A stretch of DNA of 64,000 bases. Source: Pelagibius sp. Alg239-R121 (GTDB taxonomy: Bacteria; Pseudomonadota; Alphaproteobacteria; Kiloniellales; Kiloniellaceae). The notes beneath the pieces are model-generated. The model searched no databases. It saw only the letters and a program-made list of their open reading frames with translations, and was not told where the DNA came from. The stretch is from contig NZ_CAMZOF010000001.1 of the NCBI RefSeq assembly GCF_947331435.1, positions 372,001 to 436,000 of the forward strand. The letters are read 5' to 3'. Below, piece after piece: positions 1 through 64,000 of this stretch (positions are counted from its first letter, which is position 1; every line of letters begins with the position of its first letter). The translations under genes and the position numbers were made by a program.

Positions 1-102
1 CGACTCCGCAGCCGCCGGCGTTGCCGTTTGCACAGCCCCCATTGAAAGCGGCAGCATGATTGCCGCAGCCGTTAAAAATTGTCGTTTTGTCCAGCGTAAC
101 AT
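1..102 (-). CDS. N-terminus of an exported protein (partial, Tat-like signal peptide)
   Basis: Only the first 34 codons are inside the window; the gene runs off the left edge. The start ATG is at 102, preceded by a good ribosome binding site (AGGAGAG, 7 bases upstream). The translation starts MLRWTKRQFL and continues with a hydrophobic stretch and an alanine-rich end, i.e. a signal peptide. TKRQFL resembles the twin-arginine motif (S/T-R-R-x-F-L) with Lys replacing the first Arg, so Tat export is possible but not certain. It is divergent from the M81 peptidase genes. Solute-binding proteins of peptide transporters often sit beside such genes, so a periplasmic binding protein is a reasonable guess, but nothing of the mature protein is visible. 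Confidence 0.6.
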   Translation of the reverse strand, partial: MLRWTKRQFLTAAAIMLPLSMGAVQTATPAAAES

Positions 103-311
103 TTTCCTGCTCTCCTGTTTGCACGAGTCGTGAGCGCTCGGGCGATTTAATTTTTAATTACGGAAAAAGACATGGTTACTGTCGCAATTGTACGGAGCGA
201 AGCCATTGAAGAGTCAATGACGTTTTTTGCGCTTGACCCAAAGATCCTTCGTCAACACCCTCATAGAACCGGCCGTAAGCCCGGAGAAAAACAGCAAAAA
301 TGAGGGTGTCG
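103..311. promoter_or_regulatory. divergent promoter region with short inverted repeats
   Basis: This spacer separates two divergent genes and should hold promoters for both. Close to the leftward gene there is a perfect inverted repeat CACGA-G-TCGTG (122-132) followed at once by the palindrome GAGCGCTC (132-139). Next comes an AT-rich block around 150-165. The repeats may be an operator; no regulator gene lies next to them in the window. Confidence 0.3.
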
Positions 312-1802
312 ATGCGAATTCTGACCGCGATGATGAAGCATGAAACAAATTCCTTTTCGCCGGTAAAAACGGACCTCGCACGATTCGAAGCCTGGGGATT
401 ACATCGTAATGAAGCGGTCCTCGAGGCCTATCGCGGCACCAATATGCCGATTGCGGCTTACATAGAGTTGGCTGAACAGAGGGGCGCCGAAATCGTCGCC
501 CCGGTCGCGTCGGAGGCCATGCCCAGCGGATTGGTGGAGCGCGAAGCATATGAGACTCTGGTCACGTGGATTCTGGAGCCGCTCCAGGAAGGCGGCATCG
601 ATGCGGTTTTCCTGGATCTTCACGGGGCCATGACCGCAGAACATGTTCCCGACGGCGAGGGTGAACTCCTGCGCCGAATTCGCGAAATAGCGCCCGATGT
701 GCCGATCGCCGTCACCCTCGACATGCACACCAACCTGACGGAAACCATGGTTTCCAATTGCGATGTCATGATCGGTTACAAGTCCTATCCCCATACCGAT
801 ATGTACGACGTCGGCAAACAGATCGGCATTGTACTATGGGATAAGATCGAAGGCCGCACGAACCCGGTGATGGTCTGGGGCCCGGCACCTGTCCTGGCCC
901 AAACCCTGCGCATGGGCACCTCCGACGAGCCGATGAAATCGCTTCAGGACGCGACCCGGCAGGAAGAAGCGCAAGCTCCCATTCTTGCTGCAACGGTTTT
1001 CGGCGGCTTCCCCATGGTGGACGTCGAACATGCCGGCGTTTCTGTTGTAACCGTCGCGGACGGCAACCTGGATGCGGCCGAAGCCTGTCGGAACCGCCTT
1101 CTGGAACAGGTCTGGCAGGTACATGAAGATCTGGTCTACGAACACCGCACGATGGCAGGCGCACTAACTGAAGCGAAAGAAAGAAACGTCGCGCCCATTG
1201 TCCTGCTCGATCATGCGGACAATGTCGGTTCGGGAGGCACTTCGGACGTCATGACCGTAATCGAGGCTGTCATCAAGCGCGGGTTACAGGGTGTTGCCGT
1301 CGCCACCGTTTTTGACCCCGAAGCCGCAGCTCAAATGCATGCCGCGGGCGAAGGGGCGGTGATCGAGACTAATCTCGGCGGAAAACTGGCAATGCCCTCG
1401 ATCGGTTTGGAAGGAAGACCCCTGCGGCTGTCTGGGAAAGTCCTCAAAATCACCGACGGCCGCTGGATTGTCCGGGGCCCGATGTACACCGGCGTTGAAG
1501 TGGATACCGGGCCAACCGCCGTGTTTGAAACAGGCGGTGTTAAGATCGTCGTGACCTCGAAACATCATGAGCCCTGGGACAGCGGTATCCTGTCCGAGAA
1601 CGGGATCGATCCACTTGCCTGCCGCTACATCCTGCTCAAGTCGCGAATTCATTATCGCGCTGGTTTCGCGCCGCTTGCCAAGGCAACCTACACGCTGGAC
1701 GGAGAAGGCGTGACGACATCAGATAATTCAATTCTGACCTATGAAAATATTCGTCGGCCGATTTACCCACTGGATCCGGCTGAAGCAGTCGAGCAGATGT
1801 AG
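312..1802 (+). CDS. M81 family metallopeptidase (MlrC-like), copy 1
   Basis: 496-residue protein of the M81 family, named after microcystinase C (MlrC), which cleaves linear peptides containing unusual residues. Conserved family segments are visible: KHETNSFSPV near the N-terminus (residues 9-18), DLHGAM (102-107), DMHTN (137-141), YKSYPHTD (156-163) and a C-terminal-domain DHADNVGSGG segment; these His/Asp/Glu-rich motifs are expected to hold the metal. I prefer the ATG at 312 because family members start directly with MRI...HETN and AGGG lies 5-8 bases upstream; an in-frame ATG at 300 is possible. No signal peptide, so cytoplasmic. A paralogue follows 55 bp downstream, probably in the same operon. 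Most M81 proteins in bacteria without microcystin degradation have unknown substrates, so the true substrate here is not known. Confidence 0.88.
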   Translation: MRILTAMMKHETNSFSPVKTDLARFEAWGLHRNEAVLEAYRGTNMPIAAYIELAEQRGAEIVAPVASEAMPSGLVEREAYETLVTWILEPLQEGGIDAVFLDLHGAMTAEHVPDGEGELLRRIREIAPDVPIAVTLDMHTNLTETMVSNCDVMIGYKSYPHTDMYDVGKQIGIVLWDKIEGRTNPVMVWGPAPVLAQTLRMGTSDEPMKSLQDATRQEEAQAPILAATVFGGFPMVDVEHAGVSVVTVADGNLDAAEACRNRLLEQVWQVHEDLVYEHRTMAGALTEAKERNVAPIVLLDHADNVGSGGTSDVMTVIEAVIKRGLQGVAVATVFDPEAAAQMHAAGEGAVIETNLGGKLAMPSIGLEGRPLRLSGKVLKITDGRWIVRGPMYTGVEVDTGPTAVFETGGVKIVVTSKHHEPWDSGILSENGIDPLACRYILLKSRIHYRAGFAPLAKATYTLDGEGVTTSDNSILTYENIRRPIYPLDPAEAVEQM

Positions 1803-1857
1803 ATCCACGCCTGAGTCGCACCGGATCTATCACTATTCCTGAACCTTCGGAGATACC

Positions 1858-3381
1858 ATGAGCCGCCCCAGAATTGCCGTTGCCGGATTCCAGCATGAAA
1901 CCAATACCTTTTCGCCGGTGCCGACAAGGTACGAGGACTTCGAGGCCAGCGGCGCTTGGCCGGCTCTGACCAAGGAGACGGATATCTTTGCCGTCTTTCA
2001 CGGGCTTAATATCCCGCTCGGAGGATTCATCGACGCGGCGCGAGACGAGTGGGATCTGGTGCCTATTCTTTGGAGCAATGCGGAACCGGGTGGTTACGTC
2101 GCCCAGGACGCCTTTGATCGCATTGCCGCCATGATCTGCGACGGCATCGCTGAGGCGGGCGCCCTCGACGGTATCTATCTGGACCTCCACGGAGCGATGG
2201 TCACCGACGATTTCGAGGATGGCGAAGGCGAGCTGCTGCGCCGTTTGCGCGACGTGGTCGGGCCGGACCTGCCAATCGCGGTAAGCCTGGATCTGCACGG
2301 CAACTTGACCAGGGAGTTCGTCGAGCTGGCTTCGGTGCTGGCGATCTACCGCACCTATCCTCACGTAGACATGGCGGCGACCGGTGCGCGGGCGAAGCTG
2401 TTGCTGGCGCAACTGCTGGCCAGCGGGCAACCTTTCGCGAAAGCATTTCGGCAGCTCGACTATCTCATCCCCTTACAGGCGCAGTCGACCATGCGCGAGC
2501 CCGGAGAACGGCTTTATGGACTATTGCCGGGTTTGGAAGGTTCCGCTGTTGCCTGCATCGATCTCGCGTTCGGGTTCCCGCCCGCCGATATCCATCACTG
2601 CGGCTCATCGGTCGTGGCCTTCGGGACCGAGCAGGCGGCCGTCGATCACGCAGCCGACGAGATGCTGAAAGCGCTGCAGGAAAGCGAAAGCGAGTTCCAC
2701 AATCCGCTCATCCCGGCCAACGCGGCCGTGCGGCAGGCCATGGAAATTGCCGCGACCGCCGGCAAGCCGGTCATCCTGGCAGATCCCCAGGACAACCCCG
2801 GCGCCGGCGCGATCGGCGATACCACGGGCCTACTGAAAGCGCTGGTACAGGAAGGGGCAAAGCAAGCCTGTCTCGGAATGCTTTGGGATCCGGAAACTGC
2901 GTCCAAAGCCCACGAGGCCGGTGTCGGCAGTTCCTTCACGGCCTCTATCGGCAACTGCGTGCCGCAGCCGAATTGCGGCGCCCTGGATGTCCAGGTCCGG
3001 GTCGAGGCTCTGTCCGACGGGAAGTTCCTCTTCACCGGTCCGATGTACGGCGGCACCCATGCCGATCTCGGCTCTATGGCTGTGCTTCTGATCCTCGACG
3101 ACAACAGCGAGGTACGCGTGGTCGTTGGCTCGCACCGGGCGCAGAATGCCGACCAGGCGATCTTTCGCCACATCGGCATTGACCCTACGCAACAGAAACT
3201 TGTCGCGGTCAAAAGCGCCGTCCACTTCCTTGCAGACTACCAGCCTATCGCGGAAGAGGTCGTCTTTGCCGAAGCACCCGGCGCCAACCCCTGTCAGCTC
3301 GATCTGATTCCCTTTAAACGGCTTCGACCGGATGTGCGATTGGGCCCGAACGGACCTGTCTATTCATCGGCCGCCGAGTAA
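1858..3381 (+). CDS. M81 family metallopeptidase (MlrC-like), copy 2
   Basis: 507-residue second M81 protein. It shows the same order of motifs as its neighbour: QHETNTFSPV (12-21), DLHGAM (109-114), DLHGN (145-149), YRTYPHVD (164-171) and the C-terminal-domain segment ADPQDNPGAGAIGD (around 307-320). The start ATG has GGAG 6 bases upstream. It is only moderately similar to copy 1, so the two probably differ in substrate and are not a recent duplication. It is co-directional with copy 1 and converges on the nitrilase gene, whose end lies 20 bp away. The grouping of two amidohydrolysing peptidases and a nitrilase suggests uptake and breakdown of amide- or peptide-type nitrogen compounds; this is inference from context. 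Confidence 0.88.
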   Translation: MSRPRIAVAGFQHETNTFSPVPTRYEDFEASGAWPALTKETDIFAVFHGLNIPLGGFIDAARDEWDLVPILWSNAEPGGYVAQDAFDRIAAMICDGIAEAGALDGIYLDLHGAMVTDDFEDGEGELLRRLRDVVGPDLPIAVSLDLHGNLTREFVELASVLAIYRTYPHVDMAATGARAKLLLAQLLASGQPFAKAFRQLDYLIPLQAQSTMREPGERLYGLLPGLEGSAVACIDLAFGFPPADIHHCGSSVVAFGTEQAAVDHAADEMLKALQESESEFHNPLIPANAAVRQAMEIAATAGKPVILADPQDNPGAGAIGDTTGLLKALVQEGAKQACLGMLWDPETASKAHEAGVGSSFTASIGNCVPQPNCGALDVQVRVEALSDGKFLFTGPMYGGTHADLGSMAVLLILDDNSEVRVVVGSHRAQNADQAIFRHIGIDPTQQKLVAVKSAVHFLADYQPIAEEVVFAEAPGANPCQLDLIPFKRLRPDVRLGPNGPVYSSAAE

Positions 3382-3401
3382 CTGACGCTTCTCATCGAAG
3401 C

Positions 3402-4394
3402 TCAGTCCTGGAAGCTTGCCAGACCCTGACGCTTGCGGTTGACGACGAGACTGGTCACGTCAGGTCGTGAATAGTGGCCTGCGGGATCGAAATTCTGGCG
3501 CTCCTCGCGGACCCGGCAATGATCAATCTCGGCGACCAGAAGCGCCTCGCGATCGACGACCGGCTTGATCAGCCATTCGCCGTCGGGGCCGGCAATGCAG
3601 GATCCGCCGTTGGCAAAGAAGGTCTCACCACCTTCGAGAATTTCCTCCAGGCTCGGCGTAGCCGCCGGAAAGTCCTCGGGCCGCATAAGGCCCGACACCG
3701 AAAGAATATAGGATCGGCTTTCCTTTGCGAGGAAGCGTGTAAGATCCTCCGTGTTGTGCAGGCCGCCGGGCCAGACCGCAACATGCAGATCTTCACCCTG
3801 CGCATAGAGCGCGGCCCGTGACAGCGGCATCCAGTTCTCAAAGCAGTTCAAACCACCGACCTTAAAGGGCGGCAGGTCGTGTACCCGCAAGCCGTGACCG
3901 TCGCCGGGCGCCCAGGCCAACCGCTCTTCATAAGTCGGTTGCAGTTTGCGATGCACAGAACGAATCTCTCCTTGCGAATCGATATAGACCAGACTGCAAT
4001 AGAGGCTGTGGCCGCTGCGATCCGATGCCCGTTCCATGCATCCGAGATAGACCGAAATTCCCTTGTCCTTGGCTGCTGCGCAGACTCCATCCAGATCACC
4101 GCGCTCGATCACGACGCCCTGGTCCAGGTAGTGTGCGTAGAGCGCTTTCTGCTTTGCATCGTTGAAGCGTGCGCCATCTGTGCGCTCGATCCAAAAGGGG
4201 TAACCCGGAACGAGCGCTTCCCCGAAAACCACCAGCCGGCAATCCTGCTCTGCCGCAGCGAGCACTTGAGCAACCACTTTCTCCAGGGTGCCCGCACGGT
4301 CAAGCCAAACAGGGGCGATCTGTGCCAGGGCGACACGCAAGCTGTCCTGCGGGCGCGCGGGTCGCAGGTCGTGCGCGGGCGTGACGATTTTCAT
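3402..4394 (-). CDS. nitrilase-superfamily carbon-nitrogen hydrolase
   Basis: 330-residue member of the nitrilase/amidase superfamily. The Glu-Lys-Cys catalytic triad is visible: E59 in VVFGEALVPGYPFW, K150 in VHRKLQPTYEE and C184 in GGLNCFENWMPL. The context around the cysteine (NCFENWMP) and the motif WAPGDGHGL match the true nitrilase branch, which turns nitriles into carboxylic acid and ammonia, better than the amidase or carbamoylase branches. Substrate cannot be read from sequence. AAGG lies 7 bases before the ATG. The gene stands alone, converging on the M81 pair and followed at a distance by puuD on the same strand; the 240-bp gap to puuD and the lack of overlap argue against one operon. 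Confidence 0.87.
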   Translation of the reverse strand: MKIVTPAHDLRPARPQDSLRVALAQIAPVWLDRAGTLEKVVAQVLAAAEQDCRLVVFGEALVPGYPFWIERTDGARFNDAKQKALYAHYLDQGVVIERGDLDGVCAAAKDKGISVYLGCMERASDRSGHSLYCSLVYIDSQGEIRSVHRKLQPTYEERLAWAPGDGHGLRVHDLPPFKVGGLNCFENWMPLSRAALYAQGEDLHVAVWPGGLHNTEDLTRFLAKESRSYILSVSGLMRPEDFPAATPSLEEILEGGETFFANGGSCIAGPDGEWLIKPVVDREALLVAEIDHCRVREERQNFDPAGHYSRPDVTSLVVNRKRQGLASFQD

Positions 4395-4637
4395 AAGGAT
4401 ACCTTCCAGGTCTCATGCAAACTAATTTGAGGCCGCAAAGAGCACCCTAAGAAGCAGCGTGCGTCAACGCCAATTCTGGTTTCATGCTCTGCAATGCGAA
4501 GTGGTAAAATTCATATTTCCGTGAACTTTCACTTCTTGGCCTTCCGCACGCTCAGTTTGGCAAAGCTCATTACAGTCAGGGAGAGGGAGGGACACAAGCA
4601 ATGCATCATGAACCGCAGTCACGAATAGAGCGCGGGA

Positions 4638-5858
4638 TCAGCGCTTGATCGCAGACGCTTCTTCGAACCAAGTGGCAATCAGACGCCGTTCCTCACCACT
4701 GATCTCAGTGATGTTGCCGGGCGGCATGGCATTGGAGCGTCCGGTTTGCAGATAGATTTCGTGGGCATGGCGCAGGATCTGCTCATCCGTTTCCAGTATT
4801 ACGCCCTTGGGCGCCACACCGATCCCGTCCCAGTAGGGCTCCTGCGCATGACACATGCTGCAGCGTCCTAAAACGGTATCGCGCACCTCTTCGAAGGAAG
4901 CCGAAACATAGAGCGGGTTCTGCGATTCGCTGATGTCATATTCCGCGGAGGTTTCGCCAGGAAAGGTGGAAAGCCAAACGATCGCAGCGAAGCAGACCGC
5001 GGCAGCGCCCCAGGTCCACCAGGGTTTACCTTTCTTGGCATGCATCGAATTGAAGAAATGCCGGATGATGGCCCCCATCACCAGGACCAGGGAAACGATG
5101 ATCCAATTCCACTTGGTCCCGAAGGCCAGCGGATAGTGGTTGGACAGCATCAGGAAGATGACCGGCAGCGTCAGATAGTTGTTGTGGGTCGAACGCTGTT
5201 TCGCCTGCAGCCCGAGCCGCGCTTCGGGCGTTTCACCAGCCCGCAGAGCGGTCACGACTTTTTTCTGATTGGGGATGATGATCAGAAAGACGTTGGCCGA
5301 CATAATCGTCGCAATCACCGCACCGGTGTGCAGGAAGGCCGCCCGGCCGGTGAAGACCTGTGTAAAGCCCCAGGACAACAAGATGACGAAGGCGAAGAGC
5401 GCGCCATACAGCAGCCAGTCGTTCTTACCGAGCGGCGAACGGCACAGGAGATCGTAGATCCCCCACCCAAGAGCGAGCCCGGCAAGGCTGATCAGGATCG
5501 CACCCCAGGCCGGTACATCCAAAACGGAACGATCGATGAGATAGAGTTCGGCACCTGCATAATAGACCACCACCATCATGAAAAATCCGGTCAGCCAGGT
5601 ACTGTAGGATTCCCATTTGAACCAGATCAGGTGCTCCGGCATGGCCTCGGGCGCGATCATATACTTCTGGATATAATAGAAACCGCCGCCGTGGACCTGC
5701 CATTCCTCGCCCGTGACACCGGGTGGAAGACCTTCGCGTTTACGAAGTCCGAGATCGAGTGCGATGAAATAAAACGACGAGCCGATCCAGGCAATCGCCG
5801 TAACGACGTGGAGCCAGCGGACGCCGAAATTCAGCCATTCCCAATACAAAGGATCCAT
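4638..5858 (-). CDS. puuD: urate hydroxylase PuuD (membrane protein with cytochrome c domain)
   Basis: About 406 residues. The N-terminal part begins MDPLYWEWLNFGVRWLHVV, the hallmark of PuuD, and forms a bundle of about eight membrane segments (DUF989). The C-terminus carries a cytochrome c domain with the haem motif CSMCH at about residues 331-335 and a later MPPGN that can supply the methionine ligand. The family oxidises urate to 5-hydroxyisourate and passes electrons to the respiratory chain, replacing soluble uricase. I chose the ATG at 5858, which has GGGAG 7 bases upstream, over an in-frame GTG at 5876. Divergent from a LysR gene, and near the allantoin-degrading genes, which supports a role in purine use. 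A perfect inverted repeat 41 bp upstream is a likely regulator site. Confidence 0.93.
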   Translation of the reverse strand: MDPLYWEWLNFGVRWLHVVTAIAWIGSSFYFIALDLGLRKREGLPPGVTGEEWQVHGGGFYYIQKYMIAPEAMPEHLIWFKWESYSTWLTGFFMMVVVYYAGAELYLIDRSVLDVPAWGAILISLAGLALGWGIYDLLCRSPLGKNDWLLYGALFAFVILLSWGFTQVFTGRAAFLHTGAVIATIMSANVFLIIIPNQKKVVTALRAGETPEARLGLQAKQRSTHNNYLTLPVIFLMLSNHYPLAFGTKWNWIIVSLVLVMGAIIRHFFNSMHAKKGKPWWTWGAAAVCFAAIVWLSTFPGETSAEYDISESQNPLYVSASFEEVRDTVLGRCSMCHAQEPYWDGIGVAPKGVILETDEQILRHAHEIYLQTGRSNAMPPGNITEISGEERRLIATWFEEASAIKR

Positions 5859-5898
5859 CAAAACACTCCCACACACCGCCGGTTAAGCTTCACGAGTT

Positions 5899-5919
5899 CA
5901 TTGAGCCGTAGGTTCAATG
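5899..5919. promoter_or_regulatory. inverted repeat in the puuD-lysR intergenic region (candidate LysR site)
   Basis: Two arms CATTGA and TCAATG flank a 9-base spacer that itself contains CC...GG in register, giving a 21-base near-palindrome. It lies about 40 bp upstream of the puuD ATG and 167 bp upstream of the LysR ATG. LysR regulators typically bind imperfect dyads in the intergenic region they share with a divergent target. The assignment to this LysR protein is inference. Confidence 0.5.
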
Positions 5920-6085
5920 CCACCGGGCCGTAAAACTTGCCCGCAAGACCATATATTCCGACCCCGCGGGATCGGACGAATGAGCAGAGTAACCGTCCTT
6001 GCCAACTTTAAGAAGACCGAAGCAGTCGGGATTACTTTCAAAAAAACCCGAAAGAAGATAGCGTTACCCCAAGGGAGTCAAAAAG

Positions 6086-7033
6086 ATGTCGTTGTTGGAG
6101 AATATCCGGGTTTTCGTCCGTGTTGTGGAGTTGGGGTCGCTGTCGGCCGCCGGCCGTCATATGCGCATTTCGCCGGCCGTTGCCAGTCACCGGATGAAGG
6201 AGCTGGAAAAACATGTCGGCGTCCGCCTGTTCAACAGGACCACTCGGCAACTATCGCCGACGGAGCATGGCCGCCTGTTCTATGAAGGCTGCCTGGAAGT
6301 ACTTCATGCGCTGGAGCAAGCGGAAGCCACCGTCGCCGCTGTTGGCGGGCGGCCGCGCGGGGCGATACGGGTTACGGTGCCGCTCGGCCTTGGCCGGCGC
6401 GTGATCGGCCCGGCAGTTCCAGATTTTTGCGAACTCTTCCCCGAGATCGAAGTGCGCCTGCGCCTCTCGGACTACATGATCGACCTCGCGCGCGAGGGAG
6501 TCGAGGTTGCGATCCGCCTTGCTGTCATGGGTGATTCAAGTCTCACGATGCGTAAGATCTGCGACTGTGAACGGATCCTCTGTGCCGCCCCGAGTTATCT
6601 GGAGACACATGGAACGCCGCAGACACCCGAGGACCTCCTGAAGCATCGATGCCTGCTGTTGCGTTATCCCGGCTCGACCCAGTTCCGCTGGCCGCTGCAG
6701 ACAAAGGACGGTCCCACGAAGCTTGCAATCAGCGGACCGTTCGAATCGGACGACGGGGATATTCTTACCGACTGGGCGCTTACGGGCCGCGGAATCATAA
6801 TGAAACCGCTATTCGAAGTGGCCGATCATGTGCGGTCCGGTGCCCTGCTACCGTTGCTGACGGAAACACCGCCCGAACCCGCTGTTTTGGCGATCCTCTA
6901 TCCTCACAGGCGATTGCTCGCACCGAAAATCAAGGCTTTTGCAGACTTCATGCACGACAGATGCCTGAAGAATCTCGGTGAGATGCTCGACGGCCTCTCG
7001 CTGACTGAGCTACGCGATACCGCACCTCGGTGA
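6086..7033 (+). CDS. LysR-family transcriptional regulator
   Basis: 315-residue LysR-type regulator. The N-terminal winged helix-turn-helix covers about residues 1-60 (LSAAGRHMRISPAVASHRMK is the helix-turn-helix), followed by the linker helix and a periplasmic-binding-protein-like effector domain. It looks most like the LysR branch with domains ending in HRRLLAPKIKAFADFM. AAGGGAG lies about 9 bases before the ATG. It is divergent from puuD and co-directional with the puuE fusion, allantoicase and allA genes, so control of purine catabolism is likely, probably with a pathway intermediate as effector. The effector cannot be told from sequence. Confidence 0.9.
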   Translation: MSLLENIRVFVRVVELGSLSAAGRHMRISPAVASHRMKELEKHVGVRLFNRTTRQLSPTEHGRLFYEGCLEVLHALEQAEATVAAVGGRPRGAIRVTVPLGLGRRVIGPAVPDFCELFPEIEVRLRLSDYMIDLAREGVEVAIRLAVMGDSSLTMRKICDCERILCAAPSYLETHGTPQTPEDLLKHRCLLLRYPGSTQFRWPLQTKDGPTKLAISGPFESDDGDILTDWALTGRGIIMKPLFEVADHVRSGALLPLLTETPPEPAVLAILYPHRRLLAPKIKAFADFMHDRCLKNLGEMLDGLSLTELRDTAPR

Positions 7034-7157
7034 ATATGGAAAGCAAAGCACAGAAAGACTTTCAAAAATATTTGGGGAGGCCTAAGGCGGCCGCACGATC
7101 TAATCTGTCAGGGTTCGAACCTCTACAATTGCAAAGACCTTGGAAATTAAATCGACA

Positions 7158-8591
7158 ATGAGTCCGTCCTATCCCCGCGACATGGTCGGTTACGGCCGCA
7201 CGGCGCCCGATCCGCGCTGGCCCGGCAATGCCGCCATCGCCGTCCAGTTCGTGGTCAACTACGAAGAAGGCGGCGAGAACAACATTCTGCATGGCGACGC
7301 CGCCTCTGAAGCCTTTCTGTCCGAGATCGTCGGCGCCGCCCAATGGCCCGGACAGCGCCACATGAACATGGAGTCCGTATACGAATACGGCGCCAGGGCG
7401 GGCTTTTGGCGCCTGTGGAGACTGTTCACGGAGCGCGGCATCCCCGTCACCGTTTTCGGCGTCGCGACAGCGTTGGAACGCGGACCGGATCAGGTTGCCG
7501 CAATGCTGGAAGCCGATTGGGAGATCGCGTCGCATGGGCTGAAGTGGATCGAATACAAAGACTTCACCAAGGACGAAGAGCGCGCCCACATGGATCAGGC
7601 CATTGGGATCCATACCAGGATCACCGGATCTCGGCCCGTCGGCTGGTACACCGGACGTTCATCGATCCACACCAACGAACTGGTCGCCGAGAACGGCGGC
7701 TTTCTCTATGGCGCGGACAGCTACGCCGACGAACTGCCTTATTGGGTTGAGGGCGAAGAAAAGCCGCAGCTGATGGTGCCCTATACTCTCGATGCCAACG
7801 ATATGCGCTTCGCAACCCCGCAGGGCTTCAATGCCGGCGATCAGTTTTTCGCCTATTTGAAGGACTCTTTCGATAGTCTCTATGCCGAGGGTCTTGCCGG
7901 GGCCCCAAAGATGATGTCGGTCGGCCTGCATTGCCGGCTGGTTGGGCGTCCTGGCCGGGCCGCAGCCCTCGCGCGCTTCCTGGATTACATTCAGGGTTTC
8001 GAACGCGTGTGGACAGCGCGACGGGTTGATATCGCCCGGCATTGGCACGAGGTTCACCCCAATCAAAGCGTCAAAGGTCCGGCGGCATCCAAACCGAGCC
8101 AAATGAATGGGACGGACTTTGTAGCGAAGTTCGGTGGCGTTTTCGAACACTCACCCTGGATCGCCATTCGTGCACTCGGACAGAGTCGCGGCGAAAACTG
8201 CAACACCGCCGACGGCCTGCATCGCGTTCTTTGCGAGGTTTTCCAATCCGCCAGTGAAGAAGAACGACTGGGCGTCCTGACCGCACATCCCGACCTTGCG
8301 GGACGGCTCGCATTAGCCGGCGGCCTGACCGGTGATTCGACCAGAGAGCAAGCATCGGCCGGGCTCGACAGTCTCAGCGAGAGCGAACTGCAACGCTTCA
8401 CCGCGCTCAACGATCGCTATACCGAGAAGTTTCGCTTTCCTTTCATCATGGCCGTCAAGGGGCGCAGCAAGGACGAAATCCTGCAGGCCTTTGAAAGCCG
8501 GGTTGAAAACGATCTCGAAACCGAATTCACAACCGCCTGCGCGCAGGTTGAGCAGATTGCGTTGCTGCGCCTGAAGGACATGCTGCCGTAG
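7158..8591 (+). CDS. puuE: bifunctional allantoinase PuuE / OHCU decarboxylase fusion
   Basis: 477 residues with two enzymes in one chain. Residues 1-300 are a PuuE-type allantoinase of the polysaccharide-deacetylase fold (SPSYPRDMVGYGRTAPDPRW at the start, then FVVNYEEGGENN and GWYTGRSSIHT), opening the allantoin ring to allantoate. From about residue 315 (TDFVAKFGGVFEHSPWIA) to the end is an OHCU decarboxylase domain, which converts 2-oxo-4-hydroxy-4-carboxy-5-ureidoimidazoline to S-allantoin; H376 in HPDLAG is the expected catalytic histidine and EKFRFPFIMAVKGR a family signature. The fusion therefore makes and consumes allantoin. I chose ATG 7158 over TTG 7140; ribosome binding is weak for either. 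It heads a row with allantoicase (50 bp on) and allA. Confidence 0.92.
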   Translation: MSPSYPRDMVGYGRTAPDPRWPGNAAIAVQFVVNYEEGGENNILHGDAASEAFLSEIVGAAQWPGQRHMNMESVYEYGARAGFWRLWRLFTERGIPVTVFGVATALERGPDQVAAMLEADWEIASHGLKWIEYKDFTKDEERAHMDQAIGIHTRITGSRPVGWYTGRSSIHTNELVAENGGFLYGADSYADELPYWVEGEEKPQLMVPYTLDANDMRFATPQGFNAGDQFFAYLKDSFDSLYAEGLAGAPKMMSVGLHCRLVGRPGRAAALARFLDYIQGFERVWTARRVDIARHWHEVHPNQSVKGPAASKPSQMNGTDFVAKFGGVFEHSPWIAIRALGQSRGENCNTADGLHRVLCEVFQSASEEERLGVLTAHPDLAGRLALAGGLTGDSTREQASAGLDSLSESELQRFTALNDRYTEKFRFPFIMAVKGRSKDEILQAFESRVENDLETEFTTACAQVEQIALLRLKDMLP

Positions 8592-8641
8592 CTGCGCATG
8601 CCTCCCTAACAAAACCCTTTTTATCAAACCACGGAACTCCT

Positions 8642-9679
8642 ATGGCCATTGACCGAATTACACCCGCTCCGCCCAGTCCTGAGGCCGAAGCCTTTGCTGC
8701 GGACCGGGTCAACCTTCTGGATCCAAGGCTGGGGGCACGTGCCGTTTCCTGCAGCGACGACTTCTTTGCATCGATGGACCGCATGCTCTCGCCCGCGACC
8801 CCGATCTTTGCAGCAGATGAATACGACGATAACGGCAAGTGGATGGACGGTTGGGAAAGCCGGCGACGTCGGACCGGCGGCAACGATCATTGTATTGTTC
8901 GCTTGGGGCAGCCGGGGCGTCCGCAACGCGTGGATATCGACACCTCCTTCTTTACCGGGAACTACGCGCCCTCCGCCTCGATCGAGGCCTGCATCAGTGA
9001 CAGCGAAGTTCCGGGCGAGGATGCGGGCTGGATCACAGTTCTTCCTGCCGTCGAACTTCAAGGCAATTCCCATAATCTATTCGAACTGCCCTCCTTTTCG
9101 CTGCACGGCGACTCCGCAGTTACACACCTTCGCCTCTCGATCTATCCGGACGGCGGCGTCGCCCGTCTGCGCGTTTATGGCGAAGTAGCCTATGACTGGT
9201 CGGAAGCAAGTGATGAAACGACCGATCTCGCCGCCCTGTTGCAAGGCGGGCGGCCCGTTGCCTGGAACGACAGCCACTACGGACCGCCGCATGTGTTGCT
9301 GGCGCCAGGGCGCGGCGAGAATATGGGCGATGGTTGGGAAACCCGGCGGCGAAGGGAACCAGGCAACGACTGGATTATCGTCGAACTTGGACATCCCGGC
9401 AGCATCGACAGCGTTCTGGTCGATACCGCCCATTTCAAGGGTAACTTCCCGGAAAGCTGCTCGATTCAAGCCGCGATGGTGCCTGATATGGGTAAGGCGG
9501 CTTTGATAGCCTCCTCTCAATTCTGGCCGGAACTGATGGACCGGCGGCAACTCACAGCCGATGCAGAGCACCCCTTCGATGGCTTGGCGAGTATCGGCCC
9601 GGTCAATTATGTTCGCTTTAATATCTTCCCAGATGGCGGCGTAAGCCGTCTTCGCCTGCTCGGGAAACCGGCAAAGTGA
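8642..9679 (+). CDS. alc: allantoicase
   Basis: 345 residues. Allantoicase hydrolyses allantoate to ureidoglycolate and urea. The protein shows the expected internal duplication: DEYDDNGKWMDGWESRRRR near residue 60 is repeated as ENMGDGWETRRRREPGNDW near residue 225, and each half has the same later pattern (VDIDTSFFTGNY / VLVDTAHFKGNF, and YPDGGVARLR / FPDGGVSRLR). Length is normal for the family. GGAA lies about 7 bases before the ATG. The stop codon overlaps the start of allA by four bases (GTGA), so translation of the two is likely coupled. Together with the upstream fusion enzyme this takes allantoin to ureidoglycolate in the cytoplasm. Confidence 0.95.
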   Translation: MAIDRITPAPPSPEAEAFAADRVNLLDPRLGARAVSCSDDFFASMDRMLSPATPIFAADEYDDNGKWMDGWESRRRRTGGNDHCIVRLGQPGRPQRVDIDTSFFTGNYAPSASIEACISDSEVPGEDAGWITVLPAVELQGNSHNLFELPSFSLHGDSAVTHLRLSIYPDGGVARLRVYGEVAYDWSEASDETTDLAALLQGGRPVAWNDSHYGPPHVLLAPGRGENMGDGWETRRRREPGNDWIIVELGHPGSIDSVLVDTAHFKGNFPESCSIQAAMVPDMGKAALIASSQFWPELMDRRQLTADAEHPFDGLASIGPVNYVRFNIFPDGGVSRLRLLGKPAK

Positions 9680-10185
9680 CCAAGACATTAAAGCCACAGC
9701 CTTTGACCCGTGATGCCTTTGCCTCCTTCGGCGAGGTCATCCAAACCAATGGCGCCAACAGCTTTCAAATCAATGAGGGCACGACCACGCGCTTTCACGA
9801 CCTGGCCAACGTGGATACGGCGGAGCAGAATGGCCGGCCGATCATCTCAATCTTTCGGGGTGATCCACGGCCAATGCCGTTTCCCATCCGTATCATGGAA
9901 CGCCATCCGTTGGCGTCGCAGGCCTTCGTGCCTCTGTCCGCCAAACCTTATCTCGTTGTCGTGGCCAAACCGGAGATCATGGACGGGAAGAGCATCACAG
10001 CCGAAGACCTCTACGCCTTTACCGCACAGCCGGGACAAGGCGTGAATTACGCCCGCAATGTCTGGCATCATCCACTCATTGCCCTGGATATTCAGTCAGA
10101 TTTTTTGATCGTCGATCGCGGCGGTGACGGCGACAATCTGGTCGAAGCCTATTTCGATGAACCAATTGCCGTACTGGACTGCTAA
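9676..10185 (+). CDS. allA: ureidoglycolate lyase
   Basis: 169 residues, the usual length. The family is a cupin-fold enzyme that splits ureidoglycolate into glyoxylate and urea, the last step of this purine route. Recognisable parts are LTRDAFASFGEVIQT at the N-terminus, NEGTTTRFHDLA, the segment IMERHPLASQAFVPL and GVNYARNVWHHPL toward the C-terminus. The GTG start overlaps the allantoicase stop codon, indicating coupled translation. Two urea molecules per allantoin leave this pathway; no urease or urea amidolyase is in the window. The base after its stop codon begins a short repeat also found after 40004. Confidence 0.94.
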   Translation: MTKTLKPQPLTRDAFASFGEVIQTNGANSFQINEGTTTRFHDLANVDTAEQNGRPIISIFRGDPRPMPFPIRIMERHPLASQAFVPLSAKPYLVVVAKPEIMDGKSITAEDLYAFTAQPGQGVNYARNVWHHPLIALDIQSDFLIVDRGGDGDNLVEAYFDEPIAVLDC

Positions 10186-10226
10186 ATCGAATCACGTTTT
10201 GTCGGAACCATCTTGTGGATTCACCA
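10186..10226. repeat. dispersed intergenic repeat, copy A
   Basis: The 41 bases directly after the allA stop codon match, at about four of five positions, the 40 bases directly after the DUF1302 gene stop codon at 40004. The shared core is GTCGGAACCA-[tc]-CTTGTGG. This copy can form only a weak hairpin around CTT because one arm has diverged. It lies between converging genes (allA and tetR). Confidence 0.6.
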
Positions 10227-10283
10227 GGACGACTGGTTGCCTATAGCAGTTCCGTCTAACCCGGATCTGCTCCAGTGTCCTCA

Positions 10284-10898
10284 TCAGCGGCTTTTAAGGC
10301 CTGCAACATAGTTTTCGATCAAGGAATCGGTTAGACCTTCGACTGTTTCGACGCCGACCAGCGTCAGCTTGTTGGTCAGGGTCAAGGCACAGATCCCATG
10401 AATGCTGGCCCAAAGCACACGCGCAGTCTGGCGAGCCTCTGCTTCATCCTTGCCAACGACCGGTTTCAAGCGGGCCTCGATAAAACCGAAGAGGGCGTCG
10501 ATCCGTTCACCATACCAAACTGGCAAAGGCGCTTCAGGAGACAGATTGTGTTCGAACAGTGCGCTCCAGCAGTTATAGTTTTCCCTGGCGTAATCGATGT
10601 AGCAGGCGGCAAGTCCCTTGAGCACGTCCAAGTCGCTGGCGTGTGATTCCTGATCGTCATCGCCAAGGCGCTTTTCCATATAGGCGAGGAGATCCTCCAG
10701 CGTCACTGCGTTGATATGCAGGACGATGTCGTCATGATTTTCGAAGACATTGTAGAGCGTGCCGACCGTATAACCGATGCCGAGTGCCACTTTGCGGGCA
10801 CTGAAACCCGGCAGGCCGTTCTCCTGGATCAAATTCCTTCCGACCGCGATCGCCATCGCCTTGATCTCTTCGCGCGTGTGGTCGCTGCGCCGCGCCAT
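10284..10898 (-). CDS. TetR/AcrR-family transcriptional regulator
   Basis: 204 residues. The N-terminal helix-turn-helix lies at about residues 25-55 (FSARKVALGIGYTVGTLYNVF), ending in the YNVFENHDDI signature typical of TetR proteins. The C-terminal ligand domain is all-helical and of the WHG-like type found with several TetR regulators. The gene is divergent from the DUF2339 gene, and a long palindrome sits in the shared promoter region (10930-10970). It therefore very likely represses itself and the DUF2339 gene until an unknown ligand binds. The ligand cannot be inferred. Confidence 0.9.
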   Translation of the reverse strand: MARRSDHTREEIKAMAIAVGRNLIQENGLPGFSARKVALGIGYTVGTLYNVFENHDDIVLHINAVTLEDLLAYMEKRLGDDDQESHASDLDVLKGLAACYIDYARENYNCWSALFEHNLSPEAPLPVWYGERIDALFGFIEARLKPVVGKDEAEARQTARVLWASIHGICALTLTNKLTLVGVETVEGLTDSLIENYVAGLKSR

Positions 10899-10929
10899 GA
10901 TACCCCCGAACTACCCATCAAACCGCTTT

Positions 10930-10970
10930 AATTAAACAGCGTTCATTATTATATTGAACGTTGTTTAATT
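10930..10970. promoter_or_regulatory. palindromic operator, likely bound by the adjacent TetR protein
   Basis: Left arm AATTAAACAGCGTTCA (10930-10945) and right arm TGAACGTTGTTTAATT (10955-10970) are reverse complements except at one base, with a 9-base AT spacer. The site begins 31 bp upstream of the TetR ATG and ends 60 bp upstream of the preferred DUF2339 start. Size, symmetry and place between divergent genes are typical of a TetR operator. Confidence 0.78.
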
Positions 10971-11030
10971 GTGCCTTATCTTCCCTGCCGGCGCAAGAGA
11001 ACGATCCGCTGGAATCGAGGGACTACAGCC

Positions 11031-13943
11031 ATGCCTGAAACATCTTTCATCGTCGTGTCTATTGCTTGCATTGGCTTCATCTTTGTCTCCTGCATCGCAA
11101 CCTGGTTTGCAATCAGCAGGACGAGCGAGCTCCGGCAGCAGGTCTCCGATCTAAATCAACGGGTTGGCGCACTAGCGCACGCCCTCTCGGAAGCTGGGAT
11201 CGCAAACCTTGAACTGGCAGTGACACCACCGCCGACCGCAAAGACCATGCCTGTGGAATCCGAATTACCGCCACCACCGGTCGTCCCGCGAGAAACGCCG
11301 AGCGAAATTCCCAAGGGAATCTGGACAAACAAACCCGTCGCACCGGTAGGCCTGCCAAAGGAAGAGTCCCAATCTGCAGAAGCCCCGGAATCAAAAGAGA
11401 CGCCAGCGGATGAACCTGGTGCGGCTTCACCTTCTCTCTCCGAATCAACCTCCCAAGACGAGCATACCGATAATCAACCCCACGAGCCGCAGGCGGAAAG
11501 CCCGGCGCAAGAACAGATTGCAGCCCGCGGTGTGGCTGTTGATTTGGGAAGCAGCCGCTCGTTCGAACACGATTTCGGTGCCCGGCTGCCGGTCTGGATC
11601 GGCGGAATTGCCTTCGCGCTCGGAGGTTTGTTCCTGGTCAAATACTCGATCGACAACAACCTGCTCAGCCCACTGGTCCGGGTTCTGTTGGGCGGGCTTT
11701 TGGGTCTCGGTCTGCTGGCCGGCGGTGACGTCATCAGAAAACGTCCCAACTTCGCGAACGGACGGCGCATTGCCCAGTCCTTGTCAGGCGCCGGTATCGC
11801 CGTTCTTTATTTGGCGTTTTACGCCGCCACCAGCCTCTATCAGCTGATCTCCCCCGCACTTGGCTTTGCCGGCATGGCTGCCGTCACGGCGACGGCGATC
11901 GTGCTGTCGCTACGCCATGGAAAGCCGATCGCGTTGCTGGGGCTGGTCTTCGGATTTCTCACGCCGGCGCTGGTGCAGTCGAACAGTCCTTCTGCGCTGG
12001 TGCTCTTCGCCTACCTTCTGCTGCTCTTCGCCGGTGCGATGATTCTGATGCGCCGGAAAGACTGGTGGGATCTGGCCTTACCAACATTGGGCGCCAGCCT
12101 CGGCTGGGCGGTTATCTGGATTGCCTCTTCGTTTGGCGACGACATGCTGATTGTCGGACTTTTCCTAATTGCGGTCGCAGGCCTCGTCGCCTTCTTCAAT
12201 CAGGGACACAGCCCGAAGACAGGGTCCGCGTGGCTTCCCGAGTTGGATCTGCGAACCGCATTTGGTTATCTGGGTCTCGGCGGCGCTAGTTTTGTAATGG
12301 CGGCTGGAGTCAGCTTTGCCGGCTTCGGTCTGACCGAATGGGGTCTCTCGGCGCTTCTTGCGCTCGGCGGGATATATCTGGCCTACATCGACGACCGGCA
12401 GTATCGGCTGGTGCCCTGGCTTTCGATGGCAGCCAACGCCTTTCTCCTGCTTTCTTGGCATCAGTACGACCTCGCCACCTACTGCGGCACACTGATGGCA
12501 TTTGCGGCTATCTATGGCGGATGCGGTTATGGGCTGCTGTGGCGGGCGGACAAAGCCGTCCCCTGGGCCGGGCTCAGTGCTACGGCAAGTCTCGGGTATT
12601 ATCTACTCGCCTACTACAAACTACACTTGGCACCGGTGTCGCAAGACACTGCGGTTCACAGCACTTTTATCTGGGGCAGCATCGCCCTGGCATTCGCGGC
12701 GGTCGCCATCTATTCGGTCCGCGCCATCCAGAAACACTTCAGCGCAGAACAGCAGAGAGAATATCTGCTGGCCATCTTTGCCGTAGCAGCAACGGCCTTC
12801 GTCTCGTTGGCGATGACCGTTCTTCTGGGTGAGAAGAACCTGCCGCTGGCCTTCGCTGCCGAAGTCCTGGCCGTGGCCTGGATCAGCCGCAGAGCTGAGA
12901 TCTCCGTACTGCGCCCGGTTACCGGTATCCTGGCGCTGGTTTTTGCCGGCCTTTTGGTTCCGCAGATACTGCTTTTGGTGCAATTGACCGCCTTCAGCCT
13001 GATCGAGTTGAAACTTCCTTTGCAAGCGAGTGTTCCGATCGTTGAGGAGCCCTTGATCAGGTTGGGCCTGCCTGCACTGTTTTTTATCGGCGCAGCGGCC
13101 TTCCTGCGTCGTAAAACGGACGACACGCTGGTCCGCGGGTTGGAGGTGGCGGCAATCGCGCTGGGCGCGGTGATGGGCTACTACTTCACACGCCAGCTTT
13201 TGCATGTAGACGAGAACGTTCTTTACGTCAAAGCCGGTTTCCTGGAACGCGGCATCATCACGAATGTCTTATTTCTCTATGGTCTGTTCTGCTTGTGGGC
13301 CGGCCGGCGCTTCCTGCGCTCTGCGGTATCCTGGAGTGGCATCGTCCTCTGTGGCATCGCTCTGTTCCGGATCGGATACTTCGATCTGTTCCTTTATAAT
13401 CCCATCTGGTCGCACCAGGAAATTGCCGGCTGGCCGCTGCTCAACGCGCTCTTGCTGCCGTTTGGCCTGCCGATCATCTGGACGCTGTTGGCCAAACGCG
13501 AGCTCGCGCTCTTTGGTGGAATTGGGCAAGCCGGCCAATGGATCCGCATACTCAAAGCGGTGCCCCTGCTGCTCGCGTTCATTTGGATCACGCTGGCTGT
13601 TCGCCAGGTCTTTCAGGGCAGCTTCCTGGATTCCTTTACCGCGGGAAATGCCGAGGTCTATAGCTACTCTGTCGTTTGGATTCTTTTTGGCGTCGGCCTG
13701 CTTTCTGCGGGCATCGCGACCCGCGACCAAACGCTGCGTTACGCCTCGCTTGGGATCATGCTGCTGTCGGTCTGTAAGGTATTTCTCTACGATACCGCTG
13801 AGCTGGAAGGGCTTTACCGGGTGTTTTCGTTCTTCGGTCTCGGCATTTCGCTGCTTGCGCTGAGCTACGTCTACACGCGCTTCGTCTTTGGTGGAAACGA
13901 CGAGAACTCTAAACCGGATCAGGCCGCCGGAGAATCGCGGTGA
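11031..13943 (+). CDS. giant DUF2339 multi-spanning membrane protein
   Basis: 970 residues. A membrane anchor lies at about residues 5-27, followed by a short coiled-coil-like stretch (SDLNQRVGALAHALSEAG) and a long Pro/Glu/Ser-rich linker to about residue 165. The rest is a dense series of over twenty hydrophobic segments, as in the DUF2339 family of large inner-membrane proteins. The ATG at 11031 is preferred (GAGGGA about 8 bases upstream) over an in-frame GTG at 10971 that would overlap the operator. Function of the family is unknown; members are found across Gram-negative bacteria. Control by the divergent TetR regulator through the palindrome is likely. It converges with the next gene with only 16 bp between the stop codons. 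Confidence 0.85.
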   Translation: MPETSFIVVSIACIGFIFVSCIATWFAISRTSELRQQVSDLNQRVGALAHALSEAGIANLELAVTPPPTAKTMPVESELPPPPVVPRETPSEIPKGIWTNKPVAPVGLPKEESQSAEAPESKETPADEPGAASPSLSESTSQDEHTDNQPHEPQAESPAQEQIAARGVAVDLGSSRSFEHDFGARLPVWIGGIAFALGGLFLVKYSIDNNLLSPLVRVLLGGLLGLGLLAGGDVIRKRPNFANGRRIAQSLSGAGIAVLYLAFYAATSLYQLISPALGFAGMAAVTATAIVLSLRHGKPIALLGLVFGFLTPALVQSNSPSALVLFAYLLLLFAGAMILMRRKDWWDLALPTLGASLGWAVIWIASSFGDDMLIVGLFLIAVAGLVAFFNQGHSPKTGSAWLPELDLRTAFGYLGLGGASFVMAAGVSFAGFGLTEWGLSALLALGGIYLAYIDDRQYRLVPWLSMAANAFLLLSWHQYDLATYCGTLMAFAAIYGGCGYGLLWRADKAVPWAGLSATASLGYYLLAYYKLHLAPVSQDTAVHSTFIWGSIALAFAAVAIYSVRAIQKHFSAEQQREYLLAIFAVAATAFVSLAMTVLLGEKNLPLAFAAEVLAVAWISRRAEISVLRPVTGILALVFAGLLVPQILLLVQLTAFSLIELKLPLQASVPIVEEPLIRLGLPALFFIGAAAFLRRKTDDTLVRGLEVAAIALGAVMGYYFTRQLLHVDENVLYVKAGFLERGIITNVLFLYGLFCLWAGRRFLRSAVSWSGIVLCGIALFRIGYFDLFLYNPIWSHQEIAGWPLLNALLLPFGLPIIWTLLAKRELALFGGIGQAGQWIRILKAVPLLLAFIWITLAVRQVFQGSFLDSFTAGNAEVYSYSVVWILFGVGLLSAGIATRDQTLRYASLGIMLLSVCKVFLYDTAELEGLYRVFSFFGLGISLLALSYVYTRFVFGGNDENSKPDQAAGESR

Positions 13944-13959
13944 CGGAAATCCGAAAACA

Positions 13960-14637
13960 CTATCGCTGCAACGGTACGGAAAGGTAACACCCGAATTCGG
14001 CACCGAGATCCGCGCTGACACGGGCATGGACCTTCCCCTGCTTATCGAAAAAGCGTTGCTGGTCGTGGACCGGGAAGATTCCTTCGTGCCAGATGCTGGG
14101 GTGAATGTAGAGGCCTTTGCTTCCATCGCACCAGAAAGCCACAACGTCCTCGGGCTTGAGGTCGTCACCCGGCAAGGCAAGCGGTACGACAAAGGGATTT
14201 CTTTCCAGCGGGAAGAACAACTGGCCACCGTCCGGATGATAGTTGAGATGCCAGAGCAAAACCCGGGTGCGGGGAACTGTCATTGCCTCTGCCGACGCCT
14301 GTTGCGGATCGCAACTCCAACCGAGCACGTAGTCGCCGCCAACCGCGTCATTTCGCCCGGTGAGGACATCGCCCTTCCAGAGGCCCTCAAAAATGCCTTC
14401 GGTCGTACCGGCCTCATCGCCGGTTCCCTCATCGACCGGGCGCCAACCCTGCGCCGGCCAGCGTGTGATTTCAACTTGGCAGTCTTCAGGTCGATCGACC
14501 AGATACCCGTAGCCTTTCAGGCTTTCTGTATTGGCTTCGATCAACGGCACCTCGACCAAAGGCAGTGAGGGTTTTTCGCTGGCTTCGAAGAGATAAGTGG
14601 GAGCGTTCGTCTCGACGGGGGTCGGCAGTGCGGTCAT
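13960..14637 (-). CDS. ureidoglycolate-lyase-family protein, long form
   Basis: 225 residues, about 55 more than the allA product. The segment VLLWHLNYHPDGGQLFFPL followed by PFVVPLALPGDDLKPEDVVA and GLYIHPSIWHEGIF matches the layout of the ureidoglycolate lyase cupin fold, with conserved His residues that could hold a metal. It lacks close resemblance to the canonical AllA at 9676 and has an extra N-terminal segment, so it may act on a different substrate. The gene is isolated, convergent with DUF2339 and 4 kb from the purine genes. Either a second ureidoglycolate lyase or a related enzyme with unknown substrate; I favour the second reading. Confidence 0.7.
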   Translation of the reverse strand: MTALPTPVETNAPTYLFEASEKPSLPLVEVPLIEANTESLKGYGYLVDRPEDCQVEITRWPAQGWRPVDEGTGDEAGTTEGIFEGLWKGDVLTGRNDAVGGDYVLGWSCDPQQASAEAMTVPRTRVLLWHLNYHPDGGQLFFPLERNPFVVPLALPGDDLKPEDVVAFWCDGSKGLYIHPSIWHEGIFPVHDQQRFFDKQGKVHARVSADLGAEFGCYLSVPLQR

Positions 14638-14775
14638 GGGACAGATCTCTCACGCGCGGTGGACTGATTGCAACGCCAGCATCTTACAGAATGTGGTCGG
14701 AAATCAACGAGCGCAAACGTGAGTAGAGGCGCTTTTTATCTGCCCGAAAGAAAGACAGCCGGCAGGTCTTCTGCT

Positions 14776-15495
14776 TTAGGCAGCGACCAGAACGCGCCGT
14801 TCCGCCAGCCGACCGCGGTCGGTCATGACTTCATAGCAGTCGAAATTGTGCTCTCGAGAGGTCGCAACCATTTCCTCGATATTGGCGGCACAGGGTTGGC
14901 GAAGGCCGTGATGTTCGATCAAGTCGCCAATGGGGGCATAGAAAATGCCGACACGCTGCAACAGGCGCAGCAAAGCCGGCTCCATGACCGCGAGCCAGTC
15001 TGTAATATCGTGCGACCGGCTGATCTCCATGATCGCCCGCATCAGTCCCAGCGTTATGTGTTGCATCACGACCGGCCTTCCGGGTGATTCACCACCATAC
15101 GCGGTATCCGAAAAGCGGCGCCGGAAATCCCGGGAAATTGCAAAGCGGGAAACCTCGGCGGTCTGGGCCAACGGAAAACGCCGGCGGTCGGAAAAGGCCG
15201 GATCGTCGCTGAACTCCTGCAACGGAAAACTCCGCAGGGGCTCATTGGGTCGGTGCCGGACCAACCGCACGCCCCCGGCGACATTACCACTTGCCCGGTG
15301 AATCAACAGCCCGTGCAGCGAATGCCCATCGTAGATATCGCGCTCAAGGCCTTCCGGGTTTTTCGCCTCGTAGGAATTTTCAACACAATAGACCTGATAG
15401 CGAAGCTGGAATGCTTTTAATTTCAGCTCATCGGTCGTTGCTTCGACAACTTCGAAATGATGATGAAACAGATCGACGAGACGTATATCCGCCAT
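14776..15495 (-). CDS. PEP-CTERM/exosortase system-associated acyltransferase, copy 1
   Basis: 239-residue member of the acyltransferase family that accompanies exosortase systems (GNAT-like fold related to N-acyl homoserine lactone synthases). Signature parts are LKAFQLRYQVYCVEN (26-40), the acidic DIYDGHSLHGLLIHR, GGVRLVRH, AEVSRFAISRDFRR and the HITLGLMRA...MEPALLRLL block. By family knowledge it is expected to move an acyl chain to an amino-acid-like acceptor, giving a lipid or signal; the product is not established. A second, longer copy lies at 40228-41046, next to the XrtA locus. Start ATG at 15495 with GAGG about 12 bases upstream. No other gene is near; a long AT-rich region lies upstream. 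Confidence 0.85.
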   Translation of the reverse strand: MADIRLVDLFHHHFEVVEATTDELKLKAFQLRYQVYCVENSYEAKNPEGLERDIYDGHSLHGLLIHRASGNVAGGVRLVRHRPNEPLRSFPLQEFSDDPAFSDRRRFPLAQTAEVSRFAISRDFRRRFSDTAYGGESPGRPVVMQHITLGLMRAIMEISRSHDITDWLAVMEPALLRLLQRVGIFYAPIGDLIEHHGLRQPCAANIEEMVATSREHNFDCYEVMTDRGRLAERRVLVAA

Positions 15496-16381
15496 AAAGA
15501 AAGAGAACCTCTTAAGACGACCGGAACATTAGTTCCAGCCTGGCCTGCGCCGATTTGGTGAATAAGACGCCGCAATGACCTGCAGCACCTGGGAAAGACG
15601 AGACGGAAGCACCAGGAACACGTGATCTGCTGTTAGCGGAAAACCCCGAGCGAGGATGCGCAAGACGCGCATCAGCTCTTCACCCCAAAGTCAGGAAACG
15701 ATTCCCGACTGAAGAAACTACACCCCATGGTAGATATTACTTTCTTGTTCTTTTCTTGTATATGAAACTAGCAGAGGAGAGAAATATCGAGATGTGTTAT
15801 TTTTGTGGTACTGAGTCGATTTTCTAATTATGACGGGTTTTTTACTTTGAATGAATTTTCTTTATTCTAAAACAGATTCAGAAAAGGCAAAGTAATTCAA
15901 ATTATTCGGCCCACCTGGTTTTCACCATCCTGACTCAAAACCACCTCTTGTTCCATAAGGTTAGTCTTTTGAATCAAGGTAATTATTATGGTTAACAGGT
16001 TTTAATTCTCGCGCAGTCGGCCCAAATAATGCGAGAGGCCGGTGAAACCAATTTGCGAATTTTCGATAAGACTTAATTCCCGTTATCGCGATACTTGCTT
16101 AACAAGTTCGCCATCGCGGAGTTAAATCAAGTTCTAAACTTATATAATTATGGAGATTTCAGGCCAAATCCGGCCTGGAGCGCTGTCTTTTGTGCCGCGG
16201 ATAACCAAAAATGGCCGCACGCATATGATAGAGTTATGCCGTTGATTCACGTCCTCACCGGCTCCATGAAAAACGATCAGGCTTGAACGCCGGGTCATTC
16301 ATAACTGCTCGAAACTCTTAAAATCAGACCTTATGGAAGTTTGACACCGACTCTCGCTCGGCCGGAATCACCCGCGACGCA
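15496..16381. other. AT-rich intergenic region without supported genes
   Basis: This 886-bp stretch is visibly richer in A and T than its surroundings, above all from 15720 to 16160. I see no coding region with a credible start and ribosome site; a 63-codon frame from a TTG at 16095 has no support. It should hold the promoter of the acyltransferase (leftward) and the 3' end of galE. A small hairpin CAGGCC...GGCCTG lies at 16160-16177. The size and composition would suit a regulatory region or an untranslated RNA, but neither is shown. Confidence 0.4.
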
Positions 16382-17368
16382 TCACGCAGCGGCGGAGGCT
16401 GCGCGCTTACGTTCCCACTCAAGGGCCGTGCGCACGATCAAGTCGAGATCGTCATGCCGCGGAGTCCACCCCAAAACCTTACGGATGAGAGAACTCTCGG
16501 CGATAAGTGCAGGCGGGTCACCCGGACGCCGGGCATCGAGTTTCACGGGGAAATCGACGCCGGATACCCGTTTCACCGCGCCGATCACGTCCAGAACACT
16601 GCTGCCGTGTCCGTAGCCACAATTCATGATGCGCGATTCGCCGTCCCGATCCAGATACGCCAGCGCATCAATATGCGCCTGCGCCAGATCATCGACGTGG
16701 ATATAATCCCGTACACAGGTTCCGTCTTCAGTCGGATAATCGCTGCCGAAAACGGTCAAGCCGGGACGTAATCCCACCGCCGCCTCCGAAGCCACCTTGA
16801 TCAGGTGTGTCGCTTCCGGTGTTGATTGTCCGATACGCCCCTGCGGATCCGCACCGGCAACATTGAAGTAACGCAGGATCACGTAACTCAACGCCGATGC
16901 CGCGGCCAGATCGGAGATCATCCGTTCGCTCATCATCTTCGACGCGCCGTAGGGATTGATCGGCGAAAGCGGTGCCGTTTCGTCAACCATGCTGTTTTCG
17001 GGAATGCCGTAAACGGCAGCGGTCGAGGAGAAGACGATTTTTTCCACACCATGGCGCGCGCAGGTCTCAAGCAGGCCCAAGGTGTTTCTGGTGTTGTTAC
17101 CATAGTACTTCAGCGGGTCGGCAACAGATTCAGGCACGACGATGTTCGCCGCAAAGTGCATGACCGCATCGAAACTATTGGCTTCGAATACGCTGTTCAG
17201 ACGCTCCAGGTCGGCCAGGTCGCCTTCCACCAACGACCCCGCAAGAACCGCGTCCCGGCAGCCGGTCGAGAGATTATCGTAAACGACAGCTTGATGACCG
17301 GCTTGATCAAGCTGCAGAACAACGTGGCTGCCGATATAACCTGCACCCCCAGTCACCAATACACGCAT
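16382..17368 (-). CDS. galE: UDP-glucose 4-epimerase
   Basis: 328 residues, an extended short-chain dehydrogenase fold. The NAD-binding GGAGYIG is at residues 7-13; the catalytic Ser/Thr segment FSSTAAVYG (113-121) and the YxxxK pair Y140 and K144 (PYGASK) are intact. Conserved DNLSTG (31-36), HFAA (71-74), RYFNVAGA and CVRDYIHVDDL segments identify GalE. The enzyme interconverts UDP-glucose and UDP-galactose, giving galactose units for surface polysaccharides. It sits alone on the minus strand, 231 bp downstream of a tRNA gene in reading direction. Its place between exosortase-linked genes and manC suggests it supplies the exopolysaccharide machinery, though a general role is equally possible. 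Confidence 0.95.
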   Translation of the reverse strand: MRVLVTGGAGYIGSHVVLQLDQAGHQAVVYDNLSTGCRDAVLAGSLVEGDLADLERLNSVFEANSFDAVMHFAANIVVPESVADPLKYYGNNTRNTLGLLETCARHGVEKIVFSSTAAVYGIPENSMVDETAPLSPINPYGASKMMSERMISDLAAASALSYVILRYFNVAGADPQGRIGQSTPEATHLIKVASEAAVGLRPGLTVFGSDYPTEDGTCVRDYIHVDDLAQAHIDALAYLDRDGESRIMNCGYGHGSSVLDVIGAVKRVSGVDFPVKLDARRPGDPPALIAESSLIRKVLGWTPRHDDLDLIVRTALEWERKRAASAAA

Positions 17369-17599
17369 CGTCGTGGTCGCCCCAGTTTGTTGCTGTTCGT
17401 TTGTCTCCGGCAGAGCCGCGCCCTGGCCGCGAGGATCATAACGCAGATTAACGGAAGAATCTTGTAGTCAGGTTACCAGAAATCGCCGACCACCGGCAGG
17501 CATTACTTTAACTCAAAAATAGCGCAGCAGGGATGGATCACTGCCGTGAAATCCGGGCTTGTAATCTGGCCCGTAATACACCGTCTGATTTGTGGATTT

Positions 17600-17675
17600 T
17601 GGTAGGCGGGGGTAGGAATCGAACCTCCGACTTCTCCCGTGTTGCAAGAGCGCTCTACCACTGAGCTACCCGCCT
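17600..17675 (-). tRNA. tRNA-like gene with encoded CCA, isotype unclear
   Basis: The minus strand reads a 7-bp perfect acceptor stem (AGGCGGG / CCCGCCT), TA, D arm GCTC...GAGC, a T arm with the TTCGATT loop, and A plus CCA at the end, 76 bases in all. These parts leave little doubt of a tRNA origin. The anticodon arm is odd: CTCTT pairs with GGGAG using two G-U pairs, and the loop GCAACAC lacks the U at position 33. Taken at face value the anticodon would be AAC (Val); the nearby TTGCAA suggests GCA (Cys) but then the stem fails. The T stem has one mismatch and there is one extra base before the acceptor strand. Either a divergent tRNA or a decaying copy. Confidence 0.7.
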
Positions 17676-17863
17676 ATTTGTCACCTGTGGCCGCGCCACG
17701 TCCTCAAACTCGAATCACTGAGCGCTAGAGGACAGTTTTTGTTATTGACCGCTTCAACCACGAACGCTCGCACTCTAGAATCAAAAAACGAATCTAATCT
17801 TAAACAACTAAGCAAAATTTCGTCCGGCGTCCCCTCTGCTCCGGACAACGAAAACCTGTGGAA

Positions 17864-18076
17864 TCAGTTCACCAAATACCTTTGGCCGAGATAGAACATA
17901 GCCCCATATCCGATGACCGCTATGGCGACCAGCAACAACAGCGCGCAGCGTCCGCGCAAATTGGCCGGCTTTCGGTCTGAGCCCTTGAGTTGCTCGTTCT
18001 GCCCGGAAACCTCCGAACCGGAAATCTGCGGTCCGGTAATTTCCAACGACGCAGAAAGCCCGTCTGCCTGAGCCAT
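17864..18076 (-). CDS. small single-span membrane protein
   Basis: 70 residues: a polar N-terminal half (MAQADGLSASLEITG...), a basic patch DRKPANLRGR, then one membrane segment of about 20 residues (CALLLLVAIAVIGYGAMFYL) and a short tail. The topology by the positive-inside rule would keep the N-terminus in the cytoplasm. I do not recognise a family. It lies 106 bp downstream of manC on the same strand and could be co-transcribed. Ribosome binding is weak, so the call rests on its clean membrane segment and the absence of a competing gene. Confidence 0.5.
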   Translation of the reverse strand: MAQADGLSASLEITGPQISGSEVSGQNEQLKGSDRKPANLRGRCALLLLVAIAVIGYGAMFYLGQRYLVN

Positions 18077-18182
18077 TGAATTAATCCCATCGATGTCGGA
18101 GGCGCCTTGTTAACCAATTGAACCTCCAGATGTCAATGACATAGCAGCATTGCACAGCTCGGGAAGTGTGGAATTGGCAGCT

Positions 18183-19616
18183 TCAGTCCCGGCCGTAAGT
18201 GTCCTCGATTCGGATGATGTCATCCTCGCCGACATAGTCACCGACCTGGACTTCGATCAGATGCAGCGCCTCAGCCTGCTTGTTCGCAAGCCGATGAATC
18301 ACGCCTTTGGGGATATAGACCGACTGATTCTCGTTCAGAGTCGTTTCCTCCTCGCCGCAGGTAACCGTGGCGACGCCCTTGACGACGACCCAATGTTCAG
18401 AACGGTGCTTGTGTTTCTGAAGCGAGAGAATACCGCCCGGCTTTACAATGATGCGCTTCACGCGAAAGCGCTGATCTTCGTCAATGTCTTTGTAGTTACC
18501 CCAAGGACGGTAGACCCGGCGGTGATGTATCGCCTCGCTCCGGTCTGCGGACTTGAGACTGTCCACGAGATCCTTGACCTCGCCTGCCCGGGCTTTCGGT
18601 GCAATCATCAAAGCGTCGTCGGTCGAGACAATAATCAGGTTCTCCAGGCCGATGGCCGCGATCATGCGGTCATCTTCCGCCCTGATGTAGGAGTCGGAAA
18701 CGTCGCGCAGAAGATGATCCCCGGCGCAGACATTGCCTTGCGCATCCTTTTCGGCGATATCCCACAAAGCCGGCCAGGCACCAACATCGTTCCAGCCAAT
18801 ATCGGCGGGCACAACGGCCGCCTTGTGAGTGTGCTCCATCACTGCGTAGTCGATGGAGTCGCTCGGACAGGCCGCAAATGCCGGCTCATCGAGGCGGACA
18901 AAGTCCAGATCCCGGAAACTCTGTTCCAGCGCCAAGTCGCATTGTTCGAGGATTTTCGGAGCAAGGCGCTCTACTTCATCGAGATAGGTCTGAGCCGGCA
19001 AAACAAACATGCCGCTGTTCCAGAGATAATCGCCCGAAGCCAGGTAGCCCTCGGCGGTCGGCAGATCCGGCTTCTCGACAAAGGCGGAAAGCCCAAAGGC
19101 GCCCGCGTGCGAAGTCAGGACCTCCCCCTGCCTGATGTAGCCATAGCCGGTTTCCGGGTGGCGCGGTGTAATACCGAAGGTCACCAGATGCCCGCCGGCC
19201 GCGGCACCCGCCGCTTTGTCGACTGCCGCAGCAAAGGCCTGCTGATCAGCGACAACATGGTCGGACGGCAGCAGCACCATGATCGCATTGGGGTCTTCGC
19301 GCTGTAGCATCAACGCGGCGACGGTGACTGCCGGCGCCGTATTGCGCCCTAAGGGCTCAAGGACGATTGCGCGCGGCGAAACACCTGCCTGCTGAAGCTG
19401 TTCGGCGACAATGAAGCGATGCTCATTGTTCGCAATGATCAAGGGTGCATGATACCGCGTCTTGTCGGAGACGCGCAGCGCGGTATCCTGCAGCATGCTG
19501 TTGTCGCCCGACAGCGGCAGGAGCTGCTTGGGGTAATGCGCCCGGGACAGGGGCCAGAGCCTCGAACCGGAGCCACCGGAAAGAATCACTGGATAGAGTT
19601 TCGATTCGTTTGCCAT
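18183..19616 (-). CDS. manC: mannose-1-phosphate guanylyltransferase / mannose-6-phosphate isomerase
   Basis: 477 residues, the usual size of the bifunctional type. The N-terminal nucleotidyltransferase domain has LSGGSGSRLWPLSR (13-26), the activator-binding signature, and PKQLL just after. The C-terminal cupin domain (from about 350) has PWGNYKDIDEDQRFRVKRI, KPGGILSLQKHKHRSEHW and the closing segments of type II phosphomannose isomerase. It makes GDP-mannose from mannose-6-phosphate together with a phosphomannomutase not found here. GDP-mannose is a common precursor of exopolysaccharides, so it likely feeds the XrtA-linked pathway. A 760-bp non-coding stretch separates it from the divergent PEP-CTERM genes. 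Confidence 0.94.
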   Translation of the reverse strand: MANESKLYPVILSGGSGSRLWPLSRAHYPKQLLPLSGDNSMLQDTALRVSDKTRYHAPLIIANNEHRFIVAEQLQQAGVSPRAIVLEPLGRNTAPAVTVAALMLQREDPNAIMVLLPSDHVVADQQAFAAAVDKAAGAAAGGHLVTFGITPRHPETGYGYIRQGEVLTSHAGAFGLSAFVEKPDLPTAEGYLASGDYLWNSGMFVLPAQTYLDEVERLAPKILEQCDLALEQSFRDLDFVRLDEPAFAACPSDSIDYAVMEHTHKAAVVPADIGWNDVGAWPALWDIAEKDAQGNVCAGDHLLRDVSDSYIRAEDDRMIAAIGLENLIIVSTDDALMIAPKARAGEVKDLVDSLKSADRSEAIHHRRVYRPWGNYKDIDEDQRFRVKRIIVKPGGILSLQKHKHRSEHWVVVKGVATVTCGEEETTLNENQSVYIPKGVIHRLANKQAEALHLIEVQVGDYVGEDDIIRIEDTYGRD

Positions 19617-20324
19617 TCAGCGAGTCTTCCTCAAATGAATTCCCTCTCGATAGCCCGACTCGGCTGCGCTGCAAGCTGCCGCATCGGGGAGAATATCGCA
19701 ACTTCCTCCAAAAATGCATGGACGGAAATTCGAAAACAAACCTCATTGCCGGGATTAAGATTCAAAAGATTGTACGTCCGGGCCCCCTGGCACCGGCGAA
19801 GACTATCCGAATGAAGCTTGCAAATACTTACCGGCGGACGGCTTTCCGCCCCACATTTCCGTTAAATTCGAACCTGCTGCCCAACGCGTAAACTTCCATT
19901 GAAACCAATGTCAATTGCTGCGTCGCAACCGATGGCTCAGCGATCCGTCCGACACGATTGCTGAAATTCAAGGAGTCGGCGAGCCTTACAAATGAAGGTT
20001 TACGCTTGGTCGACTGCAGGTTTTTTGCGATATTTCATGGCTGTAGGTTGGTTATTTGATTACTCCCAAATCTCCGATTCGTTTCGATTCGCTCCGCGAG
20101 GGAGAAGGAGCTGCGGAAGACTGTTGAAAATTCTTACACCCTGCAATTCGCCGAATAGTGTACTGTTTTTATTAATCTTTTCTTTACTTTTTAAGACAGG
20201 TTGCAGCGATTCCAGACAGGGCGCGATTTTGCTGTGACAATTTATTGTCGGAACTTTTTACAACCGCACACGAACAATAATGCATCTCCAGGCTACGCTC
20301 TTGATTTTGAACAATTAATCAAAC
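19617..20324. other. long intergenic region upstream of the first PEP-CTERM gene
   Basis: The stretch between divergent manC and the first PEP-CTERM gene has no supported coding region; an 81-codon frame at 19992-20237 lacks a ribosome site and any recognisable sequence. It should carry the manC promoter and distal control sites for the sigma-54 promoter at 20325. A perfect dyad GACAAT-TT-ATTGTC (20236-20249) lies inside it. Confidence 0.4.
20231..20258 (+). promoter_or_regulatory. candidate upstream activator site for PrsR (copy 1)
   Basis: GCTGTGAC begins 94 bp upstream of the sigma-54 element and overlaps the dyad GACAAT-TT-ATTGTC (20236-20249). The same octamer starts 105 bp upstream of the second sigma-54 promoter, a difference of about one helical turn, and scattered bases after it also match. 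Sigma-54 activators such as PrsR bind dyads at this distance. The role is inferred. Confidence 0.4.
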
Positions 20325-20339
20325 TGGCACACGAATTGC
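20325..20339 (+). promoter_or_regulatory. sigma-54 (RpoN) promoter of PEP-CTERM gene 1
   Basis: TGGCACACGAATTGC matches the -24/-12 consensus (TGGCAC, N5, TTGC) with the invariant GG and GC exactly 12 bases apart. Transcription would start near 20351, about 30 bases before the ATG. The matching element before the second gene and the presence of the sigma-54 activator PrsR in this window support it. Confidence 0.85.
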
Positions 20340-20380
20340 TTATTTGAGGGGGAAGTTCATTAGCGAGGGTAGTGAAATCA

Positions 20381-21232
20381 ATGTCTAAGTTTAGCAAATT
20401 TTTGGGCGGTACCGCAGTCGCGTTAACGCTCTTTGCTGGCGCAACACAGGCGTCGGCAGCATTAGTGACCGAATGGGGTTACGTGGTAGAAAGTGGCTTT
20501 TCCGCTTTCGCTCCTCCGGCCCCTGATCAAACGTCCGCTCCCAACGACAGCACCAACAATGGCGTCGTCGGCTCCGTTCCCAATCCGGGAATCGGGGGTT
20601 TGCCGACAACTCTTTCCTGGGGTCTTGGCTCAAACGGTGGTCCGTCCAGTAGCCTGGTTGTAACTCCAACTGTTACCAACCCACCGAACCTCTTCACCAA
20701 TGCCGGACCGGTTGCGGGTGCAGATATCACCCATAACAACAACATCATCACCGGTGACAGTATCGCACTCGACTCTGCGACTCTGGCTTCGACCTTGGTG
20801 CTGACACCGATCACGCCTCCGGGCCTTCCGATCGGTCCAGTTCCGATCTTGTTCAGCATTCTGTTTGAAGAGACCGAGAATGCCGGCGTAGGCGGCGGCG
20901 ACTGTACACCGGGAACCGGTGGCGAGCCTTGTGCGGACATCTTCGTGCTTCAGAACGATCCTAACCTGGAGTTCAGCTTTCTCCTGGATGACTTCATCTA
21001 CACGGTTGAGCTGGTTGTTGACGGCCTAGGCCCGCTGTCTGACGCAGCCTGTGCCGCAGCAGGCGAAGCCGCGGGTTGTCTCGGTTTCATCACTCCGGAA
21101 GAGCAAGCAACGACGCTGAATACATCCTTCACGATCTCGGCTCGTGGCGTTCCTGAGCCCGGCACCCTGGCCCTTCTCGGCCTCGGTCTGCTCGGCCTTG
21201 GTATCGCACGCCGCCGGAAGGCAGCTGCCTAA
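20381..21232 (+). CDS. PEP-CTERM exported protein 1 (THxN type)
   Basis: 283 residues. A signal peptide covers residues 1-26 (ends TQASA), and the C-terminus is a textbook PEP-CTERM sorting signal: VPEPGTLALLGLGLLGLG as motif plus membrane segment, then the basic tail ARRRKAAA. Exosortase XrtA is expected to cut at or near PEP and release or attach the protein at the surface. The mature part is low in charge and rich in Gly, Pro, Asn and Thr, with THNN matching the THxN-type PEP-CTERM group and two Cys pairs that may form disulphides. Start chosen at ATG 20381, conserved with the paralogue; an in-frame GTG at 20372 is possible. Promoter: sigma-54 at 20325. A strong terminator follows. Confidence 0.93.
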   Translation: MSKFSKFLGGTAVALTLFAGATQASAALVTEWGYVVESGFSAFAPPAPDQTSAPNDSTNNGVVGSVPNPGIGGLPTTLSWGLGSNGGPSSSLVVTPTVTNPPNLFTNAGPVAGADITHNNNIITGDSIALDSATLASTLVLTPITPPGLPIGPVPILFSILFEETENAGVGGGDCTPGTGGEPCADIFVLQNDPNLEFSFLLDDFIYTVELVVDGLGPLSDAACAAAGEAAGCLGFITPEEQATTLNTSFTISARGVPEPGTLALLGLGLLGLGIARRRKAAA

Positions 21233-21263
21233 GTCAACTCCGACTTAGAGTAATCTGAAAAGG

Positions 21264-21293
21264 CCCCCCGCCTTCTTGGCGGGGGGTTTTTTT
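21264..21293 (+). terminator. rho-independent terminator after PEP-CTERM gene 1
   Basis: A 9-bp perfect stem (CCCCCCGCC / GGCGGGGGG) with a TTCTT loop is followed by seven T. A related terminator with the same design follows the second PEP-CTERM gene, so each gene is its own transcription unit. Confidence 0.92.
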
Positions 21294-21578
21294 GTGTTCT
21301 GATTGAGGCATTTCGGGCAGTGAGCAACAAGACTGCACGGCAAGGCACTAAGGTACTTTGGACAGCGTTTAACTGAGTGTTGATATATTTTACAGTCCCA
21401 TTCAACCCGATAAAGCGCTGTTTTAATTACCCTTTTTACTGTTCTGGACAATAATTCCGGTGATACTGCGCTGGCTGTGACTTTTTTGAGACTGGAATTT
21501 GTCGACGTATTTTACATTGCTGGGTTCGCCAAAAACCAAAATTCGCGTAAATCTTTGATAATCATTAGAAATTTTTCT
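21294..21578. other. spacer between the two PEP-CTERM genes
   Basis: This AT-rich spacer has no supported gene. It holds the control region of the second PEP-CTERM gene, including the candidate activator site at 21474 and GGACAATAATTCC at 21446-21458, which shares GACAAT with the dyad before the first gene. Confidence 0.4.
21474..21501 (+). promoter_or_regulatory. candidate upstream activator site for PrsR (copy 2)
   Basis: GCTGTGAC followed by TTTTTT and G-A-C repeats the start of the element at 20231, here 105 bp upstream of the sigma-54 promoter. Similarity after the octamer is partial, so the exact extent is uncertain. Confidence 0.35.
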
Positions 21579-21593
21579 TGGCATGCAGATTGC
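21579..21593 (+). promoter_or_regulatory. sigma-54 (RpoN) promoter of PEP-CTERM gene 2
   Basis: TGGCATGCAGATTGC has the invariant GG and GC 12 bases apart and keeps TTGC at -12; the sixth base (T for C) is the only departure from TGGCAC. The start would be near 21605, about 33 bases before the ATG, almost the same as in gene 1. Confidence 0.82.
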
Positions 21594-21637
21594 TTATAAA
21601 GTCGGGAAATTCACATTTGCTAGGATTCATCGTTATT

Positions 21638-22483
21638 ATGTCCAAGTTTTCGAAGATTTTGAGCGGTACGGCGGTAGCCTTGACCCTCTTTGTTGGTGTC
21701 GGTCAGGCATCCGCTGCCCTGATTACGGAATGGGGCTACGTAGTCCAGAGCGGTTTTTCCGACTTTGATCCTGCTGCTCCCAATCAGGGCGCTGCTCCCA
21801 ACGATACCACCAACAACGGTGTCGTGGGTTCTGCCCCTAACGCAGGTCTCGGCGGTCTGCCGACCGTTCTTTCCTGGGGTCAGGGAAGCGGTGGTCCTAG
21901 CCAGCTGTTCGTTACGCCGACGGTCAACAATCCGCCGAACCTCTTCACCAACGGCGCAGCTGTTGACGGCGCGATGCTGACGCATGCCAACAACACCATC
22001 TCGGGTGCCAGCCTGACGCTGACCAACGCGCAGCTGACTTCTACTCTGCTGCTGACGCCGTTGGCGCCAGTCGTCGGCGGACCGATCGGTCCTCTGCCGA
22101 TTATCTTCAACATTCTGTTTGAAGAAACTGCAAACGCCGGTATCGGCGGCGGTCAGTGTACCCCAGGAACCGGTGGCACCCCTTGTGCAGACATCTTCGT
22201 GCTGCAGGATCCGGGCGCTCTGTCGTTCGACCTTCTCATCGATGATTTCATCTATACGGTTGCTCTGACAGCTGCCGGCCTCGGCCCGCTGTCCGACGAA
22301 GCCTGTGCCGCTGCTGGCGAAGCAGCCGGCTGTGTCGGTTTCATCACGCTGGAAGGTCAGGACAACGAGCTCCAGACTTCCTTCACGATCACGGCGCGCG
22401 GTGTTCCTGAGCCCGGAACGCTGGCTTTGCTCGGCCTTGGCCTGCTCGGCCTCGGCATGGCACGCCGCCGCAAGGCTGCCTAA
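21638..22483 (+). CDS. PEP-CTERM exported protein 2 (THxN type)
   Basis: 281 residues, a close paralogue of the protein encoded just upstream along the whole length: MSKFSK start, signal peptide to about residue 26, ITEWGYVVQSGFS, NDTTNNGVVGS, NPPNLFTN, a THAN motif where the first copy has THNN, both Cys pairs, and the VPEPGTLALLGLGLLGLG sorting signal with an ARRRKAA tail. Exported and then handled by XrtA. The start ATG at 21638 is chosen by homology; AGGA lies 12 bases upstream, the same distance as in gene 1, and an upstream extension of the frame would cross the sigma-54 promoter. The pair arose by tandem duplication that also copied promoter and terminator. Confidence 0.93.
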   Translation: MSKFSKILSGTAVALTLFVGVGQASAALITEWGYVVQSGFSDFDPAAPNQGAAPNDTTNNGVVGSAPNAGLGGLPTVLSWGQGSGGPSQLFVTPTVNNPPNLFTNGAAVDGAMLTHANNTISGASLTLTNAQLTSTLLLTPLAPVVGGPIGPLPIIFNILFEETANAGIGGGQCTPGTGGTPCADIFVLQDPGALSFDLLIDDFIYTVALTAAGLGPLSDEACAAAGEAAGCVGFITLEGQDNELQTSFTITARGVPEPGTLALLGLGLLGLGMARRRKAA

Positions 22484-22514
22484 GCCCACCCCGGCTTAGA
22501 GTTACCAAAGAAGA

Positions 22515-22544
22515 CCTCCCGCCTTTGTGGCGGGAGGTTTTTTT
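22515..22544 (+). terminator. rho-independent terminator after PEP-CTERM gene 2
   Basis: A 9-bp stem (CCTCCCGCC / GGCGGGAGG) with a TTTGT loop and seven T. The bases between stop codon and stem (CTTAGAGT...AAAG) resemble those at the first terminator, so it was duplicated together with the gene. Confidence 0.92.
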
Positions 22545-22781
22545 GTGCCTTGAGTACGAGAGACGATGACGCCCCGGCCACTTGAGTGCCATAAACCACA
22601 AAGCGGTTGCAGCAAGACATGATCCGCCTCTAGGGCTCACAGCCGTGGCCATCTTCCATGCTTTATGAGCCGCACAAGTTCTTCAGGCCGAGACCTCAAG
22701 CTGTTGGTATGTAAGATCAACGACCGCCCGCGTCCAATCAGAACCGATTGAATGCTGCCCTGAGACTCACTTCATTCGGGG

Positions 22782-23996
22782 TTAAGGCGTCGTCGAGCTT
22801 TGCGCAGCGTCAGGGTGGGCGCCGGGATGGGCGTCGTGATTACGACCCGCGGCCGCGTCCCGCCATACTTGGGCGAAACCCGCCCAAACCGACCTCACGA
22901 CGGTACCGCGATAAGACGCATCGGTCGGAAGCTGCGTCATCAGACGGGCGTGAGCGGTTCCCAGCGCGTGATAAGGCAAACCTGGGAAGAGGTGATGCAA
23001 GGCGTGAAACCGAAGGCCGACCGGGCATAGCAATAGATTGATCAGGCCGCCGAAAGGTACATTCACCGAGTCTTCGATCTGCTGCGAAAATCCCATAGCA
23101 GTCTCATCGCTGCGATAGCGATGGGTTCCGCCGACCGCACGCAACGAGTTCATTGTCCCGACAAAGACCAAGACCATGTACCAGACCAAAGCGACATCCA
23201 GCGGCAAAAACCCAAAGACCAGCGCAAGGACCACACCGGCGGCATAGAAACTGGCAAGAGTCTCCTCGATGACCCAGCGCTTTCTCTCGGTTCCGCGTGA
23301 AGGAACGTCACGGGTAAAATCCATTTTCAGCGCCATGGCGGACGCGCGCGTCGTCACAAAGGACCGCAGCGGCCTGGAGAGCAGCGACAAGGGCGCGAGA
23401 AGACTGAAACGCAGGGCCGACAAGGGTGGCAGCGTAAAGTTCAAAAGAAAGTGCGCCGCAATGTGCCAAGGCGCCTGAGAGGCGAAGGGCAGGTACTCCC
23501 CGTCTTCCTTCGTCCCATAACGGTTCTTGTTATGATGTGCCTTGTGAATCCCGTGATAGAGAAAATCGGGTACCAGCAGGGGAATGCCGCAGAGTGCATT
23601 CCACGCGATACGAAAACCCGGGACCGCCGCTTTCTGAAGGTGCGCCAGCTCATGGGTAAAACAAACCGAGCGATAAAGCGCGAGACCGGCAATCAGAATA
23701 TAAAGCAGCTGAAGCTGCGACAGTGTTTCCGAGCCGACAGCCAGCGCGAAGGCAATCCAGCCGATGACAGCGCTCGTCAGAAAGTCCAACCAGTAGAGCC
23801 ACGGCTTGGGTGTATAAAGATTCGCAACGATGTCACGCATTTCCTTGACCGAAGGCTCTCCGGCGCGTGGTATGCCCGCGCTGGCGTCACGCGTATCAGC
23901 AGTTTGTTGCATCAATTCGCTCGAAACGTTCCCGTCTGCCACCACGGACTCTGAAGCAGGCAGATTGACTTCGGATTGTCTCAACGAGTCGGACAT
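22782..23996 (-). CDS. fatty acid desaturase family protein
   Basis: 404 residues. Three histidine boxes of membrane di-iron desaturases are present: HELAH (115-119), HKAHH (151-155) and HALHH (near 330), between four or more membrane segments. A long polar N-terminal extension (about 60 residues) precedes the first membrane segment, and the C-terminus is rich in His, Pro and Ala. It should introduce a double bond into, or hydroxylate, an acyl chain at the inner membrane; the substrate cannot be told. AAGG lies 8 bases before the ATG. Desaturase-like proteins are found in some exosortase regions, so it may modify a lipid used in the same envelope pathway as the acyltransferases, but this is a guess from location. 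Confidence 0.88.
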   Translation of the reverse strand: MSDSLRQSEVNLPASESVVADGNVSSELMQQTADTRDASAGIPRAGEPSVKEMRDIVANLYTPKPWLYWLDFLTSAVIGWIAFALAVGSETLSQLQLLYILIAGLALYRSVCFTHELAHLQKAAVPGFRIAWNALCGIPLLVPDFLYHGIHKAHHNKNRYGTKEDGEYLPFASQAPWHIAAHFLLNFTLPPLSALRFSLLAPLSLLSRPLRSFVTTRASAMALKMDFTRDVPSRGTERKRWVIEETLASFYAAGVVLALVFGFLPLDVALVWYMVLVFVGTMNSLRAVGGTHRYRSDETAMGFSQQIEDSVNVPFGGLINLLLCPVGLRFHALHHLFPGLPYHALGTAHARLMTQLPTDASYRGTVVRSVWAGFAQVWRDAAAGRNHDAHPGAHPDAAQSSTTP

Positions 23997-24282
23997 GAAT
24001 GGTACCTTGGCATCAATTGGATCACGGACTGGACTTTGGATTGAGCTTCAAAATGTTGGGCACTGGCACATTGACGACCAGAGAACTTCGCAAAACGCGC
24101 CAGCACAAAATGAAAACCGACACTACATGAATTAGCCCTAGCCGAAGAGATTTAAGCTTCTATAAAGATTTCGTTGGATCCAAGCCAATGCTCGTTGAAT
24201 CTCTGTGACCTCTGAAGAACGGACGTTAATTTTGTATATCCTGCGGGCCGGAATTCGCGGCAAATGCCTCAAATTGCGGATA

Positions 24283-25662
24283 ATGATGGAAAGTCATCGC
24301 GTGAACTCGAAAACCTCTGCGATCGCGGCCACGATCCTGACAGGCTGGATGCTGCTTACCGGCCCCATTGAACCCGCACAGGCTTCAAACCTCGTGACGC
24401 TTTGCGCACCTGAGAGCTCTCTCGACAACTGTCACTATCGCTCGTTTGGTGAAGCCATTGCGGCGCTTCAGGACGGAGACAGGCTTCAAATAGAAGCTGG
24501 CGAGTATCGAGAGGGCGCAATCCTTACCGCAAACCGCGTGACGATCGTCGCCTCAGAGGGCGCCGCCTTGCGGGATACTGCCGTAGACGGTAAGGCCGCG
24601 CTGGTCATTTTGGGGAACGATAACGTTATCGAAGGGCTGGAATGTTCCGGCATCGCCGTGCCGGCCCGCAATGGCGCCTGCATCCGCCTGCGCGGCCGAA
24701 ACCTGACCCTGCGAAAGGTTTATTTTCACGACAGCCAGCAGGGACTGCTATCGGGAGGCGAGGTTGGCGAGGTTGTCGTCGAGGACAGCAGATTCGAGCG
24801 CTTGGGTTCCGTCGGGCGGGCACACGCCATCTACATGAGTGGCGGTGATCACCTGATCGTACGGCGAAGCCATATCCTGTCGTCAAAGGATGAAGGACAT
24901 GAGATCAAGAGCCGCGCCCGCAGGACAACCATTGTGGACAGCGAAATAGGGTCTGGCCTTGGCCGGGACAGCCGGACCATAGATCTGCCCAATGGCGGCG
25001 AGATAACAATTACGAACAATATCATCCAAAAAGGCTCGAACAGCGTTAATCCAGACCTGATCGGCATCGCTTTGGAGAGAGACGTAAAACCGCATCCGGA
25101 AGGCAAGATCATCATTTCCGGGAATACGCTGATCATGGATCGGCCCGGCCGCGTTCTGCACTCCCTGGTTCCCGCCGAGATGACTGGTAACTTCATTGTT
25201 GCTGGCTCACCCCTTGGAGGGAATGAATGGTACCCAGACCGCTTGGCCGCCGGCCTGCCCATTGCACCCGCCCTTGAGCGCGTCGTGCTGGACGCCGGCA
25301 GCCAGGATGACCAATACAAGCGGACTTCGCAGTCGGAAGAAGACGCGGCCCTCGAGAGAACGGATTTATCTCAGGTCGACGGTGTTTTGGCATGGCGAGG
25401 CCACGCGCTGACTCTGACTTCGCCTGAGGTGTCCGTCGTCACACTGCTTTCGTCTCAACCCGGCAAAACAGCTTCGTTCAACGATCTTTACAGCCTTATT
25501 GAACCCGACAAAAGTGACACGTGGTCTTCAGCACACGACCGGCAAACGGTCGTGCTCAGCGCCATCAAGACTCTCCGCAGGAAATTCCGGAACGTCGACA
25601 ACTCCTTTACGGCCATGACGTTCAAACCCGGCGAGGGCATCGTCTGGGACGAGAAGCGATAG
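24283..25662 (+). CDS. exported beta-helix protein with C-terminal winged-helix domain
   Basis: 459 residues. A signal peptide spans about residues 8-33 (ILTGWMLLTG...AQAS). Residues 40-330 show the short repeated strands of a right-handed parallel beta-helix (RVTIVAS, NVIEGLECSG, NLTLRKVYFHDS, GEVVVEDSRFERLG, LIVRRSHILSSKDEGHEIKS, TIVDSEIGSG, EITITNNIIQKG). From about 368 to the end the sequence changes to a pattern fitting an OmpR/PhoB-type winged helix: HALTLTSPEVSVVTLL, SSQPGKTASFNDLYSLI, AIKTLRRKF and FKPGEGIVWDE (compare LRRKL and G-x-GY-x-W/L in that family). A DNA-binding fold on an exported protein is contradictory. Start uncertain: ATG 24283, ATG 24286 or GTG 24301 (with GGAAAG upstream) all keep the signal peptide. 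The end converges with ydcF, 5 bp apart. Confidence 0.75.
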   Translation: MMESHRVNSKTSAIAATILTGWMLLTGPIEPAQASNLVTLCAPESSLDNCHYRSFGEAIAALQDGDRLQIEAGEYREGAILTANRVTIVASEGAALRDTAVDGKAALVILGNDNVIEGLECSGIAVPARNGACIRLRGRNLTLRKVYFHDSQQGLLSGGEVGEVVVEDSRFERLGSVGRAHAIYMSGGDHLIVRRSHILSSKDEGHEIKSRARRTTIVDSEIGSGLGRDSRTIDLPNGGEITITNNIIQKGSNSVNPDLIGIALERDVKPHPEGKIIISGNTLIMDRPGRVLHSLVPAEMTGNFIVAGSPLGGNEWYPDRLAAGLPIAPALERVVLDAGSQDDQYKRTSQSEEDAALERTDLSQVDGVLAWRGHALTLTSPEVSVVTLLSSQPGKTASFNDLYSLIEPDKSDTWSSAHDRQTVVLSAIKTLRRKFRNVDNSFTAMTFKPGEGIVWDEKR

Positions 25663-25667
25663 GTCGG

Positions 25668-26213
25668 TCAGACTCTAGGGCCAATACGATGCCTGCCCAG
25701 CAGAATCAAACCGGCATACCAGACAAAGGCCGCTGTTTCATAGAGTGGATAGTGCCACCAGTGCCTAAAGGGGCTGCGTCCCCAGGCTCCGGAGACTCCG
25801 CGAGCAGCCACTTTGATTCCCATCGAACGAAAGGCCATAAGTGCCCGGGGTAAATGCAGACGATCTGACACCAGGAGGGCGGACGACCATCCGTTTTCGG
25901 ACATAATCCTGGCGGAATTCACGGCATTTTCGAGCGTGTTGCGCGACGCCCCCTCAATCACGATCCGGCTGGGGTCGACACCGGCTTCAATTGCCATCCG
26001 GCGCATCACCTCCGCTTCGGCCGGCGGATGGCGTCCCAGGCCGCCGGTAAACAACAATCGATCCGCAATACCTTCGTGATACAGCTCCAGGCCGCGACGC
26101 ACTCTGCGGTCCAAAGTCGGACTCGGGCGGCCGCGAGACCAGACCGCGGCACCCAATACAACAATCACATCGAATCGCCGCCTCTTTCCTCTCAGCAGCT
26201 CGTCTTGTGCCAT
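25668..26213 (-). CDS. YdcF/DUF218 family protein
   Basis: 181 residues. The family pattern is clear: VIVVLGAAVWSRGRPS, RRVRRGLELYHEG, LLFTGGLGRHPPAEAEVM, IEGASRNTLENAVNS and ALLVSDRLHLPRA. A hydrophobic stretch near the C-terminus (TAAFVWYAGLILLG) may anchor it in the membrane. Relatives such as SanA and ElyC act in envelope integrity and peptidoglycan or undecaprenyl-lipid related steps; the exact reaction is unknown. GGGAA lies about 9 bases before the ATG. Being in the PEP-CTERM region, an envelope role is plausible but unproven. Confidence 0.87.
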   Translation of the reverse strand: MAQDELLRGKRRRFDVIVVLGAAVWSRGRPSPTLDRRVRRGLELYHEGIADRLLFTGGLGRHPPAEAEVMRRMAIEAGVDPSRIVIEGASRNTLENAVNSARIMSENGWSSALLVSDRLHLPRALMAFRSMGIKVAARGVSGAWGRSPFRHWWHYPLYETAAFVWYAGLILLGRHRIGPRV

Positions 26214-26373
26214 CGGTATTTTTCCCAGGAACGGGTCACCTTGGGCATCTCGTTCAATTGGCCAGAGTCCGATCGTTTATCTCAGAATCAGAGGAGAAAG
26301 TGAACCAACCTCTAGATCATGTTGTTGGAGGGCGATACACTTCAGCAAGAGCCTCAATCTAGGCGCAGGGTGC

Positions 26374-29184
26374 CTAGCCGCCGAGCTCGCTCAAAAGCGC
26401 ACGCGCATCCGCCTCGGAAGCGAAGCCACTGTGTGCCTTGAGCAGATCATTGAGCTTGGATTTCGCATCCTCGACCCGGCCCGTCTCCTTTAACGCAAAG
26501 GCATAGTGAAACTGAACCTCAGGGTCCTTGGGTAGTTTCGCGCTGGCATCCGCCAACATCTCCACGCCCCGCGCCGCTTCGCCGCGTTGGACGAGAATCC
26601 AGCCCACCGTATCCATGATCGCCGGCAATCCAGGTGCGACCTTCAAGGCCTCTTCGCCATACTCCAGACCCCTGGGATCATTCTTTTCCTGATACAGCCA
26701 GGCCAGGTTGTTCAGGACAATCGGATTACCGGGATTGCTCTTGTTCAAAATCTCATAGTTCATGAGGGCATCGTCGTGATCGCCCGTTTCCAACTGTACT
26801 CCGGCCAGAACCAGGCGCGATGCCCTGTCATTTGCATTGGCTTCAACCCATGTCTTGAGGGGTGGCGCAGCCTCCGCCTTGTCCATCACCTGTGTACGGG
26901 CTCGGAACAAAGCGATGGCCAGAGGACCACTGGGACCCTTTTCCCATGCGGCTTCGTAAGCCTTTACCGCTTCCGGAAATTTTCCGCCCTGAATGAAAAC
27001 GTCTGCCATCAGCTGATGACCGTCCGGCGCATCCGGGAGTTTGTCGCGCAGGGCCTCAGCTGTTTTCGCTGCGGTTTCCAGATCGCCCTTGCCGATATCG
27101 ATTTCCACAAGTGCGCGATGAGCATCGCCATTGTCGGGCGCGATCCGAAGCAATTCTTCATAGGATTTGCGGGCCTCGTCGACATTGCCTGCAGAAGCCT
27201 GAGAGCGGGCCAGCAAGAACCGCCCGTTTATATAGGCGGGAGCGAGCGTAACCAGTTTCTCAAACTTCTCGGTCGCGACGTCAAACTTTCTTTGGCCAAC
27301 ATAAACCTGGCCAATGGCCTGCAAAACGCGTGGATTCTCGCCATGACGCTTTTCCAAATCCTCCAGAATCGGGGCCGCTAGATCGAATTCGTCCTGGCTG
27401 GCATGGTAATTGGCAAGACGTAACGGCGGAGCCACGGCCTCTGGATTGGAATCGATTGCCTTCTTCAGCCAATCAACCGCCCCATCTGAATTTCCGGCCG
27501 TCGCGTCCATCTCCGACAAGGCGATCATGGCGTTGACGTAACCGGGCTCCAGCTCGAGGATTTCCAGGTACCGTTTGCGGGCGTCCTCAGGCTTGTTCTC
27601 CACCATGTCCAGGCGCGCAACGTTCATTCGCGCCGGCAGATAGTCTGCATGTGCCTCGATCGCCTCTTCAAAGACCTTTCGTGCTTCGGCCCTTTCACCC
27701 CTTACGCTCAAAGCACTGCCAAGCAGGTTGAAAGGAATCGGACTCTCCGGCAGATCCTTGCGAAGCTGTGTCGCGACCTCCAGAGCCTCGTCGAGTTTGC
27801 CGGTTCTGATCTGCATCTGGGCAAGTATGATCTTCGATGCAGAGGCATCAGGACCACCGATGTCGGGCGATGCTTCCAGCACGTTGATGGCTTCTTCGGT
27901 CTGACCCGACCGCAAGTGACTGACTGCGAGACCACGTGCGATTTTCACGTCTTCGGGTGCCAGGTCTGTGGCGCGATCCAGATAGGTCGTGGCCTCCGAA
28001 TAACGCTGTGCCCGCAGATAGGCCTCGCCGAGCATCGCGAGAGCCTGCGGATCGTCCGGCCTGGCTTCGGCAAGGGGCTCGAGAATGCCAAGGGCGCGGT
28101 CCAGTTCACCCTTCCGCAGATAAGTTGCCGAGAGGATTTTTTTCGCCGGCACATAGTCTGGAAACCGTGCAAGGTAACCGGTCAAATAGCTTTGCGCCCG
28201 TTCCAATTCGTTGGTCGCATAACTGATCGCGCCAGCCAGATAAAGCGCCGGCGCAAAACTGTCGAGATAGGGACCGATCTCCTGAATGGCGTCACGCGCA
28301 GCTTCAAAGTCCCGGGCCTTGGTCAGCACGAGCGCACTTAGATAATGGGCTGTCGGATGCCGGGGGGCGAATTGCTTCACCGCATCCAGATCGGCCTGTG
28401 CTTCCGTATCTTTGTTTTGGGCGATCAGGGACGTCGCCCGGCCGAGCAAAGCCGGGATGTTGCTGGCGCTGAGTTGCAATACCTTATCGAAACTCGCGAT
28501 CGCACCGTCAAAATCACTGGCAAAGCGGCGCAGTTCAGCCTTAACCAACAAGGCATCGACCGAATCCGGGGTCAGGGCGAGCGCACTGTCGATCTTCGCT
28601 TCGGCTTCCGGGAACTTCCGCTCGGCGCCGTAAATACGGCCCTGCAGTATCTTCGCCCGCGCATCCTGCGGACTGAGCTCGGCGGCAGCATTCGCCTCTT
28701 CGATCGCCTGATCGAATTGCGAAAGGCCGAGATGTCCGCGCCCTCTGATCAGCCGTACATCGGTTTCAAAGGCAGTGTCCCGGTTGCCGGTTTCGACCTC
28801 AGCCAGCGCTTCGGCGAATTTTCGCTGCTGCAGATAAGCCTGCCCCAGAGGGATGAGAATCGTATCCCTTGCGACACCTCTGGTCTCTGCCGCTTTCAAT
28901 TCCTTTTCCGCCGATGCGCCGTCGCCGATCTGCACGTAGATCCGGCCCAGCAGCATCCGCGCTTCCACGTTGTCTCGATCCTGCTGTAGTGCATTTTTCA
29001 GCTGAATGATCGCTGGATTGAGCTGTCCCTGCTGAAAGTAGACCAGCGCCTCCTCGTAGTAGGCAACGGATTTACTGCTATCAGTTGCCGCTTGCAGTGA
29101 AACAGGCGCAAGCAATGCCAAAGTCATTGCGACGGTCGCCAGCAGGCGGGTTCGCTTCGTTCTGGGTTCAGATCGGTTTGACAT
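26374..29184 (-). CDS. prsT: XrtA/PEP-CTERM system TPR-repeat protein PrsT
   Basis: 936 residues. A signal peptide (about 1-32, ends SLQA) is followed by an almost unbroken array of tetratricopeptide repeats; the first (AYYEEALVYFQQGQLNPAI) and many later ones keep the W-LG-Y-A-F-A-P spacing. Length and the very high repeat number match PrsT, a protein found with exosortase A systems and usually near prsK and prsR. As a periplasmic TPR scaffold it probably holds parts of the polysaccharide export or sorting machine together. I chose the second ATG (29184), with AGGGA about 7 bases upstream, instead of the ATG at 29202, which lacks a ribosome site. Confidence 0.93.
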   Translation of the reverse strand: MSNRSEPRTKRTRLLATVAMTLALLAPVSLQAATDSSKSVAYYEEALVYFQQGQLNPAIIQLKNALQQDRDNVEARMLLGRIYVQIGDGASAEKELKAAETRGVARDTILIPLGQAYLQQRKFAEALAEVETGNRDTAFETDVRLIRGRGHLGLSQFDQAIEEANAAAELSPQDARAKILQGRIYGAERKFPEAEAKIDSALALTPDSVDALLVKAELRRFASDFDGAIASFDKVLQLSASNIPALLGRATSLIAQNKDTEAQADLDAVKQFAPRHPTAHYLSALVLTKARDFEAARDAIQEIGPYLDSFAPALYLAGAISYATNELERAQSYLTGYLARFPDYVPAKKILSATYLRKGELDRALGILEPLAEARPDDPQALAMLGEAYLRAQRYSEATTYLDRATDLAPEDVKIARGLAVSHLRSGQTEEAINVLEASPDIGGPDASASKIILAQMQIRTGKLDEALEVATQLRKDLPESPIPFNLLGSALSVRGERAEARKVFEEAIEAHADYLPARMNVARLDMVENKPEDARKRYLEILELEPGYVNAMIALSEMDATAGNSDGAVDWLKKAIDSNPEAVAPPLRLANYHASQDEFDLAAPILEDLEKRHGENPRVLQAIGQVYVGQRKFDVATEKFEKLVTLAPAYINGRFLLARSQASAGNVDEARKSYEELLRIAPDNGDAHRALVEIDIGKGDLETAAKTAEALRDKLPDAPDGHQLMADVFIQGGKFPEAVKAYEAAWEKGPSGPLAIALFRARTQVMDKAEAAPPLKTWVEANANDRASRLVLAGVQLETGDHDDALMNYEILNKSNPGNPIVLNNLAWLYQEKNDPRGLEYGEEALKVAPGLPAIMDTVGWILVQRGEAARGVEMLADASAKLPKDPEVQFHYAFALKETGRVEDAKSKLNDLLKAHSGFASEADARALLSELGG

Positions 29185-29444
29185 ATTCTTGTCCCTGCTC
29201 ATTCGCTTTCGGGGTCATTTCGTAACCTGACATCGGTCACATCGCCTTCTCGGCGCTCAAGTCTGCCTGATGATAGATCATTCGAGGTTCAGCTGTCCTG
29301 AATCTGAACCTATTCGAGGATAATCCGTTGATCAAAAGGACGCGAGCCATCCAACACGCCAAGTGAGATGTAAGTGCACCAACTAATTAAAACAATACAA
29401 TATCCTAATATCTTAACACAGTTTGGATCAATCCGCGTCATCTG

Positions 29445-31136
29445 CTAATCCCGGATCGCAGCCTCCTTGCCGGCTAGATCTTCGTTCTTCTTATCAGCCT
29501 CCGAGGCGACGGAATGATACCGGCCCGGCGATATCAGTTGTTCAGGGTCGATGGCATGCTTGATCTTATTCACGGTTTGCCAAAAGACCGAGCCCTCATG
29601 GGCAGTATAAAGTTCCATCGACTGCAGATTCATGCGATAGGGCAGAAATCCGCGATTTTTCCCTTCTTCGAAAAGCGCCCGGTAGCAAGCCTGAGCGCGT
29701 TCCTGCTCCACAGCAGGGTCGAAGAGTATGGGCACGGTGCTGTCAAAACAGCGTTCAGAGATCGTTGTGAGGGTAATCAGGGGATTGATTCCGAACCGTG
29801 GGCAAATCTCGTTCACCATATCGACGTAATTCCGCGCTGCGGAGGCCGTCATGGGGACCAAAGGCGCGTACCACATGATGCCGCAACCGTCCCGGGCGGG
29901 ATCTAATGCTGACGACTTGGCATTTTCGGGGTCAGCTGAGGGAGCCCTGCCGGATTTCCAGTAGGCCAGTTTCAGCGCCGTTTCCCGGGGCCGCCCCAGC
30001 AGAATATCGAGAGTCTCATCGAGCGTTCCCAGACGTTCTTGCAACACCCGGCCCGCGGCGCCCGGCAAGAGCGAAATCATCCTGTGCAAGATCCCGAGGT
30101 TGGTTTTTGAGAAAAACCGCAATCCCTTGGCTTTCGGCCCCAGAACACGCTTCACGCGACGGCGCATGGCCGGAACCGTCTCCTTCGTTCCATAGAGAGC
30201 ACCAACTCCGAACCAATGAGGGAGACGGCGGCGGCGGGCCATAGAGTCGACCACCGATGCCGGGATCGCCTCTCCAACGCCGACCTCGGCCTGCGGATAG
30301 GGCTCAATCATCGACAGCACCCTGAGCCGGTTGAGGATATTGATTGCGCTCAGGCCGTCTCCAAGGCTCTGACGAAGCGCCCGTGCGGCCTCGACCGCGC
30401 CTTCCAGATCCTCGTCCTTCGGCAACTCAAAAACAAAGAGCTCGACCTTTTCCGGAACGCGCGCCAGAGCAATGGTCATCTGGGTCACAATCCCGAGGCT
30501 CGACTGGGTAAAGATTCCATCCAAATAGGGACCGACACCCCATTTGTAGGCACCATCCACACCCGTGCCGCCCGCCTCTGCGATGGCGGACTGGTAGATT
30601 TCACCGCTTGGAAGAACCGCACGGAGTGCGGTTACAGCCGAAAAATGATCGCCGTGAGGTGTGATGCCGTAACCGCGCTCAAGCGCATTCCCCAAAAGAC
30701 TACACGTGGGCCCAGCGCCGGTCACCGGCACCAGGAACGGCAGATCCCGCTCATCCAGATAGTCCCGTAGCTGCTGTTGGGTGACGCCCGGCTCCAGCGT
30801 GACCAGTCCAAGGACCGGATCCAGATCGAGAATTCGATTCATGCCGCTTAGATCGACGACGACACAGTTGTCCGCGGCCGGCGTCGCACTGCCGTAACCC
30901 CAATTGTGCCCCGTGCTGATGGGATAGAGCGCTAACTTTTCCGCCCGCGCGGTTTCGACAACTGCCGCCACTTCGGTCTCGTTGCACGGTAGTACGGCGG
31001 CCGAAACCTGCCTCGTCACCCCAATGCAGTTTTGGCTGTAAACATCGCAGTCACCGTCAAGGCGCACGGAACCAGCGCCCAGGGTCTGACGCCACGTGGC
31101 AATCGCACGATTGAGAGAACTTGAGCCGGACATCAT
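29445..31136 (-). CDS. FAD-linked oxidase of the vanillyl-alcohol oxidase type
   Basis: 563 residues. The N-terminal FAD-binding domain (PCMH type) shows AVLPCNETEVAAVVETAR, LYPISTGHNWGYGSATP and LVTLEPGVTQQQLRDYL, then the flavin-contact GAGPTCSLLGNALERGYG. The C-terminal part ends with DPEQLISPGRYH, typical of the VAO/4-cresol dehydrogenase group, whose members oxidise phenolic or alcohol side chains. The histidine or tyrosine that would bind FAD covalently cannot be assigned with certainty. No signal peptide, so cytoplasmic. The ATG at 31136 (GGAG just upstream) is preferred over a TTG at 31148. It lies between prsT and divergent prsK; whether it belongs to the exosortase system is unclear. 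Confidence 0.85.
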   Translation of the reverse strand: MMSGSSSLNRAIATWRQTLGAGSVRLDGDCDVYSQNCIGVTRQVSAAVLPCNETEVAAVVETARAEKLALYPISTGHNWGYGSATPAADNCVVVDLSGMNRILDLDPVLGLVTLEPGVTQQQLRDYLDERDLPFLVPVTGAGPTCSLLGNALERGYGITPHGDHFSAVTALRAVLPSGEIYQSAIAEAGGTGVDGAYKWGVGPYLDGIFTQSSLGIVTQMTIALARVPEKVELFVFELPKDEDLEGAVEAARALRQSLGDGLSAINILNRLRVLSMIEPYPQAEVGVGEAIPASVVDSMARRRRLPHWFGVGALYGTKETVPAMRRRVKRVLGPKAKGLRFFSKTNLGILHRMISLLPGAAGRVLQERLGTLDETLDILLGRPRETALKLAYWKSGRAPSADPENAKSSALDPARDGCGIMWYAPLVPMTASAARNYVDMVNEICPRFGINPLITLTTISERCFDSTVPILFDPAVEQERAQACYRALFEEGKNRGFLPYRMNLQSMELYTAHEGSVFWQTVNKIKHAIDPEQLISPGRYHSVASEADKKNEDLAGKEAAIRD

Positions 31137-31445
31137 AGGACTCCGCAAAGCGGAAAGAGTGAAGAAAATCGTGGCCTGGGCGAAAGTATATTCAGCAATG
31201 CATCATGATAGAACATTTAACGAAAACAACAGCAACATGAAGAGGAGCGCCCCTGAAACTATCCAACGCTCTCTCGATCGGAATTACGGAAGTACAACCT
31301 TGACGAATTTTACACCCTTAGGGAGATAACCTGTAAGTGTTGATATTTCTTTGACTCACAATGGTAATTCGGAAAGACATACGATTAAACGCGCGCGGAT
31401 ATCCGATGGCGGTGCCATAGCCAGCGACGAATGATATAAGGGGGG
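31137..31445. promoter_or_regulatory. divergent promoter region between the oxidase and prsK
   Basis: 309 bp without a supported gene. It must contain the promoters of two divergent genes. No -24/-12 element with correct spacing is visible, so prsK seems not to use sigma-54. Confidence 0.4.
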
Positions 31446-33554
31446 ATGATCGTAGAAACTGCTCTTATCGGGACAATCAGCTATTTCGTCGGTGCAGCGG
31501 CATTCCTGATTCTCGCGCTCTTGCTGGCCGTCAACTATGAACGGCGTCTGCAGGGCAGCCTGTTGATCCTCGCCTGCTTCGTGACCTCGCTTTGGCTCGC
31601 CCTCGCGACTTACGAGAACTGGAGCGGTTCCAGCCTGACAGCCATGATCGAAGCCTTTGAAAACCTTCGATCCGTCTGCTGGCTCGCCTTTCTATGGAGT
31701 GTCCTCCAGAGCGGCACGACCGACACCAAGCATGGTCTGGGGCGCTACATCGTCTCTATCTTCATCGCGTTCTCGATCGTGTTGCTCGGTTATGAGCTTT
31801 ACCAGCCCCTGTCTTGGGAAGCCGGTTTCACTGTCCGGTGCCTGCTGCGGCTGATTCTCGTGATCGCCGGTTTGATGCTGATCGAGACACTGTTCCGCAA
31901 TACCAGCGAGGATGACCGCTGGAAGATCAAATTTCTCTGCATAGGGATCGGCGGACTCTTCGCCTATGACCTGTTTTTCTATGCGGATGCCCTCCTGTTC
32001 GGTGAAGTAAATCCGGGCTTTCAGCAGGCGCGCGGTGCCGTGCAGGCCATGGTCGTGCCGTTGTTGGCTGTCTCATCGCGCCGCAACGAAATGTGGCGCA
32101 CCAACATTACCGTCTCGCGAAAAATCGCCTTTTACTCCACAACCCTGACGACGAGCGGCATCTACATCATCATCATGGCGGGGGTCGGCTTTCTCCTCCA
32201 ACAATTTGAGGGTGCCTGGGGCACCGTCATTCAAGCCACTTTTTTCTTTGGGGCCATTATCGTCCTCGCCGTCCTGCTGATCTCGGGGACCGTCAGAGCG
32301 CATATCAAGGTCCTGATCGGTAAGCACTTTTACGCCTATCGCTACGATTACCGCGAAGAATGGCTGCGCTTCACAAGGACCGTTTCCGAATCTCAGGAAA
32401 CGGAGGAACTGGGCGTCCGCGTCATCCAGGCCATTGCGGATATCGTGGAAAGCCCCGGTGGTGCGCTCTGGCTGCGCCAGGACGACCGTTACGTCGTTTT
32501 CGCCGCCTGGAACATGGCGGTGTCGAGTCTGCGGGCTGATCAAACGGCGTCAATGGTCCGTTTTCTGGAAGAACGCCAGTGGCTGATCGATATTGTCGAA
32601 GCAAACAAGGATCCGGAGAAGTACGGCAATCTGGTTTTGCCCGATGAACTGAACCAGCTGAAGAATGCCTGGATCATCGTGCCCCTAACGCACCATGCAG
32701 CCTTTATCGGCTTTCTGCTGCTTGCCCGCCCGCGTGCCGTGCGTTCACTGGGTTGGGAAGATTACGATCTGCTGAAGACGACGGGACGGCAGGCCGCAAG
32801 CTACCTGGCCGAGCAAAAGAACGCGGTGGCGCTGGCCGAATCGCGGGAGTTCGCCAAGTTCAACCGGCGATTTGCGTTCGTGATCCATGACATCAAGAAC
32901 CTCGTAAGCCAGTTGGAACTTCTTTCTAAAAACATGGAAAAGCACGGTCACAACGAGCAGTTCCGCGAGGATATGACCGATACGCTCAATGATGCCGTCT
33001 CGAAGATGCGGCGCCTTATGGACCGGCTCGGCAACGATCAACCGACCGCCAAAGCCAGTAACTTTGTCGAAATCCGGCCTTTGTTGGAGAAATTAACTCG
33101 AATTAAACAAAGCGATTCCATAGATTTATCTATCGATTGGGGCAATGTCGACGTCACGGTCGCCGCGGATCAGGATCGCCTGAGCGCAATCATCAACCAT
33201 CTACTGCAGAACGCGATCGATGCAGTCGAATCCGGAGGCTGGGTGAAGATCAGCCTCGATCGTAAAGGCGATACGGTCTTGATCGAGGTCGCCGACAACG
33301 GGCCCGGCATGGATAGGGAATTCGTCCGGAATGAGCTCTTCACGCCGTTCCGCTCCACAAAGTCGCGGGGCATGGGTATCGGCGCGTACCAGTGCCGCGA
33401 GTACGCGAGGGAACTTGGAGGAGATCTTGAAGTCATCAGTAATCCCGGTTCGGGAACCACGATGCGGATCGTGCTTCCCATCGTCGACAGTACGGTCGTA
33501 AACGATGGCACGGGGCTGGGTAGCGTATCGCCGGCCATACCTGTCACACGCTGA
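31446..33554 (+). CDS. prsK: XrtA/PEP-CTERM system sensor histidine kinase PrsK
   Basis: 702 residues. The first ~280 residues form several membrane segments, the likely sensor. A GAF-like domain follows (about 310-460). The dimerisation histidine is H481 in FVIHDIKNLVSQ, an unusual HDIKN box typical of PrsK rather than HExxR. The ATPase domain keeps the N box (LLQNAIDAVESGG near 585-597), DNGPGM (near 618) and the G2 segment RGMGIGAYQC. It should phosphorylate PrsR, encoded 44 bp downstream. The ATG follows a purine run (AAGGGGGG) at a rather short distance. What the membrane part senses is unknown; membrane or polysaccharide stress would fit. Confidence 0.95.
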   Translation: MIVETALIGTISYFVGAAAFLILALLLAVNYERRLQGSLLILACFVTSLWLALATYENWSGSSLTAMIEAFENLRSVCWLAFLWSVLQSGTTDTKHGLGRYIVSIFIAFSIVLLGYELYQPLSWEAGFTVRCLLRLILVIAGLMLIETLFRNTSEDDRWKIKFLCIGIGGLFAYDLFFYADALLFGEVNPGFQQARGAVQAMVVPLLAVSSRRNEMWRTNITVSRKIAFYSTTLTTSGIYIIIMAGVGFLLQQFEGAWGTVIQATFFFGAIIVLAVLLISGTVRAHIKVLIGKHFYAYRYDYREEWLRFTRTVSESQETEELGVRVIQAIADIVESPGGALWLRQDDRYVVFAAWNMAVSSLRADQTASMVRFLEERQWLIDIVEANKDPEKYGNLVLPDELNQLKNAWIIVPLTHHAAFIGFLLLARPRAVRSLGWEDYDLLKTTGRQAASYLAEQKNAVALAESREFAKFNRRFAFVIHDIKNLVSQLELLSKNMEKHGHNEQFREDMTDTLNDAVSKMRRLMDRLGNDQPTAKASNFVEIRPLLEKLTRIKQSDSIDLSIDWGNVDVTVAADQDRLSAIINHLLQNAIDAVESGGWVKISLDRKGDTVLIEVADNGPGMDREFVRNELFTPFRSTKSRGMGIGAYQCREYARELGGDLEVISNPGSGTTMRIVLPIVDSTVVNDGTGLGSVSPAIPVTR

Positions 33555-33598
33555 GGCCTTTGAATAACCCTGTAGCAATAGTGGTATAGAGATCTGTT

Positions 33599-34954
33599 AT
33601 GAGCGAACCGACTCAAAAGCTTTTGGTTGTTGAAGACGATGATGGATTGCGGCGGCAACTCCGTTGGGCCTTTGACAATTGTGAAGTGGTTCTTGCCGGC
33701 GATCGCGAATCGGCTGCTGCAGCCGTGAAGGAACACCGGCCGCCGGTCGCTCTGATCGACTTAGGATTACCGCCGGACCCGGACGGTCCGACCGAAGGCC
33801 TTGCGACACTTCAGGAAATCCTTTCGATTGCGCCGGATACGAAGGTCGTCATGATGTCGGGTCAGACCGAGCGTGAATATGCGGTTCAGGCCGTCGCGCT
33901 GGGTGCTTACGACTTTTATCAGAAGCCGATTGAAATCGACGTCGTCAACCTGACCATTCAACGCGCCTACAATTTGCATGCGCTCGAAAGCGAGAACCGG
34001 CGGCTTTCGCAGTCAAAAGCCGGTGCGGTGCTGCCGGGCGTAACCACGACAAACGCCGAGATGATCAGGATTTGTGGCGAGGTCAAGCGCTTCGCCAGCG
34101 CCAACGTCGCGGTTGTGCTGATCGGCGAAAGCGGCACCGGTAAGGAACTGCTGGCCCGTGCGACCCATGAGCTGAGCGAGAAGGCCAAAGGCCCTTATGT
34201 GGCCATCAACTGTGCCGCCATCCCCGAGCACCTGTTGGAAAGCGAGCTTTTCGGTCACGAAAAGGGTGCCTTTACCGGCGCGGTAAAGACGACGGTCGGT
34301 AAGGTCGAAGTTGCCAACGGCGGCACTCTGTTCCTGGATGAAATCGGCGACCTACCGATGTCACTTCAAGCCAAGCTATTGCGATTCCTACAGGAACGCG
34401 TCATCGAGCGAATTGGTGGCCATAAGCAGATTCCCGTCGACATCCGGCTGGTCTCGGCCACAAATAAGGACCTGCTCAAGCTGACGGAAACCAATGAGTT
34501 CCGCGAAGATCTCTATTATCGGCTCAGCGAGGCGGTCATCAAGATTCCACCGCTCCGCGAGCGCCCAGACGACGCCGTCGTGATCGCGCATCAGCTGCTC
34601 AATAGCTTTGCCGAGGAACAGGGCCGCAACATCACGGCTTTCACCGCCGACGCTCTCGCATCAATTTCCAGCTATGAATGGCCCGGCAACGTCCGCGAAC
34701 TGCAAAACCGGGTCAAGCGTGCGGTGGCGGCAGCGACCGGTACCAAGATCACCGTCGTGGATCTGGACCTGCCGAACTACGAGCAGCCGGCTCCCAGCGG
34801 CACCTTGCGGGAGTATCGAGAGCAGGCTGAACGCACCGCGCTGACCAGGGCGATGGTTGAAGCCCAAGGCAACATATCAAAGGTGGCCAAACTGCTCGAC
34901 GTCAGCCGTCCAACCGTTTACGACCTGATGCGCCAGCACAATATGAAGGTCTGA
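33599..34954 (+). CDS. prsR: PrsR, sigma-54-dependent PEP-CTERM response regulator
   Basis: 451 residues in three domains. Receiver: acidic pocket VVEDDD, phospho-acceptor D54 (ALIDLGLPPD) and K109 in FYQKP. AAA+ sigma-54 activation domain: Walker A GESGTGKE (176-183), the GAFTGA loop that contacts sigma-54 (223-228), Walker B LFLDEIGDLP. Fis-type helix-turn-helix at the end (NISKVAKLLDVSRPTVYDLM). All parts needed for ATP-driven opening of sigma-54 promoters are intact. Target genes are expected to be PEP-CTERM proteins; two sigma-54 promoters before such genes are in this window, 12-13 kb away. It is transcribed with prsK (44-bp gap). Confidence 0.96.
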   Translation: MSEPTQKLLVVEDDDGLRRQLRWAFDNCEVVLAGDRESAAAAVKEHRPPVALIDLGLPPDPDGPTEGLATLQEILSIAPDTKVVMMSGQTEREYAVQAVALGAYDFYQKPIEIDVVNLTIQRAYNLHALESENRRLSQSKAGAVLPGVTTTNAEMIRICGEVKRFASANVAVVLIGESGTGKELLARATHELSEKAKGPYVAINCAAIPEHLLESELFGHEKGAFTGAVKTTVGKVEVANGGTLFLDEIGDLPMSLQAKLLRFLQERVIERIGGHKQIPVDIRLVSATNKDLLKLTETNEFREDLYYRLSEAVIKIPPLRERPDDAVVIAHQLLNSFAEEQGRNITAFTADALASISSYEWPGNVRELQNRVKRAVAAATGTKITVVDLDLPNYEQPAPSGTLREYREQAERTALTRAMVEAQGNISKVAKLLDVSRPTVYDLMRQHNMKV

Positions 34955-35155
34955 TCAGGGCACGCTGATGCCGATGACCTTAGATCAAACCGATCGAGGC
35001 CGTGATTCAGTCTCATTTTCGTGCAGTTGAGCGGCGACTCGAATTCTTGTTTATCAAATCGGGGGCGGTCGCCCTCAAACACAGCAAATCATCGTGATTT
35101 CAACGCTTTCCTAACCTTCTTGTGGTGATCTTTCCCCCTGTTTGAGGCGGACGGA

Positions 35156-37612
35156 TTGACCAGCGCAATGGGGAAAACACGGACCTGGCGGTTCTTTGAG
35201 GCTGTCACGGCCTATCCAAAGACCATTCTTGCGGTCGTAGCGATCATCACGATCGCGACGGCGAGCTTTCTGCCACGCCTGACCAAGGACACCAGTGCAG
35301 ACGCCTTCATGCCGGCCGGCCATCCGGCTGTGGTCTTCCGCGACAAGGTCAAGGGAACCTTCGGTTTGAAGGATCCTTTGGTGGTCGCAGTTGTCAACAA
35401 CGGTCCCCAGGGCGTCTTCAATCCGGAAAGCCTGAAGCTGATCAAATGGCTCACGGACCGGATTACGGAACTGCCCGGGATCGACGCCGACCGCGTCACG
35501 AGCCTGGCCAGCGAAAAGAACATTATCGGCGTTCCCGAAGGCCTGCAGGTCGAACCCTTCTTCACCGACCCACCGCAAACACAGGAAGAATCCGATGCCG
35601 TCCGCGATGCAGTGGCGGCTTTTCCGCTCTACAACGGTAATCTCATCGGTCAGGACGGCAAGGCAACCCTGATTGCAGCTGAACTGCTGGATGAGGAACA
35701 GTCTCAAGAAGCTTATCGACAACTGCGTGCCTTGGTGGAAACGGCACCACGCAGCAACGGCGAGGAAATTCACGTCGCCGGCCAGGGCGGCGTGATGGGC
35801 TATCTCGGTCAATACGTCGACACGGACGCGCAGCGGCTGAGCCCGTTGGCAGCGGTGATCGTGGTCTTTATCCTGTTCCTCTGCTACCGGAATTTACGTG
35901 GCGTTCTGCTGCCCTTGCTGGTCGTAGGCGCGACTCTGGCCGTTGCGATGGGTGCCATGGCAGCCGCCGGAAAACCGATCTACACCATCACCAATGCTCT
36001 GCCGGTGGTCCTGATCGGCATCGCCGTCGCCGATTCAATCCACATTCTGGGCCAATACTACGACGAACTCATGCTCCGGCCGAAAGCCTCGGCCCGCGAG
36101 CTGGCGGTGCGCACCATGATGGCCATGTGGCGTCCGGTCACCATCACCTCCCTGACAACGATAGCCGGCTTCATGGGCATCTACGTCTCTTCGGCGATGC
36201 CGCCGATGGAAGACTTCGGTCTCTTCGCCACCCTGGGCATCGCAACCGCGATGATTCTGTCGTTGGTAGCAGTTCCCGCCGGCCTGACGCTCGTGAAACC
36301 GCGCATGTCGCCCGCTCTCAGGGCAGCCCGCCAGGCCAGTGATGCGCTGGGCGCAGCGCAGTCGGAAGCCTCAAGCCAAAGCCGGGGGGAGCTCTTCGGC
36401 CGGCAAATTGGACGCGCGGTGGCGCATAACCCCAAAACGGTACTCGCAATCGGTCTGCTGGTGATCGGCGCCGGCTTGCTTGGTTTGACACAGCTGCGCG
36501 CCGACGAAGCGCCGATCGACAACTTTCAGACCGACGAACCGATTGCCGTCGCAGATCGGGTGATCAACGATTTGATGAACGGCACAACGACCCTGGACGT
36601 CGTAATCGAAACGCAGGAGGCGGAAGCGCTTTTCGATCCGGAGCGGTTGCGGCGGATCGAAGCCTTACAGCGCTTCATAGAGGGCCTGCCATCCGTGAAG
36701 TCGACGGTTTCCATCGCCGATTATCTGAAACAGATGAACCAGGCGCTGTTCGACAATCAGGCCGATGCCTACGAACTGCCTGAAACAGCAGACCAGGTCG
36801 CGCAATACTTCCTGCTCTATTCCATGAGCGGCGACCCGACCGATTTCGAAGAGGAAGTCGATTACGACTACCGCCTTGCCAATGTTCGGGTGACCATGAA
36901 CAGCGGACTCTATAGCGCTGAGACCGAGGTGATCGCCGCACTTGAAGACTACCTGGCGGCTGAATTCAACAGCGCAGACATGACGGCACGCCTCTCAGGA
37001 CACGTCACGGTTCACTATAACTGGATGAACCAATTGCTGAGCGGACACCTAACCAGCGTGCTGATTTCCCTGCTCGCGGTCTGGGTGATGTCGTCACTGA
37101 CCTTCCGCTCCATCATCGCCGGCAGCCTGACCCTGATGCCGGTGGCTATTTCCGTATTTCTGGTTTACGCGCTGATGGGGGCCGCCGGCATCCGCCTCGC
37201 GATCGGCACCTCCATGTCGGCGGCGATTGCCATCGGCATCGGCGTCGACTTCGCCGTCCATTCCCTGGATCGGCTGATCCTGCTGGCGGGCGACCGGGCC
37301 AGAAGCCTGGACGAGGCCATAGAAGACCTCTTTCCGACAACCGGACGGGCACTGTTGTTCAACTTTCTGACCGTGTTCTTCGGTTTCGGGGTTCTGATCT
37401 CCAGCCAGGTCCCCGGACTGATTCGCTTCGGAAGCCTCGTGGCGGTTGCGGTCTCGGCCAGCTTCATCGCAAGCATGACCGTCCTCCCCGCCCTGGTGAA
37501 GCTTCTGCCGCCTGCCTTTTTGACCGAACAGTTTCGGATCGCACAGGCCTCCCGTGAAATCTCGGTCCGATGGGAGCGGCTGGGCATCAGCGGCACGCCC
37601 GATCGTGCTTGA
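35156..37612 (+). CDS. RND-superfamily (MMPL-type) transporter
   Basis: 818 residues. Two similar halves, each with one membrane segment, a large periplasmic domain and five further membrane segments; half one has TLAVAMGAMAAAGKPIYTIT and IAVADSIHILGQYYDELM, half two has TSMSAAIAIGIGVDFAVHSL, with GVDFAVH and AVADSIH as the charged transport signatures. It therefore uses the proton gradient. Cargo is likely a lipid or hydrophobic compound, since the next two genes encode a LolA-like periplasmic carrier and a DUF1302 outer-membrane barrel. The TTG at 35156 has GAGG 8 bases upstream; an internal ATG at 35168 lacks one. Separated from prsR by 200 bp. Confidence 0.9.
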   Translation: MTSAMGKTRTWRFFEAVTAYPKTILAVVAIITIATASFLPRLTKDTSADAFMPAGHPAVVFRDKVKGTFGLKDPLVVAVVNNGPQGVFNPESLKLIKWLTDRITELPGIDADRVTSLASEKNIIGVPEGLQVEPFFTDPPQTQEESDAVRDAVAAFPLYNGNLIGQDGKATLIAAELLDEEQSQEAYRQLRALVETAPRSNGEEIHVAGQGGVMGYLGQYVDTDAQRLSPLAAVIVVFILFLCYRNLRGVLLPLLVVGATLAVAMGAMAAAGKPIYTITNALPVVLIGIAVADSIHILGQYYDELMLRPKASARELAVRTMMAMWRPVTITSLTTIAGFMGIYVSSAMPPMEDFGLFATLGIATAMILSLVAVPAGLTLVKPRMSPALRAARQASDALGAAQSEASSQSRGELFGRQIGRAVAHNPKTVLAIGLLVIGAGLLGLTQLRADEAPIDNFQTDEPIAVADRVINDLMNGTTTLDVVIETQEAEALFDPERLRRIEALQRFIEGLPSVKSTVSIADYLKQMNQALFDNQADAYELPETADQVAQYFLLYSMSGDPTDFEEEVDYDYRLANVRVTMNSGLYSAETEVIAALEDYLAAEFNSADMTARLSGHVTVHYNWMNQLLSGHLTSVLISLLAVWVMSSLTFRSIIAGSLTLMPVAISVFLVYALMGAAGIRLAIGTSMSAAIAIGIGVDFAVHSLDRLILLAGDRARSLDEAIEDLFPTTGRALLFNFLTVFFGFGVLISSQVPGLIRFGSLVAVAVSASFIASMTVLPALVKLLPPAFLTEQFRIAQASREISVRWERLGISGTPDRA

Positions 37613-37648
37613 GAACCCGATCGCGCTTGAGAAAAGGAACGCTCCAAC

Positions 37649-38572
37649 ATGAAAATGCTCTCTCGCTGTCCGCAAACACTGACCGCTTGTGTCACCGCCC
37701 TTCTGCTTACCGGCGCTGCAATGACCCCGGCCTGGGCCGCAACTTCTTCCAAGTCTCCTGATGACCGGGCGATCCAGGCTGCCCCGGTCGAACAGCCGGT
37801 AACGCCTCAGCCAGCCACTTCGGCAGACGGGACGCAAAGCCTACCGAGCGGGGATGAGATCGCCCGGCGCATCAACGCGCGCGACGACGGTGTCTCGGTG
37901 GTCCGGAGCATGACGATGGAATTGCTCGACAAGCGCGGCAAAAAGCGGACCCGAAAAACCCGGTCCTTCCGGAAGTACTTTGAGACTGAAAAGCGAATTG
38001 CGATCTTCTTTCAGAAACCCAGGAACGTCCGCGACACAGCCTTTCTGACCTTTGATTATCTGGAAGACGGCGAAGAGGACGCGCAGTGGCTCTACCTGCC
38101 GGCGCTTCGCCGGGTCCGCCGCATTTCCGGTTCCGACCGGGGCGACTACTTCATGGGCACCGACTTCACCTATGACGACATTCGCCAGGACACAAAGGTT
38201 TCCCGCAGCGATTATGTACGCACGACCTTGGGCATGGACGAGGTCGATGGCCGTGCCTGCTATATGGTCGAAGCCGTGCCCGCCAACGAAGATGTGGCCG
38301 AGCAACTCGGTTACAGCCGCACACTCAGCTGTGTGGACGCCGAGATCTGGATGGTCCTGAAATCTGAAATCTGGGACCTGCAGGGCAATGCGCTCAAAAC
38401 CATCTACACACGCGAGATTCGTGAAGTGCAGGGCATCTGGACCGCCCATCGCCTGGAAGCCGAGAATCACAAGACCGGTCACAAGACGACCTTTATCATC
38501 AGCGAAGTCGATTATCTCGCCGACCTCGGCGACGACCTCTTCACCCGCAGCGCCCTGAAACGCGGTTTGTGA
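37649..38572 (+). CDS. periplasmic LolA-like outer-membrane lipoprotein-sorting protein
   Basis: 307 residues. Signal peptide about 1-30 (ends TPAWA), then a Pro/Gln-rich linker. The mature domain belongs to the LolA-like 'outer membrane lipoprotein-sorting protein' family: MTMELLDKRGKKRTRKTRSF, AFLTFDYLEDGEEDAQWLYL, RISGSDRGDYFMGTDFTYDD and the closing EVDYLADLGDDLFTRSAL. A half-barrel with a greasy cavity is expected, carrying a lipid or lipidated molecule from the RND transporter to the outer membrane. It begins 36 bp after the transporter gene and ends 13 bp before the DUF1302 gene, so the three form one operon. Confidence 0.92.
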   Translation: MKMLSRCPQTLTACVTALLLTGAAMTPAWAATSSKSPDDRAIQAAPVEQPVTPQPATSADGTQSLPSGDEIARRINARDDGVSVVRSMTMELLDKRGKKRTRKTRSFRKYFETEKRIAIFFQKPRNVRDTAFLTFDYLEDGEEDAQWLYLPALRRVRRISGSDRGDYFMGTDFTYDDIRQDTKVSRSDYVRTTLGMDEVDGRACYMVEAVPANEDVAEQLGYSRTLSCVDAEIWMVLKSEIWDLQGNALKTIYTREIREVQGIWTAHRLEAENHKTGHKTTFIISEVDYLADLGDDLFTRSALKRGL

Positions 38573-38585
38573 GGCGTTTGGCAAC

Positions 38586-40004
38586 ATGACCATGCAACTT
38601 CGGCAAACGGCAAGAACACAGATGAAGCCGCGTTCACGCAGCACGCTTCTAGGAACTGCTGCCTGGGGTTTCACCGCCATTCTAAGCCTGTCGGCGCCAT
38701 CAGGTCCCGCCATGGCCGAGGATGACGGATTGGGCGGCTATCTTGCCGACACGATCGAAGATGCTGTTACCTTCACGGCCACGCTACAGCATGAATCGGC
38801 GCTGGATATCGATGATGGCAATGGACAAAAGGTTGAGACGACCTTTCAGCCTGAACTTGAAATCGAATTGCCCGAGGGTTTCAATCTGACGGCAATCGGA
38901 CGGGTTCGCTGGGACACCCGCGACCGGCTCGAGCCGGGCAGCCCCACACAGGACACGACCGCCACGATCTCGCGCCGCTGGCTTGCGAATGACGATCTCG
39001 ATTTCGAATTGCGCGAACTCTACCTGGATGCACCGACCGATTTCGCGCACTTCCGTATTGGCAAGCAACAGACGGTTTGGGGCCAATCAGATGGCTTGAA
39101 AGTCCTTGATGTGGTCAATCCGCAGGACTTCAGAGAGTTCATCCTGGACGACTTCGAAGATTCGCGTATTCCGCTCTGGACGATCGCCGCCGAAGTTCCG
39201 ATCGACGACTTCACCGCAGAATTCCTGTGGATCCCGGATCAAACCTACAACGATCTGCCCGAAGCCGGCGCCCTCTATGCCCTGACGGCGCCGAGGTTCG
39301 TGCCCGAGGCCGTTCCGGGCTTCACCGTGGTCCAGCGCGAACCGGATCGGCCCGACGACGTTATTGCAGATTCCGATGCCGGCGCACGGTTGCTCGGGAT
39401 GCTCGACGGCTGGGACCTCAGTCTGAATTACCTCTACCACTATGACGACAATCCGGTGCTGCGCCGCCAGGTACAGGGTTCCGTTGTCACGATCACACCG
39501 GAGTACGAGCGGACGCATCTTCTCGGCGGAACCTTCAGTAATTCCTTCGGCGATTTCGTTGTCCGTGGTGAGCTCGGATACTCATTTGACCGCTTTTTCC
39601 TGACCGAGGATCTTTCAGACAGTGACGGTGTCGGCGAAAGCGACAATGTTTCGTCCGTCATCGGGCTCGACTGGTATGGGCTGGACGACACGTTGGTCAG
39701 CGCACAGGTGTTCGGCGATTATCTGACGGACGATATCGACGGTTTGCTCCGCGACCGGTTCGAATCGACCACCAGTCTGCTGGTACGCCGCAGCTTCCTC
39801 GACGAGGATCTTGAAGCCGAAGTGATCTGGTTGCAGTCCTTGAACAGCGGAGACGGGCTTGTCCGGCCGAAGATCACCTACAGGCTCGACGACAACTTCA
39901 AGATCTGGGCGGGCGCCGATATCTTCTTTGGCACATCGGACGGAGTGTTCGGTCAGTTCGACGACAATGACCGCGTCCTCTTCGGTGTTCAATTCAGCTT
40001 CTAG
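38586..40004 (+). CDS. DUF1302-type outer-membrane beta-barrel protein
   Basis: 472 residues. A signal peptide is present with a long polar start (cut near AMAEDD, about residue 45). The mature part is a series of alternating strands ending in Phe (QFSF at the C-terminus), as in outer-membrane barrels. HFRIGKQQTVWGQSDGLK and VLDVVNPQDFREF are the family hallmark. Third gene of the operon with the RND transporter and LolA-like carrier, a trio known from many proteobacteria and usually linked to lipid or hydrophobic-compound movement. Direction and cargo are not known. The repeat at 40005 starts directly at the base after the stop codon. Confidence 0.88.
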   Translation: MTMQLRQTARTQMKPRSRSTLLGTAAWGFTAILSLSAPSGPAMAEDDGLGGYLADTIEDAVTFTATLQHESALDIDDGNGQKVETTFQPELEIELPEGFNLTAIGRVRWDTRDRLEPGSPTQDTTATISRRWLANDDLDFELRELYLDAPTDFAHFRIGKQQTVWGQSDGLKVLDVVNPQDFREFILDDFEDSRIPLWTIAAEVPIDDFTAEFLWIPDQTYNDLPEAGALYALTAPRFVPEAVPGFTVVQREPDRPDDVIADSDAGARLLGMLDGWDLSLNYLYHYDDNPVLRRQVQGSVVTITPEYERTHLLGGTFSNSFGDFVVRGELGYSFDRFFLTEDLSDSDGVGESDNVSSVIGLDWYGLDDTLVSAQVFGDYLTDDIDGLLRDRFESTTSLLVRRSFLDEDLEAEVIWLQSLNSGDGLVRPKITYRLDDNFKIWAGADIFFGTSDGVFGQFDDNDRVLFGVQFSF

Positions 40005-40044
40005 ATCGGATCATGTTTGTCGGAACCACCTTGTGGTTTCGTCA
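40005..40044. repeat. dispersed intergenic palindromic repeat, copy B
   Basis: GGAACCAC (40022-40029), CTT, GTGGTTTC (40033-40040) form an 8-bp hairpin with one G-T pair, and the flanks ATGTTTG...CAAAGCAT extend the symmetry with one extra base. The 40 bases match copy A at 10186 at about four of five positions. Both copies start right after a stop codon and lie between converging genes, where they may help end transcription. Confidence 0.65.
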
Positions 40045-40227
40045 AAGCATGTGAATCCACCCTATCTCACGTGGTTAGAGCAGCGTCACTTTCATGAGAG
40101 AAGTGATCGGAACCTGTGTCGACCTTCCAATTAGGAGGGTGAGGCCGCCTTACGCTTTTTCAGCGTTTCAGGAAAAGATTGTCGGTCTTAGGCCGGGCAG
40201 ACCCGAAGGGGCAGTCAGACAGGGACG

Positions 40228-41046
40228 TCAGCTGTCGCCCGATGCCGCCTTGGGCAGAAGCTGGCCGTCATCGGTACCGACCTCCCAGAACTCCCGCCGG
40301 GCCTCGCGCGAGGTTTTCAGCAGCGTTTCCAGTGCGGCATAGCAGGGCTGGCGGCGGCCGTGATAATTCACGACCGGTCCGATCGGCTCGAACTCCAGGC
40401 CGAAACGGTGAAGCAGACGAATCAGAGCGGGCTCCATCACAGCACAAACATGGGTGATGTCATGCTCTATGCACATCCGTAAGACGCTTTTCATAAGGCC
40501 CAACGTGATATGCGGAAGAACACGGCGCTCGAGCTTTTTGCGTTCTACCGGGCTATCTTCACTCTTCGCCCAATTGACATCTGCATAGCGTTCCTCGCCT
40601 GCACGACGCCGAAACTCACGGGAGATGGCGTAGCGGGAGATTTCGGCGGTCGTCTCCTCGGGAAAGGGGATCCGTTCGGTCTGCCAGACATCCTGGATCG
40701 GAAGCCGATAGGCGGAAGCCTTAGCAGGCAGGATCAAGCGCACGGCACCCATGGTGGTCTGGGTAGGGCGATGGATCAGCAGGCTGTGTACGGAGTGTGG
40801 ATCGTATTCATCCATCTCCATTTCATTGGGATTGCCTGCGGGGTCCTCAAAGGGGTTCTCGACGCAGTACACCTGGTACCGGAGGCGATGCGCCTGCTCG
40901 ATCTCTTCCGCCGTAATCGCCGGCTTGGTCTCGAACCAGTGCTTGAAAAGCTCTGCTAGGCGGGCGTTCTCAGAAGGCGCCGCGGGCAGACCGGACACAG
41001 ACATTTGACTCGGTGTCGCAAGTGTCTGCGATTGAACAACGGCCAT
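40228..41046 (-). CDS. PEP-CTERM/exosortase system-associated acyltransferase, copy 2
   Basis: 272 residues. Same family as the protein at 14776-15495: AHRLRYQVYCVENPFED, DEYDPHSVHSLLIHR, MGAVRLILP, AEISRYAISREFRRR, HITLGLMKSVLRMC and VMEPALIRLLHRFG are conserved between the two. This copy has a longer N-terminus and an inserted segment with PVERKKLERRVLP. The fold is related to N-acyl homoserine lactone synthases; the product is expected to be an acylated small molecule, unproven. AGGAG lies 7 bases before the ATG. It stands between the DUF1302 operon and the XrtA polysaccharide locus, separated from the latter by 231 AT-rich bp. Confidence 0.87.
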   Translation of the reverse strand: MAVVQSQTLATPSQMSVSGLPAAPSENARLAELFKHWFETKPAITAEEIEQAHRLRYQVYCVENPFEDPAGNPNEMEMDEYDPHSVHSLLIHRPTQTTMGAVRLILPAKASAYRLPIQDVWQTERIPFPEETTAEISRYAISREFRRRAGEERYADVNWAKSEDSPVERKKLERRVLPHITLGLMKSVLRMCIEHDITHVCAVMEPALIRLLHRFGLEFEPIGPVVNYHGRRQPCYAALETLLKTSREARREFWEVGTDDGQLLPKAASGDS

Positions 41047-41277
41047 TGAGCACTCCTGAACGGAACCTTAATACAGTCGAGCACCTTAGGCTTTACCTCT
41101 TAAATTATCGTAAATACGAAAATTGTTCATTCTTATACTTTAGTAATTTAGTTGCAATTTTAGAGAAGTTATCAAATACAATCTGAAGTAATATTCTTAT
41201 CTTGAGTTCTTATTCAGCTTGATTTCTATCATATTGCGCTCACCGGAAGTAGTCTGCGGTGAACAAGTGTTCAATTA

Positions 41278-42432
41278 CTATTTAGTGTGCGACTTTGTCA
41301 CCAAAGCCTCGATCCTCTTGGCGTTATTCTCCCAGGTCAGGGCCTTTTCGGTGATGGCAGTACGTGCGGCCTTGCCGATACGTTCGCGCAAATCATGGTC
41401 GCTGCATACGCGCTCAATGGCTTCCCGAAACCCGGTCTCGGTTTCCGGGTCGAAAAGCAGGGAATCGGCACCATCGGTCAGTATCTCTTTGATGTTGCGC
41501 ATATCCGGCGCAACGATCGCCCGGCCAAGGGCCATGTATTCGAAGAGCTTCAAGGGAGAGGCATAACTGGTGACGGCGGGCTGAAGCGCGACATCGAAGG
41601 CCGCAATGTATTGAGCGACCTCGTCACGGCCGATTACGCCGGTAAAGGTGACCTGATCGGAAACGCCGAGCGACTTGGCTTGAGCCTCGAGTGCTTCGCG
41701 CGCCGGGCCGTCACCGACGACCAGGAGATGAAGCTGGGCGCCACTGCGATCCTCGGCCAGAAGATCAACCACATGATTTAGTCCATGCCACTCACGGACA
41801 AAGCCGGTAAAGCCCAGAACCAGGCTTTCCGTAAGCTGCATACGCTGCCGCACGGCTTGCGTATCGATATCGCTCAGAAAGCGGTCTTGATTGATTCCGT
41901 TGGGAATGACCTGAATCCGCTCCTCCGGGACTCCGGCACGGCGCAGATGATCAGCCAGCACGTCGGTCACCGGAAGCACATAGTCCGCTTCTCGCCAAGC
42001 CGTCTCCTCTGTCCAGCGGGCGAGCCCCTTGAGGGCAACATTCCCAAAGCGGCTGCGTTCCTCGAACAGCGGCGCATTGACCTCAAGCAACATGGGCAAT
42101 TTATAACGGCGCTTCAGCCAGACACCGGACAGCAGGAAAAGATTGCTCCGCTCGTAAAGCACATCAGGCTGATGCTCAAGAAATGCCTTCCGGAGCCGGC
42201 GATAAGCGACCAGGGAATAGGCGAATTCCATCAGTTCGTAAACGGCCTGAGGCAGATGGCGCTTTAAAGCAGCCACAAGGCCGTTTTCCTCGCCGAATTC
42301 CTGTTTTTCGCTGCCGCCGGGCGCGACCTTGACGATCTCGTGTCCCAAGGCGGAAAGCGCGGTCATCAATTCCTCGATATGGACCGCTTGCCCGTCTGTC
42401 GAACCGGTTCGGTGATGATAGAGTATCTTCAT
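41278..42432 (-). CDS. glycosyltransferase family 4 protein (a)
   Basis: 384 residues with the GT-B fold. The N-terminal acceptor domain has DGQAVHIEELMTALSALGHE; the donor domain has LGFTGFVREWHGLNHVVDLL, VVGDGPAREALEAQA and the sugar-nucleotide signature ASPLKLFEYMALGRAIVAPD. It is expected to add one sugar to a growing lipid-linked repeat unit at the cytoplasmic face. The ATG at 42432 follows the stop of the upstream gene by two bases and has GGGG 7 bases upstream inside that gene. Last gene of the minus-strand glycosyltransferase row. Confidence 0.88.
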   Translation of the reverse strand: MKILYHHRTGSTDGQAVHIEELMTALSALGHEIVKVAPGGSEKQEFGEENGLVAALKRHLPQAVYELMEFAYSLVAYRRLRKAFLEHQPDVLYERSNLFLLSGVWLKRRYKLPMLLEVNAPLFEERSRFGNVALKGLARWTEETAWREADYVLPVTDVLADHLRRAGVPEERIQVIPNGINQDRFLSDIDTQAVRQRMQLTESLVLGFTGFVREWHGLNHVVDLLAEDRSGAQLHLLVVGDGPAREALEAQAKSLGVSDQVTFTGVIGRDEVAQYIAAFDVALQPAVTSYASPLKLFEYMALGRAIVAPDMRNIKEILTDGADSLLFDPETETGFREAIERVCSDHDLRERIGKAARTAITEKALTWENNAKRIEALVTKSHTK

Positions 42433-42434
42433 CT

Positions 42435-43610
42435 TCAACCCCGCCGTTCGAGAATGGACTGAAACAGGTCGTACTGCCCCTGAGACGTCGCCTGCCAGCT
42501 AAACAACTCCGCATGCGCCCGGGTCGCCTCGCGGGCCGGCGGGTTCTTTAAGACGGAAAGGACGGTACCTGCGATCGAATCCGGCGTCCGCTCGTGTATC
42601 AGTGCTCCAGCCGCAGCCGTAGTGATGACCTCGGGCGCCCCCCAGACGTTCGTCGCGGCCGCCGGTGTTCCGCTGGCCATGGTCTCCAGAAGCACGTTGG
42701 CCCAGCCTTCCCGGCTGGAAGCCAGAACCAGAACGTCGGCAGCGCTGTAGAGCTGCGACATTTCCTGGTGCGGAATGGCCCCGAGAAATCTTACACGGTC
42801 CGCCAGACCGAGTGACTTCGCCAGATCGCGCAACGCCGCATCCTCCGGGCCGATGCCCGCGATCAGCAAGGTTGCATCCGGGATCTGCGGCAAGGCCTCG
42901 ATGATCAGGTTGTGGCCTTTACGCTCGATCAGGTGGCCGACCGACAGCAATACGGTGCCATCGACCGAGAATTTCTGCTTGGCCGCTTCCCGGTCCTGCG
43001 GCTGAAAAAGTTCGAGATCGACACCATTGCGCAGCACCTCGACCCGCTGACCGTCGATCCCCATTTTCACCAATTCGTCCTTGAGCGCCTGACAAACGGT
43101 GATCAGGCCATCGGCCTGTTCCGCCGCCTCGATGATCAGCCGCCGGGGTGTCGGGTAGTTGGGGATCAGATTGAGGTCGGTCCCGCGCGCGGTAATGGTG
43201 AAGGGCTTGTTCACGGCTTTCGCGATATAAGCCGCGGCAACCCCATCGGGGTAAAAATAGTGCGCATCGATCAGATCGAAATCCGGCTCCTCACGCAGCA
43301 GCCGCGCAACCAAAGGCCTGACCGCTCGATACATCAGCGAAGGCGTCAGATTCATGCCGATCTTGGGAATGAGCGGATAGCGCGGGTAGGTGACATCCAG
43401 CCCGAAACGGCGATCGCTCTTGGGAACCTTCGCAAAAGTGGCGTAGTCGCCGAAGACGGAGGCCGAGGAAGGAAACCACGGCACCGGTGCAATCACCTTC
43501 GCAGATACGTCCGTATGATCGATCAGATGCCGGAGGCGGTTCTCGACAAAGACGCCGTGATGCGGCTGCGCCTTGTTGGGGAAGAGCGTCGAAAAGGTCA
43601 GGATCTTCAT
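42435..43610 (-). CDS. glycosyltransferase family 4 protein (b)
   Basis: 391 residues from the ATG at 43610, where the sequence MKILTFSTLFPNKAQPHHGV matches normal family N-termini; an upstream extension of the frame by 50 codons is basic and unsupported. GGGGATG lies about 7 bases before the ATG. Key parts are GVFVENRLRHL, FDLIDAHYFYPDGVAAA, ARGTDLN, LRNGVDLELFQP, LLSVGHLIERKGH and the EGWANVLLETMASGTPAAAT donor site. A retaining GT-B glycosyltransferase working on the exopolysaccharide repeat unit. Ends two bases before the next gene starts. Confidence 0.9.
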   Translation of the reverse strand: MKILTFSTLFPNKAQPHHGVFVENRLRHLIDHTDVSAKVIAPVPWFPSSASVFGDYATFAKVPKSDRRFGLDVTYPRYPLIPKIGMNLTPSLMYRAVRPLVARLLREEPDFDLIDAHYFYPDGVAAAYIAKAVNKPFTITARGTDLNLIPNYPTPRRLIIEAAEQADGLITVCQALKDELVKMGIDGQRVEVLRNGVDLELFQPQDREAAKQKFSVDGTVLLSVGHLIERKGHNLIIEALPQIPDATLLIAGIGPEDAALRDLAKSLGLADRVRFLGAIPHQEMSQLYSAADVLVLASSREGWANVLLETMASGTPAAATNVWGAPEVITTAAAGALIHERTPDSIAGTVLSVLKNPPAREATRAHAELFSWQATSQGQYDLFQSILERRG

Positions 43611-43650
43611 TTCGGCATCCCCGGGATATATGTACGGCGGCGAACAGGTA

Positions 43651-44760
43651 TCATGCGTCGAAGACCTTCTCGTAGGCGGCGAACATCTTTTCCGCGGCAT
43701 AGACATTTTGCGCATGGGCACGATTGCTTTCACCGATCTCATGACGCAACGATGTCTCACACAGCAGTGTTTCGAGCGCCCTGCGAAAGGCGTCGTCGTC
43801 GTGTTTCGGCGTCACGAAGGCTTGGGCGTTTTCCGGCAGCATCGCTTTCACATCACCGACGTCGAGCGAAGCGATGGCGCGTCCCGACGCCATGGCCTGG
43901 AGAATGGAATTCGGCATCTGCTCCGTATCCGACGTCATGGCAAAAACATCGATCAATCCAAGCAGCTGATCGATGTCTTCGCTATGGCCGGCGAATACCA
44001 CGCGTTCGCCGATCCCCAGCTCTTTCGCCAGGCTTTCGAGGCCGGCGCGCTGGTCGCCGTCGCCAACCAGCAGCAAGCGGGTCTTCTGCTCAATCCCTGA
44101 GAGCTGTGCAAAGGCCTTCAGGAGCCGCGCAAGGTTCTTTTCCACCCTCAGGGGGGCCACCGTTCCGACGATCAGCTCGTCCGGGTGCTTTGTGAATCCC
44201 GGAAGGATATCTTCGACCGGTTCCCGCGCGAATAATGCGCAATCGACGCCGTTCGGAATGTGCTTGATCTTATGTTTGGGCAGTTTCCAGATATCGGTGG
44301 CAATACCGACCAGTTTGAACGACGGCACGACAACCTGCGACGTGCGCGCCAAAGCCAGGCGGCGGAAATAGACGCGGCGGGGAATCTGGCGTTCCGCCTC
44401 TTCGACGCCAAATCCGCTTTCCAGATGTACATGGCGGCACAGCGGCGCCAGTGTGTTTGCCAAGGCCCACTCTGTGGCACCCCAGTTGAAGGTCAGGAGC
44501 AGATCGGGCGCCTGGGACTTGATATAGCCGCGGATGGCGCGCAGACGTCCAGGCAAGCCCTTCGCAGATCCTTCAAACGCGTGAACCTCTGCCGGAACGC
44601 CAGGTTTGAGCCGTGAGCGGCAGTCCGTCGGCCCATCCAGGGATAAGACCGTGTGCCGGTAGCGATCGCCGAAATGGTTGATGATCGTGCTGATACGGAT
44701 CGGCACCCCGCCATGGGCAAAGGTGGGGAATACATGCAGCAGATGAGGTTGCGCGGTCAT
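43651..44760 (-). CDS. glycosyltransferase family 4 protein (c), exosortase-locus type
   Basis: 369 residues. GT-B fold with HVFPTFAHGGVPIRI at the start, IPNGVDCALF, VGTVAPLRVEKNLARLLKAF, LVGDGDQRAGLESLA and the donor motif TEQMPNSILQAMASGRAIAS. It resembles the TIGR03088-like glycosyltransferases that occur in exosortase A loci (VHLESGFGVEEAE in place of the usual EHG segment), but the match is loose, so the subfamily is not certain. No good ribosome site is visible before the ATG. It is 90 bp downstream of the next upstream glycosyltransferase and 40 bp from the following one. Confidence 0.85.
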   Translation of the reverse strand: MTAQPHLLHVFPTFAHGGVPIRISTIINHFGDRYRHTVLSLDGPTDCRSRLKPGVPAEVHAFEGSAKGLPGRLRAIRGYIKSQAPDLLLTFNWGATEWALANTLAPLCRHVHLESGFGVEEAERQIPRRVYFRRLALARTSQVVVPSFKLVGIATDIWKLPKHKIKHIPNGVDCALFAREPVEDILPGFTKHPDELIVGTVAPLRVEKNLARLLKAFAQLSGIEQKTRLLLVGDGDQRAGLESLAKELGIGERVVFAGHSEDIDQLLGLIDVFAMTSDTEQMPNSILQAMASGRAIASLDVGDVKAMLPENAQAFVTPKHDDDAFRRALETLLCETSLRHEIGESNRAHAQNVYAAEKMFAAYEKVFDA

Positions 44761-44850
44761 GATCAGGCCGCCGGAACGCGTTTCGAAACGGACAATCCGG
44801 GTGTCACGGCAACAAACCGGGCAGGCGCGCCGGTGCTGCCGGCCGGAAAT

Positions 44851-46023
44851 CTAACCGAGCTCATTGAGCCAGCTCTCCAACTGGTCGACCCGTCCGTCCC
44901 AGGAATTTTCGGCCGCGACACGCTGACGCTCGGCCGGCGTACTGACGCCACCGTTTTCGATGGCATCCTGCAGCGCCGACAGCCATTCGGCCTCGTTCCC
45001 GGCAACGGCTACGACTTCGCTGAACAGCTTGATGACACGGATATCCGCGCCCACGACCGGTTGGCCGGTTGCAAGATACTCGTGCAGCTTCAAGGGATAA
45101 AGATCGGTCCACCAGCCGCCTTTTTCCGAGCGGTAGCACATGACATTAACGTCCATGTGGGTGTTGTAGGCCGGCAGGCCATGATAAGGCTTGAAGCCCA
45201 GGAAATGGACATTGGGCAGTGCTTTCAGGGCACGATAGACCTCACCGGTCTCCGGCGTCAGGTGCTCTTCGTGCACCAGCCCAATGAAGACCCAGTGCCA
45301 GTCCGCCCTTTGCTGCGCAATGGAGAGAGCGAGCGCTAGGTTGACCTTTTCATTGATCTTGCCGACATAACCGATGCGCGGATGCGGAATAGCCGCCAGA
45401 TCTTCCGGGCAATCGCACCCATTGGCATCGATGAAGGCCTGAGTATCGGCACCGTTGGGCAGCTGTTTGGCTCTGGCAGGGCCATCGTTTGGAAGTGCCT
45501 CGGCCATCCCTGGCGAACTCGCAACGATCAGATCTGCGCGCGCAACCAGCTTTTCCTGCATCCGCGCCTGTTCTTCAGTCCAACCAGGCATCGATGAAAA
45601 GGTGTCGTCCGCATGATAGATGACCGAACAGTCCCCCAATGCCTCGACGTAAGGCCAGAAAACCGGGTGAAAAACATAAACAAGCGGGCGTTTTGCGGCG
45701 GACCAGCCGATGCGTTTCTTTATGCCGGCAAGATAGCTCCGCACGACGAACCGGTCCCAGGCCGGCACCTTGGGCCAGCGCAGCTGCCATCTGCCGGGCA
45801 TATGAATGTCGACGTCGTAAAGATGCTGTGAAGATTCGAACCAGGCGGATTCGCGCCAGTCATCGGTAAAACGGTCCCAGGCAAACAGCGTCCCGGTGGA
45901 ATAAGCAACCGGCCAGCCGCGGCCGCCGAGCCGGGAGGTAATTTGCTGGCGGGTCTGCCAGTCATCTCCCCAGCGGTTCGTTCCCATGACGATTACCGGT
46001 CGATCGCGCTCGATGTCTGCCAT
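44851..46023 (-). CDS. glycosyltransferase family 1-like protein (d)
   Basis: 390 residues from ATG 46023 (GGTGAG about 9 bases upstream); an earlier ATG at 46047 has no ribosome site. N-terminal segment VIVMGTNRWGDDWQTRQQI, middle CSVIYHADDTFSSMPGW and QLPNGADTQAFID, donor domain IGYVGKINEKVNLALAL and LYPLKLHEYLATGQPVVGAD. The pattern fits glycosyltransferases of the TuaH-like type seen in polysaccharide loci. Sugar and acceptor unknown. It lies 97 bp after the sugar transferase gene that starts the repeat unit, so it may add the second sugar. Confidence 0.85.
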   Translation of the reverse strand: MADIERDRPVIVMGTNRWGDDWQTRQQITSRLGGRGWPVAYSTGTLFAWDRFTDDWRESAWFESSQHLYDVDIHMPGRWQLRWPKVPAWDRFVVRSYLAGIKKRIGWSAAKRPLVYVFHPVFWPYVEALGDCSVIYHADDTFSSMPGWTEEQARMQEKLVARADLIVASSPGMAEALPNDGPARAKQLPNGADTQAFIDANGCDCPEDLAAIPHPRIGYVGKINEKVNLALALSIAQQRADWHWVFIGLVHEEHLTPETGEVYRALKALPNVHFLGFKPYHGLPAYNTHMDVNVMCYRSEKGGWWTDLYPLKLHEYLATGQPVVGADIRVIKLFSEVVAVAGNEAEWLSALQDAIENGGVSTPAERQRVAAENSWDGRVDQLESWLNELG

Positions 46024-46120
46024 AGTGTTTAACTCACCGTCTTCCATGACCGCGTGCGGCGGAAATCATTGCTCATGCGAATATGTTGCGATAGTCAGCA
46101 GCCGGATCGGCAACGAATCC

Positions 46121-47494
46121 TCAGCGAACGCCCTGCGGCCAGAGAACAACCCTCACCGTTTGCGCGATAATACTCAGATCGAGCAACAGGCTGTAATACT
46201 TAATATAATAGAGATCGTACTGAAGCTTCTGCCGGGCGTCTTCGATCGAGGCACCGTAGGGATAATTCAATTGAGCCCAGCCGGTGACGCCGGGCTTCAC
46301 ACGATGGCGCTCCGAGTAGTAGGGAATGACATCGGCGAGCTGTTCAACAAAGAACGGCCGTTCGGGCCGCGGGCCGACGAGGCTCATATCACCCCGCAGA
46401 ACATTGAGAATCTGCGGAATTTCATCGATCCGCGTTTTTCGTACGAAAGCGCCGACGGCAGTCACCCGGCTGTCATTTGCCGCCGCCCACTGCGGCCCGT
46501 CACGCTCGGCATCCACCCGCATGCTGCGGAACTTGGTCAGAACAAAAGTCTTCCCCCGGAAACCCATACGCTCCTGCCGATAGAAGATAGGTCCCGGGCT
46601 CTCCAGACGCACAGCAATGGCGGTCGCAACGATGATCGGCAGCAAAAAGATCAGCATGACCAGACTGACGGCAATATCCAGGGCCCGCTTAAAGGCCTGC
46701 TGCAGACGCCCCCCCGGAAAACCCTCGGAAAAGAGGAACCAGCTCGGGTTCAGTGCGTTCAGGTCAATGCAGAGGCTTTCGCGTTCGCGGAAGCTCATGT
46801 AGTCGGTGATGGCAGTGCCGTTCAATCTGCAGTCAACCAGCGACGGCAGGGGCAGATGGCCCCGGCGGTCCTGAACCGCGACTACGATCTCATCGATGCC
46901 GTTTTCTTCGACATACTCGACCAGCTTGATGTCGTCCGGCAGAATTCGCTCAGGTGTCACCTTGAGCTGCTCTCCGGGGATCTGGACGAAGCCGGCACAG
47001 ACAAAACGGCAGGAGCGGCCGTCGTGCTCCCGGTCTTCCAACTGTGCAGCCCGTTCACCAACGCCGATGATGATGATCTTGTGCTTGAGCTGGCTGTTGT
47101 CCACGATCTGCAAAAATACAAGGCGCAGGATGATCAGCGCTGGAAAGGCCGCAAGCATGGCGATCGCCAGCGCGGAACGCCAGATAGTCAGATCCGGAAG
47201 CGTGTAGAAAATAACGGACAGGGCAAAGGTGCTGATCAGGAAACTGACGAACAGGCGCGTGAAGATGTCCGAGAACTTCGACGAAAACTGCCAATTATAG
47301 AGACCGAGAGAAAACATCGCCGTCATCACGACGGCGGTAAAGAGAATCATCTCCGGAATGAATGAAATCAGTCTCGCGACTGCGTCGACATCGGCTTCCG
47401 CGGACACACGTAGATAAATGCCGGAACTGACCGACAGCGCGAGGGTCGAGGATTCCAAAACTGCAAGAATGACGAGCGGGCGGGAGAAATGCAT
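46121..47494 (-). CDS. XrtA-system undecaprenyl-phosphate sugar phosphotransferase (EpsB-like)
   Basis: 457 residues of the bacterial sugar transferase family, in the exosortase-linked subgroup (TIGR03013-like). Four membrane segments at the N-terminus, a CoA-binding-like middle domain (IIIIGVGERAAQLED), another membrane segment (SLVMLIFLLPIIVATAIAV) and the catalytic domain: GPIFYRQERMGFRGKTF, TKFRSMRVDAE, VRKTRIDEIPQILNVLRGD and SLVGPRPERP. It moves a sugar-1-phosphate onto undecaprenyl phosphate, the first step of the polymer repeat unit. The ATG lacks a clear ribosome site. A 251-bp gap separates it from the amidotransferase gene, so it may have its own promoter. Confidence 0.94.
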   Translation of the reverse strand: MHFSRPLVILAVLESSTLALSVSSGIYLRVSAEADVDAVARLISFIPEMILFTAVVMTAMFSLGLYNWQFSSKFSDIFTRLFVSFLISTFALSVIFYTLPDLTIWRSALAIAMLAAFPALIILRLVFLQIVDNSQLKHKIIIIGVGERAAQLEDREHDGRSCRFVCAGFVQIPGEQLKVTPERILPDDIKLVEYVEENGIDEIVVAVQDRRGHLPLPSLVDCRLNGTAITDYMSFRERESLCIDLNALNPSWFLFSEGFPGGRLQQAFKRALDIAVSLVMLIFLLPIIVATAIAVRLESPGPIFYRQERMGFRGKTFVLTKFRSMRVDAERDGPQWAAANDSRVTAVGAFVRKTRIDEIPQILNVLRGDMSLVGPRPERPFFVEQLADVIPYYSERHRVKPGVTGWAQLNYPYGASIEDARQKLQYDLYYIKYYSLLLDLSIIAQTVRVVLWPQGVR

Positions 47495-47745
47495 GAGGCA
47501 GACTTATACTTATGATCCCAAGACGGCAACAGTTGTCTCAACTACCGGACGGTCCGTTACCCAAATGACTTACCGAAAAACCTTTTGACAGATGACCATC
47601 GCGGAGTCGCGACACTTGAACATTAAATCGTAGAGATTATTACACAAACTACTTAACGGAATTACTACATAACAAGTCAGTAATAACCCCGACCAGTGTC
47701 AAGAAACAGCTCTGTAACTCCAAATTCAGCGAGCTGACGGCGATC

Positions 47746-49680
47746 TCAGGCAGTTATGCGCGCCGGCTCAGATGCAGGCTCATGCCCGCTGTTGTGGACC
47801 TTGCGCAGAAACGACTCGAACATCACAAGCGACCAGATCGCCGCGCTGTGTTCGCGCGCACCGGACTGATGCTGATCAACCAGCGTTTCGATGAACTTCA
47901 TATCGAACAACCCGGTGTCGCCCAGAATCTCGCTTGAGAGGGCCTCACGTACGCGTTCGCGCAGGGGCCCGCGGAACCACTGCGCCACCGGCACCGCAAA
48001 GCCCATTTTATCGCGATAGAGAATATCGTTCGAAAGATGAGGCTCCAGCGCCTTCTTCAGGATGTGCTTGCCTTCGCGTCCCTTGAGTTTGTGCTGCGGC
48101 GCAATTCGCGCCGACCACTCGATGAACTTGTGGTCCAGAATCGGAACACGCACTTCGAGGGAATTTGCCATGCTGGCACGATCGACCTTGGTCAGGATAT
48201 CTCCAGGCAGGTAGGTCTTTAGGTCGGCATACTGAACCCTGCTCAGATAGTGGTCGGTCGGCGCTTCGCGCATGAAACGGCCAACCACCTCAGAAGCATG
48301 ATATCCCTGCAGCTCCCGGCCCATGTTGTCCGAATAGAGACCGTGGCGAAGATCGTCGTTAAGGATCGAGACCGAGTCGAAATAGCCGCCAACCGTCCCG
48401 CGCGCGAGCGCCTGGAAGGTGGTTTTCGCCCGCAGTGGCTTCGGCGCCCAATCGAGTTTCGGATAATAGCGCCCAAGGGCCGAGAAAAGCGGCGCGCGCA
48501 AACCGGCCGGCACGCGGCTACGAACCTGTTCTTCGTAATGGTGCCAGCGATAGCGGCGGTACCCGGCAAAGAGTTCGTCGCCGCCGTCACCTGACAGCGC
48601 AACAGTTACCTTCTCCCGGGCCAGCTTGCAGACCTGATACGTCGGCATCGCGGAGCTGTCGGCGAAGGGCTCATCGTAAAAAGAGATCAGTTCATCGACG
48701 AGATCGAAGGAATCCGGATCGACTTGGCGGACGTGATGGCGCGTCCCGAATTGTTCTGAGACCTGCCCGGCATACTTCGATTCGTCGAAGTCAGGTTGCC
48801 CGAACCCGATCGAACAGGTGTCGACGGGCTCGTCTGACAGTCCGGCCATCAAAGCGACCACCGCGCTTGAATCGACACCGCCCGAGAGAAAAGCCCCCAG
48901 AGGCACTTCTGCGATCATCCTGATCTTGACCGCTTCTCGCAGCTCCTCGATCAGAGATTCACAAATTTCGTCTTCACTGAGGTTCTCGACGTCATCAAAA
49001 CGCACGTCCCAGTATTGCCGTGGGCTGGCCGGCAGGTCGTCGCGCCGCTGAATCAGGATATGCCCCGGCGCCAACTTATGGACACCGCGGTAAATCGTTT
49101 TAGGATCCGGCACATAGCCGTAGCCGAAATATTCCTCGACCGCCAAGGGATCCAGGTCCCGCTTCAATTCAGGGTGAAGCAGCAGGGATTTGAGTTCCGA
49201 ACCGAAGATCAGCGTTCCGCTGGGCAACAGGGAATAATACAAAGGCTTGATGCCGATCCGGTCGCGGGCGAGAAACAGGGTTTCTTTATTGCTGTCCCAG
49301 AGGGCAAACACGAACATGCCGCGGAAGCGTTCGACACAGGCCTCACCCCATTCCGCCCAGGCGTGAACGATGACCTCGGTGTCGGACTGTGTCTTGAAGT
49401 GATAGCCGGCCGCTTTCAGTTCCTCGGTCAATTCCTTGTAATTGTAGATTTCGCCGTTGTAGATGAGCACCACCGAACGGTCTTCGTTGAACAGCGGCTG
49501 CTGGCCTTCGGCAAGATCTATGATCGCCAGGCGGCGGTGTCCGAAGCCAATGCCCGGCGCAGTGTAGAGTCCATCTTCATCCGGACCGCGATGGATGATC
49601 GAATCGTTCATCCGCGCGAGCAGATCACGATCTATGGTGTTCTGACCCCGGGTCTCAAAAAGTCCGACGATGCCACACAC
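47746..49680 (-). CDS. XrtA/PEP-CTERM system amidotransferase (asparagine synthase family)
   Basis: 644 residues. The start is a GTG at 49680, directly after the stop codon of xrtA (TAAGTG); the next codon gives Cys2, the catalytic nucleophile of class II glutamine amidotransferases (MCGIVGLFE). The glutaminase domain has FGHRRLAIIDL and YNGEIYNYKEL; the synthetase domain has the ATP-binding SGGVDSSAVVALMA and the later SGDGGDELFAGYRRY. In exosortase A loci this gene type (TIGR03108) is a fixed member and probably amidates a sugar acid or peptide in the polymer rather than making free asparagine. Likely coupled to xrtA in translation. Confidence 0.94.
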   Translation of the reverse strand: MCGIVGLFETRGQNTIDRDLLARMNDSIIHRGPDEDGLYTAPGIGFGHRRLAIIDLAEGQQPLFNEDRSVVLIYNGEIYNYKELTEELKAAGYHFKTQSDTEVIVHAWAEWGEACVERFRGMFVFALWDSNKETLFLARDRIGIKPLYYSLLPSGTLIFGSELKSLLLHPELKRDLDPLAVEEYFGYGYVPDPKTIYRGVHKLAPGHILIQRRDDLPASPRQYWDVRFDDVENLSEDEICESLIEELREAVKIRMIAEVPLGAFLSGGVDSSAVVALMAGLSDEPVDTCSIGFGQPDFDESKYAGQVSEQFGTRHHVRQVDPDSFDLVDELISFYDEPFADSSAMPTYQVCKLAREKVTVALSGDGGDELFAGYRRYRWHHYEEQVRSRVPAGLRAPLFSALGRYYPKLDWAPKPLRAKTTFQALARGTVGGYFDSVSILNDDLRHGLYSDNMGRELQGYHASEVVGRFMREAPTDHYLSRVQYADLKTYLPGDILTKVDRASMANSLEVRVPILDHKFIEWSARIAPQHKLKGREGKHILKKALEPHLSNDILYRDKMGFAVPVAQWFRGPLRERVREALSSEILGDTGLFDMKFIETLVDQHQSGAREHSAAIWSLVMFESFLRKVHNSGHEPASEPARITA

Positions 49681-51387
49681 TTACTGATCTCCATTCAGAT
49701 TAAGTTCGCCTTGAACGCTTCCCGCGCTCAGCTGGTCGGTGACTGCGTTTTTCCGCTTGGCTTTCTCCGCCTGCAGCAGATCCTGGTCGGTCTGCTGCAA
49801 CAGCGCACTCACCGATTCCATCTGCGCTGTGAAGTCGCGCAGCACAGCATGAGCGTCAACAGGTGCGTCAATATAGTCAGTGGCAATCGCGATCGCGGCC
49901 GCCGAACGGACGCCGCCGAACAGGCGCGCCTTTACCTGTAAAAGCTTGGCAACATATGGACTGGCGGTAAAGCGGCCATCGACCCAATACCAATACCATA
50001 CAACTCGGCCACGCCGCTGTGCGAGCAAGCGCACGTAATTCACGTCGCGTGCTTCACCTTCGATGACCGCCTCGAACTTGCCGCTTCCGGCGCGATCCCA
50101 GAAGCGACCATCTTCGAAGCGGTTGCTGGAGTTGACGACCTCCGCGTCCTGGCGCTGAGAGGTATAGAACGCCAGGTAGAAATCAACCTGCTGCTCGTCT
50201 TTCAGGTAGCTGCTGTGCAGCTCGGTATCGGCGCCAACGAAGCTTGGCTGCCAGCTTGGACTGGCCAGATCGACTCTTTCCCAGGGCGGCTGCACGGCGA
50301 TGGGGCGAATCGGCACCATGGCGGTTCCCGAACCCTGGTACTCTGTAAGATGGCGACCGGCATCGGCGCTGCCGGCAATGACCAAGACGGCAACAGCCGT
50401 CAAGACCGGTGCGAGGAGGCGCGGGCTCACCTGTTCAACCGCGCCGGATCCATTTGCGCGTCGTCGCTCCGCAGGTGCCGCTTCACGAAACGAAAAGCCG
50501 ACCGCGAGCAAAAGTACGGTTACGAAGCTCAGGAAAATAAAGCCGTAGGTCAGATGGTCGGCCCCAACCGCCACGGTAAAATCACTCACATGCGCGAGAA
50601 TCACGATTCCGAAGGCCCGAAAACCATTGGCAATGACCGGAATGATAAAGGACAACGCGATGAAGGCGAGACGGCGTTTTGTGCTGCGATAGAGCTGATT
50701 GGCGCCGATGAACCCCAAGGCGATGGTACTGATCAGGAATCGTACACCTGCACAGGCTTCGGCAACTTCGAAGCTGCCCGAAGGTATGTGGATGAACAGT
50801 CCGTCCAGATAAACCGGAATCCCCACCAGTTGGAGCATGTAGACGACAAAGACCGCGGTGACGTCCTGAAGCGGCGCGATCAGGAATTCACCGAAGGGAA
50901 TGGTGAAGAACAGAAAGAACAATGGAAAGGCGATCCGCCAGGCGATGCGCCACCCCAGGATCGTGATGACCGAAACGACCAGCATGCTCACGAAAGCGAG
51001 CTGCTGAACCGCCTGGGTTCCCGAAACATTGCCGACAAGCCATCCGAATGCGAGCACCGCCAGCAGCGGAAAACCCAGCTTCGCAATCCTAGGCGCCAGA
51101 CCCGATAAACGCTTGCGCCGGATCCACACCAGGTAGCCTGAAACCGGTGGGATCAGAAAACAATGCCCAAACAGCGTCGAGGACATCCAGGTGTCGACCA
51201 TCGACTGCCCGGTTTCGAAAAACAGCAGTATCAGACCCGCCCAGGCCACAAAGATCGCCCCGAGGCTCCAGCGCCACTGCAGACGCAACGCAGCCTCGGC
51301 CGCAAACCCTTCGGCGGATTCCGCGGCGGAACCCGTCTTCAGAGTGGCAGCCTCTTTCGGCGCTATGTCGCTGTCATTCTCAAGCAT
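49681..51387 (-). CDS. xrtA: exosortase A fused to an EpsI domain
   Basis: 568 residues. Residues 35-300 form the exosortase membrane domain of about eight segments; the transpeptidase-like active site residues are C212 ([11 protein letters not shown]), R257 (NGFRAFG) and H278 (ADHLTYGF). From about 330 to 545 follows a periplasmic EpsI domain (DUF3485): [50 protein letters not shown]. The protein is expected to recognise the PEP motif, cut PEP-CTERM proteins and pass them on, with EpsI helping polymer synthesis. In several genomes XrtA and EpsI are separate; here they are one chain. It overlaps the upstream glycosyltransferase gene by eight bases and abuts the amidotransferase gene. Confidence 0.95.
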
Positions 51388-52648
51388 GGTCCTGTCTCGG
51401 TGAACCTGAAATAACCTGCGAATCTGGGACCGATTGCGCGGTGCCTTTCAGCATCGCCGTCAGCCGGTCAATGTTCGCACTCCAGGCGTAATCCCGCATC
51501 ACGCGGGCGCGGGCATTCTTTCCTAACAGGCATTCCTTGCCCGAGTCTAAAACAGCGAAGATTTTTTCAATAAATTCATCGGGATTGTCGGCCTTCAGAA
51601 CCTCCTCACCGCTCTGCGCATCAATCCCCTCCAAGGCTTGGGAAGTCGCGACGACGGGTTTGGCCATTGCCATGCCCTCAAGGACCTTGTTCTGGATACC
51701 CCGGCTGATCCGCAAGGGCGCAACCACGGCAGCAGCATAGGCGAGATAGGGCCGGACGTCTTCCACACGGCCGGTGACCGTTACGCCCTCCAGCTGCGAT
51801 AGCGCCTTAACTTCGGAACCGGGTTTGGAGCCAACAACGTAAAAATGGATGTTTTCGCGTTTCTTGCGAAGACCCGGCAGAACCTTTTCCGCGAACCAAA
51901 TCACCGCATCGGCGTTGGGCCAATAATCCATCGCACCCGTGAATACCAGGGGGCACTCGCTCGTGCTAAACGGTGTTTCGAAGCTATGGGCCGAATCGAA
52001 ATAGTCAAAATCGACTCCGTTGTTAATATGAAAAGTCTTGTTGCCGCTTTCCGGTGCCAGGCCCCGGAAAAATTCGGCCTCTGCCGGCGAAACAAAGAGA
52101 CTGGCATCGCATTCAGCCGCGGTCTTTCGTTCGAATTCCAGGAGCTTTCGCCCTTCGCGGTCATAGATCCAGCTTGCCGGCCAGGGTTTGGTCACCGCGT
52201 ATTGACGCCACTTGTCGGAATCCACATCGACAAAGTCCACGATGCAGCGAACCTTTTCACTGAGAGACGCAGGAATGTACTGCGCGACGGCGCCCGAAAA
52301 GACAAACACGGATTCGAGTGTCCGCTCCTTCGCCAAATTGTCGACCCAGCGCTGCAATCCCCTGTTGCGATAATAACTCAGGGTCATGGGATCGCCGTTC
52401 ATCAAGGCGGTCGAAGACCATAGCTTCGCCGACAGAGGCTTTAAATCGGCGAAATAGCACTGGTCGCAGACGCTTCGAAGATGGTCGGTATATTGAACGT
52501 CTTCCTGTGAATCGATAAAGCACCCCAGATGCACACGATAGTGTTCTGCCAGTCCTTTCAGGATATTCCAGGAGCGAATCTTATCGCCCTTGTCCGGCGG
52601 ATAGGGGATCCGATGCGCCAAAAACAGGAGTTCCGGTTGCTCGCTCAT
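51380..52648 (-). CDS. XrtA-system glycosyltransferase Stp1 type (TIGR03087-like)
   Basis: 422 residues. The N-terminus [19 protein letters not shown] and later [44 protein letters not shown] and [20 protein letters not shown] are diagnostic of the family of glycosyltransferases restricted to PEP-CTERM/exosortase A loci. GT-B fold, cytoplasmic. Four-base overlap (ATGA) with the FemAB gene upstream and eight-base overlap with xrtA downstream, so translation is coupled through the three genes. Confidence 0.95.
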
Positions 52649-53682
52649 CCCAGATTTCTCGAAATAAAGGGCCCGATCGTGTTGGCGACAGGCAACGGCA
52701 GCTTACGCCAGGCCGAGATGAAGATGCTGTATTTTGGGTTTGTCGGATTAACTTCAGGCAGCGCATCCGCACCCAGAAGCTTAAACTCGTGCACGAGAGG
52801 TTCGGGTTCAAACCCCCAGTGTTTTTTGAAGTCGAAGGCCCCCGTTCCGCGCTTACTCCGTCCGAAATCGAACACCCGATAGCCGGCCTCGCAAGACCGG
52901 CGCATCAGATCCCAATACATAAAGTCGTTGATCGCGAGTTTCCGGTCGCTCGAGGTGCCGCCACCGTAGTAGGGGACCACCTCGTCGCGAAAATAAAACG
53001 ACATGACTCCGGCAACGGGCCGCCCCTCATGGGTTACGGTCAGGATCTCGCAGTCATCGCCAAAGACTTCTTTCAACATCCGGAAGTACTTGCGCGAAAA
53101 CACCGGTGTTCCGAGGTTCCGCACGCTTTCCGCATAGATCCGATGCAGGCGTTCGGTATCTTCGTCGAGCTCTCCAACCAGTCCAGACTTTAAACCCTTG
53201 CGCACCATCGCCCGTTGTTTACGTGGAATTGCGGCGAGGTTCTTATCCGGGTCGGGATCCATGCTCTTTCTGAAGGTGACGTAGAGATCCTCTTTGCGCG
53301 CCCAGTCCGCATGGACTGGTGATCTCAGCCGCAACTCGAGATAATCGACTCCCAAAGAAGCCGCGAGCGCTTCCGCTTCGCCATAGAGCGCCGACTGGGC
53401 TTCGGCATTCGAGGACGCCGCGCCTCCGTACACACAAAAAGCATTGGAAATCAGTGCATTACCGAACAAGCGGCTGCGCACATGTACGAGGGGCAGAACT
53501 CCGGTCAGTTCACCATTCTCTTCTGCATAGAGAAAGTAACAGTCGTGACCGAAACTCTCCTCGACCACCTTTTTCCAACCGGCTCGGTGGAAAAACGTTG
53601 CCGACTCACAGGATTCCACGAAAGCATCCCATTTACTTACGGCCGCATCATCAAGGCGCCTGATTACAATCCCCCCTACCAC
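52645..53682 (-). CDS. XrtA-system-associated FemAB-like GNAT protein
   Basis: 345 residues, starting at a GTG (53682) with GAGG 5 bases upstream. Two GNAT-like folds as in FemAB aminoacyltransferases: ATFFHRAGWKKVVEESFGH, YFLYAEENGELTGVLPL, VSKMDPDP-type linker, then VAGVMSFYFRDEVVPYYGGG and FDFGRSKRGTGAFDFKKHWG. The family (TIGR03019-like) is tied to exosortase A loci. FemAB relatives use aminoacyl-tRNA to add amino acids to a cell-wall precursor, so this one may add an aminoacyl group to the polysaccharide unit. Substrate unknown. It begins 7 bases after the deacetylase stop codon. Confidence 0.93.
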   Translation of the reverse strand: MVGGIVIRRLDDAAVSKWDAFVESCESATFFHRAGWKKVVEESFGHDCYFLYAEENGELTGVLPLVHVRSRLFGNALISNAFCVYGGAASSNAEAQSALYGEAEALAASLGVDYLELRLRSPVHADWARKEDLYVTFRKSMDPDPDKNLAAIPRKQRAMVRKGLKSGLVGELDEDTERLHRIYAESVRNLGTPVFSRKYFRMLKEVFGDDCEILTVTHEGRPVAGVMSFYFRDEVVPYYGGGTSSDRKLAINDFMYWDLMRRSCEAGYRVFDFGRSKRGTGAFDFKKHWGFEPEPLVHEFKLLGADALPEVNPTNPKYSIFISAWRKLPLPVANTIGPFISRNLG

Positions 53683-53689
53683 AAACGCC

Positions 53690-54628
53690 TCACGCCGCCA
53701 TACGATGACGTTCGAGAAAGACCCGGTCGACCCGGTCCCAGGAGAAGTCGTTCAGGACCACCCGCAGCCGTGCTTCCATGCGCCCCAGATTGGTGTAGTG
53801 ACGGAACTTGGATTTGGCCGAAGCGCCCGGAATCCGCGGTTGCTCGGGATCGATTTCCCAGGGATGGAAATAGAACATGCATGGCTCGCCGTCCTGCTGG
53901 TTCACGCGCCGCATGGCCCAGCGGGAATAGAGATAGGGCAGCAGGCGAAAATAGCCGCCGCCGCCACAGGGAAATTTTTTACTGCCGACAGTCACCGTCG
54001 TGACCGGTATTTCCAGGAGATCGTTGTCTTTTGATGGCGTGAAAGCAAATCTCGGCGCCGACGGCATGCCATAGAGATCATGATTAATCGGATAGACGCT
54101 GGAGCTGTAGACATGCCCTTCACGCGCCAACACATCGAAGGCCCAGGGTGTGCGCTCGTCGATCGAAAAACTGGCGGCGCGATAGCCGGTCACAGCGCAG
54201 CTTCCGATATCCTCCAGGATGGCTTTGGTTCGATGGACATCTGCCTGGAACTGATCTTCGGTCTGATGATGAACACGGGTGTGCTCGTATCCATGGCTGG
54301 CCAGCTCGTGGCCTTCCGCGACGATACGACGAATCAAATCGGGATAGCGTTCCGCAACCCAGCCCAGAGTGAAAAACGTCGCTTTTGCGCCATGATCGGC
54401 AAACATCTGAAGAATGACGTCGGTGTTTCTCTCGACCCGGCAGCCATGACTGTCCCAGTCATCACGGGTGATCTGATCTGCAAAGGCAGAGACCTGGAAG
54501 TAATCCTCAACGTCGACCGACATGGCATTGACGATGCCACCGCCGGCCACCGCACGACTGCTGTGATCTGATTCCGCCGCGATGGCGCCTGCCGCCGGCG
54601 TATCGGACATTTCCGTGTCTCGTTCCAT
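53690..54628 (-). CDS. XrtA-system polysaccharide deacetylase
   Basis: 312 residues. NodB-type fold: NAMSVDVEDYFQVSAFAD holds the catalytic Asp and metal-binding Asp, HELASHGYEHTRVH the metal-binding His pair, followed by GYRAASFSIDERTPWAFDVL and FYFHPWEIDPEQPRI. The match to the exosortase A group (TIGR03006-like) is clear, including the Gly-rich KKFPCGGGGYFRLLPY. It should remove acetyl groups from an N-acetylated sugar in the polymer. There is no signal peptide, so the action may be cytoplasmic on the lipid-linked unit. GGAGG lies 6 bases before the ATG. Confidence 0.94.
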   Translation of the reverse strand: MERDTEMSDTPAAGAIAAESDHSSRAVAGGGIVNAMSVDVEDYFQVSAFADQITRDDWDSHGCRVERNTDVILQMFADHGAKATFFTLGWVAERYPDLIRRIVAEGHELASHGYEHTRVHHQTEDQFQADVHRTKAILEDIGSCAVTGYRAASFSIDERTPWAFDVLAREGHVYSSSVYPINHDLYGMPSAPRFAFTPSKDNDLLEIPVTTVTVGSKKFPCGGGGYFRLLPYLYSRWAMRRVNQQDGEPCMFYFHPWEIDPEQPRIPGASAKSKFRHYTNLGRMEARLRVVLNDFSWDRVDRVFLERHRMAA

Positions 54629-54736
54629 TTACCGCCTCCATGGCGAGCGCTGTGAAGCTAACGGGCTACTGCGCAACCGCCGACACCCACCGGTTTCCAC
54701 ACGAACGGCATCAGCCGCAGAAACCAATCCTTCGGG

Positions 54737-55729
54737 TTAATTCTTACCGCGCCCACTCTCCAGCGCGGAGACGCGTTGAAACAATCTGTCAAGATCGGGA
54801 TTCGTACTCGACGAACCGTCGGAAAGCCCGTTGGAGCCCCCTGTTGTCAGTCGGGCGTCCTGCGGCGTCTCTATGACATCGTGATTGTCGCGCGCCAGCG
54901 TCATGGGAGGAAGAGCAGCTCCCTCCTTGCGCATGTCGAGAACCACATCCTCAACATCCTCTGCTTCGATCTCGTGCCTGTCTTCAAGATAGCTTGCAAG
55001 GAGCAAACGGTCGCAGAGAAGGTTTATACGCCGTGGAACACCTGCCGTTTCGGAATAAATAATCGGATAAGCCGCTTCGTTGATGCGTGGATCTTCCTGC
55101 CAACCGACCAGTTTGAGACGATGTTCGACGTAAGAGCGCACCTCATCGGCATCCAGCGGCTGCAAGTGGTACGTCGCAATGACCCGCTGACGCAACTGCT
55201 CCAGACTGGCACTCGCGAGGGTTCTGCGAAACTCCGGCTGTCCGACCAGATAAATCTGCAACAGCGATTTGTGTTCACTCTGGAAATTCGACAGCATCCG
55301 CAGCTCTTCGAGTGAAGAATGCTTCAGGCTTTGCACTTCGTCGATAATCAGCAGTGGACGGCTGCCATCGCGATGGCATTCGAGCAGGAAAGCCTCGATC
55401 CGCTTCAGAATGGTCGCCTTGTCCGCACCTTCCTGCGAAAGACCGAATGAAGCCGCAACCAGGCGCAACAGACTGTCCGCCTCGATCTGCGTCGTCACGA
55501 CGCGCGCCGTAATCAGCCGCTGCCCCTGCAACGAGGACAGGAAATAGTCCATCAGGGTGGTTTTGCCAGCCCCGACTTCACCGGTTATGACGATGAAACC
55601 TTCACCTTTGCTCAGACCATAGGTCACGTAGGCAACCGCTTTCTTATGCGGCTGACTCGTATAGAAGAACCGGTAGTCCGGGGTGAGCTGGAACGGAAGC
55701 CCTGTCAGATTGTAGAAATCGGTATACAT
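54737..55729 (-). CDS. XrtA-associated ATPase (ExeA/GspA-like)
   Basis: 330 residues of AAA type. FYNLTGLPFQLTPDYRFFY at the start, Walker A GEVGAGKTTL, Walker B RPLLIIDEVQSL and the sensor segments LVGQPEFRRTL and TAGVPRRINLLCDRLLLA identify the exosortase-linked group (TIGR03015-like). Such proteins are thought to power or control assembly of the export machine at the cytoplasmic face. The C-terminal 60 residues are low-complexity. Ribosome site AAGG is very close to the ATG. In many loci a gene for an outer-membrane protein lies between this gene and the kinase; here they are only 74 bp apart. Confidence 0.93.
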   Translation of the reverse strand: MYTDFYNLTGLPFQLTPDYRFFYTSQPHKKAVAYVTYGLSKGEGFIVITGEVGAGKTTLMDYFLSSLQGQRLITARVVTTQIEADSLLRLVAASFGLSQEGADKATILKRIEAFLLECHRDGSRPLLIIDEVQSLKHSSLEELRMLSNFQSEHKSLLQIYLVGQPEFRRTLASASLEQLRQRVIATYHLQPLDADEVRSYVEHRLKLVGWQEDPRINEAAYPIIYSETAGVPRRINLLCDRLLLASYLEDRHEIEAEDVEDVVLDMRKEGAALPPMTLARDNHDVIETPQDARLTTGGSNGLSDGSSSTNPDLDRLFQRVSALESGRGKN

Positions 55730-55803
55730 ATCCTTAGGCCGGATCCCTTTGTTGCGCTGCGGCCCGTAATCTAGCCTTTAACGCTATCGCCTGTGTGTGA
55801 AGC

Positions 55804-57042
55804 TTATGATTTCTCAATGTCGCCGTACGCATAGTATCCGCCGTAGTAGGACCCAAACTGCGTCGCACCGAACTGTGGGCGTGCCTTGTTTAGAACCATA
55901 CCGATGTTTGGACAGGTGCTGATCAGATCCAGTGCCGACTTCACCGCCGAACGGCGGGTTCCTTCGGCTTCCACCACGAAAATGATCTGATCGGCATGAC
56001 GCGCCAGGATCGACGACTCTGTCGTTGCCAGTACGGGCGGCGCATCGAATACGATAATCCGATCCGGATACCGCTTGGAAATCTCCTCGACCAAACGTTT
56101 CATGCGCGTGCTGGCGAGCAGCTCCGTCGACATGTGGTTCGGTTTGCCGGCCGGTATGATCGAGAGAGACTCGACATTGGTCCGGAGAATCACGTCGCCC
56201 ACATCGAGCGACGGATCTTCCAACAGATCCAAGAGTCCCTTGTCCGCGGAGATGCCGAGCCGGCTTACAATACTCGGGCGTGAAAGATCGCCATCAATTA
56301 ACAGGACCGTCAGGTCTTTCTCGGTCGAAATGCTCATTGCCAGGTTAATCGCGGTAAAGGTCTTCCCTTCGCCCGGGACCGCACTGGTGACCATGATCAG
56401 ATTGTGCAGGTTGCTGTTTTCCTGCCAACGGTTGCGCAGAACAGAGTTCTTGATGATCCGAAACTCTTCGGTCGTCAGCGAACGTCCTCGGTCTGGCGTC
56501 AGAATTCCTTCGACCCGCAGGCGATTAAAATCGATCATTACCTGCCGGCTGCCACGCGCTGGAAGCGTCGTGCCCGTCGGCGCGGCTGCGCCATTGGGGG
56601 AATAGGTGCCTGTAGGAGGCGTATGTTCCGCGGGGGCGGGTACTGGCCGGGCCGGTTCGGCCTGCACTGGCATCGGCTGAACAGGAGCTGCCTGAATGGG
56701 AGCTGCCTGGACCGGTGCTGGTTGGACCGGTGCTGGCTGGACCGGCGCAGGTTGAACGGGTGTCGGCTGAGCCTGGGCCGGCTCAACAGGCTCTGCGTGA
56801 ACCGGGGCCGGCTGCGGAACCGGCACGGGTTGTTGCTGAGGTATCGCCTGGGCGACAGGCTCCTGCGCAGATTCCACCGGTGCCGGCTGCACGGAAGCGG
56901 CCTCCACGGAAGAAAGGACGGTTTCAACCGGCGGAAAGTTCTGATGCGTGCTCGCAGACCCCAACTTCGCGGCTGCTTTTTCAACCAGTGAAGGGCCGCC
57001 GCGCGCCTTGGCCTTAGACCTGCTGCCGTCTGGACGGTCCAT
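55804..57042 (-). CDS. XrtA-associated tyrosine autokinase
   Basis: 412 residues. The C-terminal kinase domain has Walker A SAVPGEGKTFTAINL (about 219-233), Walker A' VLLIDGDLSRPS and Walker B RIIVFDAPPVL, as in BY-type kinases, and a tyrosine cluster at the end (YYGGYYAYG) for autophosphorylation. The first ~170 residues are different: a linker with at least eleven copies of a P-V-x-A/P pattern (QPAPVQ, QAAPIQ, QAEPVR), forming a long stiff arm. It works with the chain-length protein encoded 27 bp upstream to control polymer length and export. The family is tied to exosortase A loci (TIGR03018-like). Confidence 0.94.
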   Translation of the reverse strand: MDRPDGSRSKAKARGGPSLVEKAAAKLGSASTHQNFPPVETVLSSVEAASVQPAPVESAQEPVAQAIPQQQPVPVPQPAPVHAEPVEPAQAQPTPVQPAPVQPAPVQPAPVQAAPIQAAPVQPMPVQAEPARPVPAPAEHTPPTGTYSPNGAAAPTGTTLPARGSRQVMIDFNRLRVEGILTPDRGRSLTTEEFRIIKNSVLRNRWQENSNLHNLIMVTSAVPGEGKTFTAINLAMSISTEKDLTVLLIDGDLSRPSIVSRLGISADKGLLDLLEDPSLDVGDVILRTNVESLSIIPAGKPNHMSTELLASTRMKRLVEEISKRYPDRIIVFDAPPVLATTESSILARHADQIIFVVEAEGTRRSAVKSALDLISTCPNIGMVLNKARPQFGATQFGSYYGGYYAYGDIEKS

Positions 57043-57069
57043 AACTCAGTATCCCCTCATCTCAAAACC

Positions 57070-58731
57070 TCAGTTGTCGCCGAATACGCCGGAGATCAGC
57101 GGCATGAGTTTGCTGGAAATCGTTTCGTTGAGTACCGCCGGAATGTTTCCACTTTCCCTTACAATATCCAGATTACTTAATCCGACCTGCTGCTCAAGAC
57201 GCATCAAGGATCCATAAGTACCGACCATCGCCACAAGAACTATCGCCGTGCCTGCCAGCTTGGAAAAGCCCCAGCCGCGTTTGGTCAGATCCTGGACCGC
57301 GGTCACCGTACCCAATACCGGGAGCGCAAAAGCCGCGCCAAGATTGGAGGCATCGTGGAAAGTATCCTGAATAAAGATCATCACCCACGACAGTCCGACC
57401 CCTGCGCCAAGGCCTGCGAACAGGACAACCGTCAAAAACAAACCGCGGTTCGGTCCATCAGGCAAAGCCGGAATTTCAGGCGGATCTACGATACGGAACT
57501 GCACGGGTTCGGCACTGACTTCGCGCTCCTGCGAAAGCCGGGCAGATTCACGTCGCTTGAGAAGCTCGTCGTAATTGGTTTTGATGATCGCGTAATCGCG
57601 GTTCAGCTTCTTCAGCTCGGCCTCAACAGCCGGTACATTTGCACGCAGCCTCTCGAGCTCCTCGATCTGACCCTTGATCTGGTCCACGCGGCGTTGATTG
57701 ATCTGAATGATCGACTGCTGCTCGATCAGGCGCAGCTGCATTTGCGCGTAGAGCGGATTTGGCACGCCCGTTTCTTCGGCCGGCTGGTCTCCGATGCTGA
57801 GCTCGCTCTCCAACGCCGCTTCCAATTCGCGTTCGTTTTTCGCTTCCAGCGCTGCCAGTCTGCGCTGCGCAATCACGACGTCTGGGTGCTTTTCCGTGTA
57901 ACGGGTCAAGAGTTCCTGGATCTGCGCCTCAATCTCAATAATCCGCAGCGTCGTGTCCGATGGCGGCCCCGAGCTCAACCCAATATTTGAAGCGCCGCCG
58001 ATCAGTTCCGGCACGGATGCCAGTTCACGCTGCAGGAGCGCGCGCTGGGTAATTGCGGCATTCAGATTGTTTTCTGCAGACACCAGACCGCTCTCAGCCC
58101 GCTCGACCCGGCCGTGGTAGCCGGCCGCTCCCGGAAGAGCATCGAAGTTTTGCTGCTTGAAATTGGCGAGGCGCTCTTCGGCCTGCTCGAGCTGACGCTC
58201 GTAATCCTTGATTTGTTCGCCGATAAACCGCTGGGCCGTGTCCATATCATCGCGGCTCTGACCCAGGTTACCCTCGACGAAGATCGTCAGCAGGGCATCG
58301 ACAACGTCGCGTGCACGAACCGGATCACCATCCTCGAAACTGACCTTGAAGAGGTTCCCGCCGTTCGACTGAACCCTGGTTTTATCGTCCAGCCGTTCGA
58401 TCAAGCGCTCCATCTGATCCGGTGTCGTCGCGGTGATGTCCAGATCGGTCATCCGGGCGACTTTTTGCAGATTTGGCCGGCTGAGCAGTGTCTGCTGCAT
58501 AAGCCGGATTTCGGAGCGGATGTTGGTATCCACCGCCAGTCCCTGCAGCAAGGGCCGCAACATGCTGGCCGTATCGACGTACAGACGGCCGGACGCAACG
58601 TACACGTCGGGAATGGTTGCAACGTAGAACCAACCGCCGATGCACACGAGCCACGCCGTGATCATCGCATACCAGCGCCGCTGCCATACTGCGTTACAAT
58701 AGAATATAAACTGTGCGTAGATGTCGCTCAT
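57070..58731 (-). CDS. XrtA-system polysaccharide chain-length determinant (Wzz type)
   Basis: 553 residues. One membrane segment near residue 20-40 (WYAMITAWLVCIGGWFYVAT), a long periplasmic coiled coil (EQAEERLANFKQQNFDALPG and further heptads), then PPEIPALPDGPNRGLFLTVV with a second membrane segment and a third near the C-terminus. This order marks the exosortase A group (TIGR03007-like), which is longer than plain Wzz. It sets the polymer length and contacts the tyrosine autokinase encoded next. First gene of a long, tightly packed operon that runs to the amidotransferase at 47746; a 758-bp gap lies upstream. Confidence 0.94.
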   Translation of the reverse strand: MSDIYAQFIFYCNAVWQRRWYAMITAWLVCIGGWFYVATIPDVYVASGRLYVDTASMLRPLLQGLAVDTNIRSEIRLMQQTLLSRPNLQKVARMTDLDITATTPDQMERLIERLDDKTRVQSNGGNLFKVSFEDGDPVRARDVVDALLTIFVEGNLGQSRDDMDTAQRFIGEQIKDYERQLEQAEERLANFKQQNFDALPGAAGYHGRVERAESGLVSAENNLNAAITQRALLQRELASVPELIGGASNIGLSSGPPSDTTLRIIEIEAQIQELLTRYTEKHPDVVIAQRRLAALEAKNERELEAALESELSIGDQPAEETGVPNPLYAQMQLRLIEQQSIIQINQRRVDQIKGQIEELERLRANVPAVEAELKKLNRDYAIIKTNYDELLKRRESARLSQEREVSAEPVQFRIVDPPEIPALPDGPNRGLFLTVVLFAGLGAGVGLSWVMIFIQDTFHDASNLGAAFALPVLGTVTAVQDLTKRGWGFSKLAGTAIVLVAMVGTYGSLMRLEQQVGLSNLDIVRESGNIPAVLNETISSKLMPLISGVFGDN

Positions 58732-59489
58732 CTCGACGCTCGACCGTCCTTTAAGTACGTCCTAATTTCGTGCTTCGTAGGATAAATTTGCAATCTGCAG
58801 CTTTGTGCTAGGCGCATTTTCTATCCGATTTGTTTAAAGATTCAATATTAACAATTCCTGACAAGCAGGTGATTTTTGTTGGCGCAATGACTTTGTGCAG
58901 ACAACAAACTCACTACAACCAGCCCAACTTCCGCAAAGAACTCCCGGGCAGCTACAATCAGCACTGCCATCTTCCTGCATCAGCCTGAGCAACGATTGGC
59001 GTGGTATCCTTCTCGCTTTCCAGGTCAGTTAAGTCCCAATTGTGGCAGGACAATGACAAGTTTCCGTTCACACACCCAATTGATTTGTACGTGAGGTTGA
59101 AGCCCAGGGCTTCACGGCGTCAATCGTCCAACAGTTTCGTTTCCCAGATAGCTGTCTCGCCACCAACAATGTTCGTATACGTGTTTTAACCCTTTGGCGT
59201 ACAGGAAATCGAGAAATTTTTTAATCAGTTCAATGTGAAGCCGCCATAACGTCGATCGATTCTGCAGTATATTCGACCTATTTTTAACCTTCCGATCACT
59301 CCGAATGGCCGGCCAGGACAGCAAATCAGCAATCACGCCTTCCCCGCGCAGCATCGGATAGAGGGCAAATGCACTTAGCGGCCTAAATCTACTCTTAATT
59401 GCAACAACATCCAAATAAACACGCACTTTAAACGCGCGAGGGGCGCCATCACGGCACCCCTCTTAATAGCATCTAGTGATACAATAAAA
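58732..59489. other. long intergenic region between the chain-length and export genes
   Basis: 758 bp without a supported gene; a 104-codon minus frame from 59426 shows no recognisable sequence or ribosome site. It should carry the promoter of the long XrtA operon. I looked for a -24/-12 element in the reading direction and found none with proper spacing. The break is unusual because export and chain-length genes are normally adjacent. Confidence 0.4.
59438..59462 (-). terminator. probable terminator after the export lipoprotein gene
   Basis: On the minus strand GAGGGGTGCC, loop GTGAT, GGCGCCCCTC form a 10-bp stem with one G-T or mismatch pair, about 28 bases after the stop codon. The following tract is only weakly T-rich (GCGCGTTT), so efficiency may be modest. 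Confidence 0.55.
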
Positions 59490-60125
59490 CTAGAAAACGC
59501 TTTCCGGTACGATCAGAACGTCACCAGGCAGGATCGCAACATTCGCGGTAATATCGCCGTCCTTGATCAAATCGTCCAAGCGAACCCGGAATTCTTTCTG
59601 ATCGTCACCGACCAGCCGCACGATCGTCGCGTCGTTACCGTCTGCGAACTGCGTCAGTCCCCCGACCGAAATCATCACGTCGAGCGCCGTCATATTTGCG
59701 CGATAGGGAATGGCCCGCGGTTGAGACGCCTCGCCAAGCACCCGTACCTGTTGGGTGAAAGGACCGACGAAACCAGTCACGATGATGGTTACGATCGGAT
59801 CTTGAACGAATACCGCCAGCTTTTCTTCGATTTCGCGCGCCAGCTCACTCGGCGTTTTGTTGGCAGCTTCCAGATCCTCCATCAAAGGAACCGAAATGCG
59901 GCCGTCCGGCCGAACCGGAACTGAAATCGTCAGCTCCGCATTACGCCAGACAAAGATATTCAAGTTGTCGCCGGCACCAATCCGATACATCGGAGCAACC
60001 GACTCTTCCCCCAACTTGGCGGCCGGAAGATCTCCCTTATCACCGGAACAACCAACGAGGAACAACGTAGCCCCCACCACCAAGGCGGTAAGAACCTTTT
60101 TTGCACCCAACGGACTAAGAACCAT
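59490..60125 (-). CDS. XrtA-system exopolysaccharide export lipoprotein
   Basis: 211 residues. Lipoprotein signal peptide with lipobox LVGC (Cys 26). The mature protein has a polysaccharide-export domain (YRIGAGDNLNIFVWRNAELT, VPVRPDGRISVPLMEDLEA, TPSELAREIEEKL) and a SLBB domain (VRVLGEASQPRAIPYRANMT, ALDVMISVGGL, ILPGDVLIVPES). It matches the exosortase A export family (TIGR03027-like), related to Wza. As an outer-membrane lipoprotein it should form or line the export channel for the polymer. GAGGGGG lies about 6 bases before the ATG. It is separated from the rest of the locus by 758 bp and has its own terminator. Confidence 0.93.
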   Translation of the reverse strand: MVLSPLGAKKVLTALVVGATLFLVGCSGDKGDLPAAKLGEESVAPMYRIGAGDNLNIFVWRNAELTISVPVRPDGRISVPLMEDLEAANKTPSELAREIEEKLAVFVQDPIVTIIVTGFVGPFTQQVRVLGEASQPRAIPYRANMTALDVMISVGGLTQFADGNDATIVRLVGDDQKEFRVRLDDLIKDGDITANVAILPGDVLIVPESVF

Positions 60126-60338
60126 CTGGACCCCCTCAAGCTATTACAGTGGGTTTTACACCCAACCTCTTCGCTGGTAAAGACGCGGTGAGCCGAAAGT
60201 CCTTGAAAAATAGGCTCGTTCACCGTGATCACCACGCTTATAGCGCTAAATCGGTTAAGATTTAACCATGCTTTTTCTCTCGCACCATGGCCTCGAATCG
60301 GCAAAAGCCATTGCGTTCTGACTGTCTCTACGCCCGGA

Positions 60339-61853
60339 TCAGCCGCTCGCCGCCGTGTCAGGAAGCCGATAGAGCTTGATTCCCGGATGCCCTTCGGAGA
60401 GAGCGTTCTTCAGTTTATAGGGCAGGAAATCTTCCACACCGATCATCCTGAGGATCGTCCCCGCAAGCTTCGAGCTCGGCGTAACGGTCTCAAGCAACTC
60501 CCAGGATTCCTGCGGCTGGTAGCTGCCGATGACCTCCTCCGACACCCAGTTGTCCAGGGATTGTGCGCGCGGCTCGTTGTAAAGATAGAGGCTTCCCGGC
60601 GGCGGCGGCGCCTTCAACACGGATTTTCCATCGTCGCTCCATTTCAGCAGCAGTTCCGCACGGCGATGTGTCAGAGGGTCGGTGTAAAGAGCTTCCCCAT
60701 AGCGCGCGGCGGCAGCCGTGAGCGCTCTCTCACCGAACATATGGTTCCGGTTTTCCACATAGATTCCGGCAAAGTTGCCCGCCAGAACCAACAGCAGCAC
60801 CGCAGCGGCCCAAAAATGGCGGCGCAGGCGAAACGACTCGGCGATCGCGAGGGCGGTGAGGACCGAGGCGCAGATCGCCGAGATGAGGAAATATCTCGGA
60901 TTGAGTGGCAGCAAAGACTGAACGGCGCCTACGCAGAGCAGCCAGATAAGCCCCACGCTGCCGAAGAACACGGCGCTTTGACGAACCGCCGGAGAAACCG
61001 ATTTGCTCAGCAGGAGCCACAGGCCGGCAGGAAGGACGACCCAAAAAAGGACCGCAAACTCCTGATTGGCGAGTAAGACCAGCAGGGGATCGATGATCGG
61101 GTGCGCTATGACGTTGCCGGCCACATCGATGCTGCGATCGATGGTGCTGTCGTGGTTCAGGGAAATATTGATCCGGTAAAGCGGGTCGCCCGTCATGATG
61201 AAGAAATAGACGACTTCGGCGAGCCATACGGCAAAGAACCCCGCCGCCATGACGAAATGCTGAAGCCGCCGTATGCCGTAGCCGGTCAGGAACGCGACCC
61301 CGTAGAACACCAGGAAAAAGACGGTTGTTTCCCGGGTGAGAAACCCCAGCCCCGCGAGGGCGCCGGCGGCCAGAAGAAAGGGCCAACTGACCTCCCGTCT
61401 CGCCGATTCGTAAAAGCAAAACAGGGACGCGAAGATAAAGAAGGCCTCGATGATATCGACCGATGCGATGGTCGCCCAGGTCACCAGCAAGGGGCTGGTC
61501 ACCAAGAGGACGGCGCCCAGAGAAGCGGGCAGGGCGCCCAACGCGCGGTGAAGCATCAGGACAATGAGTGCGATAAGCCCCATGCCGTAGATCAGTGTGG
61601 GCAGGGTCATGGCGAATTCGCTTTCGCCCAGGGCGAGGAACGACAGAGCCATTGGAACAGTGATGGTATAGCGGACCGTGCCGTGCCCGCCGACATAGGG
61701 AAACGACTCAATCCAGCCGTAGGCCCCGTCGGCATAGGTCACATCGTCCGAACCGAGATACCCGACCCAGGCGTAGGCAACGAGCAGGAGGAACGCGACT
61801 AGCGAAAGCCCCACGACCTTGCGGGGTGAATCCGCGATAGCGGAGAACGTCAT
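60339..61853 (-). CDS. membrane glycosyltransferase, GT39/ArnT type
   Basis: 504 residues with about twelve membrane segments. The first periplasmic loop has YLGSDDVTYADGAY, the acidic pair expected in lipid-phosphate-sugar using GT-C enzymes such as ArnT and protein mannosyltransferases. A soluble domain follows at the C-terminus (from about 345). It should transfer a sugar from a polyprenyl-phosphate donor to an acceptor in the periplasm. The next two genes upstream encode a GtrA-like protein and a GT2 enzyme of the dolichyl-phosphate-sugar synthase type, which fits: donor synthesis, flipping, transfer. Overlaps gtrA-like gene by four bases. Confidence 0.88.
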   Translation of the reverse strand: MTFSAIADSPRKVVGLSLVAFLLLVAYAWVGYLGSDDVTYADGAYGWIESFPYVGGHGTVRYTITVPMALSFLALGESEFAMTLPTLIYGMGLIALIVLMLHRALGALPASLGAVLLVTSPLLVTWATIASVDIIEAFFIFASLFCFYESARREVSWPFLLAAGALAGLGFLTRETTVFFLVFYGVAFLTGYGIRRLQHFVMAAGFFAVWLAEVVYFFIMTGDPLYRINISLNHDSTIDRSIDVAGNVIAHPIIDPLLVLLANQEFAVLFWVVLPAGLWLLLSKSVSPAVRQSAVFFGSVGLIWLLCVGAVQSLLPLNPRYFLISAICASVLTALAIAESFRLRRHFWAAAVLLLVLAGNFAGIYVENRNHMFGERALTAAAARYGEALYTDPLTHRRAELLLKWSDDGKSVLKAPPPPGSLYLYNEPRAQSLDNWVSEEVIGSYQPQESWELLETVTPSSKLAGTILRMIGVEDFLPYKLKNALSEGHPGIKLYRLPDTAASG

Positions 61854-62278
61854 TGTGGAACCTCTTCGGACCCGGGTTGCTTCTTATTCTTCTTGAACAC
61901 GAGATGGCGGCTGATGAAGAAGCTGGAAATGATGACAAGCACATCGACGCCGATCTTGGCCGGCAAGGTCGGCGCCGCGAGAATGTCGATAAAGATGTAG
62001 AGCAGAAAGTTCGCGCCGGCGATATTCACGGCCAGCAAAGTGACGTAACGCAGAGCCTGCTTGTGGACAGGGTCGCTCTGATCTCCCGCAAAGGTGAGGT
62101 ATTTGTGCAGGATAAATCCGGTAAGCGCGCCCGCAATCTTGGCCAGGGTATTCCCCAGAAGATGCTGATCCGGCCAGGTCAGAACGACAGCGGTAAAGCT
62201 GCCGAGGTCGACCAGATAGACAACTCCGCCGACAGCGACGTAGAGCACCGTCTGCTTGATAAAACTGGCGTCGAACAT
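61850..62278 (-). CDS. GtrA-family membrane protein
   Basis: 142 residues from the ATG at 62278; an upstream frame extension of 46 codons overlaps the GT2 gene and is unsupported. Four membrane segments (VLYVAVGGVVYLVDLGSFTA is the first, with the family's F/Y-x-x-V-G-G-x-x-x-x-x-D pattern) and a basic C-terminus. GtrA proteins are thought to flip or present polyprenyl-phosphate-linked sugars. Its start is one base after the stop of the GT2 gene, and its end overlaps the GT39-type gene, so the three act as a unit. Confidence 0.88.
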   Translation of the reverse strand: MFDASFIKQTVLYVAVGGVVYLVDLGSFTAVVLTWPDQHLLGNTLAKIAGALTGFILHKYLTFAGDQSDPVHKQALRYVTLLAVNIAGANFLLYIFIDILAAPTLPAKIGVDVLVIISSFFISRHLVFKKNKKQPGSEEVPQ

Positions 62279-62279
62279 T

Positions 62280-63287
62280 TTACCCGGTCCGTTCCGGCGC
62301 TTTAAGACGCTCAGAGGCTTTCGGCAGCAAAACTCTATCGTACTTCGACCTGATAAGCGGAACCGTCGGCTCGTTCCCGATGTCATGAGAGAGAAAGGCG
62401 ATGAAAAACTGAACACTCAGGATAATCGGCAGGACGGCGATCATCACCGTGCCGGTCGATGCCGGAATACCGGTCTGGATCGAGTGAGACCACTCGATCG
62501 CGCCAAATATCATTCCGAACAAGCCGAAGAGAATGCTGAAAAAGAGGTTTACCGAGGCGACGGAAAAGTCGCGCAGAAAATAGGTGTAGAAAATTCGCCG
62601 GACCGAGGCCTTTACGTGCTTGATCAGAAAACTGACGGCGATATCTCTGACCTTGAGATTGCTTTCCTCGTCCGCGTAAACCGCCTGCATCGGGAAATCG
62701 TGAACGACTGCACGAATGCCGCCGAGATTGATCAGCATGTCGGTTTCGAAGAAGTAGCGCTCGGAAATGTTTTCGAAGTTCAGGCGTTTCGCCGCAATCG
62801 CGCTAATGGCCGTGAAGCCGTTTGTCGGGTCGAAGATCCGCCAGTAACCGCTGGAGATTTTCGTCATGAAGCTCAGAACGGCGTTGCCGAACAGCCGCAC
62901 GGGCGGCATGGAGTGAACGTCGTAGAGTGAGTAAAAGCGGTTGCCCTTAACGTAATCGGCATCGAGATTGACGATGTGACGGATGAGTTCGGATATCAAC
63001 GCCGGATCCATCTGGCCGTCGCCGTCCACCTTAACAATGATGTCCATGCCGTCGCCAAGCGCGAGGCCGTAGCCGGTCATGATGGCGCCGCCGACACCTT
63101 TGTTCTTTTCGTGCCGGTGCACCGTAAGGCGCGGATCGGCGCAATTTTCCTCGATGAAGGCCCCGGATCCCTCAGGGCAGCAGTCATCGATCGCGTAAAT
63201 CGCCTCGACTTCGTCGCCGATGGCTGCGAGCACGGGCAATACGAGGCTTTTCACCTTAAAGCAGGGGATGACTACAGCAACACGCAT
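62280..63287 (-). CDS. glycosyltransferase family 2, polyprenyl-phosphate sugar synthase type
   Basis: 335 residues. GT-A domain: VAVVIPCFKVKSLVLPVL, YAIDDCCPEGSG, NKGVGGAIMTGYGLAL, and the DGDGQMDP metal-binding motif; FDPTNGFTAISAIAA and SERYFFETDMLINL are typical of dolichyl-phosphate-mannose synthase relatives. Two membrane segments close the protein (SVASVNLFFSILFGLFGMIF and a second one). It would load a sugar onto undecaprenyl phosphate for use by the GT39-type enzyme in the same operon. First gene of the three-gene unit. Confidence 0.9.
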   Translation of the reverse strand: MRVAVVIPCFKVKSLVLPVLAAIGDEVEAIYAIDDCCPEGSGAFIEENCADPRLTVHRHEKNKGVGGAIMTGYGLALGDGMDIIVKVDGDGQMDPALISELIRHIVNLDADYVKGNRFYSLYDVHSMPPVRLFGNAVLSFMTKISSGYWRIFDPTNGFTAISAIAAKRLNFENISERYFFETDMLINLGGIRAVVHDFPMQAVYADEESNLKVRDIAVSFLIKHVKASVRRIFYTYFLRDFSVASVNLFFSILFGLFGMIFGAIEWSHSIQTGIPASTGTVMIAVLPIILSVQFFIAFLSHDIGNEPTVPLIRSKYDRVLLPKASERLKAPERTG

Positions 63288-63443
63288 TCTTCACTTCTTT
63301 GTTTCATCGAACCGGCTGGCATAGGCCGGCACACTTGTCCGCATCCGGGCAACGGCGGGTTTAGAGTCCTTTTCGGAGGGTGAGGCGATGGCCAAGGCCG
63401 TCCATCGGCCGCTTAAGCAATTCGAAACTTTCACGAGAGGGCG

Positions 63444-63671
63444 TCAGGAACGAAAATCCTGATCGTGAAGCCTGCTTTGCACCGTTCGCAGCTTATTTTC
63501 GGTCTCCAGCTGTTTTTCGGCTTCAAAATCCTTCATCTTGAACCACCCCGTCTGCTCTCCGATCGATTCACTGGCATCGTTCTTGATCGACCAGTGTATC
63601 AAAGCGCCGACAAGGCCGATCGCAGAGAGCAGCAGACCGGCGCTCAACAAGCTGGATAAAAAGTCGATCAT
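63444..63671 (-). CDS. small membrane-anchored protein
   Basis: 75 residues: an N-terminal membrane segment (LLSAGLLLSAIGLVGALIHW) and a charged tail with helical character (MKDFEAEKQLETENKLRTVQ). AAGGA lies 7 bases before the ATG, which supports a real gene. I do not recognise a family. It lies 156 bp upstream of the GT2 operon in the same direction, so it could be part of it or an independent gene. Confidence 0.55.
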   Translation of the reverse strand: MIDFLSSLLSAGLLLSAIGLVGALIHWSIKNDASESIGEQTGWFKMKDFEAEKQLETENKLRTVQSRLHDQDFRS

Positions 63672-64000
63672 CCGTCGTCCTTGGCTTCAATTGTCGGGCG
63701 TGGTTTCAATTATCAGGTCAAACCGGCTTCGGGCTGACAGATCTACCACAAAAACAGTGACGAAATTCCTTCGATCCTTGGCGGGACCTTACGGAGGAGC
63801 GCGTTGAGCCCAAACTCGCTCCGATCCCATAGAATTCGGTATCAATCACCGGCTTAAATAGCATATTCCACTCCCACAAAAACACTTATAATTGAAGCGG
63901 TTCGTGTTTGAGTCCCCGCAGAGATCGAGACCACAGCCTGACGGGATGCAGGAGCATATCTGTTTGTAGGCTTCTGTTGCCCCCAGACGCCAACCCGGAT
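63672..64000. other. right-edge region without supported genes
   Basis: 329 bp to the window edge. I see no coding region, RNA gene or clear terminator. It should contain the promoter of the small membrane protein gene. Confidence 0.35.

Follow-up and report, generated by a model that had tools for sequence, protein, structure and literature searches.

The output domains of response regulators (RRs) are generally cytoplasmic DNA binders. In the available text of PMC3973317, Arg201 of PhoB makes a specific hydrogen bond to guanine, and the loop between helices alpha2 and alpha3 of PhoB is its RNA-polymerase loop, activation being lost in four mutants. According to the available text of PMC5430869, CadC, PhoB and PmrA share five conserved positions that contact DNA. 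Narrow word searches of open-licence PMC papers returned no description of an exported winged helix of the RR type. In this study, I analyzed a stretch of 64,000 nucleotides (hereafter, the window) from Pelagibius sp. Alg239-R121, in which the gene of an apparently exported beta-helix protein ends in such a domain.

Layout of the fusion gene

It was found that a 459-codon open frame without internal stops lies at 24283-25662 on the plus strand of the window. Its parts are as follows.

24283..24387, plus strand: signal peptide (residues 1-35), with the h-region SAIAATILTGWMLL and a putative cut after AQA, assigned by eye
24388..25287, plus strand: right-handed parallel beta-helix (residues 36-335), from PF13229 and a 10-sequence alignment
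25288..25386, plus strand: linker (residues 336-368), variable
25387..25653, plus strand: winged helix derived from an RR (residues 369-457), from Pfam, blastp, an RR profile, hhalign and a tree
25504..25542, plus strand: alpha2-alpha3 loop, the RNA-polymerase loop of PhoB (residues 408-420)
25543..25590, plus strand: recognition helix equivalent QTVVLSAIKTLRRKFR (residues 421-436)
25615..25647, plus strand: wing equivalent MTFKPGEGIVW (residues 445-455)

The same three-part protein is present in all four genomes of the genus Pelagibius that were examined, namely the window's own genome (G000) and three other genus members (G001, G002, and G003), whose orthologues are 70-73% identical to the window copy. 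Each genome has a single open frame for the fusion gene. An earlier reading of the window, made from the letters alone (hereafter, the sequence-only reading), had named a frameshift joining two genes as an outcome that would refute it. The fusion is intact in all four genomes, and the chance of an assembly frameshift or chimera is practically nil, being ruled out by the three orthologues with one open frame each and by the conserved gene order.

Homology and origin of the winged helix

The sequence-only reading had proposed a winged helix of the OmpR/PhoB type at the C-terminus. The comparisons bear this out: a profile built from 21 nearby RRs matches the ORF at E 1.4e-14, and hhalign against RR output domains gave a probability of 98.7 and E 2.5e-16 over 87 columns with no gaps. 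A blastp search with the region of residues 369-457 matched response regulators at E 1e-10 to 8e-9, and the region has a PDB match to BaeR (4b09) at E 0.0018. The order of motifs pointed out earlier is real, is collinear with RR output domains and recurs in the three orthologues. The Trans_reg_C profile (PF00486), a search suggested in the sequence-only reading, does find the domain, scoring 16.8 bits on the complete ORF and 20.2 bits (E 6.2e-4) on the C-terminal 127 residues by themselves, but the curated cut-off of 26.2 bits is reached neither by the window protein nor by its orthologues (17.1-21.1 bits). Taken together, chance similarity between the C-terminal domain and RR output domains is not a credible account. 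The receiver domain (Response_reg) gave no match in the ORF at E <= 10. TIGR02595 gave no match either, and the protein ends in the winged helix, so it does not count as a PEP-CTERM protein.

Where did the domain come from? The window's own genome has PF00486 matches at E <= 0.01 in 30 places, 26 of them above the cut-off. When a profile of the four fusions was run against this genome, the best other match was a 264-aa RR (46 bits), followed by a ChvI-type RR (26 bits). A tree was built from 42 domains, comprising the four fusions, 16 of the 32 distinct RRs of the 264 type (every second one) and 22 of the 26 own-genome loci above the cut-off, the other four loci not having been recovered. The fusions fall inside the clade of 264-type RRs with support of 99/100 and a branch length of 5.63; this very long branch calls for caution, and the placement goes no further than the clade. 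By profile score and tree position, the predicted parent of the winged helix is the 264-aa RR type of the same order. ChvI was rejected as the parent since the ChvI-type RR is another gene (L116) that scores lower. It lies near RapZ, and the neighbouring kinase carries Stimulus_sens_1 and Sensor_TM1 domains, which mark ChvG.

The gene of the 264-aa RR (G000:C3, L115, 4232-6621) adjoins that of a 531-aa histidine kinase, and the two form a two-component pair distinct from the ChvI-type RR. Matches to the 264 type at E <= 1e-6 were found in 53 of 59 genomes of the order, mostly in frames of 250-300 aa, so that the majority of genomes in the order appear to have RRs of this type. The 32 distinct sequences are those among the fetched loci with an RR profile score above 300 bits. 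One genome (G056, L110) has a variant beside Wzc-like, Wza-like, galE-like, and manC-like frames. Neither the RR alignment nor the beta-helix alignment had viral relatives. PADLOC gave no match, and PHROGs gave two weak matches whose function is unknown in PHROGs.

Residues kept and lost

All four genus genomes still encode RRs of the parent type, and the change can therefore be traced residue by residue. A column was called RR-invariant when one residue occupies it in at least 95% of the 32 distinct 264-type RRs, which gave 42 columns; the borders of the regions within the winged helix were set by analogy. Across the four fusions, 20 of these columns are kept in all, 20 are lost and 2 are partly kept. 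The N-terminal sheet and alpha1 keep 6 of 7 columns and alpha2 keeps 1 of 5. None of the 6 columns in the alpha2-alpha3 loop is kept in all four fusions (five are lost in all four and one is kept in a single sequence). In alpha3, 7 of 11 are kept, and all four fusions share the changes N423 to V or I, R425 to L, and R430 to T, together with a mild change of I431 to L. The wing keeps 4 of 9, retaining P, G, G, and W; I, N, Y, Y, and R are gone, including the RR residues Y453 and R454. Of the remaining columns, two, both lost, fall where the alignment has a gap, and another two, both kept, lie between regions.

The basic helix residues K429, R432, K434, and R436 are retained in all four fusions. 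The recognition helix equivalent has a charge of +5 to +6 in the fusions and +7 to +8 in the RRs, and the whole winged-helix domain has a charge of -2 to +1 in the fusions against an RR mean of +1.2. Since the fused domain is near neutral and so is the RR domain, charge decides little. Within the genus, the recognition helix equivalent (11 of 16 columns identical) and the wing (9 of 13) are the best-conserved parts, but with new residues.

R430 aligns with Arg201 of PhoB. Loss at this position alone is no proof of lost DNA binding, because two regulators, PmrA (in the available text of PMC3973317) and BaeR, have Asn there. Among the five contact positions named for CadC, PhoB, and PmrA in the part of PMC5430869 that is available, the fusions keep one, the arginine R432, and the parent RRs already differ at three; both counts follow my own placement. 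The fusions have not retained the full set of residues with which the parent RR type contacts DNA and RNA polymerase; variation at individual positions is also seen in other, genuine regulators. Judged from these columns, the fused domain has likely lost sequence-specific reading of DNA.

The beta-helix family

The beta-helix named by the sequence-only reading is supported by a PF13229 match of 32.2 bits (E 9.6e-8, residues 108-252), above the cut-off of 25.9 bits. In the 10-sequence alignment, the polar motifs NGAC-R, GRAH-Y or GQAH-Y, SKDEGHEIKSRA, and DS--D are invariant in the family. The libraries searched hold no specific model for this family. The NosD copper maturation protein model TIGR04247 gave 23.5 bits, whereas 300 are required. 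No close relative among solved structures was found, the best being a pectinesterase at E 0.12, and a known enzyme identity was rejected on this ground. Nor could the invariant polar motifs, considered for a polysaccharide lyase or epimerase, be matched to a solved enzyme.

Is the winged helix common in the family? Single-domain relatives, 40-46% identical, are known from Colwellia, Thalassotalea, Aestuariibacter, Neptunicella, Catenovulum, and Photobacterium (L001-L007 and L009, with L004 and L005 on separate contigs of a single strain). Further relatives were found in two alphaproteobacterial metagenome genomes (L008 and L010) and in G047, G053, G051, and others of the order. At E <= 1e-15, 12 of 61 genomes of the order have a beta-helix match; all their loci were fetched, and the two domains occur together in the four genus members alone. 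The search for the same domain order that the sequence-only reading had called for thus found the fusion, with a shared neighbourhood, in these four alone among the order loci. Among 398 genomes of the phylum, nothing but the window's own domain reached E <= 1e-13 with a profile of the four winged helices. In the class sample, 30 of 385 genomes have a beta-helix match, and no second domain was found in the 18 of these loci that were scanned (L059-L076); the G428 contig (L059, L117) stops immediately past the beta-helix, and a lost tail is possible there. Eight plasmid records match the beta-helix, none over 80% of the query. The four fused beta-helices form one clade with support of 100/100, so a single gain is the simplest account.

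The window's genome also has a paralogue (G000:C1:443153, L044, 5465-8095) about 5-8 kb beyond the window end. It is 50% identical and carries a Kelch-like propeller (a weak Pfam match) in front of a beta-helix of the same family, with no winged helix. This propeller-beta-helix protein is encoded near the same exopolysaccharide (EPS) locus in all four genus genomes; the copy in the window's genome has one TGA within the matched stretch. Other relatives (L061-L076) carry long additional segments N-terminal or C-terminal to the helix, in frames of up to 849 aa among the fetched loci.

The EPS locus and its regulation

The window contains a large XrtA/PEP-CTERM EPS locus with exosortase XrtA carrying an EpsI domain, an amidotransferase, PrsK, PrsR, and PrsT. 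It also has chain-length, export, tyrosine-kinase, deacetylase, FemAB, and glycosyltransferase genes. Two genes for exosortase-associated acyltransferases (TIGR03694) lie at 14776-15495 and 40228-41046. The nearest genes considered here are listed below.

21578..22483, plus strand: THxN PEP-CTERM protein, upstream neighbour of the fusion gene
22782-23996, minus strand: fatty-acid desaturase, flanked by the PEP-CTERM gene and the fusion gene, in the window only
26374..29202, minus strand: PrsT (TIGR02917, 733.7 bits), neighbour of the fusion gene

The fusion gene indeed lies between PEP-CTERM genes and prsT, as had been stated. Four genomes share the order of PEP-CTERM genes, fusion gene, DUF218, PrsT, FAD-linked oxidase-like, PrsK, and PrsR; the desaturase has no match in the 20-kb stretches of G001-G003. 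Several of the single-domain relatives have comparable surroundings. In Catenovulum (L009), the beta-helix gene directly follows a run of XrtA-locus homologues including an amidotransferase and an exosortase, and a Wzy-type ligase gene lies downstream. In two Photobacterium species (L004-L006), the neighbourhood includes a TPR protein that shares 24-25% identity with PrsT. The Neptunicella gene (L007) is near an amidotransferase homologue, manC, and a PrsT-like frame, and in Thalassotalea (L003) a UDP-glucose/GDP-mannose dehydrogenase gene follows. Neighbourhoods not of the EPS type were also seen: L048 (G047) is near a CoA-ligase-type gene, and L004 is flanked on one side by a helicase gene.

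I searched for promoters with the sigma-54 -24/-12 consensus. Sites resembling it are present at two THxN PEP-CTERM genes, at 20325-20340 (exact) and 21579-21594 (one mismatch), the latter overlapping the PEP-CTERM ORF (21578..22483) as listed; at up to two mismatches, the pattern occurs 30 times in the window against 30.7 expected by chance. Similar sites lie by PEP-CTERM genes in G001-G003. Upstream of the fusion gene (23576-24283), no site was found at up to two mismatches, nor was a site found before the orthologues with a near-exact pattern. Control of the fusion gene by PrsR was rejected on the lack of a sigma-54 site. Sigma-54 sites at PEP-CTERM genes are described in the available text of Haft et al. 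(PMC1569441).

Export, topology and start codon

The signal peptide claimed by the sequence-only reading was recognized again by eye: in all four genus members, a hydrophobic stretch is followed by A-x-A and then S-N (or S-S), and this layout is common to all although the sequences are merely 14-34% identical there. In a 19-residue Kyte-Doolittle scan, the N-terminal stretches score 1.32-2.01 and the best internal stretches of the four orthologues, in or just after the beta-helix, score 1.10-1.44, a modest contrast. By the hydropathy scan alone, none of the four has a clear second transmembrane segment, and none lies between the beta-helix and the winged helix. The protein thus appears to be exported, and with no second membrane segment evident, an exported beta-helix would keep the winged helix outside too.

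The true start is uncertain, as the frame is open from 24205, upstream of the listed start. In G001-G003 (L041-L043), an ATG (MSRA) stands behind a Shine-Dalgarno-like sequence about 40 residues ahead of the hydrophobic stretch, which would give an unusually long N-terminus before the signal peptide. No Shine-Dalgarno-like word of this kind was found in the window copy.

Selection, function and rival explanations

In the reading that I moderately favour, the fusion is an exported protein of the XrtA/PEP-CTERM EPS locus whose RR winged helix would have been repurposed as a non-transcriptional accessory binding module. In the genus ancestor, the output domain of a 264-aa OmpR-family RR would have joined the gene, in a single event by the simplest account. 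Outside the cytoplasm, the domain would have retained much of its core and lost many of the RR-invariant residues for DNA and RNA polymerase, and it would now be under selection with new surface residues. The beta-helix, from a family found partly in EPS loci, probably binds or modifies the polymer, as I infer from its place, its export and the invariant polar motifs. The winged helix would most likely bind a partner protein, another copy of itself, or the anionic polymer. The likely mechanism is exaptation, in which an RR output domain became an accessory module on an exported EPS protein. Of the three options offered by the sequence-only reading, the best fit is a winged helix turned to the binding of protein or sugar, because many of the contact columns are lost, much of the core is kept and selection is purifying. 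Its suggestion that the protein senses the polymer may hold, and is drawn from the location of the gene.

What if the domain is a neutral remnant, a tail left by a chance fusion and without function? The long tree branch, the loss of 20 of 42 RR-invariant columns and the fact that beta-helix relatives manage without a winged helix are in keeping with it. The substitution rates argue against it. NG86 dN/dS estimates, taken from four orthologues of one genus with dS saturated in most pairs, range over 0.13-0.16 for the winged helix (four of six pairs, those with computable dS) and 0.05-0.15 for the beta-helix (five of six pairs). The one low-dS pair, G001/G003, gave 0.126 for the winged helix, 0.153 for the beta-helix, and 0.37 for the linker (24 codons). 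In this pair, the winged helix is 94% identical and the linker 79%; in pairs with G000, the values are 62-68% for the winged helix and 25-29% for the linker (residues 336-362). By these estimates, the winged helix is under purifying selection while the linker drifts. A useless tail would be expected to drift like the linker, and I regard the remnant as improbable. It is also unlikely that the winged helix still binds nucleic acid outside the cell and tethers the protein to extracellular matrix DNA. The helix remains basic with its four conserved residues, and CadC binds DNA mainly by non-sequence-specific contacts according to the available text of PMC5430869, but Y453 and R454 of the RR wing have disappeared, as have three polar residues that are invariant in the RR helix. 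A doubtful reading, though a slightly more probable one, is that the basic recognition helix has exchanged DNA for the anionic exopolysaccharide of the XrtA locus as its ligand, the anionic nature of the polymer being assumed. It is prompted by the helix being still basic and, with the wing, best conserved in the genus.

The other two options of the sequence-only reading would place the winged helix in the cytoplasm, and they fared poorly. A cytoplasmic form, arising from failed export or an internal start, might act as a regulator; the domain does descend from one, and there are start codons in the linker, with an ATG (MVV) in G001, G002, and G003 and a Shine-Dalgarno-like GGAG in G001 only. 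The window copy lacks this ATG, no start codon with a ribosome-binding site within the linker is common to the four (an internal start was rejected for this reason), the RNA-polymerase loop is lost and there is no receiver domain. Such a cytoplasmic pool has little support and only a small chance of being right. An anchored regulator like ToxR in reverse order, with the beta-helix outside and the winged helix inside, is very unlikely. The N-terminal hydrophobic stretch might remain uncut, and the upstream ATG of G001-G003 would extend the N-terminus, but a single N-terminal anchor puts both domains on one side, and a second clear transmembrane stretch is absent in all four proteins (best internal score 1.44).

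The fusion is a real and unusual finding. An RR output domain has apparently been relocated outside the cytoplasm, with many of its DNA-reading residues gone, and has been retained by selection. It also draws attention to a beta-helix family without a specific model, several members of which lie in exosortase/EPS loci of Alphaproteobacteria and Gammaproteobacteria.

Comparison with known systems

The fusion resembles the OmpR/PhoB-family RRs, represented by the 264-aa RR (L115), in an output domain that is collinear over 87 columns and falls in the same tree clade. It differs from them in having no receiver domain, in being apparently exported and in the many changed residues on the surfaces for DNA and RNA polymerase. 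Like the membrane regulators of the ToxR/CadC type, it joins a winged helix to an exported domain. In those regulators, however, the winged helix is N-terminal, cytoplasmic and followed by a transmembrane helix, whereas in the fusion it is C-terminal and no such helix is evident. The single-domain beta-helix proteins (L001-L009, G047, and G053) share a beta-helix that is 40-51% identical, and several of them are also encoded in exosortase/EPS loci; they end shortly after the beta-helix, where the fusion carries on into the winged helix. Within the same genomes, the paralogue L044 has a beta-helix of the same family (50% identical) and likewise occurs in all four genus members. It differs in carrying a Kelch-like propeller in front and in lacking the winged helix.
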